Shown here: piece by piece, positions 1 to 64,000 of the stretch
Layout of the letters: each line of letters starts with the position of its first letter
Position numbering within the stretch: the stretch's first letter is position 1
DNA from: Bolinopsis microptera
Taxonomy: Eukaryota > Ctenophora > Tentaculata > Lobata > Bolinopsidae
Direction: 5' to 3'
NCBI RefSeq assembly: GCF_026151205.1
Contig: NC_087083.1
Span: 7,480,460-7,544,459, forward strand
Length of the DNA: 64,000 nt
Notes under the pieces: model-generated
Told to the model about the DNA's origin: nothing
Databases searched by the model: none
What the model saw: only the letters and a program-made list of their open reading frames with translations
Made by a program: the position numbers and the translations under genes

Positions 1-1260
1 TTCCAACAAATTACCACGAAGAAGTACAGTTTCACTGCAAAGATACTCCGCAAGCAATCCAGCTCCTAACTCCTGGAATTCCTCAGAGAAGCAGCGAAAC
101 TCACGGCTGATCGGATGTAAATACGAATATGAATTGAATGAAATTATTATTTCACTGTATTATATATAATTTAAATTTCCTTTGAGTTTATGTAATAGCC
201 AATTAATAAAATGTGTGCTATTTGATGCAAGAGACCAGATTTTTAAGCATTTTAATTATTCAACATGATTCAGACGTCATCTCTTACCAAAGAAATCTCT
301 CCAGTACCCGGCCTTATACCCTTAGCTAATGACTAATTATGCAAATTATCCTAATGAATAATTATGCACTTTATGACTGGGTTTAGGTGAAGGTTTTACC
401 ATAAATCTAAAACTATGCTGGGAATTTGATCGATCGGTAGAAAAATGAAAAAATTGTTAGCTGAAATATGTCCAAAGAGAAAGGTTAAACATTTTCAAAA
501 TGGAATATTTCCTAAGATGAGAATTTTTTAAAGATACAAATATTTTCTAAGACTAAAAGGTTTTTAAGACAAAAATATGTCCTAAAAATGAAACGCTTTT
601 TAACCTTAGTATAGTATTATTTAATTCCCAATGTAAGCAATATCGTTTAATGTTTAAAAATGTTTATAAGATGATATAACATTCCCAAAATAGCTTATTT
701 CACGTTTTAGTTAACTTATTTTATAGACTAATGACCAATGTTGGTACAGACTCCTTCGAATGGTCGTTATTTATTACGTTTATAATGAGGAATCTTTACA
801 GTTTGTACCAAGAAAATCAAAACCGAATATTAACGTTCGCTTTAGAAAAATTAAGAAGTCTATGATGTCTGCAAAATAATATCATCATCATTACCACGAA
901 CATAGTTACTGAGTTTTTTGCTCAATGAAACGCGAGATTGCCGGAATTTAATGTATGTTAGAGTTAGGACGATTTTCTAGCTGAGATACTTTAAAATATG
1001 GTAGTTTGTAGGTTATAAATATCTTTTTGTAACTTCACATTAACGGAGATCTGTCTTCGTTGTAGAAGAATTGAGGTTAATTTTGATGTTAATTTGTAAT
1101 TTCTTCTGTGATATACCTTTGTGGTTATTGGTAATATGAATATAAATTATAAACTCACGAGGTCTCATTTTGTTCACCCCAACAATTTTAATCAGATTAA
1201 TGGAATTGTGAGTGGGTTATTGGAAAATGGTAATGGTGTATAATATCACTTAATTGAGTT
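1..1260. other. AT-rich spacer, no gene seen
   Basis: No open frame with protein-like composition and no terminal inverted repeats were found. The sequence is ordinary AT-rich spacer up to the tandem arrays that begin near 1273. Confidence 0.5.
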
Positions 1261-1272
1261 ATTCTACTGTGG

Positions 1273-1492
1273 ATGACCCTTATTTGGGCCCGACCTTTAT
1301 TTGGGCACGAACCTTATTTGAGTACGACCCTTATTTGGGTACGACTTTATTTGTGGACGGCCCTTATTTGGGCACAAACCTTATTTGAGTACGACCCTTA
1401 TTTGGGTACGACCCTTATTTGTGGACGACCCTTATTTGGGCACAAACCTTATTTGGGCACGACCCTTATTTGGGCACGACCTTTATTTGTGT
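1273..1492. repeat. 17-18 bp minisatellite (cttatttggg core)
   Basis: About 13 imperfect copies of a unit built on gacccttatttgggcac follow one another, with variants in which 'ggg' is replaced by 'gag' or 'gtgg'. The array happens to stay open in one frame, but the translation is only the repeat. It abuts a different array on its right. Confidence 0.9.
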
Positions 1493-1655
1493 AAATAAAA
1501 GTAAATAAATAAAAGTAAGTAAATAAAAGTAAGCAAATAAAAGTAAGTAAATAAAAGTAAGTAAATAAAAGTAAGTAAATAAAAGTAAGTAAATAAAAGT
1601 AAGTGAATAAAAGTAAGTAAATAAAAGTAAGTAAATAAAAGTAAGTAAATAAAAG
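1493..1655. repeat. 14-bp minisatellite (taaataaaagtaag)n
   Basis: About 11 near-perfect copies of a 14-bp A-rich unit follow the preceding minisatellite directly. Two unrelated arrays are therefore juxtaposed head to tail. Confidence 0.9.
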
Positions 1656-2116
1656 GTAATAAAAGCCAGCTTTCCTTATCAGCAGATCGCTAAAACTTCT
1701 TTTTAAAATGTTAATTACGGTGAAGGAATCTAAATCTGGAAGCTTAAACTTGGCCGCTGTATTGTATTGGTGGTATTTATTGCAATTTTTTGTGTTGATT
1801 GCGCTGAGACAATCTGCAAGCTTGAAATTGGCCGCTTATTGCCTTTACGCTTTATGGAGCACAAAATTTGAATGAGGAGACGCGACTGACAATGATCGTG
1901 ATTTGTAGAAAGTTGACTTTATGAAACTAGCGTGAGACACTTTATATCTGAGCAATCTACCCGGCGCTGCTCATTACCATTATAGCATTATCGAGACTGA
2001 TCGTTTTGCCAAATTATATGCCTGTAGTTCTCTATCTCTCTAACTGAATTTCCCCCGGCCCCCTGGCCTTAGGCTTAATGTGATGATCGCGGTCATTTCA
2101 ATAATAATTGGGTTCT

Positions 2117-3090
2117 GGCAAATAGGTAAAATACCGACCTGCTGTTGTTACGCTAATAGCCCTCTAATAGTCCTCTAACAGCACTCTAACTCTCTAATAG
2201 CCCTCTAACAGCTGCTTAATAGCCATAAAAAACACAAGTAAGCGCTGGCAGCTGGCTAGGGGGCTGTTAGAGGGCTGTTAGAGGGCTGTTAGAAGACTGT
2301 TAGAGTCTGTTAGAGGGCTGTTAAAGGGCTGTTAGAGGGCTGTTAGAGGGCTGTTAGAGGGCTGTTAGAGGGCTGTTAGAGGACTGTTAGAGGGCTGTTA
2401 GAGAGTTGTTAGAGAGCTGTTAGAGGACTGTTAGAGGGCTGTTAGAAGGCTGTTAGAGGGCTGTTAGAGGACTGTTAAAGGGCTGTTAGAGGGCTGTTAG
2501 AGGACTGTTAGAGGGCTGTTAGAGGGCTGTTAGAGGGCTGTTAGAGGGCTGTTAGAGGACTGTTAGAGGGCTGTTAGAGGGCTGTAGGAGGACTGTTAGA
2601 GGGCTGTTAGAGGGCTGTAGGAGGACTGTTAGAGGGCTGTTAGAGGGCTGTTAGTGGGCTGTTAGAGGACTGTTAGAGGCTGTTAGAGGGCTGTTAGAGG
2701 GCTGTTAGAGGGCTGTTAGAGGGCTGTTAGAGGGCTGTTAGAGGGCTGTTAGAGGGCTGTTAGAGGGCTGTTAGAGGGCTGTTAGAGGGCTGTTAGAGGA
2801 CTGTTAGAGGACTGTTAGAGGGCTGTTAGAGGGCTGTCAGAGATGTTAGAGGGCTGTTAGAGGGCTGTAGAGGCTGTTAGAGGGCTGTTAGAGGCTGCTA
2901 GAGGGCTGTTAGAGGGCTGTTAGAGGGCTGTTAGAGGGCTGTTAGAGGGCTGTTAGAGGGCTGTTAGAGGGGCTGTTAGAGGGCTGTTAGAGGACTGTTA
3001 GAGGACTGTTAGAGGGCTGTTAGAGGGCTGTCAGAGAGCTGTTGGTGTTAGCGTAACAGCTCTCTAACAACCGTTCGGCACCTATTTGCC
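2117..3090. mobile_element. Inverted-repeat (foldback-like) element enclosing a minisatellite
   Basis: The left arm contains GGCAAATAGGT (2117-2127) and GTTACGCTAA (2147-2156). The right arm carries the reverse complement of both in mirrored order, at 3048-3057 and 3080-3090. Inside the left arm a few CTCTAACA-type units point opposite to the main array, so the structure could fold back on itself. No ORF is present. I infer a foldback or MITE-type element whose subterminal repeat expanded. Target duplications were not identified, so the outer ends are uncertain. Confidence 0.6.
2258..3045. repeat. 11-bp minisatellite (gggctgttaga)n
   Basis: About 70 copies of gggctgttaga fill the interval, with variants such as ggactgttaga, single-base insertions and contracted units. 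A short oppositely oriented cluster of the same unit sits at 2158-2220. The array lies between the inverted arms described for 2117-3090. Confidence 0.95.
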
Positions 3091-6050
3091 TGGGGTTCGT
3101 GACCACGGAACTCTAATCAGGAGCCCAAGATGATAAATGTCACCAAACCTCATATTATCACGATTCATTATGGCCAACTTCAACAGTAGAAAGTTATGCC
3201 CTTTGATTTGTGATGGAACAAACTTTTGTGGGTTAAGGGTCCTATAGACTTTAACCTAAGTTCGGAAACATTTTTTACAGATTGCAGATGCAATTCCAGC
3301 TAAACATCTCTCAATATGTTCCGTATGTGCACTAAGTTCAGTATGTGCAGTGTGCACTATGTTATTTGATCATCATGACGAACATTTACCATTAATTTTG
3401 TTTCTTTGTTTCTTTCCTTTAAAAAGAACGTAAAACCTAACTAAAACCTCAATGTTTAAATAATAAACTCATTTCTGTGCGTTTCATACTACTCATGATC
3501 TTATGCCCCGCTATTTAACTAGTTAATTACTTGTGGAGCTACTTCTGAGCAGAACATATAATTATTTAAACGGTTAAATTTACGTCTAATTAAAAATTAT
3601 AAATTACTTAAGATATTCCACATTTCCGCACACTACGTCCCCTAATTGGTCCTCATATTAACTTATTTAACGTATTTAACTTATTTAATTATGCCTTTAA
3701 TATCCCATTGAACCAACCCAGCATTAACTCTTATTCCTCCATACTTCGATCCTACATATTATGCACATACGGCTAAATAATGCAATTATCGTGTTACGGC
3801 GCACAATGTTCAAGTATTCAACATAGATAGTGGTAAATACGGACTGACGGACTCGGTCTGATGTATAAATGGTCGATATTATGTGCATTGTAAAACTATA
3901 TTATGTGCATTTTATAACTATTGATAGTGCCAAGTATACAGTGGGTATAAATAAGGTACTGACCAGTAATGCACGTGGTTGTCATGTACTTAAACTTACC
4001 TACCTATGTTCCTATGTTTATTTATAATTGAATTTCTTGTTTGTTAAGCTCGCTTTGATAATCAGTTGCAGATGCCATTATCTTCTGTTATCCTGACAAT
4101 TTTGTTATACAGTCCATTATAGAACTTCAAATACATTTCTGCAGATACCCTTATTCTATAGTCTGTAGTACAATGTACATTATACATTAGTCTGTAGTCG
4201 ATATACTTCCTCTCATAGAGCCCAAAGTTTGTCGGCTTGCGAGAATGACAAAGCCTGAAATATATACCGATAAGTGAGCTTGATTAAATTGGTTGCTAGT
4301 GTGCTTAACACGAGTCACATGACTTGACACGTGTCACGTGTTTATATCGAATATTCTCGATATCATTTGCGCTATATTATCATATTATTATGGTCTATGA
4401 TATTGATAGTGGCACTGGCATGCTCTGCAAAGTGGACTTCATCTTGCTGCTTTCATATATTTGAGTTTGACACTAGAGTATAGGTTGCTATAGGACTGAT
4501 CTATAACTTGCCGTTTTAGTTTTGCTTAGGATCGTTTTATTGCCATGTGATCAAATTATAGTGGTTCATGACTACAACTCCGCTATAAGTAGTCAAACTT
4601 TGCCGATATTATCAGTTGTTAAATTTAATATATTTCAATGGTAAAAACATTTAAGTTAGTCAATAGTCATGTCATTTCATGTAGCGATTAAAATTACTTC
4701 AGTTACAATACTAACGATACCAATCCTCCACGACTTTCACGAATAAATAATAATCTGAGAGCTAGAGAGTGAAAATTTCTTCTGGAAATTTACAAATTTA
4801 CAAATTTTGTTCTTTCCACGCCCAGATGAGGGTTATTAAATCGAGAATAATACAAATTTCGTGCTCTAGCTCTAGCGAACCCGGATACCAATTAAAGATT
4901 TACTGTTCAAATACACTTCTTACCAAGGAATAAAAGCAGTACTTAGGAGCTTAGGGCTGGAATAATGGCTCCAGCACACTATAATGAGTTATTTGAGCCA
5001 CTTAAAATTGAAATAAGTGGTTGGTGGCGCGAACCAGTGCCACGTGGATTTCAGTGTCAGGACAGATTTGTGAAGCCTGGATACCATTACCATTACCAGT
5101 CGGCAGTTAGGCTGACCTTGTCGATTGATCTGCTTTAGAATTGAACTTGAATTTGAATCTCGGCGAGCGTACACAAACAGTTCACGGAACTGTTCCATCC
5201 TGCAACTATTTTTTCACAATCTGAGGAGAAAGAATGTCGCCACGGAAACAATGTTCCCAGGAAGAACCTCATGCTTGCAGTAGACCTATATTGAATATTC
5301 AAATTAGAAAGAATCTCGGCGGTTGTACGACCTTGTAAAACTCTTTTAATGATTACTTCGTCGCGAAGTAAAGAAGTTAAAGAAATAGAGCTAGAGGGTC
5401 TACTACAGTCAAACAACTCAACTTGGGTATACAGTAGAGTATAGGTATAATAGTATTAGTAAAACGTATTTGCAGAGCTGTTCCACGCTGTAAAGCAGGT
5501 GGTTTTATATTGTTTATCTGAAACAAAGCAATCTTAGTCTAACTTTACCTACTTATCTTTAATAAAGATAAGTAGGCACAGATTCTTTTTCTACCTATTT
5601 AATTGGCATTTAAACGTTTTAGTCTTAAGTCTACCGGACTGGGTTATTATAACGGGGAGGTGAGTCTTATTTCCATTATAAAAGCTATAATATCTCGTGG
5701 AATGTCAGTAAGCTTTTTACTGGTTTTTAGAGCTGAGCACAATATGTTTTTATTTTTAAAATGTTTTTTACATTTTTTATGTTTTCTTATGTTTTTATGT
5801 TTTTATTTCTTCATATACACATATGTTTCTTCAGGAAGTCGTGCATAAACGTTATCGTTTTGAACATGCTACAAATTGCTTTAGATGCTCTTTCATGGGC
5901 GGTACTTATTAAATATTTCCCATCACGGCTTGCAATTTTATAAATCATAAAATATAGCTGATCATTGTTCCTGTTCCTTCATTTGCTGTAGTGGTTCTGA
6001 AATCTAAATTAAGTTACCATCATGCTTATAGCGAAGTTATCAGACCATTA
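3091..6050. other. Long spacer, no supported gene
   Basis: Several short open frames occur, for example around 5000-5400 on the minus strand and 5600-5940 on the plus strand. None shows domain-like composition or convincing splice context. Nothing else was recognised. Confidence 0.45.
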
Positions 6051-6058
6051 TACTTACT

Positions 6059-6250
6059 TTACTTCGGGTAATCCTCGATTGAAATCCCGTTCACTATCTT
6101 CCTCCAAACTTCTCGATCGCACATGGCAGCACGGCCGAGATTGTCTAACTGCACGCCGGCATCTCTAACAATAGTACCTAAGAGTGTTAGTGGCCTCCTT
6201 CCTTGACGTGACTGGGGGGAGGCGCCCAGGGAGGATGGTGGGGTGGCCAT
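6059..6250 (-). pseudogene. RTE-like non-LTR retrotransposon, C-terminal fragment
   Basis: The frame reads G-R-R-P-L-T-L-L-G, then R-D-A-G, then C-D-R-E-V-W-R-K-I-V. This is the G-R-P...D-R-x-W-R signature that closes the ORF of RTE-type (BovB-like) retrotransposons, downstream of the reverse transcriptase. Only about 60 codons remain, so it is a heavily truncated 3' piece. Two further pieces with the same signature occur at 8299-8499 and 10123-11118. Confidence 0.6.
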
Positions 6251-6598
6251 TAAACAGAATACTGCATCTTCAATCAGAATCTACATTTGTGCTCATATCA
6301 CCATATTTCATCCCTGCTTCGTGCAATTTGTAATTGTATAATCGACCATTATAAAGCCTTTAAGTTTCAAGTTTGATAGATTTATAGATAGTACAAAAAC
6401 TGAAATACACCATAGAGTATCAGTACAAGAGAATACTTTGCTTCATGATATGAATCGTAACTCGTACATAAATAAAGCTATTTCGAACATTTCATTTTAG
6501 CCCTTATAATGGCATAACATACCTCGTCAACAGTGAGCAAGTTTATTAGTTTAATAATTATGAATTATGATTGATTGATATCATTATCCATTCCTAAT

Positions 6599-6690
6599 AC
6601 AGTAAACTGTAAAACCCCAATTTACCGTATGGTTTGAGAGAAAAAATAGTATGGTAAATCAGGATGGTTAATGGAAGTTTTACTTCAAAT
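6599..6690. mobile_element. Degenerate pogo/Tigger-like MITE fragment
   Basis: The segment holds ctgtaaaaccccaatttacc and, about 55 bp on, gtaaatcaggatggttaat followed by agttttact. These resemble the ends of the better preserved element at 8524-8705. The inverted repeats are imperfect, so this is tentative. Confidence 0.35.
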
Positions 6691-6717
6691 GTAATCAGCA
6701 TTTCTCCCCAATTGTAG

Positions 6718-7194
6718 GTGATATGGAGAGAGTGTACAATGTTTGAGCTCCTCACCATGCTGTACGGTGAACATCTGCAGCAAACCTCCCACAAACTGCT
6801 CTACCCTCGCCGGCTCCCTGCACCTCCCATTTGTAAAACTGATAGTAACACTACCCTCAATGGGGACTGCAACTCTGGACATTCTAACAGTAACACCTCT
6901 AGCGATAACAGTAACACCTCTAGAGGTAACAGTAACACCTCTAGCGGTAACAGTAACACCTCTAGAGGTAACAGTAACACCTCTAGCGGTAACAGTAACA
7001 CCTCTAGAGGTAACTGCAACACTTATAACGGTGTTATTGGTGCTTCTAAAACTGCTAAAGGTGTTAACCAGCCCACAAGTAACCCCTTTAATCACCTCTC
7101 CAAAGCTGAAAGAGCCAACGCTGCAACTATAAGAACTGCTTTGTCCAAGAGTTTGCTCTCGCTACCGGCCACGCCCACTTTTACGCGCAGGTAA
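6718..7194 (+). CDS. Coding exon with seven-residue Ser/Asn/Thr repeats
   Basis: An open frame starts at a possible acceptor (cccaattgtag, ending 6717). It reads as ordinary protein (I-W-R-E-C-T-M-F-E-L-L-T-M), then about six in-frame copies of a 21-bp unit encoding G-N-S-N-T-S-(R/S) at roughly 6884-7017, then protein again (N-P-F-N-H-L-S-K-A-E-R). It ends either at TAA 7192-7194, with AATAAA near 7315, or at a donor (cgcag|gtaaac). Alternation of tctaga and tctagc variants makes a higher-order 42-bp repeat. Upstream exons were not found. I do not recognise the family; the unbroken flanks and in-frame period argue for real coding sequence. Confidence 0.45.
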   Translation: MIWRECTMFELLTMLYGEHLQQTSHKLLYPRRLPAPPICKTDSNTTLNGDCNSGHSNSNTSSDNSNTSRGNSNTSSGNSNTSRGNSNTSSGNSNTSRGNCNTYNGVIGASKTAKGVNQPTSNPFNHLSKAERANAATIRTALSKSLLSLPATPTFTRR

Positions 7195-7731
7195 ACAAAT
7201 TTGTTAAGCAAATATTTAGTACCTTCTAAACAGACTTGAAATAATACAGTGGGTATTTTTGAAATAACATTCAAGAAATGTTTTACATCACAGACAGCAA
7301 TCACAATGTATATACAATAAACATCGTAATCATAAAAGTTCGTACTAAAAATCTCGACGAAATTTCTAGAACTGAAAAAAAACCTAAATAAACTGAAAAA
7401 TTGAAACCTACTGTACAATAATGCGTCAAACAAAATAAGGTTAAATACCTTCCGTTCGCGTTACGTAAATGTAACATCAGATAAAATAACTCAGCTAGGT
7501 TACACAATTTAATTAATGATCTGACAAAAAATGTTCATTTTTAAACCACGGACTACAAATTGAAATTTTCCTACCATGCATTCCATTATTGTGATAAAAC
7601 AGAAAATGTATCAAAATTTCTGGTATCATTATGATAATTATGATCAATACATACCATAAAAATGTATGTAATTACCATTCACCACGTCATGAAAATCTTA
7701 AAAACTGATAACCTATTCTCAGACTCAACAC

Positions 7732-8859
7732 CTAAATATCATTACCGAATCTAAAAACTAGGTAACTTTGAGAAAAAAGCATTTTCCCAAAAGAATTAGA
7801 AAGAACTTGCAGAAAATCCTCATCGCTATATTTAGAACCTCTGCGTTGGGGCCCAATTCCCCAACAGTTTGTGTACCTAATCGTTAACTTAAAGATATTA
7901 GAAAAGGCCTTGGTCAAGTCTTTACAGGCACGCTGAACACTGTTGGTCTTACAAAATACCTCAAACATGTAATTTGTTCGAGTAACGTCGATAATATTGC
8001 GGACTGCCGTGAGAAATTCAGCCTTGTAGTCCCCAAAGTTATCTTTCCAGGAGAGGCTTATTGTTGTGTAGTTTAGGGATCCCTCGTGGATCAGGAGCTC
8101 TTTTGGGCTGCCGACTGCGCTGAATATCGTCGTTAGGGCCTCTAGAGCGTTTTCTTCTTTCGCAATGATATCTGAGTGAGGAGTGAAGGTTAGGTTGTGT
8201 TTTACAGAATATGAAGAAGCTATTTACAAATTTTCAGTTAAAAAATTAGACGGCAAAATTTACGCCGCTTTAGATTTTTAATGTACCCAGCAGACTGAAC
8301 TGAGTTAGTTCATCCAGGGTTACTGGCCAGTGATTTAGTCTTATGGGAACCTTTGCATGGTAGAGCACAGCTGACCGAGCCACAAAGCTATTTGTCTATG
8401 TTACTGAAGGAAGTTGGGACAAACTCGAAAGAGGAACTGCGAACCCTTATGCGGGACAGGGATGTATGGAGGGGGTTATCTGGCGTAGATCGGACTTAGT
8501 TCCGACCTAGAAGAAGTAGTAGTACAGTAAAACCCCTATTTACCGCAGAGTTTGGGGAAACATCCGCGGTTAATCGGGATCTGCAGTAAATCAGGGCTTT
8601 GTTTGTTTACATAATGCATTTCCTGCCCTATTGGGGAAAGGAAATGGCTGCGGTAAATCGGGGTTTGCAGTAAATCAGGGCGCGGTAAATCGAGGTTTTA
8701 CTGTAGTAATCCAATTAATCCAATTTATCCAATAAATAGTTTACCTATCATGGTGTCTAGATAGTAACCAGAGTTGCACTCTGGGTTGCTTGGCAGTTGT
8801 AGACCAGTTGCAGTTGAAACCAGATACGCCCACAAAACAGAAATAAAAAACTGCAACAT
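7732..8859 (-). CDS. Secreted orphan protein, two exons
   Basis: Exon 1 (8859-8745) starts with ATG and encodes a hydrophobic signal peptide (M-L-Q-F-F-I-S-V-L-W-A-Y-L-V-S-T-A-T-G) followed by P-S-N-P-E-C-N-S-G-Y-Y. It ends in phase 1 at a GTAAAC donor. Exon 2 (8171-7732) follows a cttcactcctcactcag acceptor, joins in frame (the split codon gives Asp) and runs to TAG. The product is 184 aa, with four Cys after the signal peptide. I do not recognise the family. The 573-bp intron contains an RTE relic and a pogo-like MITE. The phase match and signal peptide make the model credible, though further 3' splicing is possible. Confidence 0.6.
8299..8499 (+). pseudogene. RTE-like retrotransposon 3' fragment in an intron
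   Basis: One frame, open from just after a TGA at 8296, reads L-V-L-W-E-P-L-H-G, then L-L-K-E-V-G, then M-R-D-R-D-V-W-R-G and ends at TAG 8497-8499. That is the C-terminal tail of an RTE-like ORF. It sits antisense inside the intron of the secreted orphan gene and is followed after 24 bp by a MITE. Confidence 0.65.
8524..8705. mobile_element. pogo/Tigger-like MITE
   Basis: Terminal inverted repeats of about 22 bp are visible: cagtaaaacccctatttacc at the left end, and the near reverse complement ggtaaatcgaggttttactg at the right. The flanks are TA, the target duplication of Tc1/mariner/pogo elements. Internal copies of gcggtaaatc and cagtaaatcaggg extend the symmetry. At about 180 bp it can encode nothing, so it is non-autonomous. 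Confidence 0.75.
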
Positions 8860-10110
8860 GTTAAAATCCTAAAATCTTCGAGAACTTTCCAATCCAAAAG
8901 TGGCGTTTACCTTTTATCAAATATGACAAGATACGATTTTTCTTTTAGTCTGGAAGTGGCGTTTAAGATACGGATTTAAAGTCGAACTGTTGAACAAATC
9001 AAACGTTATAATATGTCTGTGTATGAATCTGCAGAGTCGGGTCCGCCCTTTTATATGAAAACCCTCTAGAATCTGGTGTGAACGATAAAGATCTAACAGC
9101 AACGTCACTTTGAACCTTATGACGATTATTCAGTAAGTAAGAATTCAATAATAGGGAAAGTGTGAAAATTGTTGCACCATAATCTATAGCGCTTTCGACA
9201 TAATTTGTAAAGTGGTTACCAGCAACGTAATAGCATTTACGTAAATCACTTTTTTATACATATTCCTCGATCTCCCCTCCGCAAGCTTTACTCGTGATAA
9301 AATTTCCCTAGACTCCCTTACCAAGTGATTAATAGTTTTAGATTTATTATTACGGCATTTACGTTAGTAATTGATTTTAATTTTAAAATATTGATTCATC
9401 GTACTGAGCTCAGTGACGCTGAGAATTAAATATCCGAAAGAACATATAATAGGAAATAACAGATCAGGCCGTAATGGACTTGTTGAGCTTGACTCAGAGA
9501 GAGAGAAGTGTGATATCTGCGTATTAATGTATTCAACCATTAGGAACGGGCGGGTCAAAAAACGACCCATTTTGTTTTTTTTTGTATATAATTTTTGTGG
9601 TCCCACCCGGGAAACTGCAGCCACCCCTCCCTGCTCCCGGCTAGTTTGTTTTGTTGGAATAATGGATGAAATCTCCAGTGGTCATGTAACGATGATAGTA
9701 GGAAAATATGAGATATTGTGAAATTTGCATTATATTAACAGTGATGGAGATTCTTCGTGATTTAATATGGAAACAGGGAAATTTTAAGGAAAACGTGATA
9801 TAAATCATCACGTTGTTGGCTTGCACTCACTTGCAGTGGTCACAGGGAACCTAACTCACATTTCACGTGTTGAAATTGCATTACGGTTTTTTGATTTATA
9901 GATCGCTGGATCCTAATTCAAACAGTTAAAAGTCTTGTTTCAGACTAAGAATATATAAATAAAATGTTTTTTTGATGTATTAATGTTCTTAATCTCCTAG
10001 AGCCCCGAGACTCGAAAAGAAAGAAAGGAAAAACATGGTTCGACCAACTGCAACAAATTGTTCTTGTAGAAAACACCACGAAAACAAGGCAAGACATTTT
10101 CATATTCCTA
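8860..10110. other. Spacer, no supported gene
   Basis: Open frames of 60-100 codons around 9360-9830 on both strands overlap each other and lack splice context or recognisable motifs. The first part (8860 onward) would be the 5' flank of the minus-strand secreted gene. Confidence 0.4.
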
Positions 10111-10122
10111 TATTTCCTATAA

Positions 10123-11118
10123 AAAATCATCAAAGCCAATATGTCGCTCTACATCAATACAAAAGCTAAAATCATGACTCCTGAAGGAATAACTCTTGAA
10201 TTCCTGACCAACCTCGGAATTCTCCAGGGCGATGTTCTTGCTCCATTAATTTTCATAATCGTCCTGGACTTCATCCTAAGACTAGCAATAGGGCCACGCG
10301 ATGGTTTCAAAGTTGGCACTGACTTTATAGCTGATTTGGACTTCGCTGACGACTTAGCTACAGTTACTGACAGCTTCACTGAGAACAGTCGCCTATGCCA
10401 AAGCATCTCTGACATTGCAGCTCGGTATGGTTTACTTATTAACATCGACAAGACCAAATACATGTCCTACAACATTCCGAGGCCTGTAAACTCAGATGAG
10501 AGGGTCTTTGTCAACGGCACTCCTCTAGAAGAAGTAGATGACTTCAAATACTTAGGATCTTATATAGCTTCAACTAGCAGAGACATCAATGTCAGGAAAG
10601 AACTTGCTTGGAAAGCCCTGCAGAGTCTAGATGCTTTTTGGAAATCTGACATGTCTAGGAAGATAAAGACCAAGATTTTTAGAACCGCAGTGGAACCTGT
10701 TCTTCTGTATGGCGCAGAAACGTGGACTCTGAAGAAAGCTGACACTAGATCACTAGACAGGGTCTATACAAGAATGCTACGAAGGGTCTTTGGTGTCTCG
10801 TGGAAATCTCACACACCAAACTCCGTTCTATACGGAAATATTCCACCGGTGACAGATACCATAAAGACACGACGACTTCGTTTTGCAGGACATGTGTACC
10901 GTCTGCAAGACCAACCTGCTCAGCAACTCCTTTTCTGGAAACCATCCTATGGCCATCGGTATAGAGGACGACCACATAAGACCTTTCCGGACGTCCTACA
11001 AGAAGATACTGGATTGGATCCTGATAAGTTACGTTGGCTCATGAGTGATAGAGATTCAGATAAATGGAGAAAAGCGCTGTCACGAAACTCGTTCCAGATT
11101 TCATCTGGATCGACCTAG
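10123..11118 (+). pseudogene. RTE-like non-LTR retrotransposon, RT to C terminus
   Basis: The frame opens after a TAA (10120-10122) and begins inside the reverse transcriptase (K-I-I-K-A-N, then N-T-K-A-K-I-M-T-P). It continues through L-Q-G-D-V-L-A-P, the catalytic F-A-D-D box, the thumb region (Y-L-G-S), Y-G-A-E-T-W-T-L and the C-terminal G-R-P and R-D-S-D-K-W-R signature, ending at TAG. Endonuclease and early RT motifs are missing, so the copy is 5'-truncated and cannot move on its own. A short GGA-rich tail follows the stop. It is the longest of three RTE-like pieces between 6 and 11 kb. Confidence 0.85.
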
Positions 11119-11295
11119 GAGGAGGAGGAGGATATTTAATTATAATATTATTGAATATTATATCTAATTCAATTCCAGGGTGAGTCAAAAATATCATATC
11201 CTGTTTTCAAATAGGTAGAATTTCTGGGACAAATAAAAAACACTACATTTCTGCATAATTACGTTAATTTAATTAATTAATTAATTTTCTCTCAG

Positions 11296-11706
11296 GATTT
11301 GGATGGCAAACAAGAACTGTCACGTGACAACAACCAACTGAAAGGGAAAGCACCAAAACAAAGGAGGAGGATGCAGCGAGAAAAAGTTGTGCTTGACTCG
11401 GTTAAAATAAACGTGCCCCTTTGCCAGGCTGCTTTGAACTCTGACGAGGATATCTACATTAATTCTTTTCAAATTCCTGCGCATGAACAGCAATTCTTAG
11501 CGTCTGATACGATTCAATCGAACGGTCACGTGGCGAGGTTAACCAAACCTAATCGAGAACACCCTGGTTTAGATAATGGGGACACGACTTTATTTCAGCC
11601 AAAAGGCAGGAAGACACTCCCAACACTACCAAGCGAGCAGTTACTTCAAGAGATAGCTGCAGTGAAGGAGGAGCTTAGGAGGAGACACTTGTCTGAGGTT
11701 TCCTGA
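11296..11706 (+). CDS. Terminal coding exon of an unidentified gene
   Basis: A strong acceptor (aattttctctcag) precedes an open frame of 136 codons, hydrophilic and Lys/Arg-rich at the start (K-Q-R-R-R-M-Q-R-E-K), with a probable short helix near the end (L-L-Q-E-I-A-A-V-K-E-E-L). It ends at TGA 11704-11706. Upstream exons were not found; the exon at 6718 does not join in phase directly. The last 20-25 bases of the reading frame seed a 40-bp tandem array that fills the presumed 3' untranslated region. Family not recognised. Confidence 0.45.
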   Translation, partial: DLDGKQELSRDNNQLKGKAPKQRRRMQREKVVLDSVKINVPLCQAALNSDEDIYINSFQIPAHEQQFLASDTIQSNGHVARLTKPNREHPGLDNGDTTLFQPKGRKTLPTLPSEQLLQEIAAVKEELRRRHLSEVS

Positions 11707-12000
11707 GATTGTTAATTGGAGAAAACACTTGTCTGAGGTTTCCTGAGATTGTTAATTGGAGGAAACACTTGTCTGAGATTTCCTGAGATTGTTAATTGGA
11801 GGAAACACTTGTCTGAGGTTTCCTGAGATTGTTAATTGGAGAAAACACTTGTCTGAGGTTTCCTGAGATTGTTAATTGGAGAAAACACTTGTCTGAGGTT
11901 TCCTGAGATTGTTAATTGGAGGAAACACTTTTCTGAGGTTTCTTGAGATTGTTAATTGGAGGAAACATTTGCCTGAGGTTTCCTGAGATTGTTAATTGGT
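11680..12000. repeat. 40-bp minisatellite starting inside a coding exon
   Basis: Eight copies of a 40-bp unit (gacacttgtctgaggtttcc, then tgagattgttaattggagga) are spaced exactly 40 bp apart. The first copy supplies the last residues (R-R-H-L-S-E-V-S) and the TGA stop of the exon at 11296-11706. The array therefore arose by duplication of the stop-codon region. Confidence 0.95.
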
Positions 12001-13440
12001 TTGATGATTATATGATGAACTAATGAGATGGTTGTTTATTATTTATTTAAGTTAAATTTTCAAAAATATTATTTTTTCCATAGATGTGTTTATAAAATCA
12101 TTTAATCAGATCTTGCCGATTCGGCATACCTGTAAACTAACTTTTTTTCCCACGAGTTGTAATAAAATTCATGGAAACTGCAATTTTATAAATGCTTAAT
12201 TGTGACTGTATTAAAATTGATGTTTCAGTATGACTGAAGTTGATAAATCCATCAGATTAAACTATTTGAGAATTTATGACGAAACCAGCATCCTAAATCT
12301 CTAAATTATCATATTTGTACAACTCATGATTCGACAGCAACTCGTGAATCTGTTACTTGTAACTTGTCAGCAAATCCAAACTTTTTGAAATGTCACTGTA
12401 GCTAATTTTAGTTACAGCTCATTAAAGAAGCCTTCGCCCTTCAGAGTTTGGTTAGAGTGGAGTATGCGATCAAAAACCACGGCACATTCTTTTGTCAAAT
12501 TCTAAATGCTGTCGCTTCTTTAAATGCTGCACTGTTGTTTCTGTCAATGCTGCACTGTTGTCTCTTTCTTTTCAGTCACACAAATCTTATCGGTCTCGAT
12601 TTACTTTTGTGTTGAAGCATTTATATTGTGTATATATATATACACTCTATGATTCTGATATACGTTTTGGTTTTAATTTCAAGCAATTGTGTTATTGTTA
12701 TATTTTGGCATTTTACAATTCACATTCCGTATAATTTATAAAAGTGGTCTCTTCATTGTTTTAGTAATTTAAGTACTAACAACTTTGAGATGGCAAGCTT
12801 ATAGTGTACAATAAACGACGCCTACCATCATGCAGAAAGTTATTTCTTGTCTCCTCAAGAGCAGATAAATATATAGCCGTAATGATAAAGTGCCACAGAA
12901 TATTTCAGCAATTTTAACTTGGATTTACGTGTCCCGTGGACAAGATACAATTACAATTTATTTATTCTTGTTGTCAACTTATTACTTTGGGATCTTCTAT
13001 AGTAATTTATCACTACCTATGCCTATCGTGAGTTTTGTTTCTTTATTTTAAGTATTCCTAAAAGCAATTTTACTTACGTTAAACTGCACCGTTTATCTCA
13101 GCAACTCCGATAGTTCTTTCGTTCAAATTTCTGATTGTTTCTGAATAGACTCAGTGAAGACAGATTCTAATGGAAATAAATAGCTGAATAACGTATCGAC
13201 ATTTCTACGTCATTCTCATATTCTCAAATTATTTGTTATATAGTAGTGTTGAAAGTATTGAAACAACTCCGGTTTATGAATAACCATGCTCGTTTTAACA
13301 AGATTGAAGCAATTCCCGGCTCTGACATCAAACTTGAGTACAGCTCAGTGCTATTATATTACGTAAGCCAGATTTCGGCCATTTTAGGACAGTATCGATG
13401 ATGTCCGAGTCGAAGTATAAAAGTAAACTTGGCTCAACCC
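12001..13440. other. AT-rich spacer, nothing recognised
   Basis: Only short frames are present, such as 12492-12734, with no splice context. No inverted terminal repeats were noticed. Confidence 0.45.
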
Positions 13441-13445
13441 GGGGA

Positions 13446-13934
13446 ATGTCACATGTCACATGTCACATGTCACATGTCACATGTCACATATCACATGTCA
13501 CATATCACATGTCGCATGTAAAATGTCACAAGACAAATGTCACATGTCACATGTCACATGTCACATGTCACATGTCACATGTCACATGTCACATGTCACA
13601 TGTCACATGTCACATGTCACATGTCACATGTCACATGTCACATGTCACATGTCACATGTCACATGTCACATGTCACATGTCACATGTCACATGTCACATG
13701 TCACATGTCACATGTCACATGTCACATGTCACATGTCACATGTCACATGTCACATGTCACATGTCACATGTCACATGTCACATGTCACATGTCACATGTC
13801 ACATGTCACATGTCACATGTCACATGTCACATGTCACATGTCACATGTCACATGTCACATGTCACATGTCACATATCACATGTCACATGTCACATGTCAC
13901 ATGTCACATGTCACATGTCACATGTCACATGTCA
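13446..13934. repeat. 7-bp satellite (atgtcac)n
   Basis: About 69 copies of the heptamer atgtcac run almost without error; the few variants (atatcac, atgtcgc, aagacaa) lie near the left end and at one position near the right. Because 7 is not a multiple of 3 and the unit has no stop, all three forward frames stay open and give Met-Ser-His-Val-Thr-Cys-His repeats. These are not genes. Every unit contains CACATG, an E-box type hexamer. Confidence 0.97.
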
Positions 13935-14120
13935 GCGCATATATGTGACGTTGGACATGTGAAATGTATGATGTGGTGAGGAAACTTGGAGAGGCTGCAG
14001 TTTACATAAGTTAAATAAACATTAAAGTTACGAGACAGTTTGTAAGGATATAACAGTGTTACTTTATGCGCATAAAATTAACGAGCATTATTATAGTGTG
14101 TAGTATAATAACAATGATAG

Positions 14121-14235
14121 CTGTACTGCTGTAGTTTACTTTTGATAATAGCTGTAGTTTACTTTGAATAATAGTTGTAGTTTACTTTGAATAATAGCTG
14201 TACAGTAAATGTAGTACAATAAATGCTGTAGTTTA
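14121..14235. repeat. 23-bp imperfect tandem repeat
   Basis: Three to four copies of aatagctgtagtttactttg with small changes lie in a row, followed by degenerate pieces of the same unit. Confidence 0.8.
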
Positions 14236-14345
14236 CTTATCTACTTACCTATACACATCATTGTTGAACGTTAGTATGCGTTTGTTTTGTGATTGTATGA
14301 GACCTTCTCTTTATAGTTTATAGTGACTGTTAGTGTTATTCAGTT

Positions 14346-15510
14346 GTGTTATACAGAAGGGTCATAGTTCTGCTGAATTTTTACAAACGCACCACTTTTC
14401 TTAGCTTTATCCCCAATCACTGGTACTACTCTATAGTGAAATGGTTGGAATTTAAAGACAAAAAACTATCGAGATACAGCGGTTATAAGCTGTTAACTCA
14501 TAACTGGGAAAATCAGTCAACTCAGAGGCGTCTAGGTGTCCGTGGAACGTTTGCGGAGTGGAACGTTTATTATCTGGTGCTATATAAAGCTTGTTGTTTT
14601 ACTTCGCAAACGTTCGAATGTAAGCGCCCGCATGATCTTTGTGAAATCATGTTGTGAGGCCATCAACTGTCAGCTCGGATGTCGGAGGAGCATTATCTCT
14701 CGATCAATTACGATAACATTCACGTCACCGCAATTATTAACTGTGCCACTACAGCACAGCACACCATGTTGAGGAGTCTGGAGTCACCAATTTCCCATCA
14801 TCAAGTCCGACCCCTATCTATCACTGACTATCACGGACTTACTCACTTGGTTCCAACTAATAATCCTTATTCATTTATTAATAATGTTTTCCTTTGTTCA
14901 CGACCTTCGTCCCGGTTTTCATTTCTACTTCTAGAGCATTATTCCCATAGTAACTTATCCCTATAGTAACTTATCCCCATAGTAACCTAGTGGCATACGA
15001 AGCTCCGAAGGTCTTTATCTTGGGCCCAACTCCTTTAAAGAAAGCTGGTACTACACAAATACCATACAATCAATAAAATTCATCGATACTCGTTATAGAT
15101 GTTGGCTCTAACAATAGTATTTGTGAAATATAATCAGGGGTCCCCCTCTTCCTACACCCCTGAATATGATCCTGCTGTCTGTAAATATTGGCACAGTCCT
15201 AAGCATAAATAGCTCATGTGGTTCTCTAATATGTGTCTTCATGTGGCTTGTAAATATAATTTTAATGTAATAATGATACATTATACAGGAAGAGGGTGCA
15301 CATTAAAAGTAGGTACTGGTAGTGCGCACGCCGCGCACACTGTCACATTTCAAGTCTCGCAATGGCTTCTTCTAAATCAAAATGTCATGTAGGAGTCATC
15401 TGACTCACTTGAGAACATAATATAACAGTCTGATAGTCAATTGTCATACCTTGTAAGATCTCTTTAAGATCTCGGGGGTTTCATCGTCATACTGATATTA
15501 GTGAAGAAAT
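14346..15510. other. Spacer with overlapping short frames
   Basis: Three overlapping plus-strand frames (14346-14966) show no recognisable composition. An inverted pair, gaacgtttgcg (near 14550) and cgcaaacgttc (near 14607), flanks a tatataaag sequence, which could be a promoter-like or foldback motif. Nothing firmer can be said. Confidence 0.35.
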
Positions 15511-15520
15511 TGTTAAGGTC

Positions 15521-16440
15521 TGTGCACAACGTTATACAAAGTATGTTATTTAGCTCTTTGGGGCTTTGAAACAATACAAATTACAATGCCGTGAAAAATT
15601 CTCGCCAGAGTCTTGATCATGATTAGCTTTGATGTGAAACTTATCCATTTGATTTGGGCACAACGTTATACTAACTAATTTTTTATCTCTTTGGGGCTTT
15701 GAAACAATAAAATGTCGAATGAAAAAATTCCTTTTTTGATCAAGCTTTAGCTTTGAGTAGTAACTTATTTATTTTATTAAAGCACAACGTTATACAAACA
15801 ATTTTTCAAGCTCTTTAGGCTTTGGAACTTTATGAAGCCGTTTGGCGTTTGCTCTTATAATATGCGACTAATGGGTAAAACCTAAAATATTTTTGTTATT
15901 TAATGTCGATATTTATTTTCGTCTGGGTACAGCAATATACTAAACATGTTTTGTATCTCTTTGGGGCTTTGGAACGGTCCGAAACAATTTCTTTTTTGAT
16001 CAAGCTTTAGTTTTGATTAGTAACTTACCTATATGATATATAGCACAGCGCTATACAGTATACAAACAATTTTTAAAGCTCTTTGGGGCTTTGAAACTCT
16101 ACGAGCCATATGAAAAAACTCTTTATGGATTCTTGATTAAAGTTTTCTAGTAAAATGTAACTTATCTCATTAATCTGGGCAATGCCCTGCATATCTTTAA
16201 TGATTTAAAATTAGCATCTCCCGTTATCTGCCTATTACTGTAAATATCATTTAGGTCTGGTCACAATGTTAGACTAAAAATGTTTGTGATCTTTGTGGCT
16301 TTGAAACACTACGATGCTTCGAAAAAAAAAACCTCTTTAAAAAGTTTTGATTGAGCTTTAGATCTGATACGTAACTTATCTATTTGATTTGGGCAATGCC
16401 ACACGGCACACGTACTACATACTTGCATGATTTAATATTG
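15521..16440. repeat. Degenerate ~125-bp tandem array, about seven units
   Basis: Units begin with a variant of gcacaacgttatacaaa, then after 15-25 bp carry the best conserved block ctctttggggctttgaaac, then gattagtaacttatctattt before the next unit. Unit starts lie near 15523, 15658, 15780, 15927, 16042 and 16258, with one shortened unit between the last two. The conserved 20-bp block against diverged spacers suggests an old satellite. Confidence 0.8.
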
Positions 16441-16729
16441 GTATCTCTCAGGATCTGCCGTCTGTCGGCCGCTAGCAACTATTGAGTATTGATCATCAAA
16501 TACCTCTGGATCTTCTCTGACGTATCAACTGTCACATGTCACTGTTTTCACTGCACTTATCACTGCTGGTCACTGTGACGGGATGGTCTTTGTCTCGCAG
16601 ATCAGCGATCCTTTCTTGTAAATCTATCGGTCGAATCTTCTAATTCAGTTTTATTTATTGGCCAACAAAAATTACAAATTACAAGTATTGTCTGCTGTGG
16701 TAACAACTCTCGTAGAGCTGGTTTTTTGG

Positions 16730-17157
16730 CAGAGTTGAAAAATACGTATTTTACGAATTTTATAAAATATCAAAAATACGTTAAATACGGCGTATTTTAT
16801 TTTCGTTGAATAAAATACGTAATAAGTGTTATTGTACCATTGATAGCTCCAATAAAGTAATAAGCACTATTGCTTTATATAAATTTACGATTTTATCAAA
16901 ACTCGCGTAGCTCTGTCGTTTTTCACCTCGCATATGACTTCAAAGTACTGGGCACGTGCTATACCAAAGCATTAAAGCGTTGAAGTTAAATAGAAATGTG
17001 TCTGAAAAAAATGCAAACGAATGACATAACTTTAGTCTTTGAATGAAATTTCAAGAAAAACGTATTTTAACGTATTTTTGACGTATTTTATTTCTAAGCA
17101 AAAATACGCAAAATACGGCGTATTTAAAAAATTATCTCACGTATTTTTCAACTCTGT
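16730..17157. mobile_element. hAT-type MITE with terminal inverted repeats
   Basis: The element begins CAGAGTTGAAAAATACG and ends with its exact reverse complement CGTATTTTTCAACTCTG (17 bp). The left flank is TTTTTTGG (16722-16729) and the right flank TTTTTGG, an 8-bp target duplication that differs only in T-run length. CAG-type ends and an 8-bp duplication fit hAT transposons. The interior is AT-rich with many (a)aaatacg blocks and no ORF, so the copy is non-autonomous. Confidence 0.85.
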
Positions 17158-18230
17158 TTTTTGGTAATTGTTGCTTTCCACTTGTATTGTATGTTACCAC
17201 TACCATCTGTTCAGCAAACTTCAAACTGCTCATCCACAGCATATCAAGCCGGCTACGTCGACCATATAATTAGCGTGAATTAGTGAATTATATCCATCTA
17301 TATCCAATGTTTGTGGATAGCAACAGAATAATTATGGACATACCTGGGATTGCTATTATTACTCGTGATAATTATGATGAAGAGTTAATTTTAGCGTCGC
17401 TCGTGATTTTTGTCGATTTTACATTGACTCCGCAGAGTCATTAGCCGAGTCAATGAAATTTACATTGCTCAGTTTATTTCGTAACATTTAAATTTCCGGT
17501 ATCCCTACGTATTAGGTTCGAATTAATTTGCTATTGGAGGGTTTCAGAAACCACAATCCGTTAAATACTGGAGCAATAAGTTCCAACATGTGCAGCCGCC
17601 ACTGAAAAAGTGATTTTTCTGAGCCATGGAGAATGTTGCCGGGTCAATACCAAACCTCTCTCTGTTGGATAATGTTGCAGTTCTTTAGAATTAGATAGCT
17701 TGCCATTTAGTGAGGAACGTGCATTCTTACGAAAATAGGGTCTGACTTTCTACCCCTTGACATGTTAATTGACTTCATGCTACGTTTTAAATGGAGTGTT
17801 AACAGTGTTTGGGTTAGTTTGTACAGCTTCGCATGCAGCCTCATGGATGATGGGTCGGGCAATGTCTGACACGGGTCTGGGACCTGGATAGATATTAAAG
17901 TGAGGCGTTTGGCTGAGTCAGGGTGTTGCAAGAGTCAGAACGGAGCTAGGCTTTAGACTCATACTTCTTAGGAAAATTTCATGAAATAAAATGTCCAGTG
18001 GTAACATTTTGGGTACTTTATTTTATTCTTTTAGCCTTGATCTCTTACTTACTTGGATCTGATTCTTTCTTGATTGATTATGTCACTGTACTTACCTTTA
18101 TTATACCTACATGTACTGTATGGTTTCTGCTTCTTTTTAGTTTAGTGTGGTTTACAATAAAAGATGTTTTAATTTTGTCATTGCCTTATGCTGAGTTATA
18201 CTTTAGTTCACTTTTACACTTTTGCTAACA
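17158..18230. other. Spacer, no supported gene
   Basis: A 74-codon minus frame (17707-17931) and a hydrophobic plus frame (17998-18228) occur, both without motif or splice support. The latter probably belongs to the 3' region of a retrotransposon relic. Confidence 0.35.
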
Positions 18231-18390
18231 TCACTCACAGTCAGCCGCTCTGACATGGTTAACCACCTTCCTTGTGTTGTTGGTTAATCATATGAGCGGG
18301 ATATAAATACCTCATTTCATTTCATTTCATTTCATTTCATTTCATTTCATTTCATTTCATTTCATTTCATTTCATTTTCATTTTATTTCA
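18231..18390 (+). mobile_element. Non-LTR retrotransposon 3' tail with (TTTCA)n
   Basis: The phrase gagcgggatataaatacctc leads directly into about 15 copies of the pentamer atttc (18313-18388). An A/T-rich 3' end running into a short-period microsatellite is typical for CR1/L2-like LINE and SINE tails. No coding remnant was identified upstream. Confidence 0.5.
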
Positions 18391-21300
18391 AGCATAAAAC
18401 GGGACAGTGGACCGAACGGGTAATGTTGGAATATAGCATCTCTGCCTCTTGTCAGTAATAAGTACCTACGTTTATCTTTTCAACTCTCAGTCTCAACTCA
18501 AGTCAAGTCTCCATGTTGCCTCCTCTTCAGAACAGAAATAGGCCCGCACTACATGATTCCACCAAGGTTTAAAACCCTGATTTTATCCTAATTTTCTGAA
18601 TTCTGCTGTAGCACTCACTCTCAGGAGGGGGTGACAGCTAATAGCGTGTTGTAATGTTAATAAAGTCAGAACTCTGTGACGTGGTGCAACTTAGAATGCT
18701 TCTTCTCGCTTTACTCCCGCTATATCAGCCAAACCTTGTGTCAATACATGCCCTAATTTGTTAACGAATGTGGTTTGCTCCTATCATTACAGTTTATTAC
18801 TTCACTTCTTGTGTCATGATCACCTTAGCTGACGTGTGGCCAGCATATCTTGCACTAATATAATATTTACCCTTGATTGCTCCTTCATCAAACCTACAGC
18901 TCCTTCCCCAAATTTTCTCTAACTTCTAGAACTTCTTCAACCTAAATCTTGCTGTTTCATGCTCTCTCTTGAAGTATACTTGCACTGCTTCACTCCCCTT
19001 CTTGTATAACATCCCTCAAATATTACGTATATTGACAGACCTGACAGACCTGCGGCTCGAACTATGACAATTGTCTAGTTTAATATATCGAACTTTGCTC
19101 CTTTATGCAATGCTTTAATGCTTCTAGCTCCTTGCTGATCGGCACGTGTTTAATTGCTAACTGATACTCCTTCACCAAGCTTTTTATTGTTATATCTTGT
19201 TGATTCGATCGTTACCTGTACTATTTGAGTATTTGGGACGCACTCCACTATAGCTTATCGAAAACCGCAAAAAGAAAGAAAATCGTCGTTGCACATGGGA
19301 GAATAAATTCATGCAATATGACTTTGAGCTATTGCAATCAACTGCGGGTGGACTGTGAACCAATTATATTTCACTGATAATGATACTACTTCGTCACATT
19401 CGACACTGATATTACTTCAGCACACTCGTAAGCTTGTCACCGAACCCAATGCCACCTCGTATTCGGTATTGAAGTGAGTGTTTGTTTTAAAAATTGCAGT
19501 TTCTGACTGCATAGGGCGTGAAATATTGCTCCAATCGCTGTTTTTCACACGATAACACGATAGCGAACTAAAATATAACCTTCTTAAACTTTATTAAACT
19601 TACAACTTTTAAAACAATGCTTTTACGGAGGCTAAATAGCCTAACTTCAGTTAGTACCGTCTGTCAGGACCAGCCATGACAATGGAAAATTTTAAATTCC
19701 TATGCCAGAAATCTGATGCGAATATTCCTAGAACAGTTCCGATATTGGACTTACTGTCACTTACAGTTACAGATACTGGATATGCTCTTTAGTGTTACTG
19801 GTTTGTTCTGACTCACGCGTTTTGGTTACAAGGGTTGAGTTACTTTTCGTTCGTCGTTAAACTAATTCTCGATTTCTGTATTTCTGTTGGACACTGTAAT
19901 TCGGACTGTAAATCATGAGATCATTCAATCGAATCGAAACCTTAGTCGTTGCTTTGTGACATTTGGTACTATTTATAAAATCGATTATGCCTACTTCTGC
20001 AAGTCCTGACTAACATATTGCAACAGACATTATTTCCGTTTCCTGTTGTTCTAAGTCAATGATTTCACGTACAGAATTGAAAGATTGCGTTTTAAATTTT
20101 TTCTGCAAATTTAACCAATCGGCTATTAGACCCTTAGGTTTAGTTTATGGGGCGAAATGATTTATGAAGGAGTGGTAACTTAGTGATATTTTTGAAATGT
20201 TAACAGTATTATTTTGTTAAATAATTTTTCGAAATCGGTAATTTCATCCTTTTTGTCGCTCCAGATCTAGGTTTCATGCATTTGTGAATTATAACTGTTC
20301 TCACAAACCTTCTACCGTACATATTCACGTTACTCCGCAATTTCGAGCTTTTTAATTTTACTGCTTTCTTACTTCTTGTAACAATACCTCGTGTTAGATT
20401 TACAGACACACGCACACAATTTACACTTCGAGGCGTTTAATTAGGGCGAGTAAGCAGTGGGCTCTACAGGGTTTTCGGCTTTCCATTTCCGTAAAAGTAC
20501 TTTCATTTTTTCCTCCCCGAACCGTAACCGTGCCTGCTTTAGGTCTCGAGTATGTGTGATTGTTTGCACACAAACTTCACTGAATATCTATGATATTTTG
20601 CGAGTTTAAATTTAAAGTTTTCTTGTTATGACGTGCTTGTCAAATGTGCCGGCAACATTACAGACTCCTGACACAGACACACGCACACAATTTATATTGT
20701 ATGGCTGTTAATTAGGCCGAGTAGGCAATAGGCTCTACAGATGGCAGATTATTATTTCAAAATTTCCATACCGGTGGTCAATTTCTCCGGCGACGTGGTG
20801 TTAATTACCATTACAAAGTCAAATAATTTGCCCTGCTGTCTAATGAGAACACAATTAAGGTTAATAAGAGACGGACATTTTTAGCACCTATAACGTATAG
20901 AAGGCGGGCATACATTGACAGAGAAACAGGCGGCCGTCTTTTCCCAATTACCTGCACTGTATCTGTGAATTGAGAGTTTGTGCTGGGTTTGTATTTGGCA
21001 GCTTTTCTGATATCAGTCAGCAGTCTAGCGGACAAATTAAAATGTCTCGGTTGGCTCCTTGAATCACTTTCTCAGTCTTTTAGTCTCTGTTTTAGTCCCT
21101 ATAGATCTAGACTCTCGTTATCATCTGTGTGAAGTCTACAGATCATGTCCTACCTCAGTGGAAGATGTGATTTCTCATGTTAATTAAAGACTGTGTGCTG
21201 TGAGGTGTGGTAATATGCTGTCACGAGTCATTTTGAGAGTCCTGACGTATTTCAATGGTATTTATTAATTTTGTGGGTTATTCAGGATATTAATTATTTT

Positions 21301-21870
21301 AATTCTATTGTCATTGACGCGATATGTCATTCATTTTCACTTATTTCCAACTTCAACGTCGACTCTGATTATACTTTATAAACTTATTGCACGCATAGCA
21401 GATTCAAAGATTTAAAGAGTCGAATTTCAGCATAATGAACGGTGATTGTATCTAAAATACCTAAAGAAACATGAAAACAGACACATTCTGATTACTGCTC
21501 CCAAAATAGATTGACTTTATGAACATAACTCATAAGTATGTAATTATTTTATTTTGAGAGCATCATATATCATGTAGGTATGTATATCTGTATTGGTATT
21601 TTCTTTTATTGTCTGCTCATTTCGTAGATTCCTGATGTTTTCATGTGACGTAACTTGCAACATTAATTATGCAAATTGTCCGTTGTTCACCCTGGAAGTG
21701 TTTTCCATACCCATCCGGCTATGTCATAAGTCATACAGGAGACGTTTGAATACTGACATTTTTTAAATACATTTGTCATCAAATAGTATCTAATCGTTAT
21801 CTGACGTATTCAATTTGTAAACTCGAGGCGATATTATGTACCTACCAAATTCCGAAGCTATTTGAGTACC
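18391..21870. other. Long gene-poor spacer with one diverged duplication
   Basis: No gene was recognised. A diverged direct repeat of about 80 bp is visible: 20401-20480 and 20672-20745 share acagacacacgcacacaatt, then ttaattaggcgag-like and ggctctacag sequence. It may be two copies of an unidentified element. Confidence 0.4.
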
Positions 21871-21899
21871 ATTAATGGATCTTAATAATGTTGAGACAT

Positions 21900-22079
21900 G
21901 ACGCTGCCAAGGATCCTCTAAATCCAGTGATTATTCCAATCTTTACTCTCAAAACAGGATGATTAAAGCCACCAAACCACGGCACTTGGCACTCTCCATG
22001 TTCTACAACAGCAGCAGGGTTCATTTCATTACTCCAGGAACCTAATCGCCTGTTAGGAGCTAAAAACACGTGATAAGGT
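21900..22079 (-). CDS. Possible isolated exon, unidentified
   Basis: On the minus strand a cacgtgtttttag acceptor-like site precedes a frame reading R-L-G-S-W-S-N-E-M-N-P-A-A-V-V, then C-Q-V-P-W-F-G-G-F-N-H-P-V-L-R, with a possible donor (gaga|gtaaag). The composition (Trp, Cys, Gly, balanced residues) is protein-like, but no neighbouring exons were found. It may be an exon remnant or chance. Confidence 0.22.
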
Positions 22080-23300
22080 TCCTGGTTCCATTTCTCCTGT
22101 ACGAGAACCGGTTCTCATTAATCTCATTTATAATTAGTTTTCAAACAGTATATCCAGAGTGTGGCTTATTGGCATTTCATTTCATTGTTCACAACAAGAT
22201 CGAATTAATATGCTACCTCCACGGCTCCTTCATTTCAATAACAGTGCTCAGCAGTTTGTAGGGTGCCCGATTCTCTGAACTATTGCTCAAGGACTCTCCT
22301 CCGCACGTCAAATTTTCCTTGCAACTCTTATAAGGGTGTCATGTTTTGTATACAGTAAAGAATCGTCCATAATAAACGTTAGGTAATTGATTATCAGTAA
22401 TTACACGCTTATTGTCATGAGTCAAAACGTTGACTCTTTCTACTGTGTTAGCATGGGGCTCAACATCTTGAGTAACACCAAGCAGCCTTAACGCTCAGTT
22501 TTCAAGTTCATTTTAGAGTCCAGTATTCTTCAGAGAGTCCTCAAGAGTCTCCTAGTTTCGTTCCTTTGTTATTCACTACACACAGTGTGAGACAGGCCAC
22601 CCAGGAGGGGCACTAATCTTGGTAAGCATGTTTTGTTATTACGGGCACTCACCCAAACATCTTTTGTGGTCTTTAGATTGTGACAGCTTTGAGAGTCCGA
22701 CAATTTGTTGGGGGTCTCTGAATTACGATTCTCCACAGTGTAAAAACAGTGTATTTTTTCATGTACATTGTACTTTATTGTACAATTTGTGTACATCATA
22801 CAGTATACCCTGTACAATGTAAATGACACATTATACCTTATACAGTATACATCGCTTATTTGTTTCCTACTCAAAGCATAATTCCATCACAATCACTAGT
22901 TGCCCTGGTAACACAGCATAATATGTTAAACACGATATTATCTACTACTCATCCCCCTTATATCGTATAATCTTATAATATCTCCAATGATTACTCGTTA
23001 TTCACAGTCCGGAAGACTCCACGTTATTGACGTTTAACTACCGAATACCAACTACTCAACTGTCACTTACCAGTTTAGCACTTCACTATAAGTATAGTTA
23101 ACTCAGTCTCGCCTCTTCTTTCCGGGATACAGATTTACCGGATTTTGCATTTTTCAGATGAGATCCCCCATAATCGGGGTAAACTGACGTGAACCCTGAA
23201 AACTATAATAATGCTCCTCCTCGTTAGTGATCTTAAACTACAGACTACTCTGCAGTCTGCACTTATCACATCTACATACTTAAATCTTTATAGTTTCATG
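22080..23300. other. Spacer, no supported gene
   Basis: Overlapping frames at 22569-22874 on both strands lack motifs. A local inverted pair, tgtacattgtac and gtacaatgta, occurs around 22760-22820. Nothing else was recognised. Confidence 0.4.
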
Positions 23301-23309
23301 TTTCACCAT

Positions 23310-23695
23310 GGCACTATCCGTCGTGGAGTAGAGTCCGCGGCGGAGCCGCCGGACTCCGAGCAGACTCCGAGCGGACTCCGGCGGTGCTCCGCCAAAATGT
23401 ATTTCGTTTGGACTCGAATACATTTTGGCGGACTCCGAGCGGAATTTAAAGTCCGCCGCGGACTCCGAGCGGCTCCACGGCGGGTCGGCGGACTGTCCGC
23501 CGCGGACTAAGCCACTAGGCGGACTCCGGTCCGCCGCGGACTCCAGCGGAGTGGTCGGCGGACTCCGGCGGACCTCTCCGCCGGACTTGAATCCGGCGGA
23601 GTCCGGCGGAGCTTGGCGGAGTCCACCGGGCTCGGCGGACTCCGCTCGGAGTCCAGCGGCTCCGCCGCGGACTCTACTCCACGACGGATAGTGCC
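23310..23695. mobile_element. GC-rich foldback MITE with perfect 8-bp target duplication
   Basis: The element starts GGCACTATCCGTCGTGGAGT and ends with the exact reverse complement; the match continues for more than 40 bp through gagtccgcggcggagc. It is flanked by TTCACCAT on both sides (23302-23309 and 23696-23703). Its interior is packed with ggactccg and cggagtcc words in both orientations, making it strongly GC-rich within AT-rich DNA and highly self-complementary. Pro/Ala-rich frames across it are spurious. An 8-bp duplication fits hAT-like or Merlin-like elements; the GG-start ends do not decide between them. Confidence 0.9.
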
Positions 23696-24081
23696 TTCAC
23701 CATAGTCATCTTGTTGCATCTCCAGTTTCCGGGGTGATAGCTGGCAGCGACTTATATTTGATTTACTGGCCCATTCAACATCGTCTAATGACTGGTTTTG
23801 TCAATTTAATCAGTCCTTGAAATTTTAATCTCTATTTATTAGTTAATTTACGGAGCATCATTCGTTTTCCCATAAGAGACCTATTATTATTATTTATTGA
23901 AATAAGGATATTCAGTACTTGTAAACTGTTACTAGGGTGACCAATGATATGTAGGCATTCCTGCATACTCCTGCTTTAAGATAACGTATACTGCAGTCTA
24001 TGTAGATAACTTATACTTTATATGTAGACTACTCATACGTCCCCCATACATAATTTAACATCTACTAAAGCTCTCGTTTGT

Positions 24082-24454
24082 AATCACTGTTACACTCACT
24101 GTTACACTCACTGTTACACTTACTGTTACACTCACTATTACACTCACTGTTACACTCATTATTACACTCACTGTTACACTCACTGGTACACTCACTCTAA
24201 CACTCACTGTTACACTCACTGTTACACTTACTGTTACACTCACTGTTACATTTATTGTTACACTCACTGTTACACTCATTATTACACTCATTATTACACT
24301 CACTGTTACATTCACTGTTACACTCACTGTTACACTTACTGTTACACTCACTGTTACACTCCCTGTTACGCTCACTGTTACACTCGATGTTACATTCACT
24401 GTTACACTTACTGTTACGCTCACTGTTACACTCATTGTTACACTCACTGTTACA
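24082..24454. repeat. 12-bp satellite (cactgttacact)n
   Basis: About 31 copies of a 12-bp unit with substitutions (cattatt, cactggt, cgatgtt). The period keeps two minus frames and one plus frame open, yielding Val-Ser-Val-Thr and similar repeats that are not genes. Confidence 0.95.
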
Positions 24455-24589
24455 CAATGGCTGAAGAGTGCAGAGTTGTGAGACTTTTTTTTCTGAGACT
24501 TTTTATATCCTTGTCAGACTTCAAAAGCCCGTCGTTCACTACAACCTTCACAATACTATCACAGCTAACTAGAAATGTCACTTGTAAGG

Positions 24590-24960
24590 TGACGTTTTTT
24601 TCTCACCTCATTTGTATTTCTGGTCACTCCTAGCCCGGTTTTAGCAACTTTAAACCGGCTTTATCTCGGAATACAACTTCAGCTTTTGAACCGATTCATA
24701 CTTTGCAAGAGCTTTTAAACAACCTTAAAGCTCGTTCGTGTCCGTTGTTCCCGCCCTTTTAGTTTAAAGCAACTTTAAACCGGATTTCTCTCAGAAGGCA
24801 ACTCCCACTATTGAACCAGTTCACATACGGCTGATATAGGTTTACATATAGGGCTTATGAACAAACTTTTAGGCTCTTCTGTGTCAGCTTCCCATCCGTC
24901 ATTCTCCCCGTTTTTTGGAGATTTGAACGGGCTTTCGCAACACAATTTCTTTAGAAAACT
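24590..24960. repeat. Diverged ~130-bp tandem repeat
   Basis: Blocks agcaactttaaaccgg, tctcggaatacaact-like sequence and ttgaaccgattcata occur in order at 24640-24700 and again, diverged, at 24770-24820, with a weaker third copy near 24910. This is an old tandem array of two to three units upstream of the Sema gene. Confidence 0.55.
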
Positions 24961-25231
24961 TGGAGCCATGTTTGACAGCTTCGTACCTGATACTCGTTCA
25001 ACCTTTTATGGTTATAGCATAGTTGTAAATTATAAGTTGTCGTTACCTGTAATTAGAATTTGTATCCCCATTTGTTTTTCTTGAATATTGAATATTGATG
25101 CTTCCATCTATCATGCGAATGCAAAATCCCAACGTTCAAATTTTCTATAGATATGAGAGAAGTTACGCGCGGATACGAACACATATCAGTAACCATGGTA
25201 ACAGTAACGTAATAAACTGGATCATGTGATT

Positions 25232-28200
25232 ATGAACACACATCTCCTCATTATAACATTACAACTCACCCTCACCTTAGCAACACGGCTCTCTTTCCTC
25301 GATCACAATCATTTTCAGTAAGTATTTCTTAGTTTGTTTCCAACAGAGTAAGCTGCTTTCCCTATATATTCAATATTCAAGTATGTAATGTTCTAAGATA
25401 GGAAAATGATGAATGTGAAATTGCCCAAAATTGTCCCTGCTTGGATGGTTAAAATTGAAAAGGTATAAATATAACCGACAATATATTTGCAGGACAGAAA
25501 GCTGCTTCCTCCAACTGCATGACAACATCACGTGGTATGACGCAGACACAAGCTTGTTGCTTAGCAACGGTCACATTTCAAAACTCAACGACTGTCAGAT
25601 AACAGCCAAACAGGTCAGCAATTCCCACAACAATTGGGTCATTCAATTTGTGGACATTTTTAGAAATTTCGAGAAGTCTTACGATAAAAACTCTATTGTT
25701 CTGAAATTTTTAAATTAGGGGGTTCAAACCCCAGAGGGGACATCAAAATTGTCGCGTCGAACAGCATCACGCATTACTTACACATATTAACAAGTGCATA
25801 ATTTCAGTCAGTTGGGGACGAAGTTCAGTTTATAAAACAGATATCTACTGACATAATACTGATGTGCAGAGCGGGGGAGGTATATCAGACTGATCCTCTC
25901 TCTCGGAGATTTCTCTCGTCAGTCAGGACAATGGTAAGTGTCGGGAGACCAGTTACTTTCACTATCTTTCTTTAGATGGTACATGAAATATTATAATACT
26001 TTTTGGTGTTTCATGCGATTTATTTAAAACAGTTTGTTGTTCTTAACCTGATAAATTTTCAGAGTTCTACCAAACTAGGTCACTATGCAGCAGTACTGGG
26101 GGTGAACTTACAACGGCCTGGATTTCAAACAACTTGTATACTTTCTCTTATTCGGACGGAACCACTAAAATTTCCAAATATCTTCCCCTAACGAGGAATT
26201 TTGTAAAAACCATTGGATTAGAAGCAAGTGATAGCTCTGACGCAACCAAGCTTATTTTCAAACACGGGAATTTTGTATACATGATTTATACGGTTAGTAA
26301 ACTTAACATTAATTTCATATAGTGAGCCGTGTATGACAAAGTGATGAATCCATAGAGTTTAGTTTCGTAGATTGTATCAGGTAAGATCATGGGCAGATCA
26401 TAAATACATCATGCATATATTGCATAAGTTTACGATATCGGAATTATTTGATCATGTAAGAGAGAATCCATGGTATTTCCAACGAAATAATTGTGCGCTT
26501 CTATGAGCTGGCAGTTAGGATCTATATTCTACTATACAATATGTTTCGTGTTAAGTATCCTATCGTAATATCGCATCATAACCCAGGGTATTTCGGGTGA
26601 AGCAAGAGTAGCCAGATTTTGCGAGAACGACCAGGGGAATTACGGTAGTTTCTCCACCGAGAGATACGGTCAACTGTCCTGCAACATGCTCGAGGTAAGA
26701 TCAGGACAACAAGAAACTAACAATAGTTATTCTCACCATTCTCACTATTCTCACTATTCTCACCATTCTCACCATTCTCACTATTCTCACTATTCTCACT
26801 ATTCTCACTATTCTCACTATTCTCACTATTCTCACTATTCTCACTATTCTCGCTATTCTCACTATTCTCACTATTCTCAATATTCTCACTATTCTCACTA
26901 TTCTCACTATTCTCACTATTCTCACTATTTTCACTATTCTCACTATTCTCACTATTCTCACTATTCTCACTATTCTCAATATTCTCACTATTCTCAATAT
27001 TCTCACTATTCTCACTATTCTCACTATTCTCACTATTCTCACTATTCTCACTATTCTCACTATTCTCACTATTCTCACTATTCTCACTATTCTCACTATT
27101 CTCACTATTCTCACTATTCTCACTATTCTCACTATTCTCACTATTCTCAATATTCTCACTATTCTCACTATTCTCACTATTCTCACTATTCTCACTATTC
27201 TAACTATTCTCACTATTCTCACTATTCTCACTATTCTCACTATTCTCACTATTCTCACTATTCTCACTATTCTCACTATTCTCACTATTCTCACTATTCT
27301 CACTATTCTCACTATTCTCACTATTCTCACTATTCTCACTATTCTCACTATTCTCACTATTCTCACTATTCTCACTATTCTCACTATTCTCACTATTCTC
27401 ACTATTCTCACTATTCTCACTATTCTCACTATTTTCACTATTCTCACCATTTTCACTATTCTCACCATTCTCACCATTCTCACCATTCTCACTATTCTCA
27501 CTATTCTCACTATTCTCACTATTCTCACTATAATTCTCACTATTCCCAGATAGACCACACCATCCTGCTGGACGCCCAATACGATCCTACCAGATCACAA
27601 CTCCTCCTTCTAACCTCTAGAACTCCAGTAGAGTTATCAGGCAGGGTACTCTGTGCTATATCTATTCAGGAGATAGACCGTCAACTGGATACTGGACAAT
27701 TCCTCGACTATGATGAAATGGTTGGTTCCCAATCCAAAATACTGCTTTAAAAAACGATCCATTTGATAAGCTCAAATAAGTCTCATTTTACTTTATTTTA
27801 CTTCATTGTACCTCATAACCTCATTTATTCATCTCTGTGTCTATAAATTTCTTCAATTGTACTTTTTAGGGAAAGAGCGTGGATCGTCAGGAAGCAAAAT
27901 GAACTGTAACGCGATAAACCAAATGAATTATCTCACTCAGTTACTTGATCTGATAAAAGGATCGCACACCCTCCTCACCCATCAAAAGAACTACAACAGT
28001 TTCAGGACCAAAGAGAACGTCTGGTACCTTGCTACTGGTAAGTGGTTCGTTAGACGTAGCTCGACGGTTGGGTGGAGATTTTTTTGTAGCTGCGGTGTAT
28101 AGATTGAAGATAGGTATTCGAGGAGATAAAAGATGTTGGTACAAGGCAACAGTTAATTAACATTGCGTAGAGACGCAATATGCTTTGAATTTTATAATCC

Positions 28201-31200
28201 TACAATGAAACTTGACGGCTAGGCGGTTGGTTCTTTTATGGTTGAAGATTGAAGAGACATGCGACAAAAATTTGAAGAGCTAAAAGCTGTTTGTACAGGG
28301 CTAATGATTAACAAATCCGACACATCCCATTTGCTTTGTAATTTAACTTTGCCGTCTGACACCCCGTGCTACCCTCCAGACGACGGAGAGTTGGATATCC
28401 TGAAAGAGAAACACGACACATCCCTGAGCAGGATACAATCCGTACAAACCAACATGTCACCTGCCCGACTCCTCCTCTCCTCCTCCGGAGACCTGACTCT
28501 GCTCTCCAGACACAAGATAGCTACCCTTCCCAAGTTCTTCTGCTCTCACTTCCGGGTTTGTTCTTTGTTCAGCCGGGAAAATCGATAGCAGAAAAGTTTC
28601 AAAATTTACTGATTTTCGATCTGATAGCAACCCATGAAAATATCTTCGACTGAAAATCACTCAAAAAGTTGAATTACTAACGAACCTGCTCGTTCAGGAT
28701 CCAGCAGAGTGCTACCAAGGACCCTCCTGCTCCTTCTCCGAGAAACACTGGAACTGTTCCTTATCTGCTGAAAAGAAGACGTTTGCGGAGGACCACCCCG
28801 GGGGTGTTATTGGTAAAGTGTCCCTAATGGGAGGTTGTGTGACAGAGGTTACAACCTACACTGCAACTGATTCGACCGTTTCAACCAGCAGTGAGTGAAC
28901 TTTAGTGTCTTTTTAAAATAATGTGATCTTTTATCGTAGTATTTTTAAACATGTGCTATATGATTTGGAATCACCTAACGAACAAGTTCATGACCAAATA
29001 TTAAATAATGGATGTAATTCTCATATTTTTCACCCCAGTTGTATCCTGCCCTCTGCCCACCCTCCCTAAGAACGTGGAGCTAGTGAATCAGAACAACACA
29101 TGTCTGGGGCACCTCACAACTCGGTGTAGATCTGGTTCTGACCTGACTTCTGGAGACTCAGTCAGACAGTGCTTACCTACTGGCAACTGGTCCGGATCTT
29201 CCCCTGTTTGTACAGGTTGGTTTCATATATTGAAGCTTCGGTCAGGATTCTTGACTCAACGGAGCAAACATTTTTGCAGCATGATGTTAATTATTATTAT
29301 ATTGAGCAGTAATTTTCCGCAGAAAACAAATGAAAGTTTACAGTTTCTGTCGTAGACCACATTACGAGTCTATTTGGTTAGACTACAAGTTTTAGTCCAC
29401 ATAATAACAACATCTACCCCTCTTTAGAAAGACGCTGCCCCGTCCTTACCCCCTCCCCTGGTTCGCACATCACAACTGACCAGACAACAGTAGGAACCAT
29501 CCTCCAAACTTCCTGCTCAGATCCTTGTCATGTGACTAGCTCGCAGACCCCTCTACATTGCCTGGAGACGGGACAGTGGAACGGGACTCTGCCAACCTGC
29601 AGTCCTGCCACGTGCTATCCGCTTCCTCTTCCTAAAAACACTGTGCTGCTCTTTGATGAGAGACAGCCCAAGTGTGGGGGACAGTTTGCTGCAAGGTGAG
29701 TTCATAGCACTTGCTCAAATTTGTGCTTTTTCAGATGTACCCCGTTCTAAATTTGAGGCAATTAACTTCTTTATCAAATGTTGCTGAACAATGTTCAGTG
29801 AATAACAAGCGACAGGACATCTCTTATCTATACAGCTGGTAATACGAATTGTTATTTTACCGTTCACTCCAATCTATTATTTAACCCTCCTGCCCTTTTC
29901 AGGTGTGTCAAAGGAACAGATCTTGTGTACGGAGACCTGGTCAGGACCTGTAGGAAAGACAGGTCCTGGAGCGGACAAGTTCCTCTCTGCACCGGTAATA
30001 CTTCCATATTGCATTGAGTATCCGCCACTTACCACCTAGACTATTGTAGTGCATATCCAGTGCATTTATAGAGGTTCTCGTAACCTCGTGCAGTGCATTT
30101 GTAGAGGTTCCCAGGTACACTGTCAGTACTTATTGAAGTTGTACAATACATACAGCGTGCTATCTTATCATAGTGAGTGTTTGGCAGACACGCCATAACA
30201 TGGATATTCGTATTATTATGACGGATAAACGCTGTAATTGATAAAGAGGAAGGGAAATTAGCCCTTATGTTTATTATAGTAAGGAATATTCTGATTAAAG
30301 CCACAATTAATTTCAGTGACTGAGTGTCCAGTATTCCCCTCCCCAAAGAATGGCTACCTATCATCCACCTCTAAAAGAGTTGGCTCCTTGGTTACTGCTA
30401 CCTGCAAGGCTTGTCATAGAGTTTCAGGTACTGATTTTCATTGTTATTCGTTTTCAGTTAAGAAAGTTGTTTTAAGTCCTGAGGCTTTGCTCGACTGATG
30501 TTTTGACGTGAAGCAGGTTTCCTCGGCATAAACATACAAGGGTGATATATTATATAACTTTATTCAAATCAAAAATAGAACATAAAGAACATCTTGATGA
30601 CCTGATAAGTCACCAAGAGAAAAATAACACTGAATAAACTAAATCATGCTTAACTCTCTCCATGCTTTTCTATCTGTTGCAAAAAGTCTTAAATGGTATA
30701 AATCGTCTGTATTTACAAGTCTAAAGTTTCTGTCACTTAAATCGTTCAAAATAGTTTTTAACAAGTTTGACTGGTGTCGTCCGACTCTACCTCTCATCAA
30801 ACTCTGACTCTCTACAGCAAAATGTAAGGCAAGCTGGGCGGTGAGTTATTATCACTGCGGAGGATGTGACCGAGCATTCTCCACCGTGCACGAGCAACAC
30901 GCTCACTTAGTGGAACAACTTCGCAGCGTTTGTATAGAGTCACATTTCGTATGACATTAGGGTAGGTCATGCCGATGATCGTACGGAGATGATTCCTGTG
31001 GCAGACATCAAGTTTTTGAAGGAGTTGTTTAGATGTTGCCCAACTGTTGCAATTATACATCAGTATTGAAACAACTTGTGCTTCATATATCTTGAGTCGA
31101 ATCTTCAAGGGTATACGTCTACCTTGTTCCCAGACATTTTTGTAGTTCTGAAAAGCAATGTTAGCAAGTATACATCGTCTCTTGACATCTTCGATGCTAC

Positions 31201-34200
31201 ACAACTTAGAGCCTAAAGAGATAGATGACCTCCAAGGTACTCTACCTCTGAGTGTCTCTCCTTTGTTATCAACCTCGTTCTTGCCGGCCAGATAGAAGTG
31301 GGTGAACTCGGTTTTTGACTCATTGACAAAAAGATTCCACTCTTCCAATATCTCTTTCCATATTGGCAACAAAGACTCCAAATTTCTTTTATCCTCATCA
31401 GTAAAATCAACATCATCTGCGTACTCCCACTCGAGGGGTAGCAGATTCTCAGCTATGGGAGGGTTAGGTCTTAGATAGGACATAACAGCACGCAGGTGGT
31501 AAAGTGCTGCTGCCAGATATAGAGTGAACAAGTTTCCAGACAAACTGTCGCCTTGAAAAGCTCCAATCGTGACAATAAACTCTCCTGATATTGTTGAGTT
31601 CACTTTGATCTTCAGTTTAGTATTTGCGAGCAAATACCTTACCAGTCGAATGTCGTCCTCACTACAACCAGCATCAGCTAAAATGTCAAGTAATACCGAC
31701 CTCTTTATGGTATCAAAAGCAGAGGACATGTCAATGCCCATCTTATGAAGAGACCAGCGTTTTTCCTTAACAACTGACACTAGTATTCGCTGGGTCCAAA
31801 CGATATTTGCACAACTATGGCCAGGTTTATAGGCATTCTGCCAAGGACCAGTGTACTGAGATACTTGCCTTTGGATGCACTTTAAGACTATCATGGACAA
31901 TATCTTTCTAGTACCGTTTAGTAGGCAAAGTGGGTGCAAACTCTTAGGGGGGCCTAGTGGCTTTCCAGGTTTTTGGAGAGGAGTAAGGTATCCCTCTGTG
32001 AAAGAAGGTACATGTTCATGGAGCTCAAAGGATCGATTAGTAAGTTGTGCAAATGTGGAAAAAAATATTTCAGGAGAGTGTTTGAGAAATTCGTTTGGGA
32101 TCCCATCTGGTCCAACAGCTTTACTGTTCTTGAGTTTCTTGGCCGCAAGCTCAACTTCAAACGCTGTAATGGGGTTTTGAAGGGGCCTAGGGTTACCTGT
32201 GAACGGTTCTAGTGGTGGTTCGCTGTCAGGTCCAGTGTAGTGTTCTTCAAAGTACTGGCGAATGATTTCAGCCTTGTCTCGTTCATTATCTACCAGTTGG
32301 TTGTCAGTGTTGAAAACAGACACAGAGCCTGCACCCGTTTTCTGTTTGCCTGATAGTTGACGAGCAGCTTCAAACATTCTCCGTCCTTCGTCTATGGTGG
32401 CTATAGAGTCAGCTAGGCTGTTTGCTAACTCAACTCTCAATGTTTTCAACCGTTTAGTAATGTCGTTTGAGAGCCTGTTGATTTTAGCTCTGAGAGCTGT
32501 CCTGTCTCTGTATTTGTTGTTGTTCAGTTGTTGTAAAAGTTGTTTCCTTTCTTCAGACATGCTAACAACTTGACTGTCAGAGGAATGATTCCTCTTTCGC
32601 TGTGGCTCACGAAAACCCACAGTGGAAACAGCAGTTTCTTTAACTTCACCAAAAAGCATATTAAATTGCTGTTCCGTGTTGTGGGAGTTAAAGTCAGTAT
32701 CTGATACAGTTTGCTCAAGTTTCTGACGAAGTTCTTGCTGATATTGTTGTTGAGCTTGTTTGCTTCCAATCAAGGTTGTTGTGTTATAAGTCTTTTGAAA
32801 TGCTCTGATCTCCTTGTACAACTTGAAGCGCTGCGAAAAATCTGCCTTGGCAACAACAAGTTTGTGGTCACTGCGGTGCTTTGTACCTGCATATGACCTG
32901 GCATCAGTTAGCAGTGCCTTGCTTCTGGACTTGCAGAGTATGAAGTCAATCTGTTGGAAATAAGGTTTACTTTTCCTGGTTGCTCGATTCCGAATCCAAC
33001 CAGTCCGTGTGGTAATGTGTCTGCTGCTATGGGAGAATGAAGTGTTGGCAGCAAACAGGCCATTAGCAGTGAGAAAGTGTAGCAACCTTTCACCGTTTTC
33101 ATTCCTCCTCCCAACACCATGTCTACCAATATTCACATGTAAACCATTTTCTACATCAACAGGGCTTCTTTTGCCAAGTTTGGCATTAAAGTCGCCTAAC
33201 ATCCATACTTCAAATCTAGCAGGAACACTGATAGCCTCGAGTAGCTCATCGTAAAATTGGGTTGCTAATCGGGGATTCTGAACTGACTTGGGATTCGTAG
33301 GGCTGTAACAATTAAAAATTCTGATATGACAAGGTGGTTGATCCACCCTTTTAGCACTTAATTTAAAGTCCATATAAACAACTCTGTCACTGATCTGATG
33401 ATGAGATACTATACATTCCAAAAAACGCTTGTTAACAATAAACCCAAGTCCACCGTGTCTATCGTGTCTCTGATCAAACAAAAACAATCGATGATGTCCA
33501 GGGAGTGTTGTTTCCAAGTATTCACGTGTCTTGGTCTCCTAAAATGTCTAAGTTATATCTGTCAATGTCCTCTGCAACGAAGTGTTGCCTGTATGTGGTC
33601 GATAGACCGCAAACATTCCATGTCCCAAAATTGAGTGTCGTAGCCATGATGAAAAGAGTAGCGTAGACTAGGAATCCTGCGATCTTCCTCGAGGCGTTAA
33701 ACGTACTGACTTTAGCAGTCATGCGGACCCGTTACAGTCACATACCATCCTAAAAGGGTGATAATAAAATATAAATAAATTTATTGAGTGATAATATTGT
33801 CATCAACTATTATATTGAATTAAAACCACATTCAACAAGTAAACATAAAAGTAATATTGCACTGGTATGCCAGGGTCTAATACCTTATGTTTTACAGGAA
33901 TACCAGGCATGAGTTTAGCAGCTAGTGCCCAGTGTCTGAGCAGCGGTAGATGGAGCATAGACCCACCCTCCTGCGAGAGGGTTACCTGTCCTCCCCTCTC
34001 TCCCTCAACAGGTTAACTATACTGTTCTTTGGAAAATTTCAAAACGTCGTTACGTAGTAACTTTAAAGTTAAAATTTACAATATTCAACTTTTAACCAGT
34101 CTACTTATTTATAAAGCAATGAAAGGCATTAGTTTGATCAAATCAAACGGAACATATGCTATCAGACTTTCAACTGACTATGGCAGGGTTAAAACAGTTT

Positions 34201-37200
34201 TAACGCTAGCAACGATCCCCTTTTACATAGTTCCACTAAAATGATAATTTAAGATTAAATATGTATACTGTATAGTGATAGGTAGATAAAGTAAAAAATG
34301 TAATAAAATAAAACGGTAGGGATAAAGTATACTAAGTAAACGTAGTCGACACGTCATAAAACGAACTGACCCAAACTACAATTACTCCCGCGTAATTTCC
34401 CGCGTAATTCTAAAACTCCGATTTGCGATTTGCGCCGCTGCAAAGTTATTATAAAACTAAATTCAACACGTGCGACAAATATTTCGCAACAATAGAAAAG
34501 GATGCCATAGGTCAAGCTATGGCATTAATATATTTCCACACCCAATACCAAACTTATTCTTTAGCCCATGCCTCTTTACCACTGATAAGTATATTTTACT
34601 AAGACGATCCCGTCTAAAACCCAACTCAATTAAATCATCAGTAAACTTAAAAACCTTATCAGAAAAAGCAACAACGTTATTACAGATCCTAGAATATCTC
34701 ACAACCTGTGAACAGTACGTGCCATATAATACACTACTAGCTTGATTACTCATCAAAGGTTGAAACTTGACCACTTTAAAACCAAACTTATCCCTTTTAT
34801 CATAAACTCTACAAGAAAACTTCCCCTCGCTATTTATCGAAATATCAAGATCTAATACATTGGCGGCACTATCTACTTCATTTTCCTTATTAAGAGTAAG
34901 AGAGTCTGGATATATTAAAGTATTAACTTAAAATATTCCTCTAAGTAACCATCAGAGTTAAGGGTAGTAATATCATCTATAAGTCTAAATGTATTATTTA
35001 ACTTCTTTACAATATAGTATCTACTTTTATACGTACTGTCTAGGAAACTGTTCTCAAAATACCAAAGTGTTAAGTTAGCAATATATGGACCAGGGTTGAT
35101 TCCAATAGGTACACCGATATGTTGCCGATATAAGATCTCTCCTACTTTAAAGTAACAATTATCCAGTAGAAACTCAACACATTTAATCAACTTAACTTCA
35201 TCAAAAGCCACAGTCCCATCTCTAAAGCTATTAACCCAAGCAGACCCTTTATCGTAAACAGCTATAAACTTCTTTTTACTATTCCTAAAGGCTAATTTAA
35301 ATTATGCAAGTTGCCACAAGTAAATTTAACTTTAAATAATGTTGCAGGAGTGAACATGCTGAGTCTCAATACCTCTTGCATCGGACTAGCTGAATTCCAG
35401 TGCTCAACTGGTTTTACGTTATACTCCGGTAGTACAGCCAGGTACTTATAATTTTCATAAACGTTTTAAGATATTTTCTTATGTTTTCTATAGAATTTAT
35501 AGTGACATAACTTTAATAGTATAGATGTAGCTTAATATTGTTTAATTCCAGGCAATACCATTCAAACAGATTGGGCGACCAAAATAAGCCAACATTTCAC
35601 TGTTTTTATAACGCCAACAACTGAATGGTGAGCCCTACTAACTCACTCCCGAACAACCTCCCAACAACTGCCTAAAACTAACCACCCCTCTGAGCCCTCT
35701 CCCCACCCCCACACCGCCTAAAATTAACTACCCCTCCCCACCCCACACCTCCGAAAACTAACCACCCCTCCCTCCCCACCCCACACCGCCTAAAACTAAC
35801 CACCCCTCCCTCCCCACCCCACACCTCCTAAAACTAACCACCCCTCCCTCCCCACCCCACACCTCCTAAAACTAACCACCCCCTCCCTCCCCACCCCACA
35901 CCGCCTAAAACTAACCACCCCTCCCTCCCCGCCCCACACCGCCTAAAACTAACCATCCCTCCCTCCCCACCCCACACCTCCTAAAACTAACCACCCCCTC
36001 CCTCCCCACCCCACACCGCCTAAAACTAACAACCCCTCCCTCCCCACCCCACACCTCCGAAAACTAACGATCACCTCAGGTACTGCCAGCCAGATGGTAA
36101 GTGGAGCGGCTCAGATCCTATCTGTGTCCCTGAAACTTGCCCTCCTCTACAGTTCGCTAGTGAGGACAGAGTGATCGTTCAAACGAGAAGAGAGAGGTAT
36201 GTTCCAGTTTGAGTATCAATTTCTTGTCACTCAAGTTTGAGGAATATGTTGTTGTTACAATAAAAACGGACATTGAATTTAATTGATCGATGCCAATAAA
36301 TGATGAAAGTAATGGAATGTGTTGAAAGGACGAGCTTTTTTAGAGATTGGACCAGGAGATCAACAAGGCTAACATTTAGCTTAAATAACAATTCTCCAGG
36401 TACGGGGAGCGGAGCATTATGCGATGTGAAGGAGGCAGTACTCTACAATCAGGGCAACTAGAATTGGTCTGTTTGTCAGGTAGAGAGTGGAGTGGGGCGA
36501 AACCCCAGTGTGTAGCAAACCAGCCCTTCCGCCCTACTGCTGGCACTGGTCAGTTTTATCAATTTCTATTTTACTCGATTCATAGAATTATATCATGAAA
36601 TTTTAAATTAAAATTAAATTCTCATTCTATTTCATATTCAAATTATTAAAAATCACAAACATTCGATATGTCTTATTTCACGTTTATTAATTTCATTCAA
36701 TTTTCCTTATTCAACGTATGTACTAAAACATTTATTTCATCACAGAAGCCCCAGAAGCTATTGCCTCTGAAAAGCATAATGAAAAGCAAAGTGATAATAA
36801 TGTACTGAAGATTGTAGCTATTTTGGGATGGTCCATGTTTACTATCTGTCTCATCTTCATCATCCTGGTGTTCGTCTTTCTAAGAAGAGGGCGAATAAAC
36901 AACTGCCAATCAGGTTGGTTGTCTTCAACTTCTAGACGAGCTTTATTTCTATTAACTTCATTAGAAAATGAATTTCAGCCACGTGTACGTCAGCTCATTT
37001 TCCAAATTCCAGAATTATTTTACACACAATAAGCTCAAATTACGAAAATTTTTACGACAAAAACTTGAAAGTAAAATAACTGTAGTTATCTCAGAGACCT
37101 GTAACTTGATCTAACCAAATAACTGTAGTTGTAACTGTAAGTAAAATGACTGTAGTTATCTCAGAGACCTGTAACTTGATCTAACCAAATAACTGTAGTT

Positions 37201-37604
37201 GTAACTGTAAGTAAAATGAGTGTAGTTATCTCAGGGAACTGTGACTTGATCTAACCAAATAACTGTAGTTGTAACTGTAAGTAAAATGACTGTAGTTATC
37301 TCAGAGACCTGTAACTTGATCTAACCAAATAACTGTAGTTGTAACTGTAAGTAAAGTGACTGTAGTTGTCTCAGGGAACTGTAACGGAAAAGCAAGTCTA
37401 GAACGACAAGTCACCACCTCTACCACTATAGGACTCGGGACTCTAGACATCAGGAAATCCAGATGTCTCGAGCTGGACGTTGTCACACCCACCTACCCTC
37501 CTAACAGTAATTTAGTCACCCCCGTCACACCTACCTATCGTATATATGAAGCGGTAACGCCCACACTGTCCGCCCAGGATTCTATGGGAAATGGTGTCAC
37601 GTGA
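25232..37604 (+). CDS. Sema-CCP single-pass transmembrane receptor, 19 exons
   Basis: Exons: 25232-25317, 25493-25613, 25808-25933, 26065-26292, 26587-26694, 27550-27724, 27870-28037, 28299-28555, 28698-28890, 29039-29215, 29428-29695, 29903-29994, 30317-30427, 33898-34011, 35348-35441, 36080-36196, 36400-36548, 36746-36913, 37375-37604. All have AG acceptors and GT donors, phases agree, and the 2982-nt CDS encodes 993 aa ending in TGA. Residues 1-20 form a signal peptide. About 30-423 is a Sema domain: F-V-Y-M-I-Y-T followed by A-R-V-A-R-F-C-E-N-D-Q-G is its hallmark, then V-L-C-A-I-S and a last blade with S-S-S-G-D-L-T-L-L. Residues 424-487 are Cys-rich and PSI-like but divergent. Residues 488-845 hold six CCP modules (C-P...C...W-S-G...C). 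A helix near 881-907 ends in R-R-G-R; the 86-aa tail is Thr/Pro-rich with no kinase or GAP domain. Introns at CCP edges are mostly phase 1, as in shuffled extracellular modules. A surface adhesion or guidance receptor is inferred. The donor after exon 6 (GTTCCC) was chosen by phase and is weak. Confidence 0.85.
26727..27546. repeat. 9-bp satellite (tattctcac)n filling intron 5 of the Sema-CCP gene
   Basis: About 91 copies of tattctcac (variants tattttcac, tattctcaa, cattctcac) occupy the intron from about 30 bp after the donor (26695) to a few bases before the acceptor (27549). The period of 9 makes long open frames on both strands (Tyr-Ser-His and Val-Arg-Ile repeats), one of which seems to join exons 5 and 6. 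The exons are in phase without the array, so it is intronic. Confidence 0.93.
30548..33753 (-). mobile_element. Full-length-like LINE in Sema-CCP intron 13, antisense
   Basis: The insertion is bounded by identical 10-bp copies of AAGGGTGATA (30538-30547 and 33754-33763), a target-site duplication. Reading on the minus strand, a 5' leader is followed by the endonuclease start, endonuclease-RT, and a 3' untranslated region of about 260 bp with an AATAAA signal near its end. It lies between the exons encoding the two halves of CCP module 4 and is antisense to the host gene. Confidence 0.85.
30812..33517 (-). CDS. LINE endonuclease-reverse transcriptase ORF, frameshifted at the N terminus
   Basis: About 900 codons. 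The endonuclease part shows G-D-F-N-A-K-L-G and S-D-H-K-L-V. The RT part shows A-V-G-P-D-G-I-P-N-E-F-L, G-I-D-M-S-S-A-F-D-T-I, F-Q-G-D-S-L-S-G and an intact catalytic E-Y-A-D-D-V. The C-terminal region ends with R-M-L-G-H-I-L-R-S. The true start (F-G-T-W-N-V-C-G-L) lies in another frame at about 33522-33645, so a short indel near 33530-33545 breaks the endonuclease. No RNase H or second ORF was seen. This is a non-LTR retrotransposon; I do not assign a clade. Confidence 0.85.
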   Translation of the reverse strand: METTLPGHHRLFLFDQRHDRHGGLGFIVNKRFLECIVSHHQISDRVVYMDFKLSAKRVDQPPCHIRIFNCYSPTNPKSVQNPRLATQFYDELLEAISVPARFEVWMLGDFNAKLGKRSPVDVENGLHVNIGRHGVGRRNENGERLLHFLTANGLFAANTSFSHSSRHITTRTGWIRNRATRKSKPYFQQIDFILCKSRSKALLTDARSYAGTKHRSDHKLVVAKADFSQRFKLYKEIRAFQKTYNTTTLIGSKQAQQQYQQELRQKLEQTVSDTDFNSHNTEQQFNMLFGEVKETAVSTVGFREPQRKRNHSSDSQVVSMSEERKQLLQQLNNNKYRDRTALRAKINRLSNDITKRLKTLRVELANSLADSIATIDEGRRMFEAARQLSGKQKTGAGSVSVFNTDNQLVDNERDKAEIIRQYFEEHYTGPDSEPPLEPFTGNPRPLQNPITAFEVELAAKKLKNSKAVGPDGIPNEFLKHSPEIFFSTFAQLTNRSFELHEHVPSFTEGYLTPLQKPGKPLGPPKSLHPLCLLNGTRKILSMIVLKCIQRQVSQYTGPWQNAYKPGHSCANIVWTQRILVSVVKEKRWSLHKMGIDMSSAFDTIKRSVLLDILADAGCSEDDIRLVRYLLANTKLKIKVNSTISGEFIVTIGAFQGDSLSGNLFTLYLAAALYHLRAVMSYLRPNPPIAENLLPLEWEYADDVDFTDEDKRNLESLLPIWKEILEEWNLFVNESKTEFTHFYLAGKNEVDNKGETLRGRVPWRSSISLGSKLCSIEDVKRRCILANIAFQNYKNVWEQGRRIPLKIRLKIYEAQVVSILMYNCNSWATSKQLLQKLDVCHRNHLRTIIGMTYPNVIRNVTLYKRCEVVPLSERVARARWRMLGHILRSDNNSPPSLPYILL
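34517..35305 (-). pseudogene. Penelope-like reverse transcriptase fragment in Sema-CCP intron 14
   Basis: Reading the minus strand, the fragment begins K-K-K-F-I-A-V-Y-D-K-G and shows the RT core I-G-V-P-I-G-I-N-P-G-P-Y-I-A-N-L and the catalytic F-R-L-I-D-D-I-T-T-L-N. After a frameshift near 34920 it continues with V-L-D-L-D-I-S-I, V-Y-D-K-R-D-K-F and Y-C-S-Q-V-V-R-Y-S-R, ending at TAG. The P-x-G...A-N-L, I-D-D and F-L-D-L-like motifs suit Penelope-like or related RTs. It is 5'-truncated, frameshifted and antisense to the host gene. Confidence 0.7.
35680..36065. repeat. C-rich ~38-bp minisatellite in intron 15
   Basis: Eight to nine copies of a unit combining cccctccctccccaccccac with accgcctaaaactaacca, the copies alternating between 'caccgcc' and 'cacctcc' forms. 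The array ends within about 15 bases of the acceptor of the next Sema-CCP exon, so it provides the pyrimidine-rich tract. Confidence 0.95.
37068..37390 (+). repeat. 70-bp tandem array that duplicates a splice acceptor
   Basis: Five copies with an exact 70-bp period (ctcag at 37090, 37160, 37230, 37300 and 37370). Each carries gactgtagttatctcag, an acceptor-like site, then gacctgtaacttgatctaac, and ends with ctgtaagtaaaatg, a donor-like site. The last copy is the functional acceptor of the terminal Sema-CCP exon (37375), and its first 11 exon bases match the repeat. Confidence 0.95.
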
Positions 37605-37682
37605 CATACATGCAGATAAAACTTTAAAACAAGAAGTTTAGCTCTGAGAGTCAATTATTTGGGGACCAGCATAATAAGTCAG

Positions 37683-37770
37683 TTTGTTTTCGTGAGACAG
37701 AGACTCGAACTGTCAACCTTCAGCATTCAACGTGGCATCAGAGTGATGAATTACAAGAGGGGTTAACTTA
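37683..37770 (-). other. tRNA-like relic (SINE head or tRNA pseudogene)
   Basis: On the minus strand the sequence ends with gacagttcgagtctctgtct, resembling a B box and T arm, preceded by atgctgaaggttgac and, about 40 bp earlier, a poor A-box-like stretch. A full cloverleaf does not close convincingly. It lies just 3' of the Sema-CCP coding region. Confidence 0.3.
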
Positions 37771-38492
37771 TGAATTCAGCATTGTAGGGGGGCGGTCGTT
37801 GTTTGCAACTACAGTAGCAAAAAAGCAAAACCGTGAAATAGTGAAATTTGGGAGACGGAGGCGTGGAATGTTGCTCACACCTGATATCACTCATTTTCTG
37901 GAAAACAATATGGACAGCTTTTACCACAATTATTTGTAATTTTTCGATTCGATTAATGAACATGTGAATTGTGAAGTAGTACATAAAATTAAAAGTTTTG
38001 GGAATGAGAAACTGGATAAATTTTATTAAATTACATTTTTTTGAATAATTTTTGTACTAACAGTATTTGTATTACATTTGAGTCTTTATTTATTGTGAAG
38101 TGAAAGCAAATTTGCATCAATTATTTTATTCTGTTATCATACATTGCTTTATTGTAATACAATTTTTAACCATGATTTGTAAAAATAACCTGGTTCGGAT
38201 TAATATTTGTTTTCATTAGATCCCAGTGTAACTTGGTGCACTGTTACGTAAAGTCTTGAACCCTCATAGAAATTAGGAGTGAAATGATTTGCAAGCTTAC
38301 ACTGAACTATGTTTCACTTCGCATTTGCTCATAGATTAATCGATATAGCACTTTTACTACTTGGTTAGAAATATAAACACACCGCCCAGAAGGACCAGCG
38401 AAGTGCCATTTCGAACATGATGACTATAAGTGTCTTATTGTACTAATGCACAGTGCCTGGGGAATTATTGGATATGTGTGATCATCAAGTTT

Positions 38493-38585
38493 TAAAACGC
38501 CACTTAACGGCCATAGAACAGCCACTCAAGAGCCACTTAACGGCCATAGAACAGCCACTCAAGAGCCACTTAACGGTCAAAGACG
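38493..38585. repeat. 33-bp tandem repeat, 2.5 copies
   Basis: The block ccacttaacggccatagaac followed by agccactcaagag is present twice perfectly and then in part. It lies directly upstream of the heat-shock-element pair. Confidence 0.9.
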
Positions 38586-38624
38586 AGAGAATGGGCGTTT
38601 CCCTGACTGAGTTGTAGAGTGTAG

Positions 38625-38680
38625 ACGTGTTCTGGAACATTCTACCTCATAGACGTTCTGGAACATTCTACCTCATAGTC
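38625..38680. promoter_or_regulatory. Tandem heat-shock-element-like pair
   Basis: Two copies of gttctggaacattctacctc lie about 27 bp apart. Each contains TTCtgGAAcaTTC, three alternating inverted nTTCn/nGAAn pentamers, the consensus bound by HSF trimers. A gcagaataaagcc sequence follows about 40 bp downstream. No coding region begins nearby, so this may be part of a solo LTR or other element. Function is inferred only from the motif. Confidence 0.5.
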
Positions 38681-39115
38681 GAGTCTAGACTAGCAGATTA
38701 GTTATTTGCAGAATAAAGCCATATGTTGTTCAAGCTACGCCGGTACAACTACAAGAGATGCTCCAAGAGACACCTTTTCAAAACTTTTTCTAAACTTCAC
38801 ATGTGTATTGTTATTAATTCCTTGTTTAATCTGGAAATATATCATTAATCTATTTAAATAGCAAGTTTGAAACCTAAAAGGACGAAAAACTGGAAATGAA
38901 TGGTCCCAAACAGTCTGTGTCGGATGATATGATTTGTGATCACATCATCATTCATCATAGTCCTTGTCCTTGGTATAACTATATAGTAGTTATTGAGTTA
39001 TTGTTAATTGCAATTACTTATACTATTTAATTAGTTCAATTAATTACCTACGATATGTTTACTAGCTATCGTATTATATATATACATATAAAACACAGTT
39101 GTATATATATATATA

Positions 39116-39868
39116 CAGGGTGGGCCAAAAGTCAGTACCCATACGTTGGCCTTAATAGCTCCGCCGTGTTTTATATTTGAGAGCTGTTGCTTTGCAGAAT
39201 GCAGATGGCATACTGTACTTACTGGTTCGAGGATTCCGTCGTCAAAATTGGAAAATTGGAATATTTTAGACCACGCCCATTCAATATTAAAACACCTGTA
39301 TTTTTTTCTCTGAGCATGCTGAACGCCTAATTTTTTCAGAGACGGTAGATTATCAAATGTTGCATATGATCTGAAAACAAGAGGCAAAACGGATTAGAAA
39401 TGACGAAGTTATCAAGCATTTTCTGTATCTCGTTAACAATATTGACTGGGTGATTATGTGACACCGTGACACGACACCTTAATTGGGCGCCCTTAACAAT
39501 TCCCATAATGTTTAACAGTTTAACGGGGTAGTTAACGGGGGCACCTGATCACACGTAATGAATAAACTCGTTATGCTTCATATCTCGGTCATCTGAGAAG
39601 CTACAGTTCTAATTCTTTCAGGACAAACGTAATTCGAATGGCCAAACACAATTCAACAACATTTAGCTTGATCCGACTATCCAAACTATCAAATAAATGT
39701 GAAAATGAACCTCCATTTGAAAAAATGAACGCGAATATTTTTCGAGTTGACAAATTCCTCGAACCAGTGGTGGTACTAAGTCATACTAGAAAGAAGTATT
39801 TAAATTGGGCACTCAGTGACTGAGCTATAATAGGCCAACGTATGGGTACTGACTTTTGGCCCACCCTG
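39116..39868. mobile_element. Tc1/mariner-type non-autonomous element
   Basis: The left end CAGGGTGGGCCAAAAGTCAG is repeated in exact reverse complement at the right end, and the match continues for about 37 bp through tacccatacgttggcct. It is flanked by TA inside a (TA)n tract. The 753-bp interior has longer imperfect inverted symmetry, so frames on both strands encode similar short peptides. No transposase is present. Confidence 0.9.
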
Positions 39869-39966
39869 TATATATATATATATATAAATATATACGTAAT
39901 ACGTATGCGGTATAGTGTGATATATTATATTACGTATGACTTATTTTGGGAGCGCTACCCGGAGGC

Positions 39967-40370
39967 AGTACTCGGCCGCTCCCACTAAATCGCTCGCCCA
40001 AATTTTTAAAACATTCTTGTGAAAAGGCCCTGACTCTGAGGGTATATAAGTAACCGGAATCGGTGTATTTTTGGACGCTGATTCCAAATCACCCCCATAA
40101 CGTAGGATAAAAATGCTCCCTGGAGAGTTATGGACAAAAAACTGTTTTGCTCACGTGAAAGGCTAGTAAAACACGAATTTGATTGTTTAGGGCTCGGGTT
40201 AGGGTTAGGGTTGTGGTTAGGGTTATGGATGGGGTTAGGGTTACTGTTAGGGTTAGGGTTGGGATAATGGGATAAGGGTTTATGTAAAACCGTTTTTCTC
40301 GGCTGCAAAACCATAAAAACCAAAGTCACGTGATAGTTTTTGGGCGAGCGAATTAGTAAAAGCCGTACTC
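39967..40370. mobile_element. MITE with telomere-like core and CACGTG motifs
   Basis: Inverted ends: agtactcggc...ctaaatcgctcgcccaaa on the left and ttgggcgagcgaattag...gccgtactc on the right. Inside lies gggttagggttagggttgtg and further TTAGGG-like units (about 40193-40265), plus tcacgtga and cacgtg words near both ends. Two reversed relatives lie at 60331-61090, showing a dispersed family. Confidence 0.75.
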
Positions 40371-40679
40371 TGTGCTAAAAACGCATCAAATTTTGTAATT
40401 ACAATAATTAAATTCAATAATTTTAGACTACATATTTGCACGACTACAATTAAACACATTTATTAACTTTAAGGACGTTACAGAAGGAATTCATTTGAAT
40501 TAGTCCGAGGAGTCTTAATCCTTTTCGCGTCCTATGATGGCAATTTTGTTGTCTCATATTATATTTTCAGACTGGATTTTTCGGAGACTAATTTCCATGA
40601 GGCTGAATCATGCTGTAGCCTGATAATGTTTCATTTTTATTAATTCGTTACTTTTGTTTACCACCTGAGAAAGCACCCG

Positions 40680-41276
40680 ATGACCTTCAACAAGTTTCTG
40701 GCTTTGGCGGTTATACTTGTTTTCTGCGCTGCCTTACAAGCTCAAGACAAACAATGTTTTCAAATTAAACGTTAAAATCGCATGTACGGATACAAGCTAA
40801 ATAGTGGGAGAAAAAAATCAGTTCGCTTCCCTCTACTAAGAGTCGGAACTCAAAACTTGGAGAGAGATCTTGGAACGATCAGGCTTTACAACACACACAT
40901 GGCAATCATTGAATTGATCGTGATTGTTAAGTTTCCAGAAGGTTCTAATGATAAAGCTACTTTAGTATTGGACGAGATACATACTTTTGCTGGATGTGCG
41001 GATGACACTATTAATGACTGTGTCACTAATGTCCCTGAGAGTGAATATCCGATGTGGGCGATCTGCAAAGAGTTCCTTTTCACCCTCAAACCAACTGGAT
41101 TGGACCTTGAGATGAAGCTGGAGGGTAAATTTCTGGTGGTGTCAGTAGAGGGAGAGCTGGTCGGAAAAGTAGCCCTCCCTCCTATTGACTGCTCGCCCCA
41201 GGCTCCTCGACACACCATCACCAGGATAGCTTACACCGCCAAGACCTCTCTCGTGCATCCGTTTATATGCAACTGA
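40680..41276 (+). pseudogene. Secreted six-Cys protein gene with one in-frame TAA
   Basis: ATG at 40680 opens a clear signal peptide (F-L-A-L-A-V-I-L-V-F-C-A-A-L-Q-A-Q), followed by D-K-Q-C-F-Q-I-K-R and a TAA at 40773-40775. The same frame then continues without interruption for 166 codons to TGA 41274-41276. Mature sequence holds six Cys and alternating hydrophobic beta-like stretches (I-I-E-L-I-V-I-V-K-F, then F-L-V-V-S-V-E-G). A poly(A) signal follows at 41392. No intron is needed within the frame; 40571 could be a 5' exon acceptor. I do not recognise the family. The stop makes it a recent pseudogene, a readthrough gene or an assembly error. Confidence 0.5.
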
Positions 41277-41391
41277 GAGGATCAGAGACAGAAAAGAAGA
41301 AAACATAATTAGCATGAAATAGTTTTTAACTGCATTCTCTTATTTTTGATTCTTTTTGTTGTACAATACCATGTGAATCAAGTCTCAATTG

Positions 41392-41397
41392 AATAAA
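41392..41397 (+). terminator. Poly(A) signal AATAAA
   Basis: AATAAA lies 115 bp after the stop codon of the six-Cys secreted-protein gene, followed by a T-containing stretch. Confidence 0.5.
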
Positions 41398-41399
41398 AA

Positions 41400-42540
41400 T
41401 GTGAATGTAAAAACTAACGTATTGATCATATATAATTATAACCGTTATGGATTCTTAAATCTAGACTAATCAAACTAAATTAAAATAGAAAATCAGGAGC
41501 AGTGTACACTGACAAAAACTTTTAGTTCAAAACCGCTTTCATGACAAAGAAAAACTCTTAAACTAATCTCCGCTACCCCAAAACAGTATACACTTTAATA
41601 AGTTCTTCAAATAAGTACTTCTAAAAAAAACTGTCCGACGCGCGACTCATTGGCTTGTGGAATTCTTAAGAGTGTCTGAATATTTGATCAGACAATATAA
41701 ATGTCAAACTTTTATTTCTACAGTATTATTTTGATGTGCGAACAGGGGGTCAGTGGTTACTGATAAGCTTGCTTCGAACGATTTCCAACCTTAGATACGT
41801 AACATTTGATATCTCATTAATACGTAGGTATTGTTTAATGTTTATGTTACATACATTATTTGTGCAACAATCACGTACACTAAAATATATCTTTAACCGT
41901 CGAATTTTTTGCTTTTTTGATCGATAATAGGACATTTAATCTATAAGTGGAGTTTATTTAAATTTTTAATATAACACAAGATGACTGGAGATGTAACTAG
42001 GTTATCAGTTACTGGGCCTGACATTCCGCCAAACTTCTATTTATGAACATAATATGTAACAATATGTAATAGCCTGGTAGGTTATCAGTATAAACCGTCG
42101 GGTATATTTAAAAATTTTCATGAGTTGATTCATATGGTGGTTGGCAATGTTTCCTAATGGTCGTTTTTTAATTAAAAACTTTTCAAATTTTACAGATTAC
42201 AGCAATGAAGTAATTAAAATTCATTAATTAACTTAAGGGAACATTTTTAGAATACGACTTCTGGGACTTATTCCTTGTTATGGGTTTGACTCAATAAACG
42301 GAATTTTCAAAGTACGTATTGGTGATTTTAATACTTTCAACACTACTATATAACAAATAATTAGAGGATGTACCATGGAAGTCTAGAGTACCCGCAACAA
42401 GAAATGCAGCTGTAAACGACTTGGTAACGGGGTGCATGTGAGCTCTGGGGGCCAGTGGCATCAGAAGACTGGCTATCAGCCTTGAAAATAAGATGAGTTC
42501 TTTAGATTCATGTCACATCTGCACTGCATCTCCATCACAA
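41400..42540. other. AT-rich spacer
   Basis: No gene seen. Overlapping frames on opposite strands at 41736-41935 are chance. The right part (from about 42370) may already be the 5' untranslated region of the following LINE. Confidence 0.4.
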
Positions 42541-43049
42541 TGACACAAACACTCTCTCCTTCACTACCCTACCCTACCCTAGCCTAGCCCTACCCCTCCC
42601 TCCTTTTACCTGTTGCGGGTACTCTGGACTGCATGGACATCCTTGAATAGAGGTATTTTATATAGTAGTGTTGTGGTATTATACTGTGTACATGTATATA
42701 TATTCTATCCTATATATCAATATATTCTATATCTATATATATACTGTATCGTTTATATATACAAACTTTTCCTTACCCCCGCCTCCCCTTCCTCTATAAA
42801 TTGTACTCAAATCCCACACCCAACCTGCTATTGACTTACTAAATAACCTCTATATCTCTACATTGGGCCATAGCAGTCCACCCCGCTCCCTTCCCCTCCC
42901 TTCCCTATTCCGCCAAGCACCAACATCTCTCCAAATCACATCATAAACTTTCATGTAATTAGACCTTGTGTTCCTTTTTTATTTTATTTTGAAAATGATT
43001 TTGTTTAACTTTACCTCTCTACCTGATATCACTCACCCCTGTCAAAACT

Positions 43050-44236
43050 GTGTTACTCTCATTATCTTATTTTCAGGCTGTTGGTTGGTTTGATGGTGCC
43101 CTGGCCCCCATCTCATCATGTGCTCCCTACCATCTATTCTTCATGCAAGACAGAACTCTTACTGAAGATAATTCTCGATCAACGAGATCGAGAAACAACT
43201 CCTCTCCCCTGGATGGAAATGTTATTGACTTTACGAAACCTATCACCATCACGACACCCGGATGCTATGTGCTTAGCAATCCTGACTCTGGTTGTAGAAT
43301 CAGTCTCTTTCAGGACGTGTTTGCAAGCCAACTGTGTGACCAATTTTCCTCTGAAATCGAAAATACTGGCACCCTTAAACAGTACAACACAATCCATAGG
43401 CAGTCTCAGGCACCACTTCCAAGACTCTCGTCATGGTTTGGACCCGTAGACTATGCGTTCTCAGGAATCGTAATGAAAGCTAATTCTGTCTCCCAATGTC
43501 CTCGCCTTATTGCAGCATATCAGAACATGGCCGAAAACCTCTTCACACCCAACAACATTGATTGCTCCTCTGACTGCTTTTTGATCAACCAGTATAGAAC
43601 TGGACGTGATTCCTGTGGTGAGCACAGTGACAATGAGCCAGAGGTCGACCTCTCAAAACCTGTCGTTACTCTGTCACTTGGCCAACAGCGCTGCATGCTC
43701 ATCAGAGAGGCTAAGAACCCTGGAAATGCCATCACAGTCAAACTCGACCAGGGTTCAGTTCTTGTAATGCATGGTACTGATTTCCAAAAGAAGTATACGC
43801 ATCAAATACCCAAAGATAATGTGATCACTAATTCACGTACCTCTGTGACCTACAGGACCTGCAGCTCCACTTTCCTAAGAAACCGAAGTGCCCTATCTAC
43901 ACCCCTGAAAGAGATATCTATCACTCCTATACTTGCCCCAAGACCCCTGGAGTCTCAGGCTCACCATCGCTACCTCTGCACAACAGACGTAGATCCTCCT
44001 TGTCTCTGTCTAGCTTCTCACAAGTTGACACCAGCTCAGTTGGGTCTCCAGTGGCCAGTAGTTCTCCTTCCATAACCAGCAGCAAAACATCAGTCTCTGA
44101 TAGTGATACATTACCTCTCAGCATAGAAGCCATGCTTGAAGCCATTGATCTAATGAAAGACAAAACCGTGAAAAGCGAACTTTCTCGCCATGGCAGCACA
44201 AACTCTGGAACCCCTCTGGATTGTAGAAAAGACTGA
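43050..44236 (+). pseudogene. LINE ORF1, N-terminal part: AlkB-type Fe(II)/2-oxoglutarate dioxygenase
   Basis: From Pro-Arg-Leu-Ser-Ser-Trp-Phe-Gly (the AlkB substrate-loop region) the frame runs through C-F-L-I-N-Q-Y-R-T-G-R-D-S and H-S-D-N-E-P-E, the Fe-binding H-x-D (codons at 43623 and 43629). The distal Fe ligand His is in Y-T-H-Q-I-P-K (43800). The 2-oxoglutarate-binding Arg pair lies in R-T-S-V-T-Y-R (43836 and 43854). V-T-L-S-L-G-Q-Q-R and G-S-V-L-V-M-H-G complete the fold. AlkB enzymes remove alkyl groups from nucleic acids, so one repairing element RNA or cDNA is conceivable. After about 43860 the sensible frame shifts by -1 to a Ser-rich linker, and near 44228 by -1 again into the coiled coil. 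No convincing ATG was found; the frame is open from 42999. Confidence 0.8.
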
Positions 44237-45327
44237 AGAAAGTTGCAAAAGCATGTCACAAACGCCTGAGCACGCTTCTTGTTGAGCCTCCAGTAGTCTC
44301 AGCTGAGCCCGAATGCGTTACCCATTCCCTCCAAACTTTGGAAAACTCTGTTATTGATCTACAATCCAAAATAAGTCTACAACATAGCACCCTCCAAACA
44401 CTTGTCTTATGTTCTGACAGTAATTCCAATCAAAAAGGTAGTGCCAGCCCCCCTAACCTGTCTAATGAACTCAACACTATGGACAAGAGACTTGAAAAGT
44501 TAGAGGATATAATGAGCAGCATAAACGAAAAACAACATGAAACTGCCACCTCCCTTAAAGCCTTCGAAGCAGATGTCACTGCAATTAAGAACAAAGTAGA
44601 TGACTCTAAGGCCTGCCTACAGTCTCTCCAGCTTAATGACCGCACCACCCCATCCAGAAAAAAGCCATCGCCTCATCCTCAAAACCAGAACCACCCAACC
44701 CACAGCCCTAGTAGACAAACGCGAAAACCAAAAAAGGTTCTACTCCTACATGACTCCCAGATGAACAACTTTCTACCTGAGTCATTTTCCTCTGGGTTCA
44801 AGGTGGAAAAAATGAAAGTAGGCTCTTATACTGACATGATAAAAGACCACTGTATGAGAGATGTCATTAAACAGCCAGAGGTCGACTGTTACATTCTCCA
44901 GCTTGGAGTCAACGACTACAGATACAGAACCTGCTCTGTTAATAAAGCGATTGAGGATGCAAAATCAGTCATCGATAAACTCCTCTCGAGCTCCAGTGCA
45001 AAGGTTGTCATCTCCCTACCCACCCCAACCCCTGGATTAATCAGTGAACTTACCAACCAATTTGTCTCAGAAATAACCCAATTTGTCTCAGCTAAAAGAG
45101 GGTTAAGTGACTTTTACCGCCGCCTATATACAGTAAACAATACTGGAAACTTTTCCCGTGCCATCTCTGCTGCTGAGTCATCCCAAGACTCTCCTAACCC
45201 GTTGAAGGAGGACCAACTTCATGTCTCAGAGTATGGTTTGAAAAAACTTTGTTTGAATATTAAACTTGGCCTATACCGTGCCTTTGGTATGAGATCCCAT
45301 AGAAAGCAGCCCCCTACAGAGCGTTAG
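44227..45327 (+). CDS. LINE ORF1, C-terminal part: coiled coil and SGNH esterase
   Basis: The frame opens after a TAG at 44224-44226 and begins basic (K-R-L-K-K-V-A-K-A). A predicted coiled coil follows (M-D-K-R-L-E-K-L-E-D-I-M, then T-A-I-K-N-K-V-D). The SGNH-hydrolase fold comes next: L-L-L-H-D-S with nucleophile Ser at 44755, L-Q-L-G-V-N-D (block III Asn), and D-Q-L-H with the Asp/His pair at 45211 and 45220. Such esterases occur in CR1/L2 ORF1 proteins, where they are thought to act in RNP or membrane handling. It ends at TAG, 52 bp before ORF2. It was probably continuous with the AlkB part before the frameshifts. Confidence 0.8.
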   Translation, partial: KRLKKVAKACHKRLSTLLVEPPVVSAEPECVTHSLQTLENSVIDLQSKISLQHSTLQTLVLCSDSNSNQKGSASPPNLSNELNTMDKRLEKLEDIMSSINEKQHETATSLKAFEADVTAIKNKVDDSKACLQSLQLNDRTTPSRKKPSPHPQNQNHPTHSPSRQTRKPKKVLLLHDSQMNNFLPESFSSGFKVEKMKVGSYTDMIKDHCMRDVIKQPEVDCYILQLGVNDYRYRTCSVNKAIEDAKSVIDKLLSSSSAKVVISLPTPTPGLISELTNQFVSEITQFVSAKRGLSDFYRRLYTVNNTGNFSRAISAAESSQDSPNPLKEDQLHVSEYGLKKLCLNIKLGLYRAFGMRSHRKQPPTER

Positions 45328-45379
45328 ATTAACCCTAAAATTCAAGAAAAAACAAGTATCACGAGATCAAGTCGCTGTG

Positions 45380-48300
45380 ATGTCCTGGAACATCCAGGAC
45401 AGCACAGGAGACGGGTCTAACAAATTTGAAAATAGCGAATTTTTGTCAATCCTCAAACAAGCTAACATTCTTTGTCTCCAAGAAACAAAGAAGCAAGTTA
45501 AGATTGAAGGATACCTCTCTTTTAATAGCAACCGCAAAAATTCACGCTCAGGAGGGGTCTGCATTCTTGCTGAAAATGACCTAAGAAAAGGTGTCTCTAG
45601 TGTGCTTTGTAATGAATCTGATGACATTATTGTTGTTAAACTGGACAAGAACTTTTTTAAACTTGATTTTGACCTATTTTTGGTATGTTATTATATTAGC
45701 CCTGCATACTCGTCCTATGTCAAGAAGAATCCAGATTATACTGCTAATACCTTCTCTGCTCTTGACTCTATCTGTATCAGACTACGTCAAAAGGGAGAAG
45801 TTATTATGTGTGGCGATGCAAATGCAAGAACTGGAAAACTCCCAGACTATATCCTTTCCTGTAATGCACCTGCCATCCATGACATCTATAACGACATTGG
45901 ACTCGAGCACGACATAGAAGAACCAAGAAACAATTCTGACCTTACAATATCTGAACCCCACTGCCAACACTTTCTTGACATGGTTATCAATAACCAACTT
46001 AAAATTCTTAATGGTCGTACCCTTGGGGACACCACTGGAAAAATGACCTGTCACAAATACAATGGAAGCAGTGTGGTTGACTATTTTGTAATCACCTCAT
46101 GGGCAAGAGATCATGTAAACTCTCTCCAAGTAAAAGAGTTTACATCATACTCTGATCATTGTCCATTAGTCTTGAAACTCACTACATTTGAACCATTTGT
46201 CGCAAACTTCCAGCTCCCAGACTTTTCTAACTTTCCTTGTGGCTATAAGTGGGACAGCAACACCTCCCATTCACTATTTAAAAAAGCCCTTACCTCGCCC
46301 GAAATTATCAACAATCTGGAAAGCATTGTGACAAATGAATTTAGCAGTACTCTGGAGGGCAATCACGAACTGAACGATGCAGTCATAAAATGTCTCCACA
46401 GTGCTGCTGATATAGCCTTAAAAGTGAAAAAGCCTCCCAAAAATTCTGCCCGTAAGAAATGGTTCGACCCACAAGTCAACTCCTCGCGGCGGAACCTTAA
46501 TAGGCTAGCAAACCGGCTTGGTAGTAAGCACTGTAACAGTATCCTCAGACGAGAATACTTTAAGCAACGCAACAAGCATAGCAATTTTGTAAACAGTAAG
46601 AAAGTAGCTTTCCTTAAGAAGTTAAATGAAGCTATAGAAGAAGGTCACATACTCGACTGGAAAAAATTTAAACGGCTTAAACAAGAACATGACACTAGCC
46701 CCTTACTTGACAAATTTGATTTAGCTAGCTTCCATGACTTCTTTGCATCCCTTTATAAAAAACCAGACCAGGAGCCAGATCTCACTCACCACAATCACAA
46801 ACATTACCCTGAACCACCAGATCTGGATATCCTAAATAAGCTCATGTCAGAATCTGAAGTGACCTCTGCCATCAAAAATCTCAAAAAAGGTAAAAGTTGC
46901 TCAAACGACTTGATATCCAACGAGATGCTTCAGAGCGTAACTCCGCTTTGTCTCAAAGCCATCCTCAAAAACTTCAACCACTCACTGGTCTCCGGTTACT
47001 ATCCATGGCACACCAGCATCATTACTCCTATTTACAAGTCTGGCAACCCTTTCAGCCCGGACAACTACAGAGCAATAGCTGTTGGTAGCTGTATGGGTAA
47101 ACTGTTTTCTAGCATCTTACTTGAGCGTCTCCTGCACTTCAAAAAGCTCTACTGCCCTGACCCAAAAGAACAACTAGGGTTCTCGAAGGGTGCTCAAACA
47201 AATGACCACGTTTTTACCCTTAAGACAGTCATTGACAAATATACCAAGGTTAAGAAAGCTCGCCTCTATGCATGCTTTGTTGATCTAAGAAAGGCCTTTG
47301 ACACTGTATGTAGGGACCTCCTTCTGCACAAAATCACATGCCTTGGAATAACTGGAAACTTCTTCAATTGCCTAAGTGATATGTATAGAAACTCAATAGC
47401 TCATATAAAATTCTCCAAACTCTTGTCCCCTAATATTGACATTGGAAAAGGAACAGAGCAGGGACACCCCCTATCACCGGACCTTTTTAAAATCTATATC
47501 AACGACTTGTCATCTCTCCTGAAATCTGTTGGTGATTATCCTATTCTAGCTGACGTCCTAATATCACATCTGCTCTGGGCTAACGATCTTGTCCTACTTG
47601 CCCTAAGTCCCAAGGCCTTGCAAGACAATATAAACATCCTATTCGACTTCTGTAACTCTATGGGCCTTGAAGTAAACATTAAAAAAACCAAGATTCTCAT
47701 ATTCTGCCCTCCTAAAAGAAAACAATCCTATGAAACATTCATTTTGGGAGGCCAGCCCATCCAACACACCGAAAAATACTGCTATCTTGGCATTATATTC
47801 CACAGAAATGGATCTTTTACAGCAGCAAATACTGAACTGAGGGCCAAGGCTCTCCGTGCTCTCTATGGCCTCAAAGGCAATATCGTCAAAGATGCCCTCT
47901 CTCACCGTTCCCTAAACATTCTATTTGACTCTCTAATAAAACCGATACTGCTCTATGGCTGCCAAATCTTATGTCCTCACTCAAAAACCATGAGATACCT
48001 CTCCAAAACAGATAGCAAAGCCAACCCCCAGCATACTCTCAGGTACATCTCACAAGATCACTATGAAAGATTCCACCTTAAGTTTATCAAGTGGTCCTTG
48101 TCTGTCCATTCAAAAGCATCAAATATAGGCTGCTGGGGCGAAAGTGGGCGCCACCCCCTCTTCTTTGAAGCCTGCAAACTTGCAATAGATTTCTATAGTC
48201 GCCTTGAAAGCACTGAAAATGAACTTCTCTCCGCTGCATTTCACGAGCAGATTATGCTGGGCCTTCCCTGGTACACCAACATCTCTAATCTTCTCACCAA

Positions 48301-48868
48301 ATATAACTTCCCCCACTCATCCTCTTCAAAATCCAAGCTCTCTACCCAAATCAGTCACAACATGAGGGAAGAATTTGTGGATACCTGGAAATCTGCCAAG
48401 GCATCCTCACCTAAATTAGAATTCTACAATCAAATTAAACATGATTTTGAACCAGAAACATACTTAGGAGTGGTTAAGATCCCCGATGCTCGGAAAAGCT
48501 TAACAAGGTTTCGTATTAGCTGCCACAATCTTTACATTGAGAGGGGCCGTTACGAAACCCCCCTAGTACCAAGAGAACATCGATGGTGCACTTTTTGCTT
48601 TTTCAGCAAGGGGCTTAAGCCTATTGAGGACGAAATTCATGTTCTAACTGACTGTTTACTCTACTCCTCAGTTAGAGAAAAATTTAACTTCCATCCCAAA
48701 AATATTACTGACCTAGCCGGTTTGCTATCCGATAAAACTCTAGACCCTACAAAATTTACTGCCACAGCAAGAGCAATCCATTCAATTGTCTCTGTGAACG
48801 AAAATTTTACTGCCTACTATAAGAGCCCAGATTTCCACTCAAATACTGGCCAATGCATAATGCTATAG
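45380..48868 (+). CDS. LINE ORF2: endonuclease and reverse transcriptase, 1162 aa
   Basis: An APE-type endonuclease opens the protein (S-W-N-I-Q-D, L-C-L-Q-E-T, M-C-G-D-A-N-A-R, Y-S-D-H-C-P). The RT follows: Y-R-A-I-A-V-G-S, F-V-D-L-R-K-A-F-D-T-V, G-T-E-Q-G-H-P-L-S-P-D-L, then the catalytic box written L-L-W-A-N-D-L-V-L-L-A, so the first Asp of the usual A-D-D is Asn (AAC, 47582-47584). A Cys-x-x-Cys...His...Cys knuckle near the end (W-C-T-F-C-F, E-I-H-V-L-T-D-C) is a nucleic-acid-binding finger seen in many LINEs. The ORF is otherwise intact, indicating a young copy. The ATG at 45380 is the first in frame. Confidence 0.9.
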   Translation: MSWNIQDSTGDGSNKFENSEFLSILKQANILCLQETKKQVKIEGYLSFNSNRKNSRSGGVCILAENDLRKGVSSVLCNESDDIIVVKLDKNFFKLDFDLFLVCYYISPAYSSYVKKNPDYTANTFSALDSICIRLRQKGEVIMCGDANARTGKLPDYILSCNAPAIHDIYNDIGLEHDIEEPRNNSDLTISEPHCQHFLDMVINNQLKILNGRTLGDTTGKMTCHKYNGSSVVDYFVITSWARDHVNSLQVKEFTSYSDHCPLVLKLTTFEPFVANFQLPDFSNFPCGYKWDSNTSHSLFKKALTSPEIINNLESIVTNEFSSTLEGNHELNDAVIKCLHSAADIALKVKKPPKNSARKKWFDPQVNSSRRNLNRLANRLGSKHCNSILRREYFKQRNKHSNFVNSKKVAFLKKLNEAIEEGHILDWKKFKRLKQEHDTSPLLDKFDLASFHDFFASLYKKPDQEPDLTHHNHKHYPEPPDLDILNKLMSESEVTSAIKNLKKGKSCSNDLISNEMLQSVTPLCLKAILKNFNHSLVSGYYPWHTSIITPIYKSGNPFSPDNYRAIAVGSCMGKLFSSILLERLLHFKKLYCPDPKEQLGFSKGAQTNDHVFTLKTVIDKYTKVKKARLYACFVDLRKAFDTVCRDLLLHKITCLGITGNFFNCLSDMYRNSIAHIKFSKLLSPNIDIGKGTEQGHPLSPDLFKIYINDLSSLLKSVGDYPILADVLISHLLWANDLVLLALSPKALQDNINILFDFCNSMGLEVNIKKTKILIFCPPKRKQSYETFILGGQPIQHTEKYCYLGIIFHRNGSFTAANTELRAKALRALYGLKGNIVKDALSHRSLNILFDSLIKPILLYGCQILCPHSKTMRYLSKTDSKANPQHTLRYISQDHYERFHLKFIKWSLSVHSKASNIGCWGESGRHPLFFEACKLAIDFYSRLESTENELLSAAFHEQIMLGLPWYTNISNLLTKYNFPHSSSSKSKLSTQISHNMREEFVDTWKSAKASSPKLEFYNQIKHDFEPETYLGVVKIPDARKSLTRFRISCHNLYIERGRYETPLVPREHRWCTFCFFSKGLKPIEDEIHVLTDCLLYSSVREKFNFHPKNITDLAGLLSDKTLDPTKFTATARAIHSIVSVNENFTAYYKSPDFHSNTGQCIML

Positions 48869-48996
48869 GACCTCAAAAATAGTATTATAAAACATTTCTA
48901 TTTTATCCCTACACATTTGTAAATAACTAGAATTGTGTAACCTTAAATTATTTCAGAATTATAACTATTGTGAATTCAATAAAATAATTATCACTT

Positions 48997-49028
48997 TTGT
49001 ATCCTTGTATCCTTGTATCCTTGTATCC
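48997..49028 (+). repeat. LINE 3' octamer tail (ttgtatcc)4
   Basis: Four perfect tandem octamers end the element, about 15 bp after an AATAAA. CR1/L2-type elements end in such microsatellites rather than poly(A). Confidence 0.9.
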
Positions 49029-50500
49029 TATTGGCACATAAAATTTACGGAAATTGGCCTTTCTCGAAAATTGGCCCATTTCTCACGATTCAACACTGGA
49101 TTGGCTGATAAGCTTAAATAATTCTTTAATCTGTCTGTAGACTATTATTTGAAAGGAAGGGAGAATGGAAAATGTAATACCAGCAAACAGGCTTCTTACC
49201 TACTGCCGATGACTCAATTATACAATTGAACATTAAAGATTCTTCTGCCTATCATAAAACATCCTATTAAACCTACTTTGGTACATTGCAGTGGATTGGG
49301 AAGGCCTTCAATCACACATAATCTATATTTTTGTTTAAACAGAAAGATTTAATGACGGAACCTTTACAGTTTACTACAACTAAACTAGCAAAAACCCATA
49401 TAACTCTAACATTGTGTCAAGAGACTAAAATATTTATTCATTTCGCGATTTTGAAAAAATAGGGGTCCAAATTTTGGGACCTAAACTTAAAGTTCTTTTT
49501 CCTTGAACAATTTTTCCGTTCATCATTGTTTTCAAAAATTTTAAATGAAAGGTTACGAATGGACGTTATTGCAAAAAAAGAGAGATTTTGGAGAACGAGG
49601 TAGGTGGGTTTAGATATGTCGTCAGTCCGTCCGTCCGTTACCATGACAACGAGAAATACGCGCGGCGCGGCGTATGTATTTGAATGAATTAATATAATGC
49701 GATATAATATTAATAAGCCCAATTTGTCCGTGACACTTATAGTGTATTAGTATATGAATTGAGTATAGATCACTTTTGCTTCAAATCTCTTATATTACAA
49801 ATAAAAGTTAAGTTCTACGGCAATCTTTACGGCAATTAAATTGAATCACAAGAGTTTTCCGTATCCTAACAGTTAAAACCATAATATTTTGAAGTGAACT
49901 AATTTATGATCAGAGCTTGCTGTGAACGGATATCTAGCGTCCGCCATGAAACAACAAAAACGGGCGCAATTCTTGTTTATTCTTTAACACTATTACTGGT
50001 CACAAGGCAATTAAAGCATTTGACCCAGACAAACAAGTTTCAAGGCTATATTTCTCACGGTTTTCGCGGAAAGTTGTTTTTAAGTCGTTGTCATGTTGTC
50101 AGTAAAATGGCAACAGATATAATACTTATAGTTATATATCTTGGCATCTCGCCTTACGAAACGAAACAAAACGAAACACAGTATTTACTACCCCGCTACT
50201 AGTTATGCGACAAAGATATTGTATAATACATAACTAAATAATTTACACAATAGTAATACGGTGCCTGCATGTCTGAGCGGCTTTCTTCAAAAACTTGCTC
50301 TCCTCATCGGAGCAGAAAGTAAAAACAAAACACGGGTCTCATAAAATCAAAAAATACTAAATAACGTTAAAGAAATAATATCAGATTAACCGTCGCAAAA
50401 AATGGTAATAGTATACATACAATATAATTTATTTTATTGACACACCGAAAAAAACCAACTGGTCAATAACCAAAAAAACAATAAATTGATACTCGACAAA
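49029..50500. other. Spacer, no supported gene
   Basis: Frames at 49438-49722 (minus) and 49906-50202 (plus) lack motifs or splice support. Nothing else was recognised. Confidence 0.4.
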
Positions 50501-50506
50501 ATTGCA

Positions 50507-51750
50507 CTAAAAATACCTACAGCCACTAACCAGGCTATTTAAGTGATAATACAAATAGTTCTTCAATTTACTCTTAAAAGACACAATATTATCGATGTTA
50601 CGGACATCAAGGGAGAGAGAATTCCATGATTCAGGTGCATAGTTGCTGAACCGCCTGCTAGTCGCCTTCAGGGTTTGCACACTGTATCTCGACATACACT
50701 GTATATTGTCACGCATGTTATATTGTCATGACGTAGTGGACTCTTCCAAGTATCATTTTTACATTCTGTCGGTGTAATGCAGATGGTGTCACCAAACTTT
50801 ATTGTTACTTCAAGGTCAAACTTCTTCAGTACCAGTGGCTTTCCAATGACTAACAGTTCTGTCTTGCACTCATTCAGCTTTATATACCTTACTCGGGATT
50901 ATTATGACCGGGATAAAGTGGTGGGTTTAGGGTAATTTCGCCATATTTTTCCCGAACCACATTTTCACCGGTCGTTAATAAACCCGCCTACTCAGCTTTT
51001 AGGGTTCCCAAGGGGTATGGGTGCTCATATTTTAATCGTTGTCTTATATTCACTAAAGAAGACTATTGGGACACTTGTTGTAGGTTTTTCGACTTCATTT
51101 GGCTAAAATCGCAAAAAATTCACCTTTTTGCCCAATTCTTGTCATATATCCTTATTGTCAAATTTGATTTAAATAGGCCAATTTTTAATTTCTTAGGTAT
51201 TGACTATCTCTACATAATGAAATAGGACTCTAAGTAAAAGTAACAGTTAAATTAAAACTTGAATTAATTAAAACTGATGAAAGGGATGATCCAGATGAAG
51301 ATAACGAAGATGATTACAACTTATTGGAAGACTAAACAGCTCTCCCTTTATCTTAATATCGATCTGGTTGTTACGCTTCAAATGTTAAAAATTATTTTCC
51401 ATCTAGTTTGATTAACCACGAGTCATTATTTCTGTCTACTTTCAACAATTATTGATAATTCGACTTGTTTCACAAGTTTTAGCAATGCGAAAATTTCTAA
51501 ACTTGCTTATCTCTAATAAGGAAATTTACATCTGAGACAAAATTTTTGAATCTAAAATTGAAAGGTTGGACACCGGTAAAATGGCGACCGGGAAAATGTG
51601 GTGGGTTTTGAGCAATTTCGCCATATTTTTCCCGAACCATATTTTAACCGGTCGTTAATAAACCCGTCGTAATAATCCCGAGTAAGGTAGTTGTTAACCA
51701 TCCATACCTTGATTTCTACCCGTATACCTACATTATTTTACCGATCTCCA
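50507..51750 (-). pseudogene. LINE RT C-terminal relic split by a MITE
   Basis: Minus strand, from the right: I-K-V-W-M-V-N-N (51690-51750), then after the MITE I-K-L-N-E-C-K-T-E-L-L-V-I-G (about 50845-50885), T-I-K-F-G-D, and finally R-R-F-S-N-Y-A-P-E-S-W-N-S-L and V-S-F-K-S-K-L-K ending at 50507. These are the thumb and C-terminal motifs of CR1/L2/jockey-type RTs. Removing the MITE and one TA rejoins the frame exactly (N-N-Y-I-K-L-N). A further frame disturbance occurs near 50720. Confidence 0.75.
50887..51687. mobile_element. TA-target MITE nested in the LINE relic
   Basis: Ends are CCTTACTCGGGATTATTA and its reverse complement, flanked by TA (50885-50886 and 51688-51689). Near both ends the block atttcgccatatttttcccg, followed by accggtcgttaataaaccc, is repeated in direct orientation. 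No ORF. The TA duplication points to the Tc1/mariner superfamily. Confidence 0.9.
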
Positions 51751-51789
51751 AGAATCATGATGTAAAGATCTAGTTCGAACTAAATTTAA

Positions 51790-52930
51790 ACTTGTATAAA
51801 CTTGTATATACTTGTATAAACTTTTCATAAACGATTTTTAAGAAGAGCCTTCCATGATCAATGAACTTTTCATGAAATTCATTTCAAATTAACTTAAGTA
51901 CCGTCCACCCTCGGTTAAGTGCAAACGTGATTTTGTGATTCCTTCTAAAATTCTGATAACAGTCGCCAATGAAATGATTTTATTACATGTTATTAAATTA
52001 TCCTACGTTTATCATAATATTTTTTTTTAAATATCACCAATTTGAGGAATATGAGCATAATATAATACATTTATCATTGCATCACAAATCAGGGTTCTGA
52101 TTATTTTTTTCAAAGCGTTATCTCTAAGTTTTACTGGATATACTGGTTTTACTGGTTCATCCGGTGTAGCAATCCTGCAGTCGAACTTCATTTCTTCGGC
52201 AAATTTCCAGCACCAGATTTATAAAAAGGCTAAACGCGAATGGCAAGGACATATTAATATTTGTATGATGATGATTTCAACTGCGGAACATTTTCAGTTT
52301 TTCAGAAATGTAATTTATTTCATAATTTACTGCAATATGAATAGTTTCCCTGTTAAATTTGATATTACATCGGTACCTTATCGAAGGGGGAGGAAACAGG
52401 GATGACGTTACTCTTTTGTCTCCCTCTAATATCCTTTTATTCATTGGTAAAAGAGTATATATGCTCTCTACATCTCTATATACTCTTTACTACTCAAAAA
52501 CATAAGAGTTTTAAATACAAATAGTAAGGGATCATCTTACTATATATAAAGCGAGACGATATATATCTGTGCCATTTTACTGACACCACGGCATCAACTT
52601 TAATGCGACTTTCTGCAAAAACCGTAAAAGAGATACAACTGAAACTTTTTTGACTGGGTCAAATGCTTTAATAGGTAATAATTATTTTAGTCTCTTGAGT
52701 CTTGACACCGTTTAGGGTTATATTATACGGGTTCCTGCTAGTCTACATAAATGATAGATAGACGTGGTTAATATGTAATAGTAATACTGGGGTGGAGAAT
52801 CAATTTTTTTTAAATTAAAATTTCTTGTTAATTAGCCTTGTTTTTGTTATTTCTAATCAGTATAAACTACAAATTTTTGTCCAATGCATTATTGCAAAAC
52901 TTCAAAACAGCTAAAAAGAATCAAGAAATC
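51790..52930. other. Spacer and 5' flank of the MFS gene
   Basis: AT-rich, no gene. It includes gactgcggaac and several tatata runs, with no firmly identifiable promoter element upstream of 52936. Confidence 0.4.
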
Positions 52931-52935
52931 GCAAA

Positions 52936-54678
52936 ATGGAGTTTTCATCTTTTTGGAGAAGATTTAGCTGGAAAGCCTTTTTGGTGTTTGGAGCAATCTA
53001 TTTACAAAGTGTGACATTTTACGGTGCCGCAGTTGTGCAATCAACCTTCTACGTTACTCATCTTGTCAAAAGAGGTTTGAATATGATGCTTTTTCTAAAT
53101 CAAATTTCAGTTTTTCGGTCATTTACTTGTTTGTATTTCTACCGAATTTATGGTTAACACTTCAGGAAATGAAATTGGAATTGATATTTTTAAATCGTGA
53201 TTTAGTAACCTTGAAATATCCATTTCAGGAATCCCGAACTTCCAAGTTGGTCTCATCGGAATGGCGCCTAGTATTGGCTACAGTTGCGACACCTTTTATG
53301 ATGTCACCGGTTACTTTCTCAATACCAAGAAAACGTCCTTGAGAGTAACCCAGTGCGTCATTATGGCAATAGTCACAGTAAATTGTCTTTGTAAGTATTT
53401 ATCTATTTTAACTTCAAATGAGGTTAGACCTATCGTCACATTTTTAAGGAATATTATTTATTGGCATAAATTAGTAACAATCATTAAATTTAATATTATC
53501 TGATTTCAGTAATAGGGATCGTTGAGATGCTCCCACCAGACTACAACAAACTCTTGGTTGCTCTGTTGATATTGATGCGCGTCATCCACGGCTACGTGGG
53601 TTTCCAAGGCGGCAAAGTGACAGTTAAGTGCTGTAGAGCTTGGTTTCCCGACCACTTCAATCTTGTTTTTGGACTGGAGTGTAGCGCATATTACTTAGGA
53701 GGTTCTCTTGTAATTCTCATGGGAGGGCATGCTTACGAAGCTTTTGGCTACCAGGAGCCTTACCTGCTCGCTGGCATAGCTTTTCTCCTATTCTGGGTAT
53801 ACAATTTGATTTTTATGCCAAGAACTTCTGAACCTGTGTTTGTTAATGTAAGAAATGCTGGTGGCATCATTGAAGCTCCTTGGTCCGATGAAATTGTGTT
53901 AACTAAAACTAACAACAAAGATAGGGTTCTAGAAAAGGGAGAAGAGGTTTCTTCACTACTTGGCCTCTCCTGGCTGGTTGCCATCCCTCTTGCTGCAATG
54001 AGTCTCACGGTATAAGTGCTTGAAGGTTTCTCGACGGCCATAACCACTCCTTACCTAAACGATATCTACGGTTTACCAATAAGTCGTGGAAGCAGCTATG
54101 TGTTTGTACAATTCCTTGGATTGATGATAGGGGCTGCTAGTTCCGGCTCGATCTTGCAATTAGGATGGTTTTCTGCTAGCAAAATCATGGCAGCAGGTTC
54201 ATTTATCTGCGTTGTTGGTGTGATGCTTGTCTTCCCAGGTCAGGGCATAAAGTTTCTGTACGAAGGAGTCCCACAGGTAGCCTATTTCGGTATATTCCTC
54301 CAAGGGTATGGAAACCAACTAATTGCGGTAGCCACCATTCCAGCAATCGAGGAGACCCATACAGTATTAAGTGGAAGACCATACACAAGCAAAAACAAGT
54401 CAATTGCCACAACTCTATGGCTTTCTGCCTGGATGATGTCCGTATATGGAGGACACTTGGTTGCCTTGATAGTGATGGATATCATGACCTATAGTCAAGG
54501 AGGCTGGATATTGGCAGGATTTAGTGTAGTGTCTCTTATAGCGTGCATTTATCAGGATATCGCCATCTGGAGATCTAAAGATGCATCAAGGCGAGCCGAA
54601 TTTAAACCGAGTTTGGTTAAGGTCAACAAACTTTCTGGTATGCAGTCGGGAGGAGATGCAAAAGAAGCGAGTATATGA
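52936..54678 (+). CDS. Major facilitator superfamily transporter, three exons, one in-frame TAA
   Basis: Exons 52936-53074, 53229-53390 and 53510-54678 join in phase 1/1 with normal GT and AG sites, encoding 489 codon positions. The N-terminal half has hydrophobic segments (W-K-A-F-L-V-F-G-A-I-Y-L-Q-S-V-T-F-Y, L-L-V-A-L-L-I-L-M-R, Y-Y-L-G-G-S-L-V-I-L-M). A polar central loop (E-I-V-L-T-K-T-N-N-K-D-R) precedes a second hydrophobic half, and the tail is cytoplasmic and basic. This is the 12-helix MFS plan; the substrate cannot be told. Codon 269 (54013-54015, within helix 7) is TAA, yet the same frame continues intact for 220 codons to TGA. Either a recent nonsense allele, readthrough or a sequencing error. 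Confidence 0.7.
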
Positions 54679-55780
54679 AAGAGAGCTGATTTGACTAAAT
54701 TCAAACTAAAGGACTCGTTTAACCTCCGACACATAATTTGTAGTTCACAAGTGACTTTATGCCCGAGTGTGTTGAACTCAGCTATGATTATTCGAGTTAA
54801 GTGTTGAAACATGTAACGATTAATTTATTAATTGTTATCTAAGTGGTAAAGTTTAACGGTGAAAGTATTTTACTATATTCATAAATGAATTTTGCGAAAA
54901 GATGACTGTAATCCTTTAAATTTTGTAAACACTAAACTAAATATTGATTAAATTGACTTTTATCATTCGGTAAAAGTTGAATTGAAGGGATCATCGCCAT
55001 GTTTTTTTTACGATGATGATCCGAGAATGGCGAAAACGTTGACAATTCATTACTCTTCATGGTTAAATTACCTTCGCCATTTTTTGAAATATCTCAAAAC
55101 GTTGATAATGAAAATGAAAGAATTAATATAATCCGTATAAGTTTTTAATCGATCAAATTTATTGGGATTTTAATAAATCAAATTGATTGTTTATAAATAA
55201 AATATTTTTTAATGATTTGATTCGCATAATTTATATTTCATTGGGATTTGAGTTGACTTAACTTCTTTCCTTTTAGACTGGTCAGAGTATCATGATAAAT
55301 CACAATGTAACCATTTTCAAACCCTGTTTTGACAATGAATTGAAATGTTGTATGTTTTAAAATGGCCAAACTGAGCTTTACAAACTAATTTCAACTTTGT
55401 AAAAAATGATCGACATCTACAGGGTGAATTGAAAATAATATTTGGGTTTTAAATGGCTATAATTTCTGAGATAAAATAAAAAATCACTCCATTTGTGTAT
55501 ATTTAGGTCATAAAAATATACGAAAATTAGAATAATGCAATAAAAATACTTAATTATCAATAATTTGCTCAATCCAGCGTCCATTAGTACTTTATAGTTA
55601 CTTATCAATCAACAACTCTGTAATGGCTTGTTCGTTGACTTCGCTGGTTGCTGATGTGGAATTTAAAATTCTTTAACTCTAGTCAATATCATTATCGTCC
55701 AAACATTTAACCAAACCACCTTTTTGAAGATGAGATGAATAATATGAATATTTTAATGGTAAGAAACAGTAGACAAAAAC
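54679..55780. other. 3' flank of the MFS gene, AT-rich
   Basis: An AATAAA occurs near 55197 (tttataaataaaatatt), about 520 bp after the stop, and could serve as a poly(A) signal. No further gene. Confidence 0.4.
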
Positions 55781-55785
55781 AAGGG

Positions 55786-56430
55786 AAAAAAATCATATTG
55801 TCCCATTCTCTGTACCATTTTAAGTTTTTAAAGATGAAATTTCCAGGACCAAAATTTTACAGTTTTGACTGAATTTCTCTCTAGCGAACAATTATTCAGT
55901 TAATTAGAAATGACATATGATACAATTGGGGTACTGGAAGTTTGATTTTGGTCGGAGGAAGCTCCCAGCAGATGAGCAGAAAGCTTAAAAAAACAAAAAT
56001 TCATATTTTCCAATTTCTGTTTTTTAAACACACATTTGACGGATTGGATGAAATTTTTGCCCAGAGACCAATTAGTCAGTTAATTGATGATGGTAAAAAA
56101 CCAAATTGTGGTACTGGAAGTCAAAATCCCGAAGAAAAGTGAAAAATCATATTGTCCCATTCTCTGTACCATTTTAAGTTTTTAAAGATGAAATTTCCAG
56201 GACCAAAATTTTACAGTTTTGACTGAATTTCTCTCTAGCGACCAATTATTCAGTTAATTAGAAATGACATATGATACAATTGCGGTGCTGGAAGTTTGAT
56301 TCCGGTCGGAGGAAGCTCACAGCAGAAAGCTTAAGAAAACGAAAATTGATATTTTCCAATTTCTGTCCCATTTTCAAATATGAAATTTTCTGAACACAAA
56401 TTGAGGTGCTGGAAGTTTGATCTTATGTTC
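55786..56430. repeat. ~178-bp repeat in a 356-bp higher-order array
   Basis: The block catattgtcccattctctgta...cagttttgactgaatttctc...cagttaattagaaatgac...gtactggaagtttgat recurs at 55791 and 56147 almost identically (about 356 bp apart). A diverged half-period copy starts near 55998 and another near 56338. Higher-order structure means pairs of units were duplicated together. Confidence 0.9.
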
Positions 56431-57452
56431 AGGTGATAAACTAGTTGCTGCGAAGACCTCCTATGATTGTCATGATTTGTTAAATTTAATAACTTTCATC
56501 AGCCCCTTAATTACAGTTAACACTTTTAATACCCTTATCCAACATTTATAAATTCACACTAAAAAACGTACTTCACACGTTCACCATGATCGCGATGTTT
56601 TGTTTTGTTTTCAAATTTGAGTTCAGGCCAATGAAAACATTTCATCCAACCTCTCGTGAAGTTGTGAGCTAAATTGTAGCTGCTCTGTTGGAACACGTGA
56701 CACACACAATACTGATCACAGAAGCAACCGCTGCCAACCTGAGCCAGAATTAGAGAAGAAGCTTACAATCATATCACGTGACATTTCCGCAAGCAAAAAT
56801 TATTATCTTGTCTCATGCTCCATACTCTAGTGACATGCTGCGGAGGAAATTTTTTATACGCACGTGACCTAGGCGCGATTGCTGAATTGCAATAATCCAA
56901 CATCGAGTGTCATTTGCTCTATCATGCCGCCTGTATCACGCAGAGCTGACGTATGGTTTGATTCGTTGTCGAAGGAGTGGATATTGAGTACGATTTGAGA
57001 GTTTTTTTTTGCTTCGTTTTAATGGCAGATTCGTCACTTTGCTCGGTAGTAGAGCGTTTGAAATTTGCTAATTTGTTCGTGTTTCAACTTCCAGTGTACC
57101 AGATCCGTTAATCGCATCCAATTTTCACCCCACTGCCTAGCTGCGGGCAGGTGTCCAAAAGCTGCACCCCCGCTTGGGATTTAGGCCACTTCTAAATTCT
57201 AAAATACATTGTATTTGTTAACAGAGCTGGAGCAGCCCGGGTCGATTAGGTTATACGAGTACCCCGTGGAAGAGGCTGACCAACCATAATTAAATTGCTG
57301 TGGAAGAGGCTGTGGCTCGTACTGTGAAGGTTGCCATGGCAACGGGCATAGATTTCTAATATGATCCTGCAGTGGTGTTAACATTTGTAGGAGATCGTGT
57401 ATGAGTGTTGTCGTGTTGTTTGTAAATATTATGTGCCTTTTAGGGACGGACC

Positions 57453-60400
57453 ATGCCCGAAATGATTCGCTTCCTCACTAAAAAGTTCTCAAGTCACTCC
57501 TTGACTGAAGTCAAACCTGCTGAACATTTTTCTTTACAGGTAAAAATCGTTTTGTTTTATACTATAAACGCGGTTTAAATGTTTGAAAGTTAAGTGAAAC
57601 TACAGGTTGCGGGAAAGTGTTGTTAAACGTTTCTGTTACTGTTTGTTTGGTTTTGTTGATATACCGCTAGTTGGTTTGGATAATTAAACTGATTAAGTAA
57701 TGTATTAACTTAATAATGTAGTAATTTTATAGTTACAAATTCGGCAAATCATTTTAAAAGCAATAACAAATATTTCACATTTCGTCACGCATTTAAAATT
57801 TAGATAATCTTTAGAATTAAGTTTGTAAAACTGATAAGGTAACAAATGCAAGTGTAAAAGTTTTCACAAAGTTTAAAATATCCAGTTAAGAAATGATGAC
57901 GTCACATTTAAAACCTTATCTTGTTGTATTGGTAATGTAATCTAAAAAATAATAATCTGGACATATCTTACAGCTCAATATTTCCAAACAATTGGGCCAT
58001 TATTAATAATATTGTTGGTGGATCGAACACTTACAATTGCATAAAGGAATATATAAAATCTTACATCTGATCAGGCTCTCATAGCTTCATAGCATCAAGT
58101 TACAAATTTGTAAATTTTCAATGTACGCACCCTATACAATATACATTCCCATCGTTAAAAAAATGTCTTACCAGCTCCAATAAAGCAATAACAGTGTTAC
58201 GAAACGTATAAGATACTCTAAAGTCTAATGCCATAACTAATGGCCCATCGTTTTAAACGGGAATCTGTCGGCCTGAATCTGGGCGAATAGAAATTAGAAA
58301 TCAGAAATTATGCAATTATGCAATTATGCAATGATTAAATGATAATAACTTCCACTCCACAGGGACATTTTATAACGATTGAAAACCACTTCCGTAATAT
58401 GCTTTAACCTTTTATCATATTCTATCCTGCTATCCAATTCAAAATGATCTATAGATTAAGATATCATTTATAAATCAGTGTATGTATTAACTAAACATGT
58501 TATTGATATAATATGAGAATTTAAGATATAATTTGAATTATTACGGGAGCGGTATTCAGGCATTAAAAAAGCTTTTCAGCTTAATTAGATAATTTCAAAG
58601 CTTACATGTCAATCTGGCACGTATTGATAAAGTAATAAATCAATAAAGCAATGAATATATCGCATTATCTAATAACCGATAATAGTTTATTCAATAAAGT
58701 ACCTAATAAATAACGCATTATTCAATAAATTAATGCATTATTCATGATACCGTAATTAAATCTCATTTGAATATTCTTTCAATAAAATTTCCGAAAGTTT
58801 CTAACTCGACTCAGTGATGACGTGATGTTATGATAAAAGGAAGAAAATGTTAGGTAACATAACACAACGTCACATTCACATTAAGTAATTACCACATATT
58901 ATTAAACACTGTTTTTATCAGATGTTATAATGTTACTTATAATAAACTGACACACTGATTTCCATTTCAGGGCCACAATCCTAATCAAGACCAAGATTTT
59001 AAAGAGAGGTAATCACTGTTCAATTACAGTCCAATTATTGTTCAATTACTGTTCAATTACAGTCCAATTACTGTAATTAATTGATTACGTTAAAGTGAAA
59101 AATCTAATTATAGCTAGTGCAGTTTTCGGCAACTTCGATGATTCGAAGTTTCAGTCCTTAATTAATTTATGGGTAATATATTATGATAATATGAACGAAA
59201 GGTGAATGGACAATGTATCACAATATTCATTTACTGATACTTAAACCGCTGTAAATTTCGCTCATTTTAACGCTGGAAATGTTCATTTTCACAACTGCAG
59301 GACTGATAACGCAGATAAGAAGAGCCTAGATGGTGAAAAGACGTGTTTAGAGAGTCTAAGTGAGGGAGAGGCTGAAGATGAAGGTTAGTTATTCGTAGTT
59401 CTATTTGAAACACAAGGAAATATTTTGTATTGTGAATGTTTTAAGGCGGAATGTTTTGTAGTGTCAGTGGTATATTATTTTGTGTTGGAGTTTCTGAATC
59501 AGGGTGTGTTATCAAAATTAAAAGCACGTGTTTCTAACACGTGATTAGTTCATTAAAGATCTGTCATTTTAAGATTTTACAATAATTACCAAGATCCTAC
59601 TAAAAGCACCTCCTAAACATCCTGAACATTGTCTACACTTTCACCGATTATAATCACGGCCTCTTTTTACATTTCGTTAAAATACAACAATGAAAATAAT
59701 TGGCATTTACGACTACACATGGATTGCATGTTTAAATCTCCGTGTATCATCAAGCTGATTCAAGCTGAATCACACTCTTGCTTATTGCTTGAAGCTACAA
59801 TCATCCCACCACACACACATTAAGGGGGCCGGGGGGGTCTTCGTAAAAATTCTCTCTAAATCGATTTCAAGAAAAATATTTTTCCGTAGGACCAAAAGCA
59901 GCTAATATATATCACTCCCCTCTATCAGAAACAACTCTCTAAAATCAATTTCGCCAGATTTTGTATTGTGCCCCCCCCCCCCCCCCCCCCCCCCCGGCCC
60001 CATAATTAAAGCTACACTATAATGTTATCAGTGTGTGGTTAAAAACAGCCAGAATGAACGAACCTGCACGCAGTTCTATACTTTTTCGTGATAATCAATT
60101 CCGTTAAGGTGGAGCTCTAAAGAACAAATAAAACATTCTGTATAAAGATCTGGTTCTAATTCTATAAAACGATATGGTTATGAATTTAAAAGAAAATGGA
60201 AGTTATTTGAAATAATATAATAGGAGTTTTCTAGAAAGTAATGTTATTAATTTAATTTTATAGCCGGAGCCGAGTTTTGAGGTTTTATTTAACATAAACA
60301 TGTGCAAATTGGAGCTCGTATCATGTAGCTCGACCAAACATTATCACGTGACTTGGGTTTTTACGGTTTCGCAATTTGAAGCCGAATATAGTGGTTTTAC

Positions 60401-63400
60401 ATAAACCCCAACCTTACCCCTAACCATAGCCCCGAAGGTAACCAGTAACCATAACCCTATCCACAACCCTAAACAATTGAATTTGCGCTTTACTAGCCTG
60501 TCACGTGACCAAAACATTTGAAAATTTGGGTGAGCGATTTAGAACGGCAAATAGGACGTCAATACTCTTTGATTAAAAGGACGTTTAATACGTTTAAGAA
60601 CGCACTCAATTACCTTTCCATCAGCAAAATATTTGTGAATTTTAAATTCAATAATCATCAAGATTTTCAGTTATCTGGTCGATCAGTTATTTAGTAACAC
60701 TACAAGTACAATTCAACACACTAATAAGTCTGGAAATTTGTTGGATGATAATTAATCACTCTACACTCGACTGTCACGTGACTTTTTCACCCCGTTCTCT
60801 AGCTGGTCCTGAACGACTATTCGAAACCCTAACCCTCTTATCTGACCCCAACCCTAACCCTAACCCAATCCTTAACAAAAGCATATGCTGAAACTCTAAC
60901 CCTAACGAGAAATTAGACTAACTTCCTTATACGGTCATATCACGTGATCGAGACAGTTTTTCGCCTATATCTCGTCAGGGGACTGGGAGCATTTTAACCC
61001 TATGTCATGGGGGGTGATTCGGAATCAGCGTCCGAAAATACATCGATTGAAGTTGGTTTCAACTGTCGGGGGCCCTTTTAGAACAATCTCGAAGATCGAC
61101 TGTAGAGTGATTTAGTACGCTCGAAATTTGTTGTTAATTGGCCTACCGGTATGACACTATAAGTTGTTTACAATGTTTGCAACTACGCCATTTAGTCAAC
61201 AAATTTTCTTTGAGCATTGTTACAAAATACAAAATAATACCCGATATGAATTTAAAACCAATTTTTAAACCATTTTAAAACCATCTCATTGTTTTTGAAT
61301 GTTGTTTGGCTGAATAATTTTCATTTAATTCATCTGGATCTGACACATGTAAATTTATAATGATCTTTCAAATTTCAAATTTCGAATTTTTAATTTCTTA
61401 ATCTTATCTCCACGTGGCCTTTGTTATTTACACCCCCCTCCTAATAGTAATGTAGAATGTAGATCTTGTAACACATATCTATAACTTCCACACTATTTCA
61501 CGGTATAAAGTAATAAATAATATGTACTTATTTAGTTACAATAATCTGCAAATTCATTATTATCTTGATTGTGGCCCGATCATCTTAGCAAGCATATGTT
61601 ATTCCTTCGTAGGAACAGGAATTGCCCCACTCCCGAGAATCACTTTAATTCTGTCTCTGATCAGTGATTTGACGGCATATTATCGGACGTTTCTCTTTGG
61701 AGGTGATGGTGGTATCCAGGGAGACAGTTCTAGTTTAGATAATTGTATTTGGCAAATAAGACTTTCATTGGTTAGAAAGTCATATGTGTTAAAGTATCAT
61801 TTGGGACATGTAACGACGAGAGGAGAATGTGGCGCTTATAATTGTTCTGCGAGAGCACAAAGTACCTTTACAATTGGCTCGGCCCTTAAATCTCGACGAA
61901 AGAACTGCAGTGGAACTAAAAATAGACAATCTAAATCTGGATATATTGTCGGGGTTGAGTTGTCGACTGAAGTCAGTCCCTGGGTAGCCTTTATGTGAGG
62001 CGGTGAACCTTTGTTGTTCTACGCTGATTGGTTAATAGGGGTCACGTGCTAAAATAAATTTCCACTACCTCTGGTTACCTAGAGATTGAGATGTTTTTAA
62101 TTTGACGTCACCACACTGGTGACGTCACTCGAGGCTAGAATACCTTTGTTTCTGTGTGATCAGGTACAACATAACCCAGAATTACCGCTGCATTATACAT
62201 ATGAAATATAAGTCCGCTCACATATAATGCCCATCACCCAAAACGGCCCGATTGAGTAGTCAAAACTCCAACCCTAAGTCCACTTTATCCCGTTTATCAG
62301 ACTCTGCCAGCTCCATCTCAACGTCACACTCCTAGTTTGTGCTTGAGAATCCATGACACGTGGGCACTGCCCTTATAAAGAAAGCAAATTAAACTCTCTG
62401 CTCGCTACACCTATTATCTGGAGACCGTCCAATGTCAGAGATAATTCTAGAAGCCCATGCATGCTTACGACCACGTGGATAGACCAATCACGGTGCGGCT
62501 AGAGATTGTGTATCATTGAGTCAGGCCACTATCAGTTTTTAAATCCATCAAAATATAAGTTTTATCGAGTCAGTATTTTGGTTTAGATTATCAGGTTATT
62601 ACGGAAGCATTTAACCTTGATCGTGACGTGTGATCATGTTACTATGTTAGATTATTAAAAACAATTCCTCGGTCAATCAAAATTGTTTAATTTCCGCACT
62701 GAAAATCTGTGGAAATGGTTAAAACTTTGTGTACATAATTCTGCGGAACGTGACCAGCTTGGCTGGAAGCTCTCCAGCAACTATTCAATTGCTCAAAAGT
62801 GCTTGCTTCAGAAATATCGACGATTAATCTGAGTAACGCGTGTGAAGGAAGAAGTTATCCTGTACAGAAACACTCTCCTAAATGCTTGGTAAGTTAGCAA
62901 CAAAACAGGAAAACGTTAATTTTTTAGTTATTTATAGGATATCGTCATTTTCTTGGGGGAGAATTACAGTCCCATTATCCTAAATACTGTTGCAGGAAGG
63001 AGAGTCGAGCAGTTCCAGGTTTCCGTCAGATCAGAGGTTAAAACAATCCGCCCTCCGGCACATCACCCCTCCCCTACGGCAATTTGAGATGAGATTACCC
63101 GATATTGAGATAGAACGAAAGCATCCCGTAACTATTAAACCCCGGAAATGCATCCGTGGACAAAACAACCAGTTACTGAAATCTCTGGAGAGACACAGCC
63201 CACACCTGAGACGACCAGCTTTTCAAGAGGTTCATTCTCAGAGAGAGCCCACTAGACCCTCAGCTTTCATCAGGATACCTCATATTGAAGTAGCTAAAAT
63301 ACATCCTAGGCCGGAGAAATTAAAGGAGAAGAGAAGCTCCAAAGAGTTCAGTCCATTAGCGGAGAAGATTGTTATATCAAAACCAGCTCCACCCCCGCGA

Positions 63401-64000
63401 GAAGTAACAACTAAATGTGGTCAGGAAACATCCCACTCAGACTCGGAGATATCAGAAACACGATCTACTGATAATCTGGATAAACCTTCTTCAGTGTCTA
63501 TCAGAAGAAACGTTTCATTCTCAGGGAAGAAATCTCCCACACCGAGTTTGTCCATCTTGGAACGAGGTTCTCATTATCATCACCAGGCTACGCCTCCTCT
63601 GAGAATAGGTACTCTGACTACTCATAGACATAGTCCGTCACCACCGTTAAGGGAGAGACACACACCGTCGCCTCCCTCGCGCGTTACACCGCCCTCACGC
63701 GACGTCATCACACGTGATATGTCACGCGACAACATCACGCGCGATATGTCACGCGACATCACGCGTGATTTATCACGTGATGTATCCACACGTGATAGAC
63801 ACACACCCTCGCCTCGCTTCGAGTACAAATGTTTTACGAAACTGATCTCATCTGCCGAATCGGACAACGAGACTCAGAAATTCCCTACAACTCTACTTGA
63901 AAACGTAGCGCGGAAGTTTGTGCCCATTCCGGATGATAGGAAACGTGGACATAAAGAAGACGAGGTGCTTGGACAAAGTTCGACAGAAAAGTCAAAACTG
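57453..64000 (+). CDS. Ser/Arg/Pro-rich protein gene, 5' part, runs off the window
   Basis: Exons in phase: 57453-57539 (starts M-P-E-M-I-R-F-L-T-K-K-F), 58971-59008, 59301-59383 (acidic, E-G-E-A-E-D-E) and a large exon from 63000 (or 62996) open to the last base, at least 1001 bp. That gives 403 codons so far. The large exon lacks a nearby start and a stop. It encodes a probably disordered protein rich in Ser, Arg and Pro (H-S-P-S-P-P-L-R-E-R-H-T-P-S-P-P), with a run of seven T-R-D or S-R-D units at about 63695-63805. A further 5' coding exon (ATG 57021, donor at 57045) would join in phase but is speculative. Family not recognised; scaffold or RNA-associated roles are guesses. Confidence 0.55.
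59824..60001. mobile_element. Short MITE with G/C-run ends
   Basis: The left end gggggccggggggg mirrors the right end, a run of 25 C followed by ggcccc. The 178-bp interior has actctctaaatc-like words in pairs (ctctctaaatcgatttc and ctctctaaaatcaatttc). The long C run is an expansion within the right inverted repeat. The target duplication is unclear. Confidence 0.5.
60331..61090. mobile_element. Two reversed relatives of the telomere-core MITE
   Basis: 60331-60545 is a shortened reverse copy of 39967-40370, matching at tatcacgtgacttgggtttt, in the accctaac-like core and at aaaatttgggtgagcgattt. 60770-61090 is a second, diverged copy with its own accctaaccctaaccc core and ggtgattcggaatcagcgtc, the counterpart of gacgctgattccaaatcacc in the first copy. 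All three carry CACGTG or TCACGTGA words. Confidence 0.65.
61522..61998 (+). CDS. Hypothetical 158-codon frame, doubtful
   Basis: A single open frame with a hydrophobic first third (I-I-L-A-S-I-C-Y-S-F-V-G) and Cys/Gly/Ser-rich remainder (G-G-D-G-G-I-Q-G-D-S-S-S-L-D-N-C). No splice partners in phase were found and the family is not recognised. It lies in the intron before the large exon of the Ser/Arg/Pro-rich gene. Confidence 0.2.
   Translation: MYLFSYNNLQIHYYLDCGPIILASICYSFVGTGIAPLPRITLILSLISDLTAYYRTFLFGGDGGIQGDSSSLDNCIWQIRLSLVRKSYVLKYHLGHVTTRGECGAYNCSARAQSTFTIGSALKSRRKNCSGTKNRQSKSGYIVGVELSTEVSPWVAFM
62103..62127. promoter_or_regulatory. Palindromic double CRE (TGACGTCA x2)
   Basis: TGACGTCACCA, a CAC spacer, then TGGTGACGTCA form a perfect 11-bp inverted repeat containing two full CREB/ATF sites. 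It sits about 760 bp upstream of the alternative first exon at 62882. Confidence 0.45.
62882..62888 (+). CDS. Alternative first coding exon of the Ser/Arg/Pro-rich gene
   Basis: The sequence aatgcttg|gtaagt offers ATG CTT G and a perfect donor. Its phase (1) equals that of the 59301-59383 exon, so it can splice to the same acceptor at 62998-62999 (gcaggaag) and give M-L-G-E-S-S-S-S. This implies an internal promoter around 62-62.8 kb. Confidence 0.35.

Follow-up and report, generated by a model that had tools for sequence, protein, structure and literature searches.

The LINE in the window

The window, a stretch of 64,000 nucleotides from Bolinopsis microptera, contains a 6.7-kb LINE at positions 42328-49029. 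The LINE belongs to a group of closely similar copies, family A, and is of subfamily A1 type. Its features are the following.

42328..43142, + strand: 5′ untranslated region of the family A LINE, with a 5′ end common to copies
43143..45327, + strand: ORF1, composed of AlkB, coiled coil and probable SGNH parts; broken by two small indels in this copy
43326..43856, + strand: AlkB-type 2OG-Fe(II) dioxygenase domain (PF13532, E 5.4e-22; residues 110-286 of the 42999 frame)
43623..43631, + strand: HxD iron-binding motif (H-S-D), codons read in the sequence
43800..43802, + strand: distal iron-binding His, codon read in the sequence
43836..43856, + strand: R-x-S-V-T-Y-R with the 2-oxoglutarate-binding Arg pair (43836, 43854), codons read in the sequence
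44455..44658, + strand: coiled coil (several weak Pfam coiled-coil matches, all below cut-off; about residues 77-144 of the 44227 frame)
44740..45324, + strand: probable SGNH/GDSL esterase (Ser 44755, Asn 44911, Asp 45211, His 45220; S, GVND and DQLH blocks)
45293..48868, + strand: ORF2, endonuclease and reverse transcriptase (RT); a stop-to-stop frame with no start codon assigned
48869..49029, + strand: 3′ untranslated region, ending in an octamer array (TTGTATCC)4.1

The element has the properties of a LINE: its ORF2 carries an apurinic-type endonuclease and an RT, and its copies show scattered 5′ truncation and a common 3′ end. Pfam detects RVT_1 (E 9e-26, 47042-47797) and Exo_endo_phos_2 (E 3.2e-8) in ORF2. 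The octamer tail noticed in an earlier sequence-only reading of this DNA is present, with 4.1 units at 48997-49029, and was also found at four of five other 3′ ends fetched (L031, L032, L033 and L035); the fifth, L034, held ORF2 sequence.

The region 42999-45327 had been read as one ORF1. In the window, it consists of two frames (42999-44075 and 44227-45327) with a third (43832-44236) between them, and the first Met of ORF1 is at 43143. The window copy is probably dead: two small indels interrupt its ORF1, and the catalytic box of its RT is WAND, not WADD as in X1 and X2, two elements of the same RT type.

The AlkB domain

The AlkB residues named in the sequence-only reading (His 43623, Asp 43629, His 43800, Arg 43836 and Arg 43854) lie at exactly those codons, the PRLSSWFG and LINQYRTGRDS blocks are present in frame, and the HxD...H...R-x5-R set is complete. 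The AlkB identity was upheld by Pfam, with a PF13532 score of 79.4 bits for the 42999-44075 frame against a cut-off of 31.2, and by a phmmer search of PDB, which returned ALKBH3 (6.9e-15), ALKBH2 (1.4e-7) and E. coli AlkB (0.0024). A chance motif as the source of the match is ruled out by these scores. The single-sequence AlphaFold model of the domain (pLDDT 32.4) was too poor to show a jelly-roll fold.

Copies of family A and the host-gene question

The same 265 Mb genome was searched with the window AlkB, and the best 144 of 615 candidates were scored. Counting the window, 19 places carry family A AlkB with identities of at least 87% (rows L001-L018 and L021). At ten other places (L002, L005, L006, L007, L009, L010, L011, L012, L013 and L016), AlkB and SGNH are joined in one open frame of 721-884 aa, so that the single ORF1 that fails in the window stands there; the L016 frame is without the first 41 query residues, ORF1 start included. 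The 5′ end was located by aligning 18 other family A copies to L002, L023 being counted together with L016 as the other piece of the same copy. Thirteen of the 18 align from L002 position 743-777, where 743 corresponds to window position ~42328, and this common point lies about 800 bp upstream of ORF1.

Family A also has at least 15 SGNH-only places, seven of which were fetched. Six of these align, starting at 44477, 44201, 44585, 44698, 43800 and 44659, while L066 gave no alignment. Because the six aligned copies begin at six different points, the AlkB-less copies fetched look 5′-truncated, and copies lacking AlkB, one of the two findings that would speak against an AlkB-bearing LINE, are accounted for in this way. 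An alternative ORF1 without AlkB inside family A was rejected on these seven of at least 15 places. The order AlkB, then SGNH, also occurs in an older relative on C32, which has many stops and 42% identity in AlkB.

The second such finding would be a separate host gene. The AlkB segment might be a host gene or exon that was hit or adjoined by a LINE insertion, or the window might hold a one-copy chimera, and the division of the window copy into two frames agrees with this. We nevertheless give such an origin practically no credence, in view of the ten one-frame copies elsewhere and of the 5′ end upstream of AlkB that copies have in common. Furthermore, host AlkB genes were recognised apart from the LINE, as ALKBH2 (L039, 3.9e-60) and ALKBH3 (L040, 2e-39; L038, 1.6e-27), and these lie outside both LINE groups in the AlkB tree. 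A host gene with an inserted LINE was rejected on the one-frame copies, the common 5′ end and the 5′ truncation of the AlkB-less copies. Thus, a retrotransposon-borne, selected AlkB is supported: 13 of 18 other copies have a common 5′ start, the recognised host ALKBH genes are at other places, and the AlkB-less copies fetched look 5′-truncated.

AlkB in other LINE families of the genome

The finding proved to be larger than the sequence-only reading had seen, since AlkB is present in many LINE families. Besides the family A rows and the three host genes, the search described above gave at least about 118 AlkB places with 25-36% identity, in frames of 324-1003 aa. A second genome search, with one of the distant AlkB places as query and the best 150 of 753 candidates scored, brought the combined number to at least 228 distinct places besides the three host genes; this is a lower bound, as only the best candidates were scored in either search. 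Those read comprise 18 non-A representatives, some further copies of their families and the family A loci; the rest were assigned to LINEs by frame length alone and may include a further host ALKBH gene.

The 18 representatives, one per family or subfamily, were given the names B1-B3, C1-C5, D1-D2 and E1-E8 in this analysis. In each of them AlkB is followed by an SGNH-like part, and the HxD...H...R-x5-R set is complete. In family B, inspection by eye suggests a coiled coil ahead of AlkB, and the ORF1s of family D start with a PHD finger (D2, 9.8e-6; D1, 0.0017, below cut-off). PF13532 was found at E 2.1e-13 or better in nine of ten LINE ORF1s scanned, a set that includes family A and leaves out B2 and E1-E8; L042 matched only PF03171, weakly. 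A profile of B-E AlkBs matched ALKBH3 among solved structures at 1.1e-27 and a DNA N6-methyladenine demethylase at 1.8e-5. We conclude that many different LINE families of this genome carry AlkB in ORF1.

HxD and the distal His are present in all 20 rows of a first AlkB alignment, and the distal His is invariant in the 18 rows of a second one. The Fe- and 2OG-binding residues are complete in all 17 LINE rows of the first alignment and in all eight further families. In a larger alignment, 31 of 33 rows have HxD and then E; L081 and L082 have HxD without that E. In 20 LINE subfamilies (A1, A2, B1-B3, C1-C5, D1-D2 and E1-E8), HxD is followed by N in 11 cases, by S in three and by D in six. By sequence, this residue would answer to D135 of E. 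coli AlkB. N at this position was ruled out as a LINE-only mark, being also present in the bacterial AlkB L079. The Arg-pair motif is R-x-S-x-T-x-R in 25/25 LINE rows and R-x-N-x-T-x-R in 3/3 host rows and 3/5 bacterial or phage rows; as a LINE-only mark it was dropped, since the S also occurs in L081 (phage) and L082 (bacterium).

The C-terminal part of ORF1

The SGNH esterase reported to follow AlkB holds as to its S, N and DxxH residues and fares less well by homology. The Pfam matches of the family A segment fall below cut-offs (E 0.024 and 0.043), its profile matches SGNH weakly (hhalign probability 19%, E 0.0012), and a single-sequence AlphaFold model (pLDDT 45.5) was too poor to decide the fold. 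We regard the esterase identity of this part as probable. Other LINE ORF1s gave GDSL_2 matches down to 3.9e-6, and Pfam found none for L047 and L048. The C-terminal profile of C and E3-E8 matches SGNH structures at 1e-4, and that of B, E1 and E2 matches the C/E profile weakly (probability 1.6%). The catalytic Ser of the SGNH-like part is absent in X1, whose ORF1 was read whole, and in X2, whose ORF1 was read in part. AlkB is a further structured domain in these proteins, at odds with the definition of the esterase-type (type IV) ORF1.

Selection on ORF1

The ratio dN/dS was calculated by the Nei-Gojobori method with Jukes-Cantor correction. Between A1 and A2, it is 0.057 for AlkB (bootstrap 0.028-0.103), 0.241 for the linker and coiled coil (0.175-0.330) and 0.138 for SGNH (0.084-0.223). 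The AlkB codons are thus under selection, and AlkB is the best-kept part of the family A ORF1, but its interval overlaps that of SGNH. In two other pairs, the C-terminal part is slightly more constrained than AlkB (C4/C5, 0.117 vs 0.137; E1/E2, 0.121 vs 0.154). Several deeper family pairs are saturated, and every unsaturated dN/dS is well below 1. Purifying selection holds AlkB as a standing part of ORF1.

Origin of the AlkB domains and exchange of ORF1

An AlkB tree of 29 rows was built, from which the near-duplicates A1_L005, A1_L007, A2_L012 and B1_L025 were left out; it was rooted on L081 and L082, both added by a hand-set motif. All 18 B-E rows fall into a single clade (100/99) whose inner branches are long; the capture of AlkB by B-E is therefore old. 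Family A is placed with cellular AlkBs at weak support (81/65). Neither LINE group falls inside the host ALKBH3-like clade (99/98, two rows) of this tree, so that orthology of the LINE AlkBs with ALKBH3 was not found there.

The sequence-only reading had called the RT CR1/L2-like. This label found no support: in an RT tree of 15 rows, constructed without named reference RTs, family A groups with X1 and X2 (100/100), apart from the RTs of the other AlkB LINEs, with which it has 25-33% identity. The latter form three other clades (B with E1; C with E3 and E5; D) and look CR1/Jockey-like by their motifs. For C, D and E, the RT segment was picked at the distance expected downstream of ORF1; ORF1 and RT form one gap-free read only in B1, B2 and B3.

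The two trees bear on the number of captures. A single ancient capture for all LINE AlkBs found here, those of family A too, after which the domain changed its place in ORF1, is a reading that we consider less probable though far from negligible. It agrees with the AU test, which does not reject a single clade for the LINE AlkBs (p 0.313), and with the position of AlkB upstream of the SGNH-like part in every family read. Against it, the free tree sets family A with cellular AlkBs, if weakly, and AlkB is N-terminal in family A and internal in B-E. Moreover, no AlkB was found in the whole ORF1 of X1, a close RT relative, or in the part of the ORF1 read in X2, the second one. No scored AlkB match was found within 8 kb on the same strand at any of 85 distant A-type SGNH places, defined as the rows of 23-34% identity among 148 SGNH rows (higher-identity fragments were left out). 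Because of the different positions of AlkB, the RT relatives without it and the 0/85 SGNH places, a second capture of AlkB by the window family appears to be the better reading, likely but not proven.

ORF1s also appear to have a history of their own. The D and B rows group in the same way in the AlkB and RT trees. E5, on the other hand, goes with C4 and C5 by AlkB (91/84) and by SGNH (95/92) and with E3 by RT (98/98). This conflict may reflect an exchange of ORF1, or the RT may come from another copy, since ORF1 and RT are not one continuous read in E5. The SGNH tree lacks B3 and D1, where the block I pattern was unmatched, and its long D2 branch makes some joins unsafe; the strict DxxH pattern was unmatched in C4, C5 and E5. 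B1 and B2 are 98.1% identical in ORF2 over 2753 bp and 65-69% identical in the alignable parts of ORF1, with the switch just before ORF2. The B1/B2-type junction is present in all three B2 copies examined. Near-identity in ORF2 together with divergence in ORF1 shows that ORF1 does move between elements.

Possible function of AlkB in ORF1p

The best solved match to the LINE AlkBs is ALKBH3, followed by ALKBH2. ALKBH3 acts on RNA and prefers single strands. Judging from these matches and from the conserved residues, the best explanation is, in our opinion, that ORF1p holds an active demethylase for the element's own RNA; we consider this reasonably probable, activity and substrate both being predictions. 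AlkB is probably kept because it lets the element clean its RNA, or keep hold of it, ahead of copying. The coiled coil would multimerise ORF1p on element RNA. The AlkB domain would bind this RNA and demethylate it, acting on m1A or m3C like ALKBH3-type enzymes and perhaps on m1G or m6A. Through its SGNH part the particle may attach to membrane lipid, and ORF2p would reverse transcribe the cleaned RNA at the target. Two gains can be envisaged: the RNA would lose modifications that impede reverse transcription or mark it out, and AlkB would supply a structured nucleic-acid-binding domain to an esterase-type ORF1p, the published ones being without such a domain. The observation made in the sequence-only reading is confirmed and its interpretation partly supported, and its suggestion of methyl erasure or template repair stays conjectural.

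AlkB enzymes also act on DNA, X1 is a close RT relative without AlkB, and AlkB is not the most constrained part of ORF1 in C4/C5 and E1/E2; these observations count against a demethylase acting on RNA.

The domain may instead work on DNA. It would then help insertion or later expression by demethylating or repairing the cDNA, the newly made copy or the target site, with 3-methylcytosine or an N6-methyladenine mark as examples of substrates. ALKBH2 and E. coli AlkB match too, the B-E profile matches the DNA N6-methyladenine demethylase, and the PHD finger of the D-family ORF1s is a domain of chromatin-reading type. We find a DNA substrate unlikely, since AlkB sits in ORF1p, the RNA-packaging protein, and not in the endonuclease-RT protein, and since the best match is to ALKBH3 with its preference for single strands.

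It is still less probable, in our estimate, that AlkB is kept only as a nucleic-acid-binding module with no chemistry. Esterase ORF1ps in Repbase are described as having no structured RNA-binding domain, and their way of holding RNA is left open (PMC3905857). Enzyme folds may persist without catalysis here, because X1 and X2 retain an SGNH-like part that has lost its catalytic Ser. The Fe and 2-oxoglutarate residue set, however, is intact in every LINE family read, and a mere binding domain would not need it.

As to the substrate of the proposed RNA demethylase, PMC7968990 reports that E. coli AlkB prefers m1A and m3C and that D135 variants also act on m1G or m6A; it also describes base modifications as able to block reverse transcription and AlkB as a laboratory means to lift the block. 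One shared substrate is not assured for the LINE AlkBs, since the residue after HxD differs among families. A shift of base preference through this residue is only a lead, because the match to D135 is putative and the bacterial L079 also has N. As a tentative and rather doubtful extension, one may picture a guild of LINEs in whose ORF1p AlkB is the core that binds and repairs RNA, clearing methyls that block RT. In such a guild, base specificity would have drifted (N/S/D), AlkB would have been captured at least twice and ORF1 exchange would have spread it.

Relation to known systems

ALKBH3 and ALKBH2, the best sequence matches with the same catalytic set, are cellular repair enzymes with no LINE context. 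Plant RNA viruses carry AlkB domains within the virus replicase and have no reverse transcription; like the LINEs described here, they are mobile RNA-based replicons with AlkB. A scan of viral contigs for relatives gave two stretches, neither related.

In searches of the open-access literature no LINE with AlkB came up, and Repbase entries may hold unnoticed cases. The nearest retrotransposon is a Ty3/Gypsy element of the orchid Phalaenopsis, which also has an AlkB-type 2-oxoglutarate domain; according to PMC9289625, RNA binding and demethylation by this domain were seen in vitro. It is an LTR element with an m6A demethylase, called ALKBH5-like by its authors, in an additional ORF recently acquired in Phalaenopsis, whereas here the elements are LINEs, AlkB lies inside ORF1 and is nearest to ALKBH3, and many families carry it. 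The SymbioLINE-Dnmt of Symbiodinium (PMC5890265) resembles our elements: it is a LINE whose ORF upstream of RT encodes a nucleic-acid-modifying enzyme kept by purifying selection, and other LINEs of that genome lack the enzyme, as here. That enzyme is a DNA methyltransferase (a writer) in a dinoflagellate, while the one described here is of demethylase type (an eraser). The esterase-type ORF1 of CR1/L2 elements, such as ZfL2-1, has a coiled coil and SGNH, with EN-RT in ORF2 (PMC3905857 and PMC4120745), and has neither AlkB nor another structured RNA-binding domain. The words AlkB, 2OG and oxygenase are absent from PMC4120745, which surveys the ORF1 types of the Jockey superfamily, and AlkB and oxygenase are absent from PMC3905857.

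AlkB in a retrotransposon (PMC9289625) and a modifying enzyme in a LINE ORF upstream of RT (PMC5890265) are each known; the LINEs described here join the two, with an eraser placed in ORF1 in many families. AlkB in an esterase-type ORF1p offers a direct, testable answer to the RNA-binding question left open in PMC3905857. An eraser of methylation built into a LINE offers a naturally occurring example of how retrotransposons and RNA modification conflict or co-operate, and enzymologists would find in the many diverged copies a rich natural collection of AlkB variants. AlkB-like matches were also seen by tblastn in 12 phage records, at 25-43%.

Exchange of ORF1 between AlkB-carrying LINEs

Two of the LINE families with an AlkB domain in ORF1, B1 (L026+L036, stretches of the same genome) and B2 (L037+L073+L052, L076 and L077), are 98% identical in ORF2, whereas their ORF1s are only 65-69% identical over the alignable parts. 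The changeover falls at one junction, immediately before ORF2, and this junction was found in all three B2 copies inspected. We read this as an ORF1 swap that is recent and replicating.

The trees place a further family, E5 (L087 and L097), inconsistently. Its AlkB and SGNH domains group with those of C4/C5 in their respective trees, while in the RT tree the downstream RT groups with that of E3, to which it is 86% identical. Such a conflict may reflect a second ORF1 exchange or an RT that belongs to another copy.

Additional domains and a probable nested element

In the stretches examined for families D and C2 (L044, L045, L046 and L055), ORF1 of the D family starts with a PHD finger. The frame that follows ORF1 in both D and C2 opens, as judged by eye, with another Cys/His-rich, zinc-finger-like stretch, after which comes the endonuclease. 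In L046 a 5'-truncated D element seems to be nested in frame within a C-type ORF2, giving a single chimeric open frame that combines endonuclease, AlkB and SGNH.

Relatives of the window LINE and other features

X1 (L091) and X2 (L092), whose RT groups with that of the window LINE, have an SGNH-like end of ORF1 in which the catalytic Ser is replaced by His or Ala. AlkB was not seen in the ORF1 of X1 or in the part of X2's ORF1 that was read, and there was no scored AlkB hit on the same strand within 8 kb of any of the 85 genomic places with a distant match to the window family's SGNH, some of which lie within open frames of >2000 aa.

Repeats elsewhere in the window
2257-3043: long tandem array, short unit TAGAGGGCTGT, 72.1 copies
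13446-13934: long tandem array, short unit ATGTCAC, 69.9 copies
24084-24455: long tandem array, short unit TCACTGTTACAC, 31 copies
26728-27545: long tandem array, short unit TATTCTCAC, 90.6 copies
40187-40260: degenerate TTAGGG-type repeat, chromosome-internal, ~2 kb upstream of the window LINE

Separately from the LINEs, the genome encodes a host ALKBH3-like protein (L040) with a long N-terminal part that is RG-rich at its start; L038 is a second ALKBH3-like gene.
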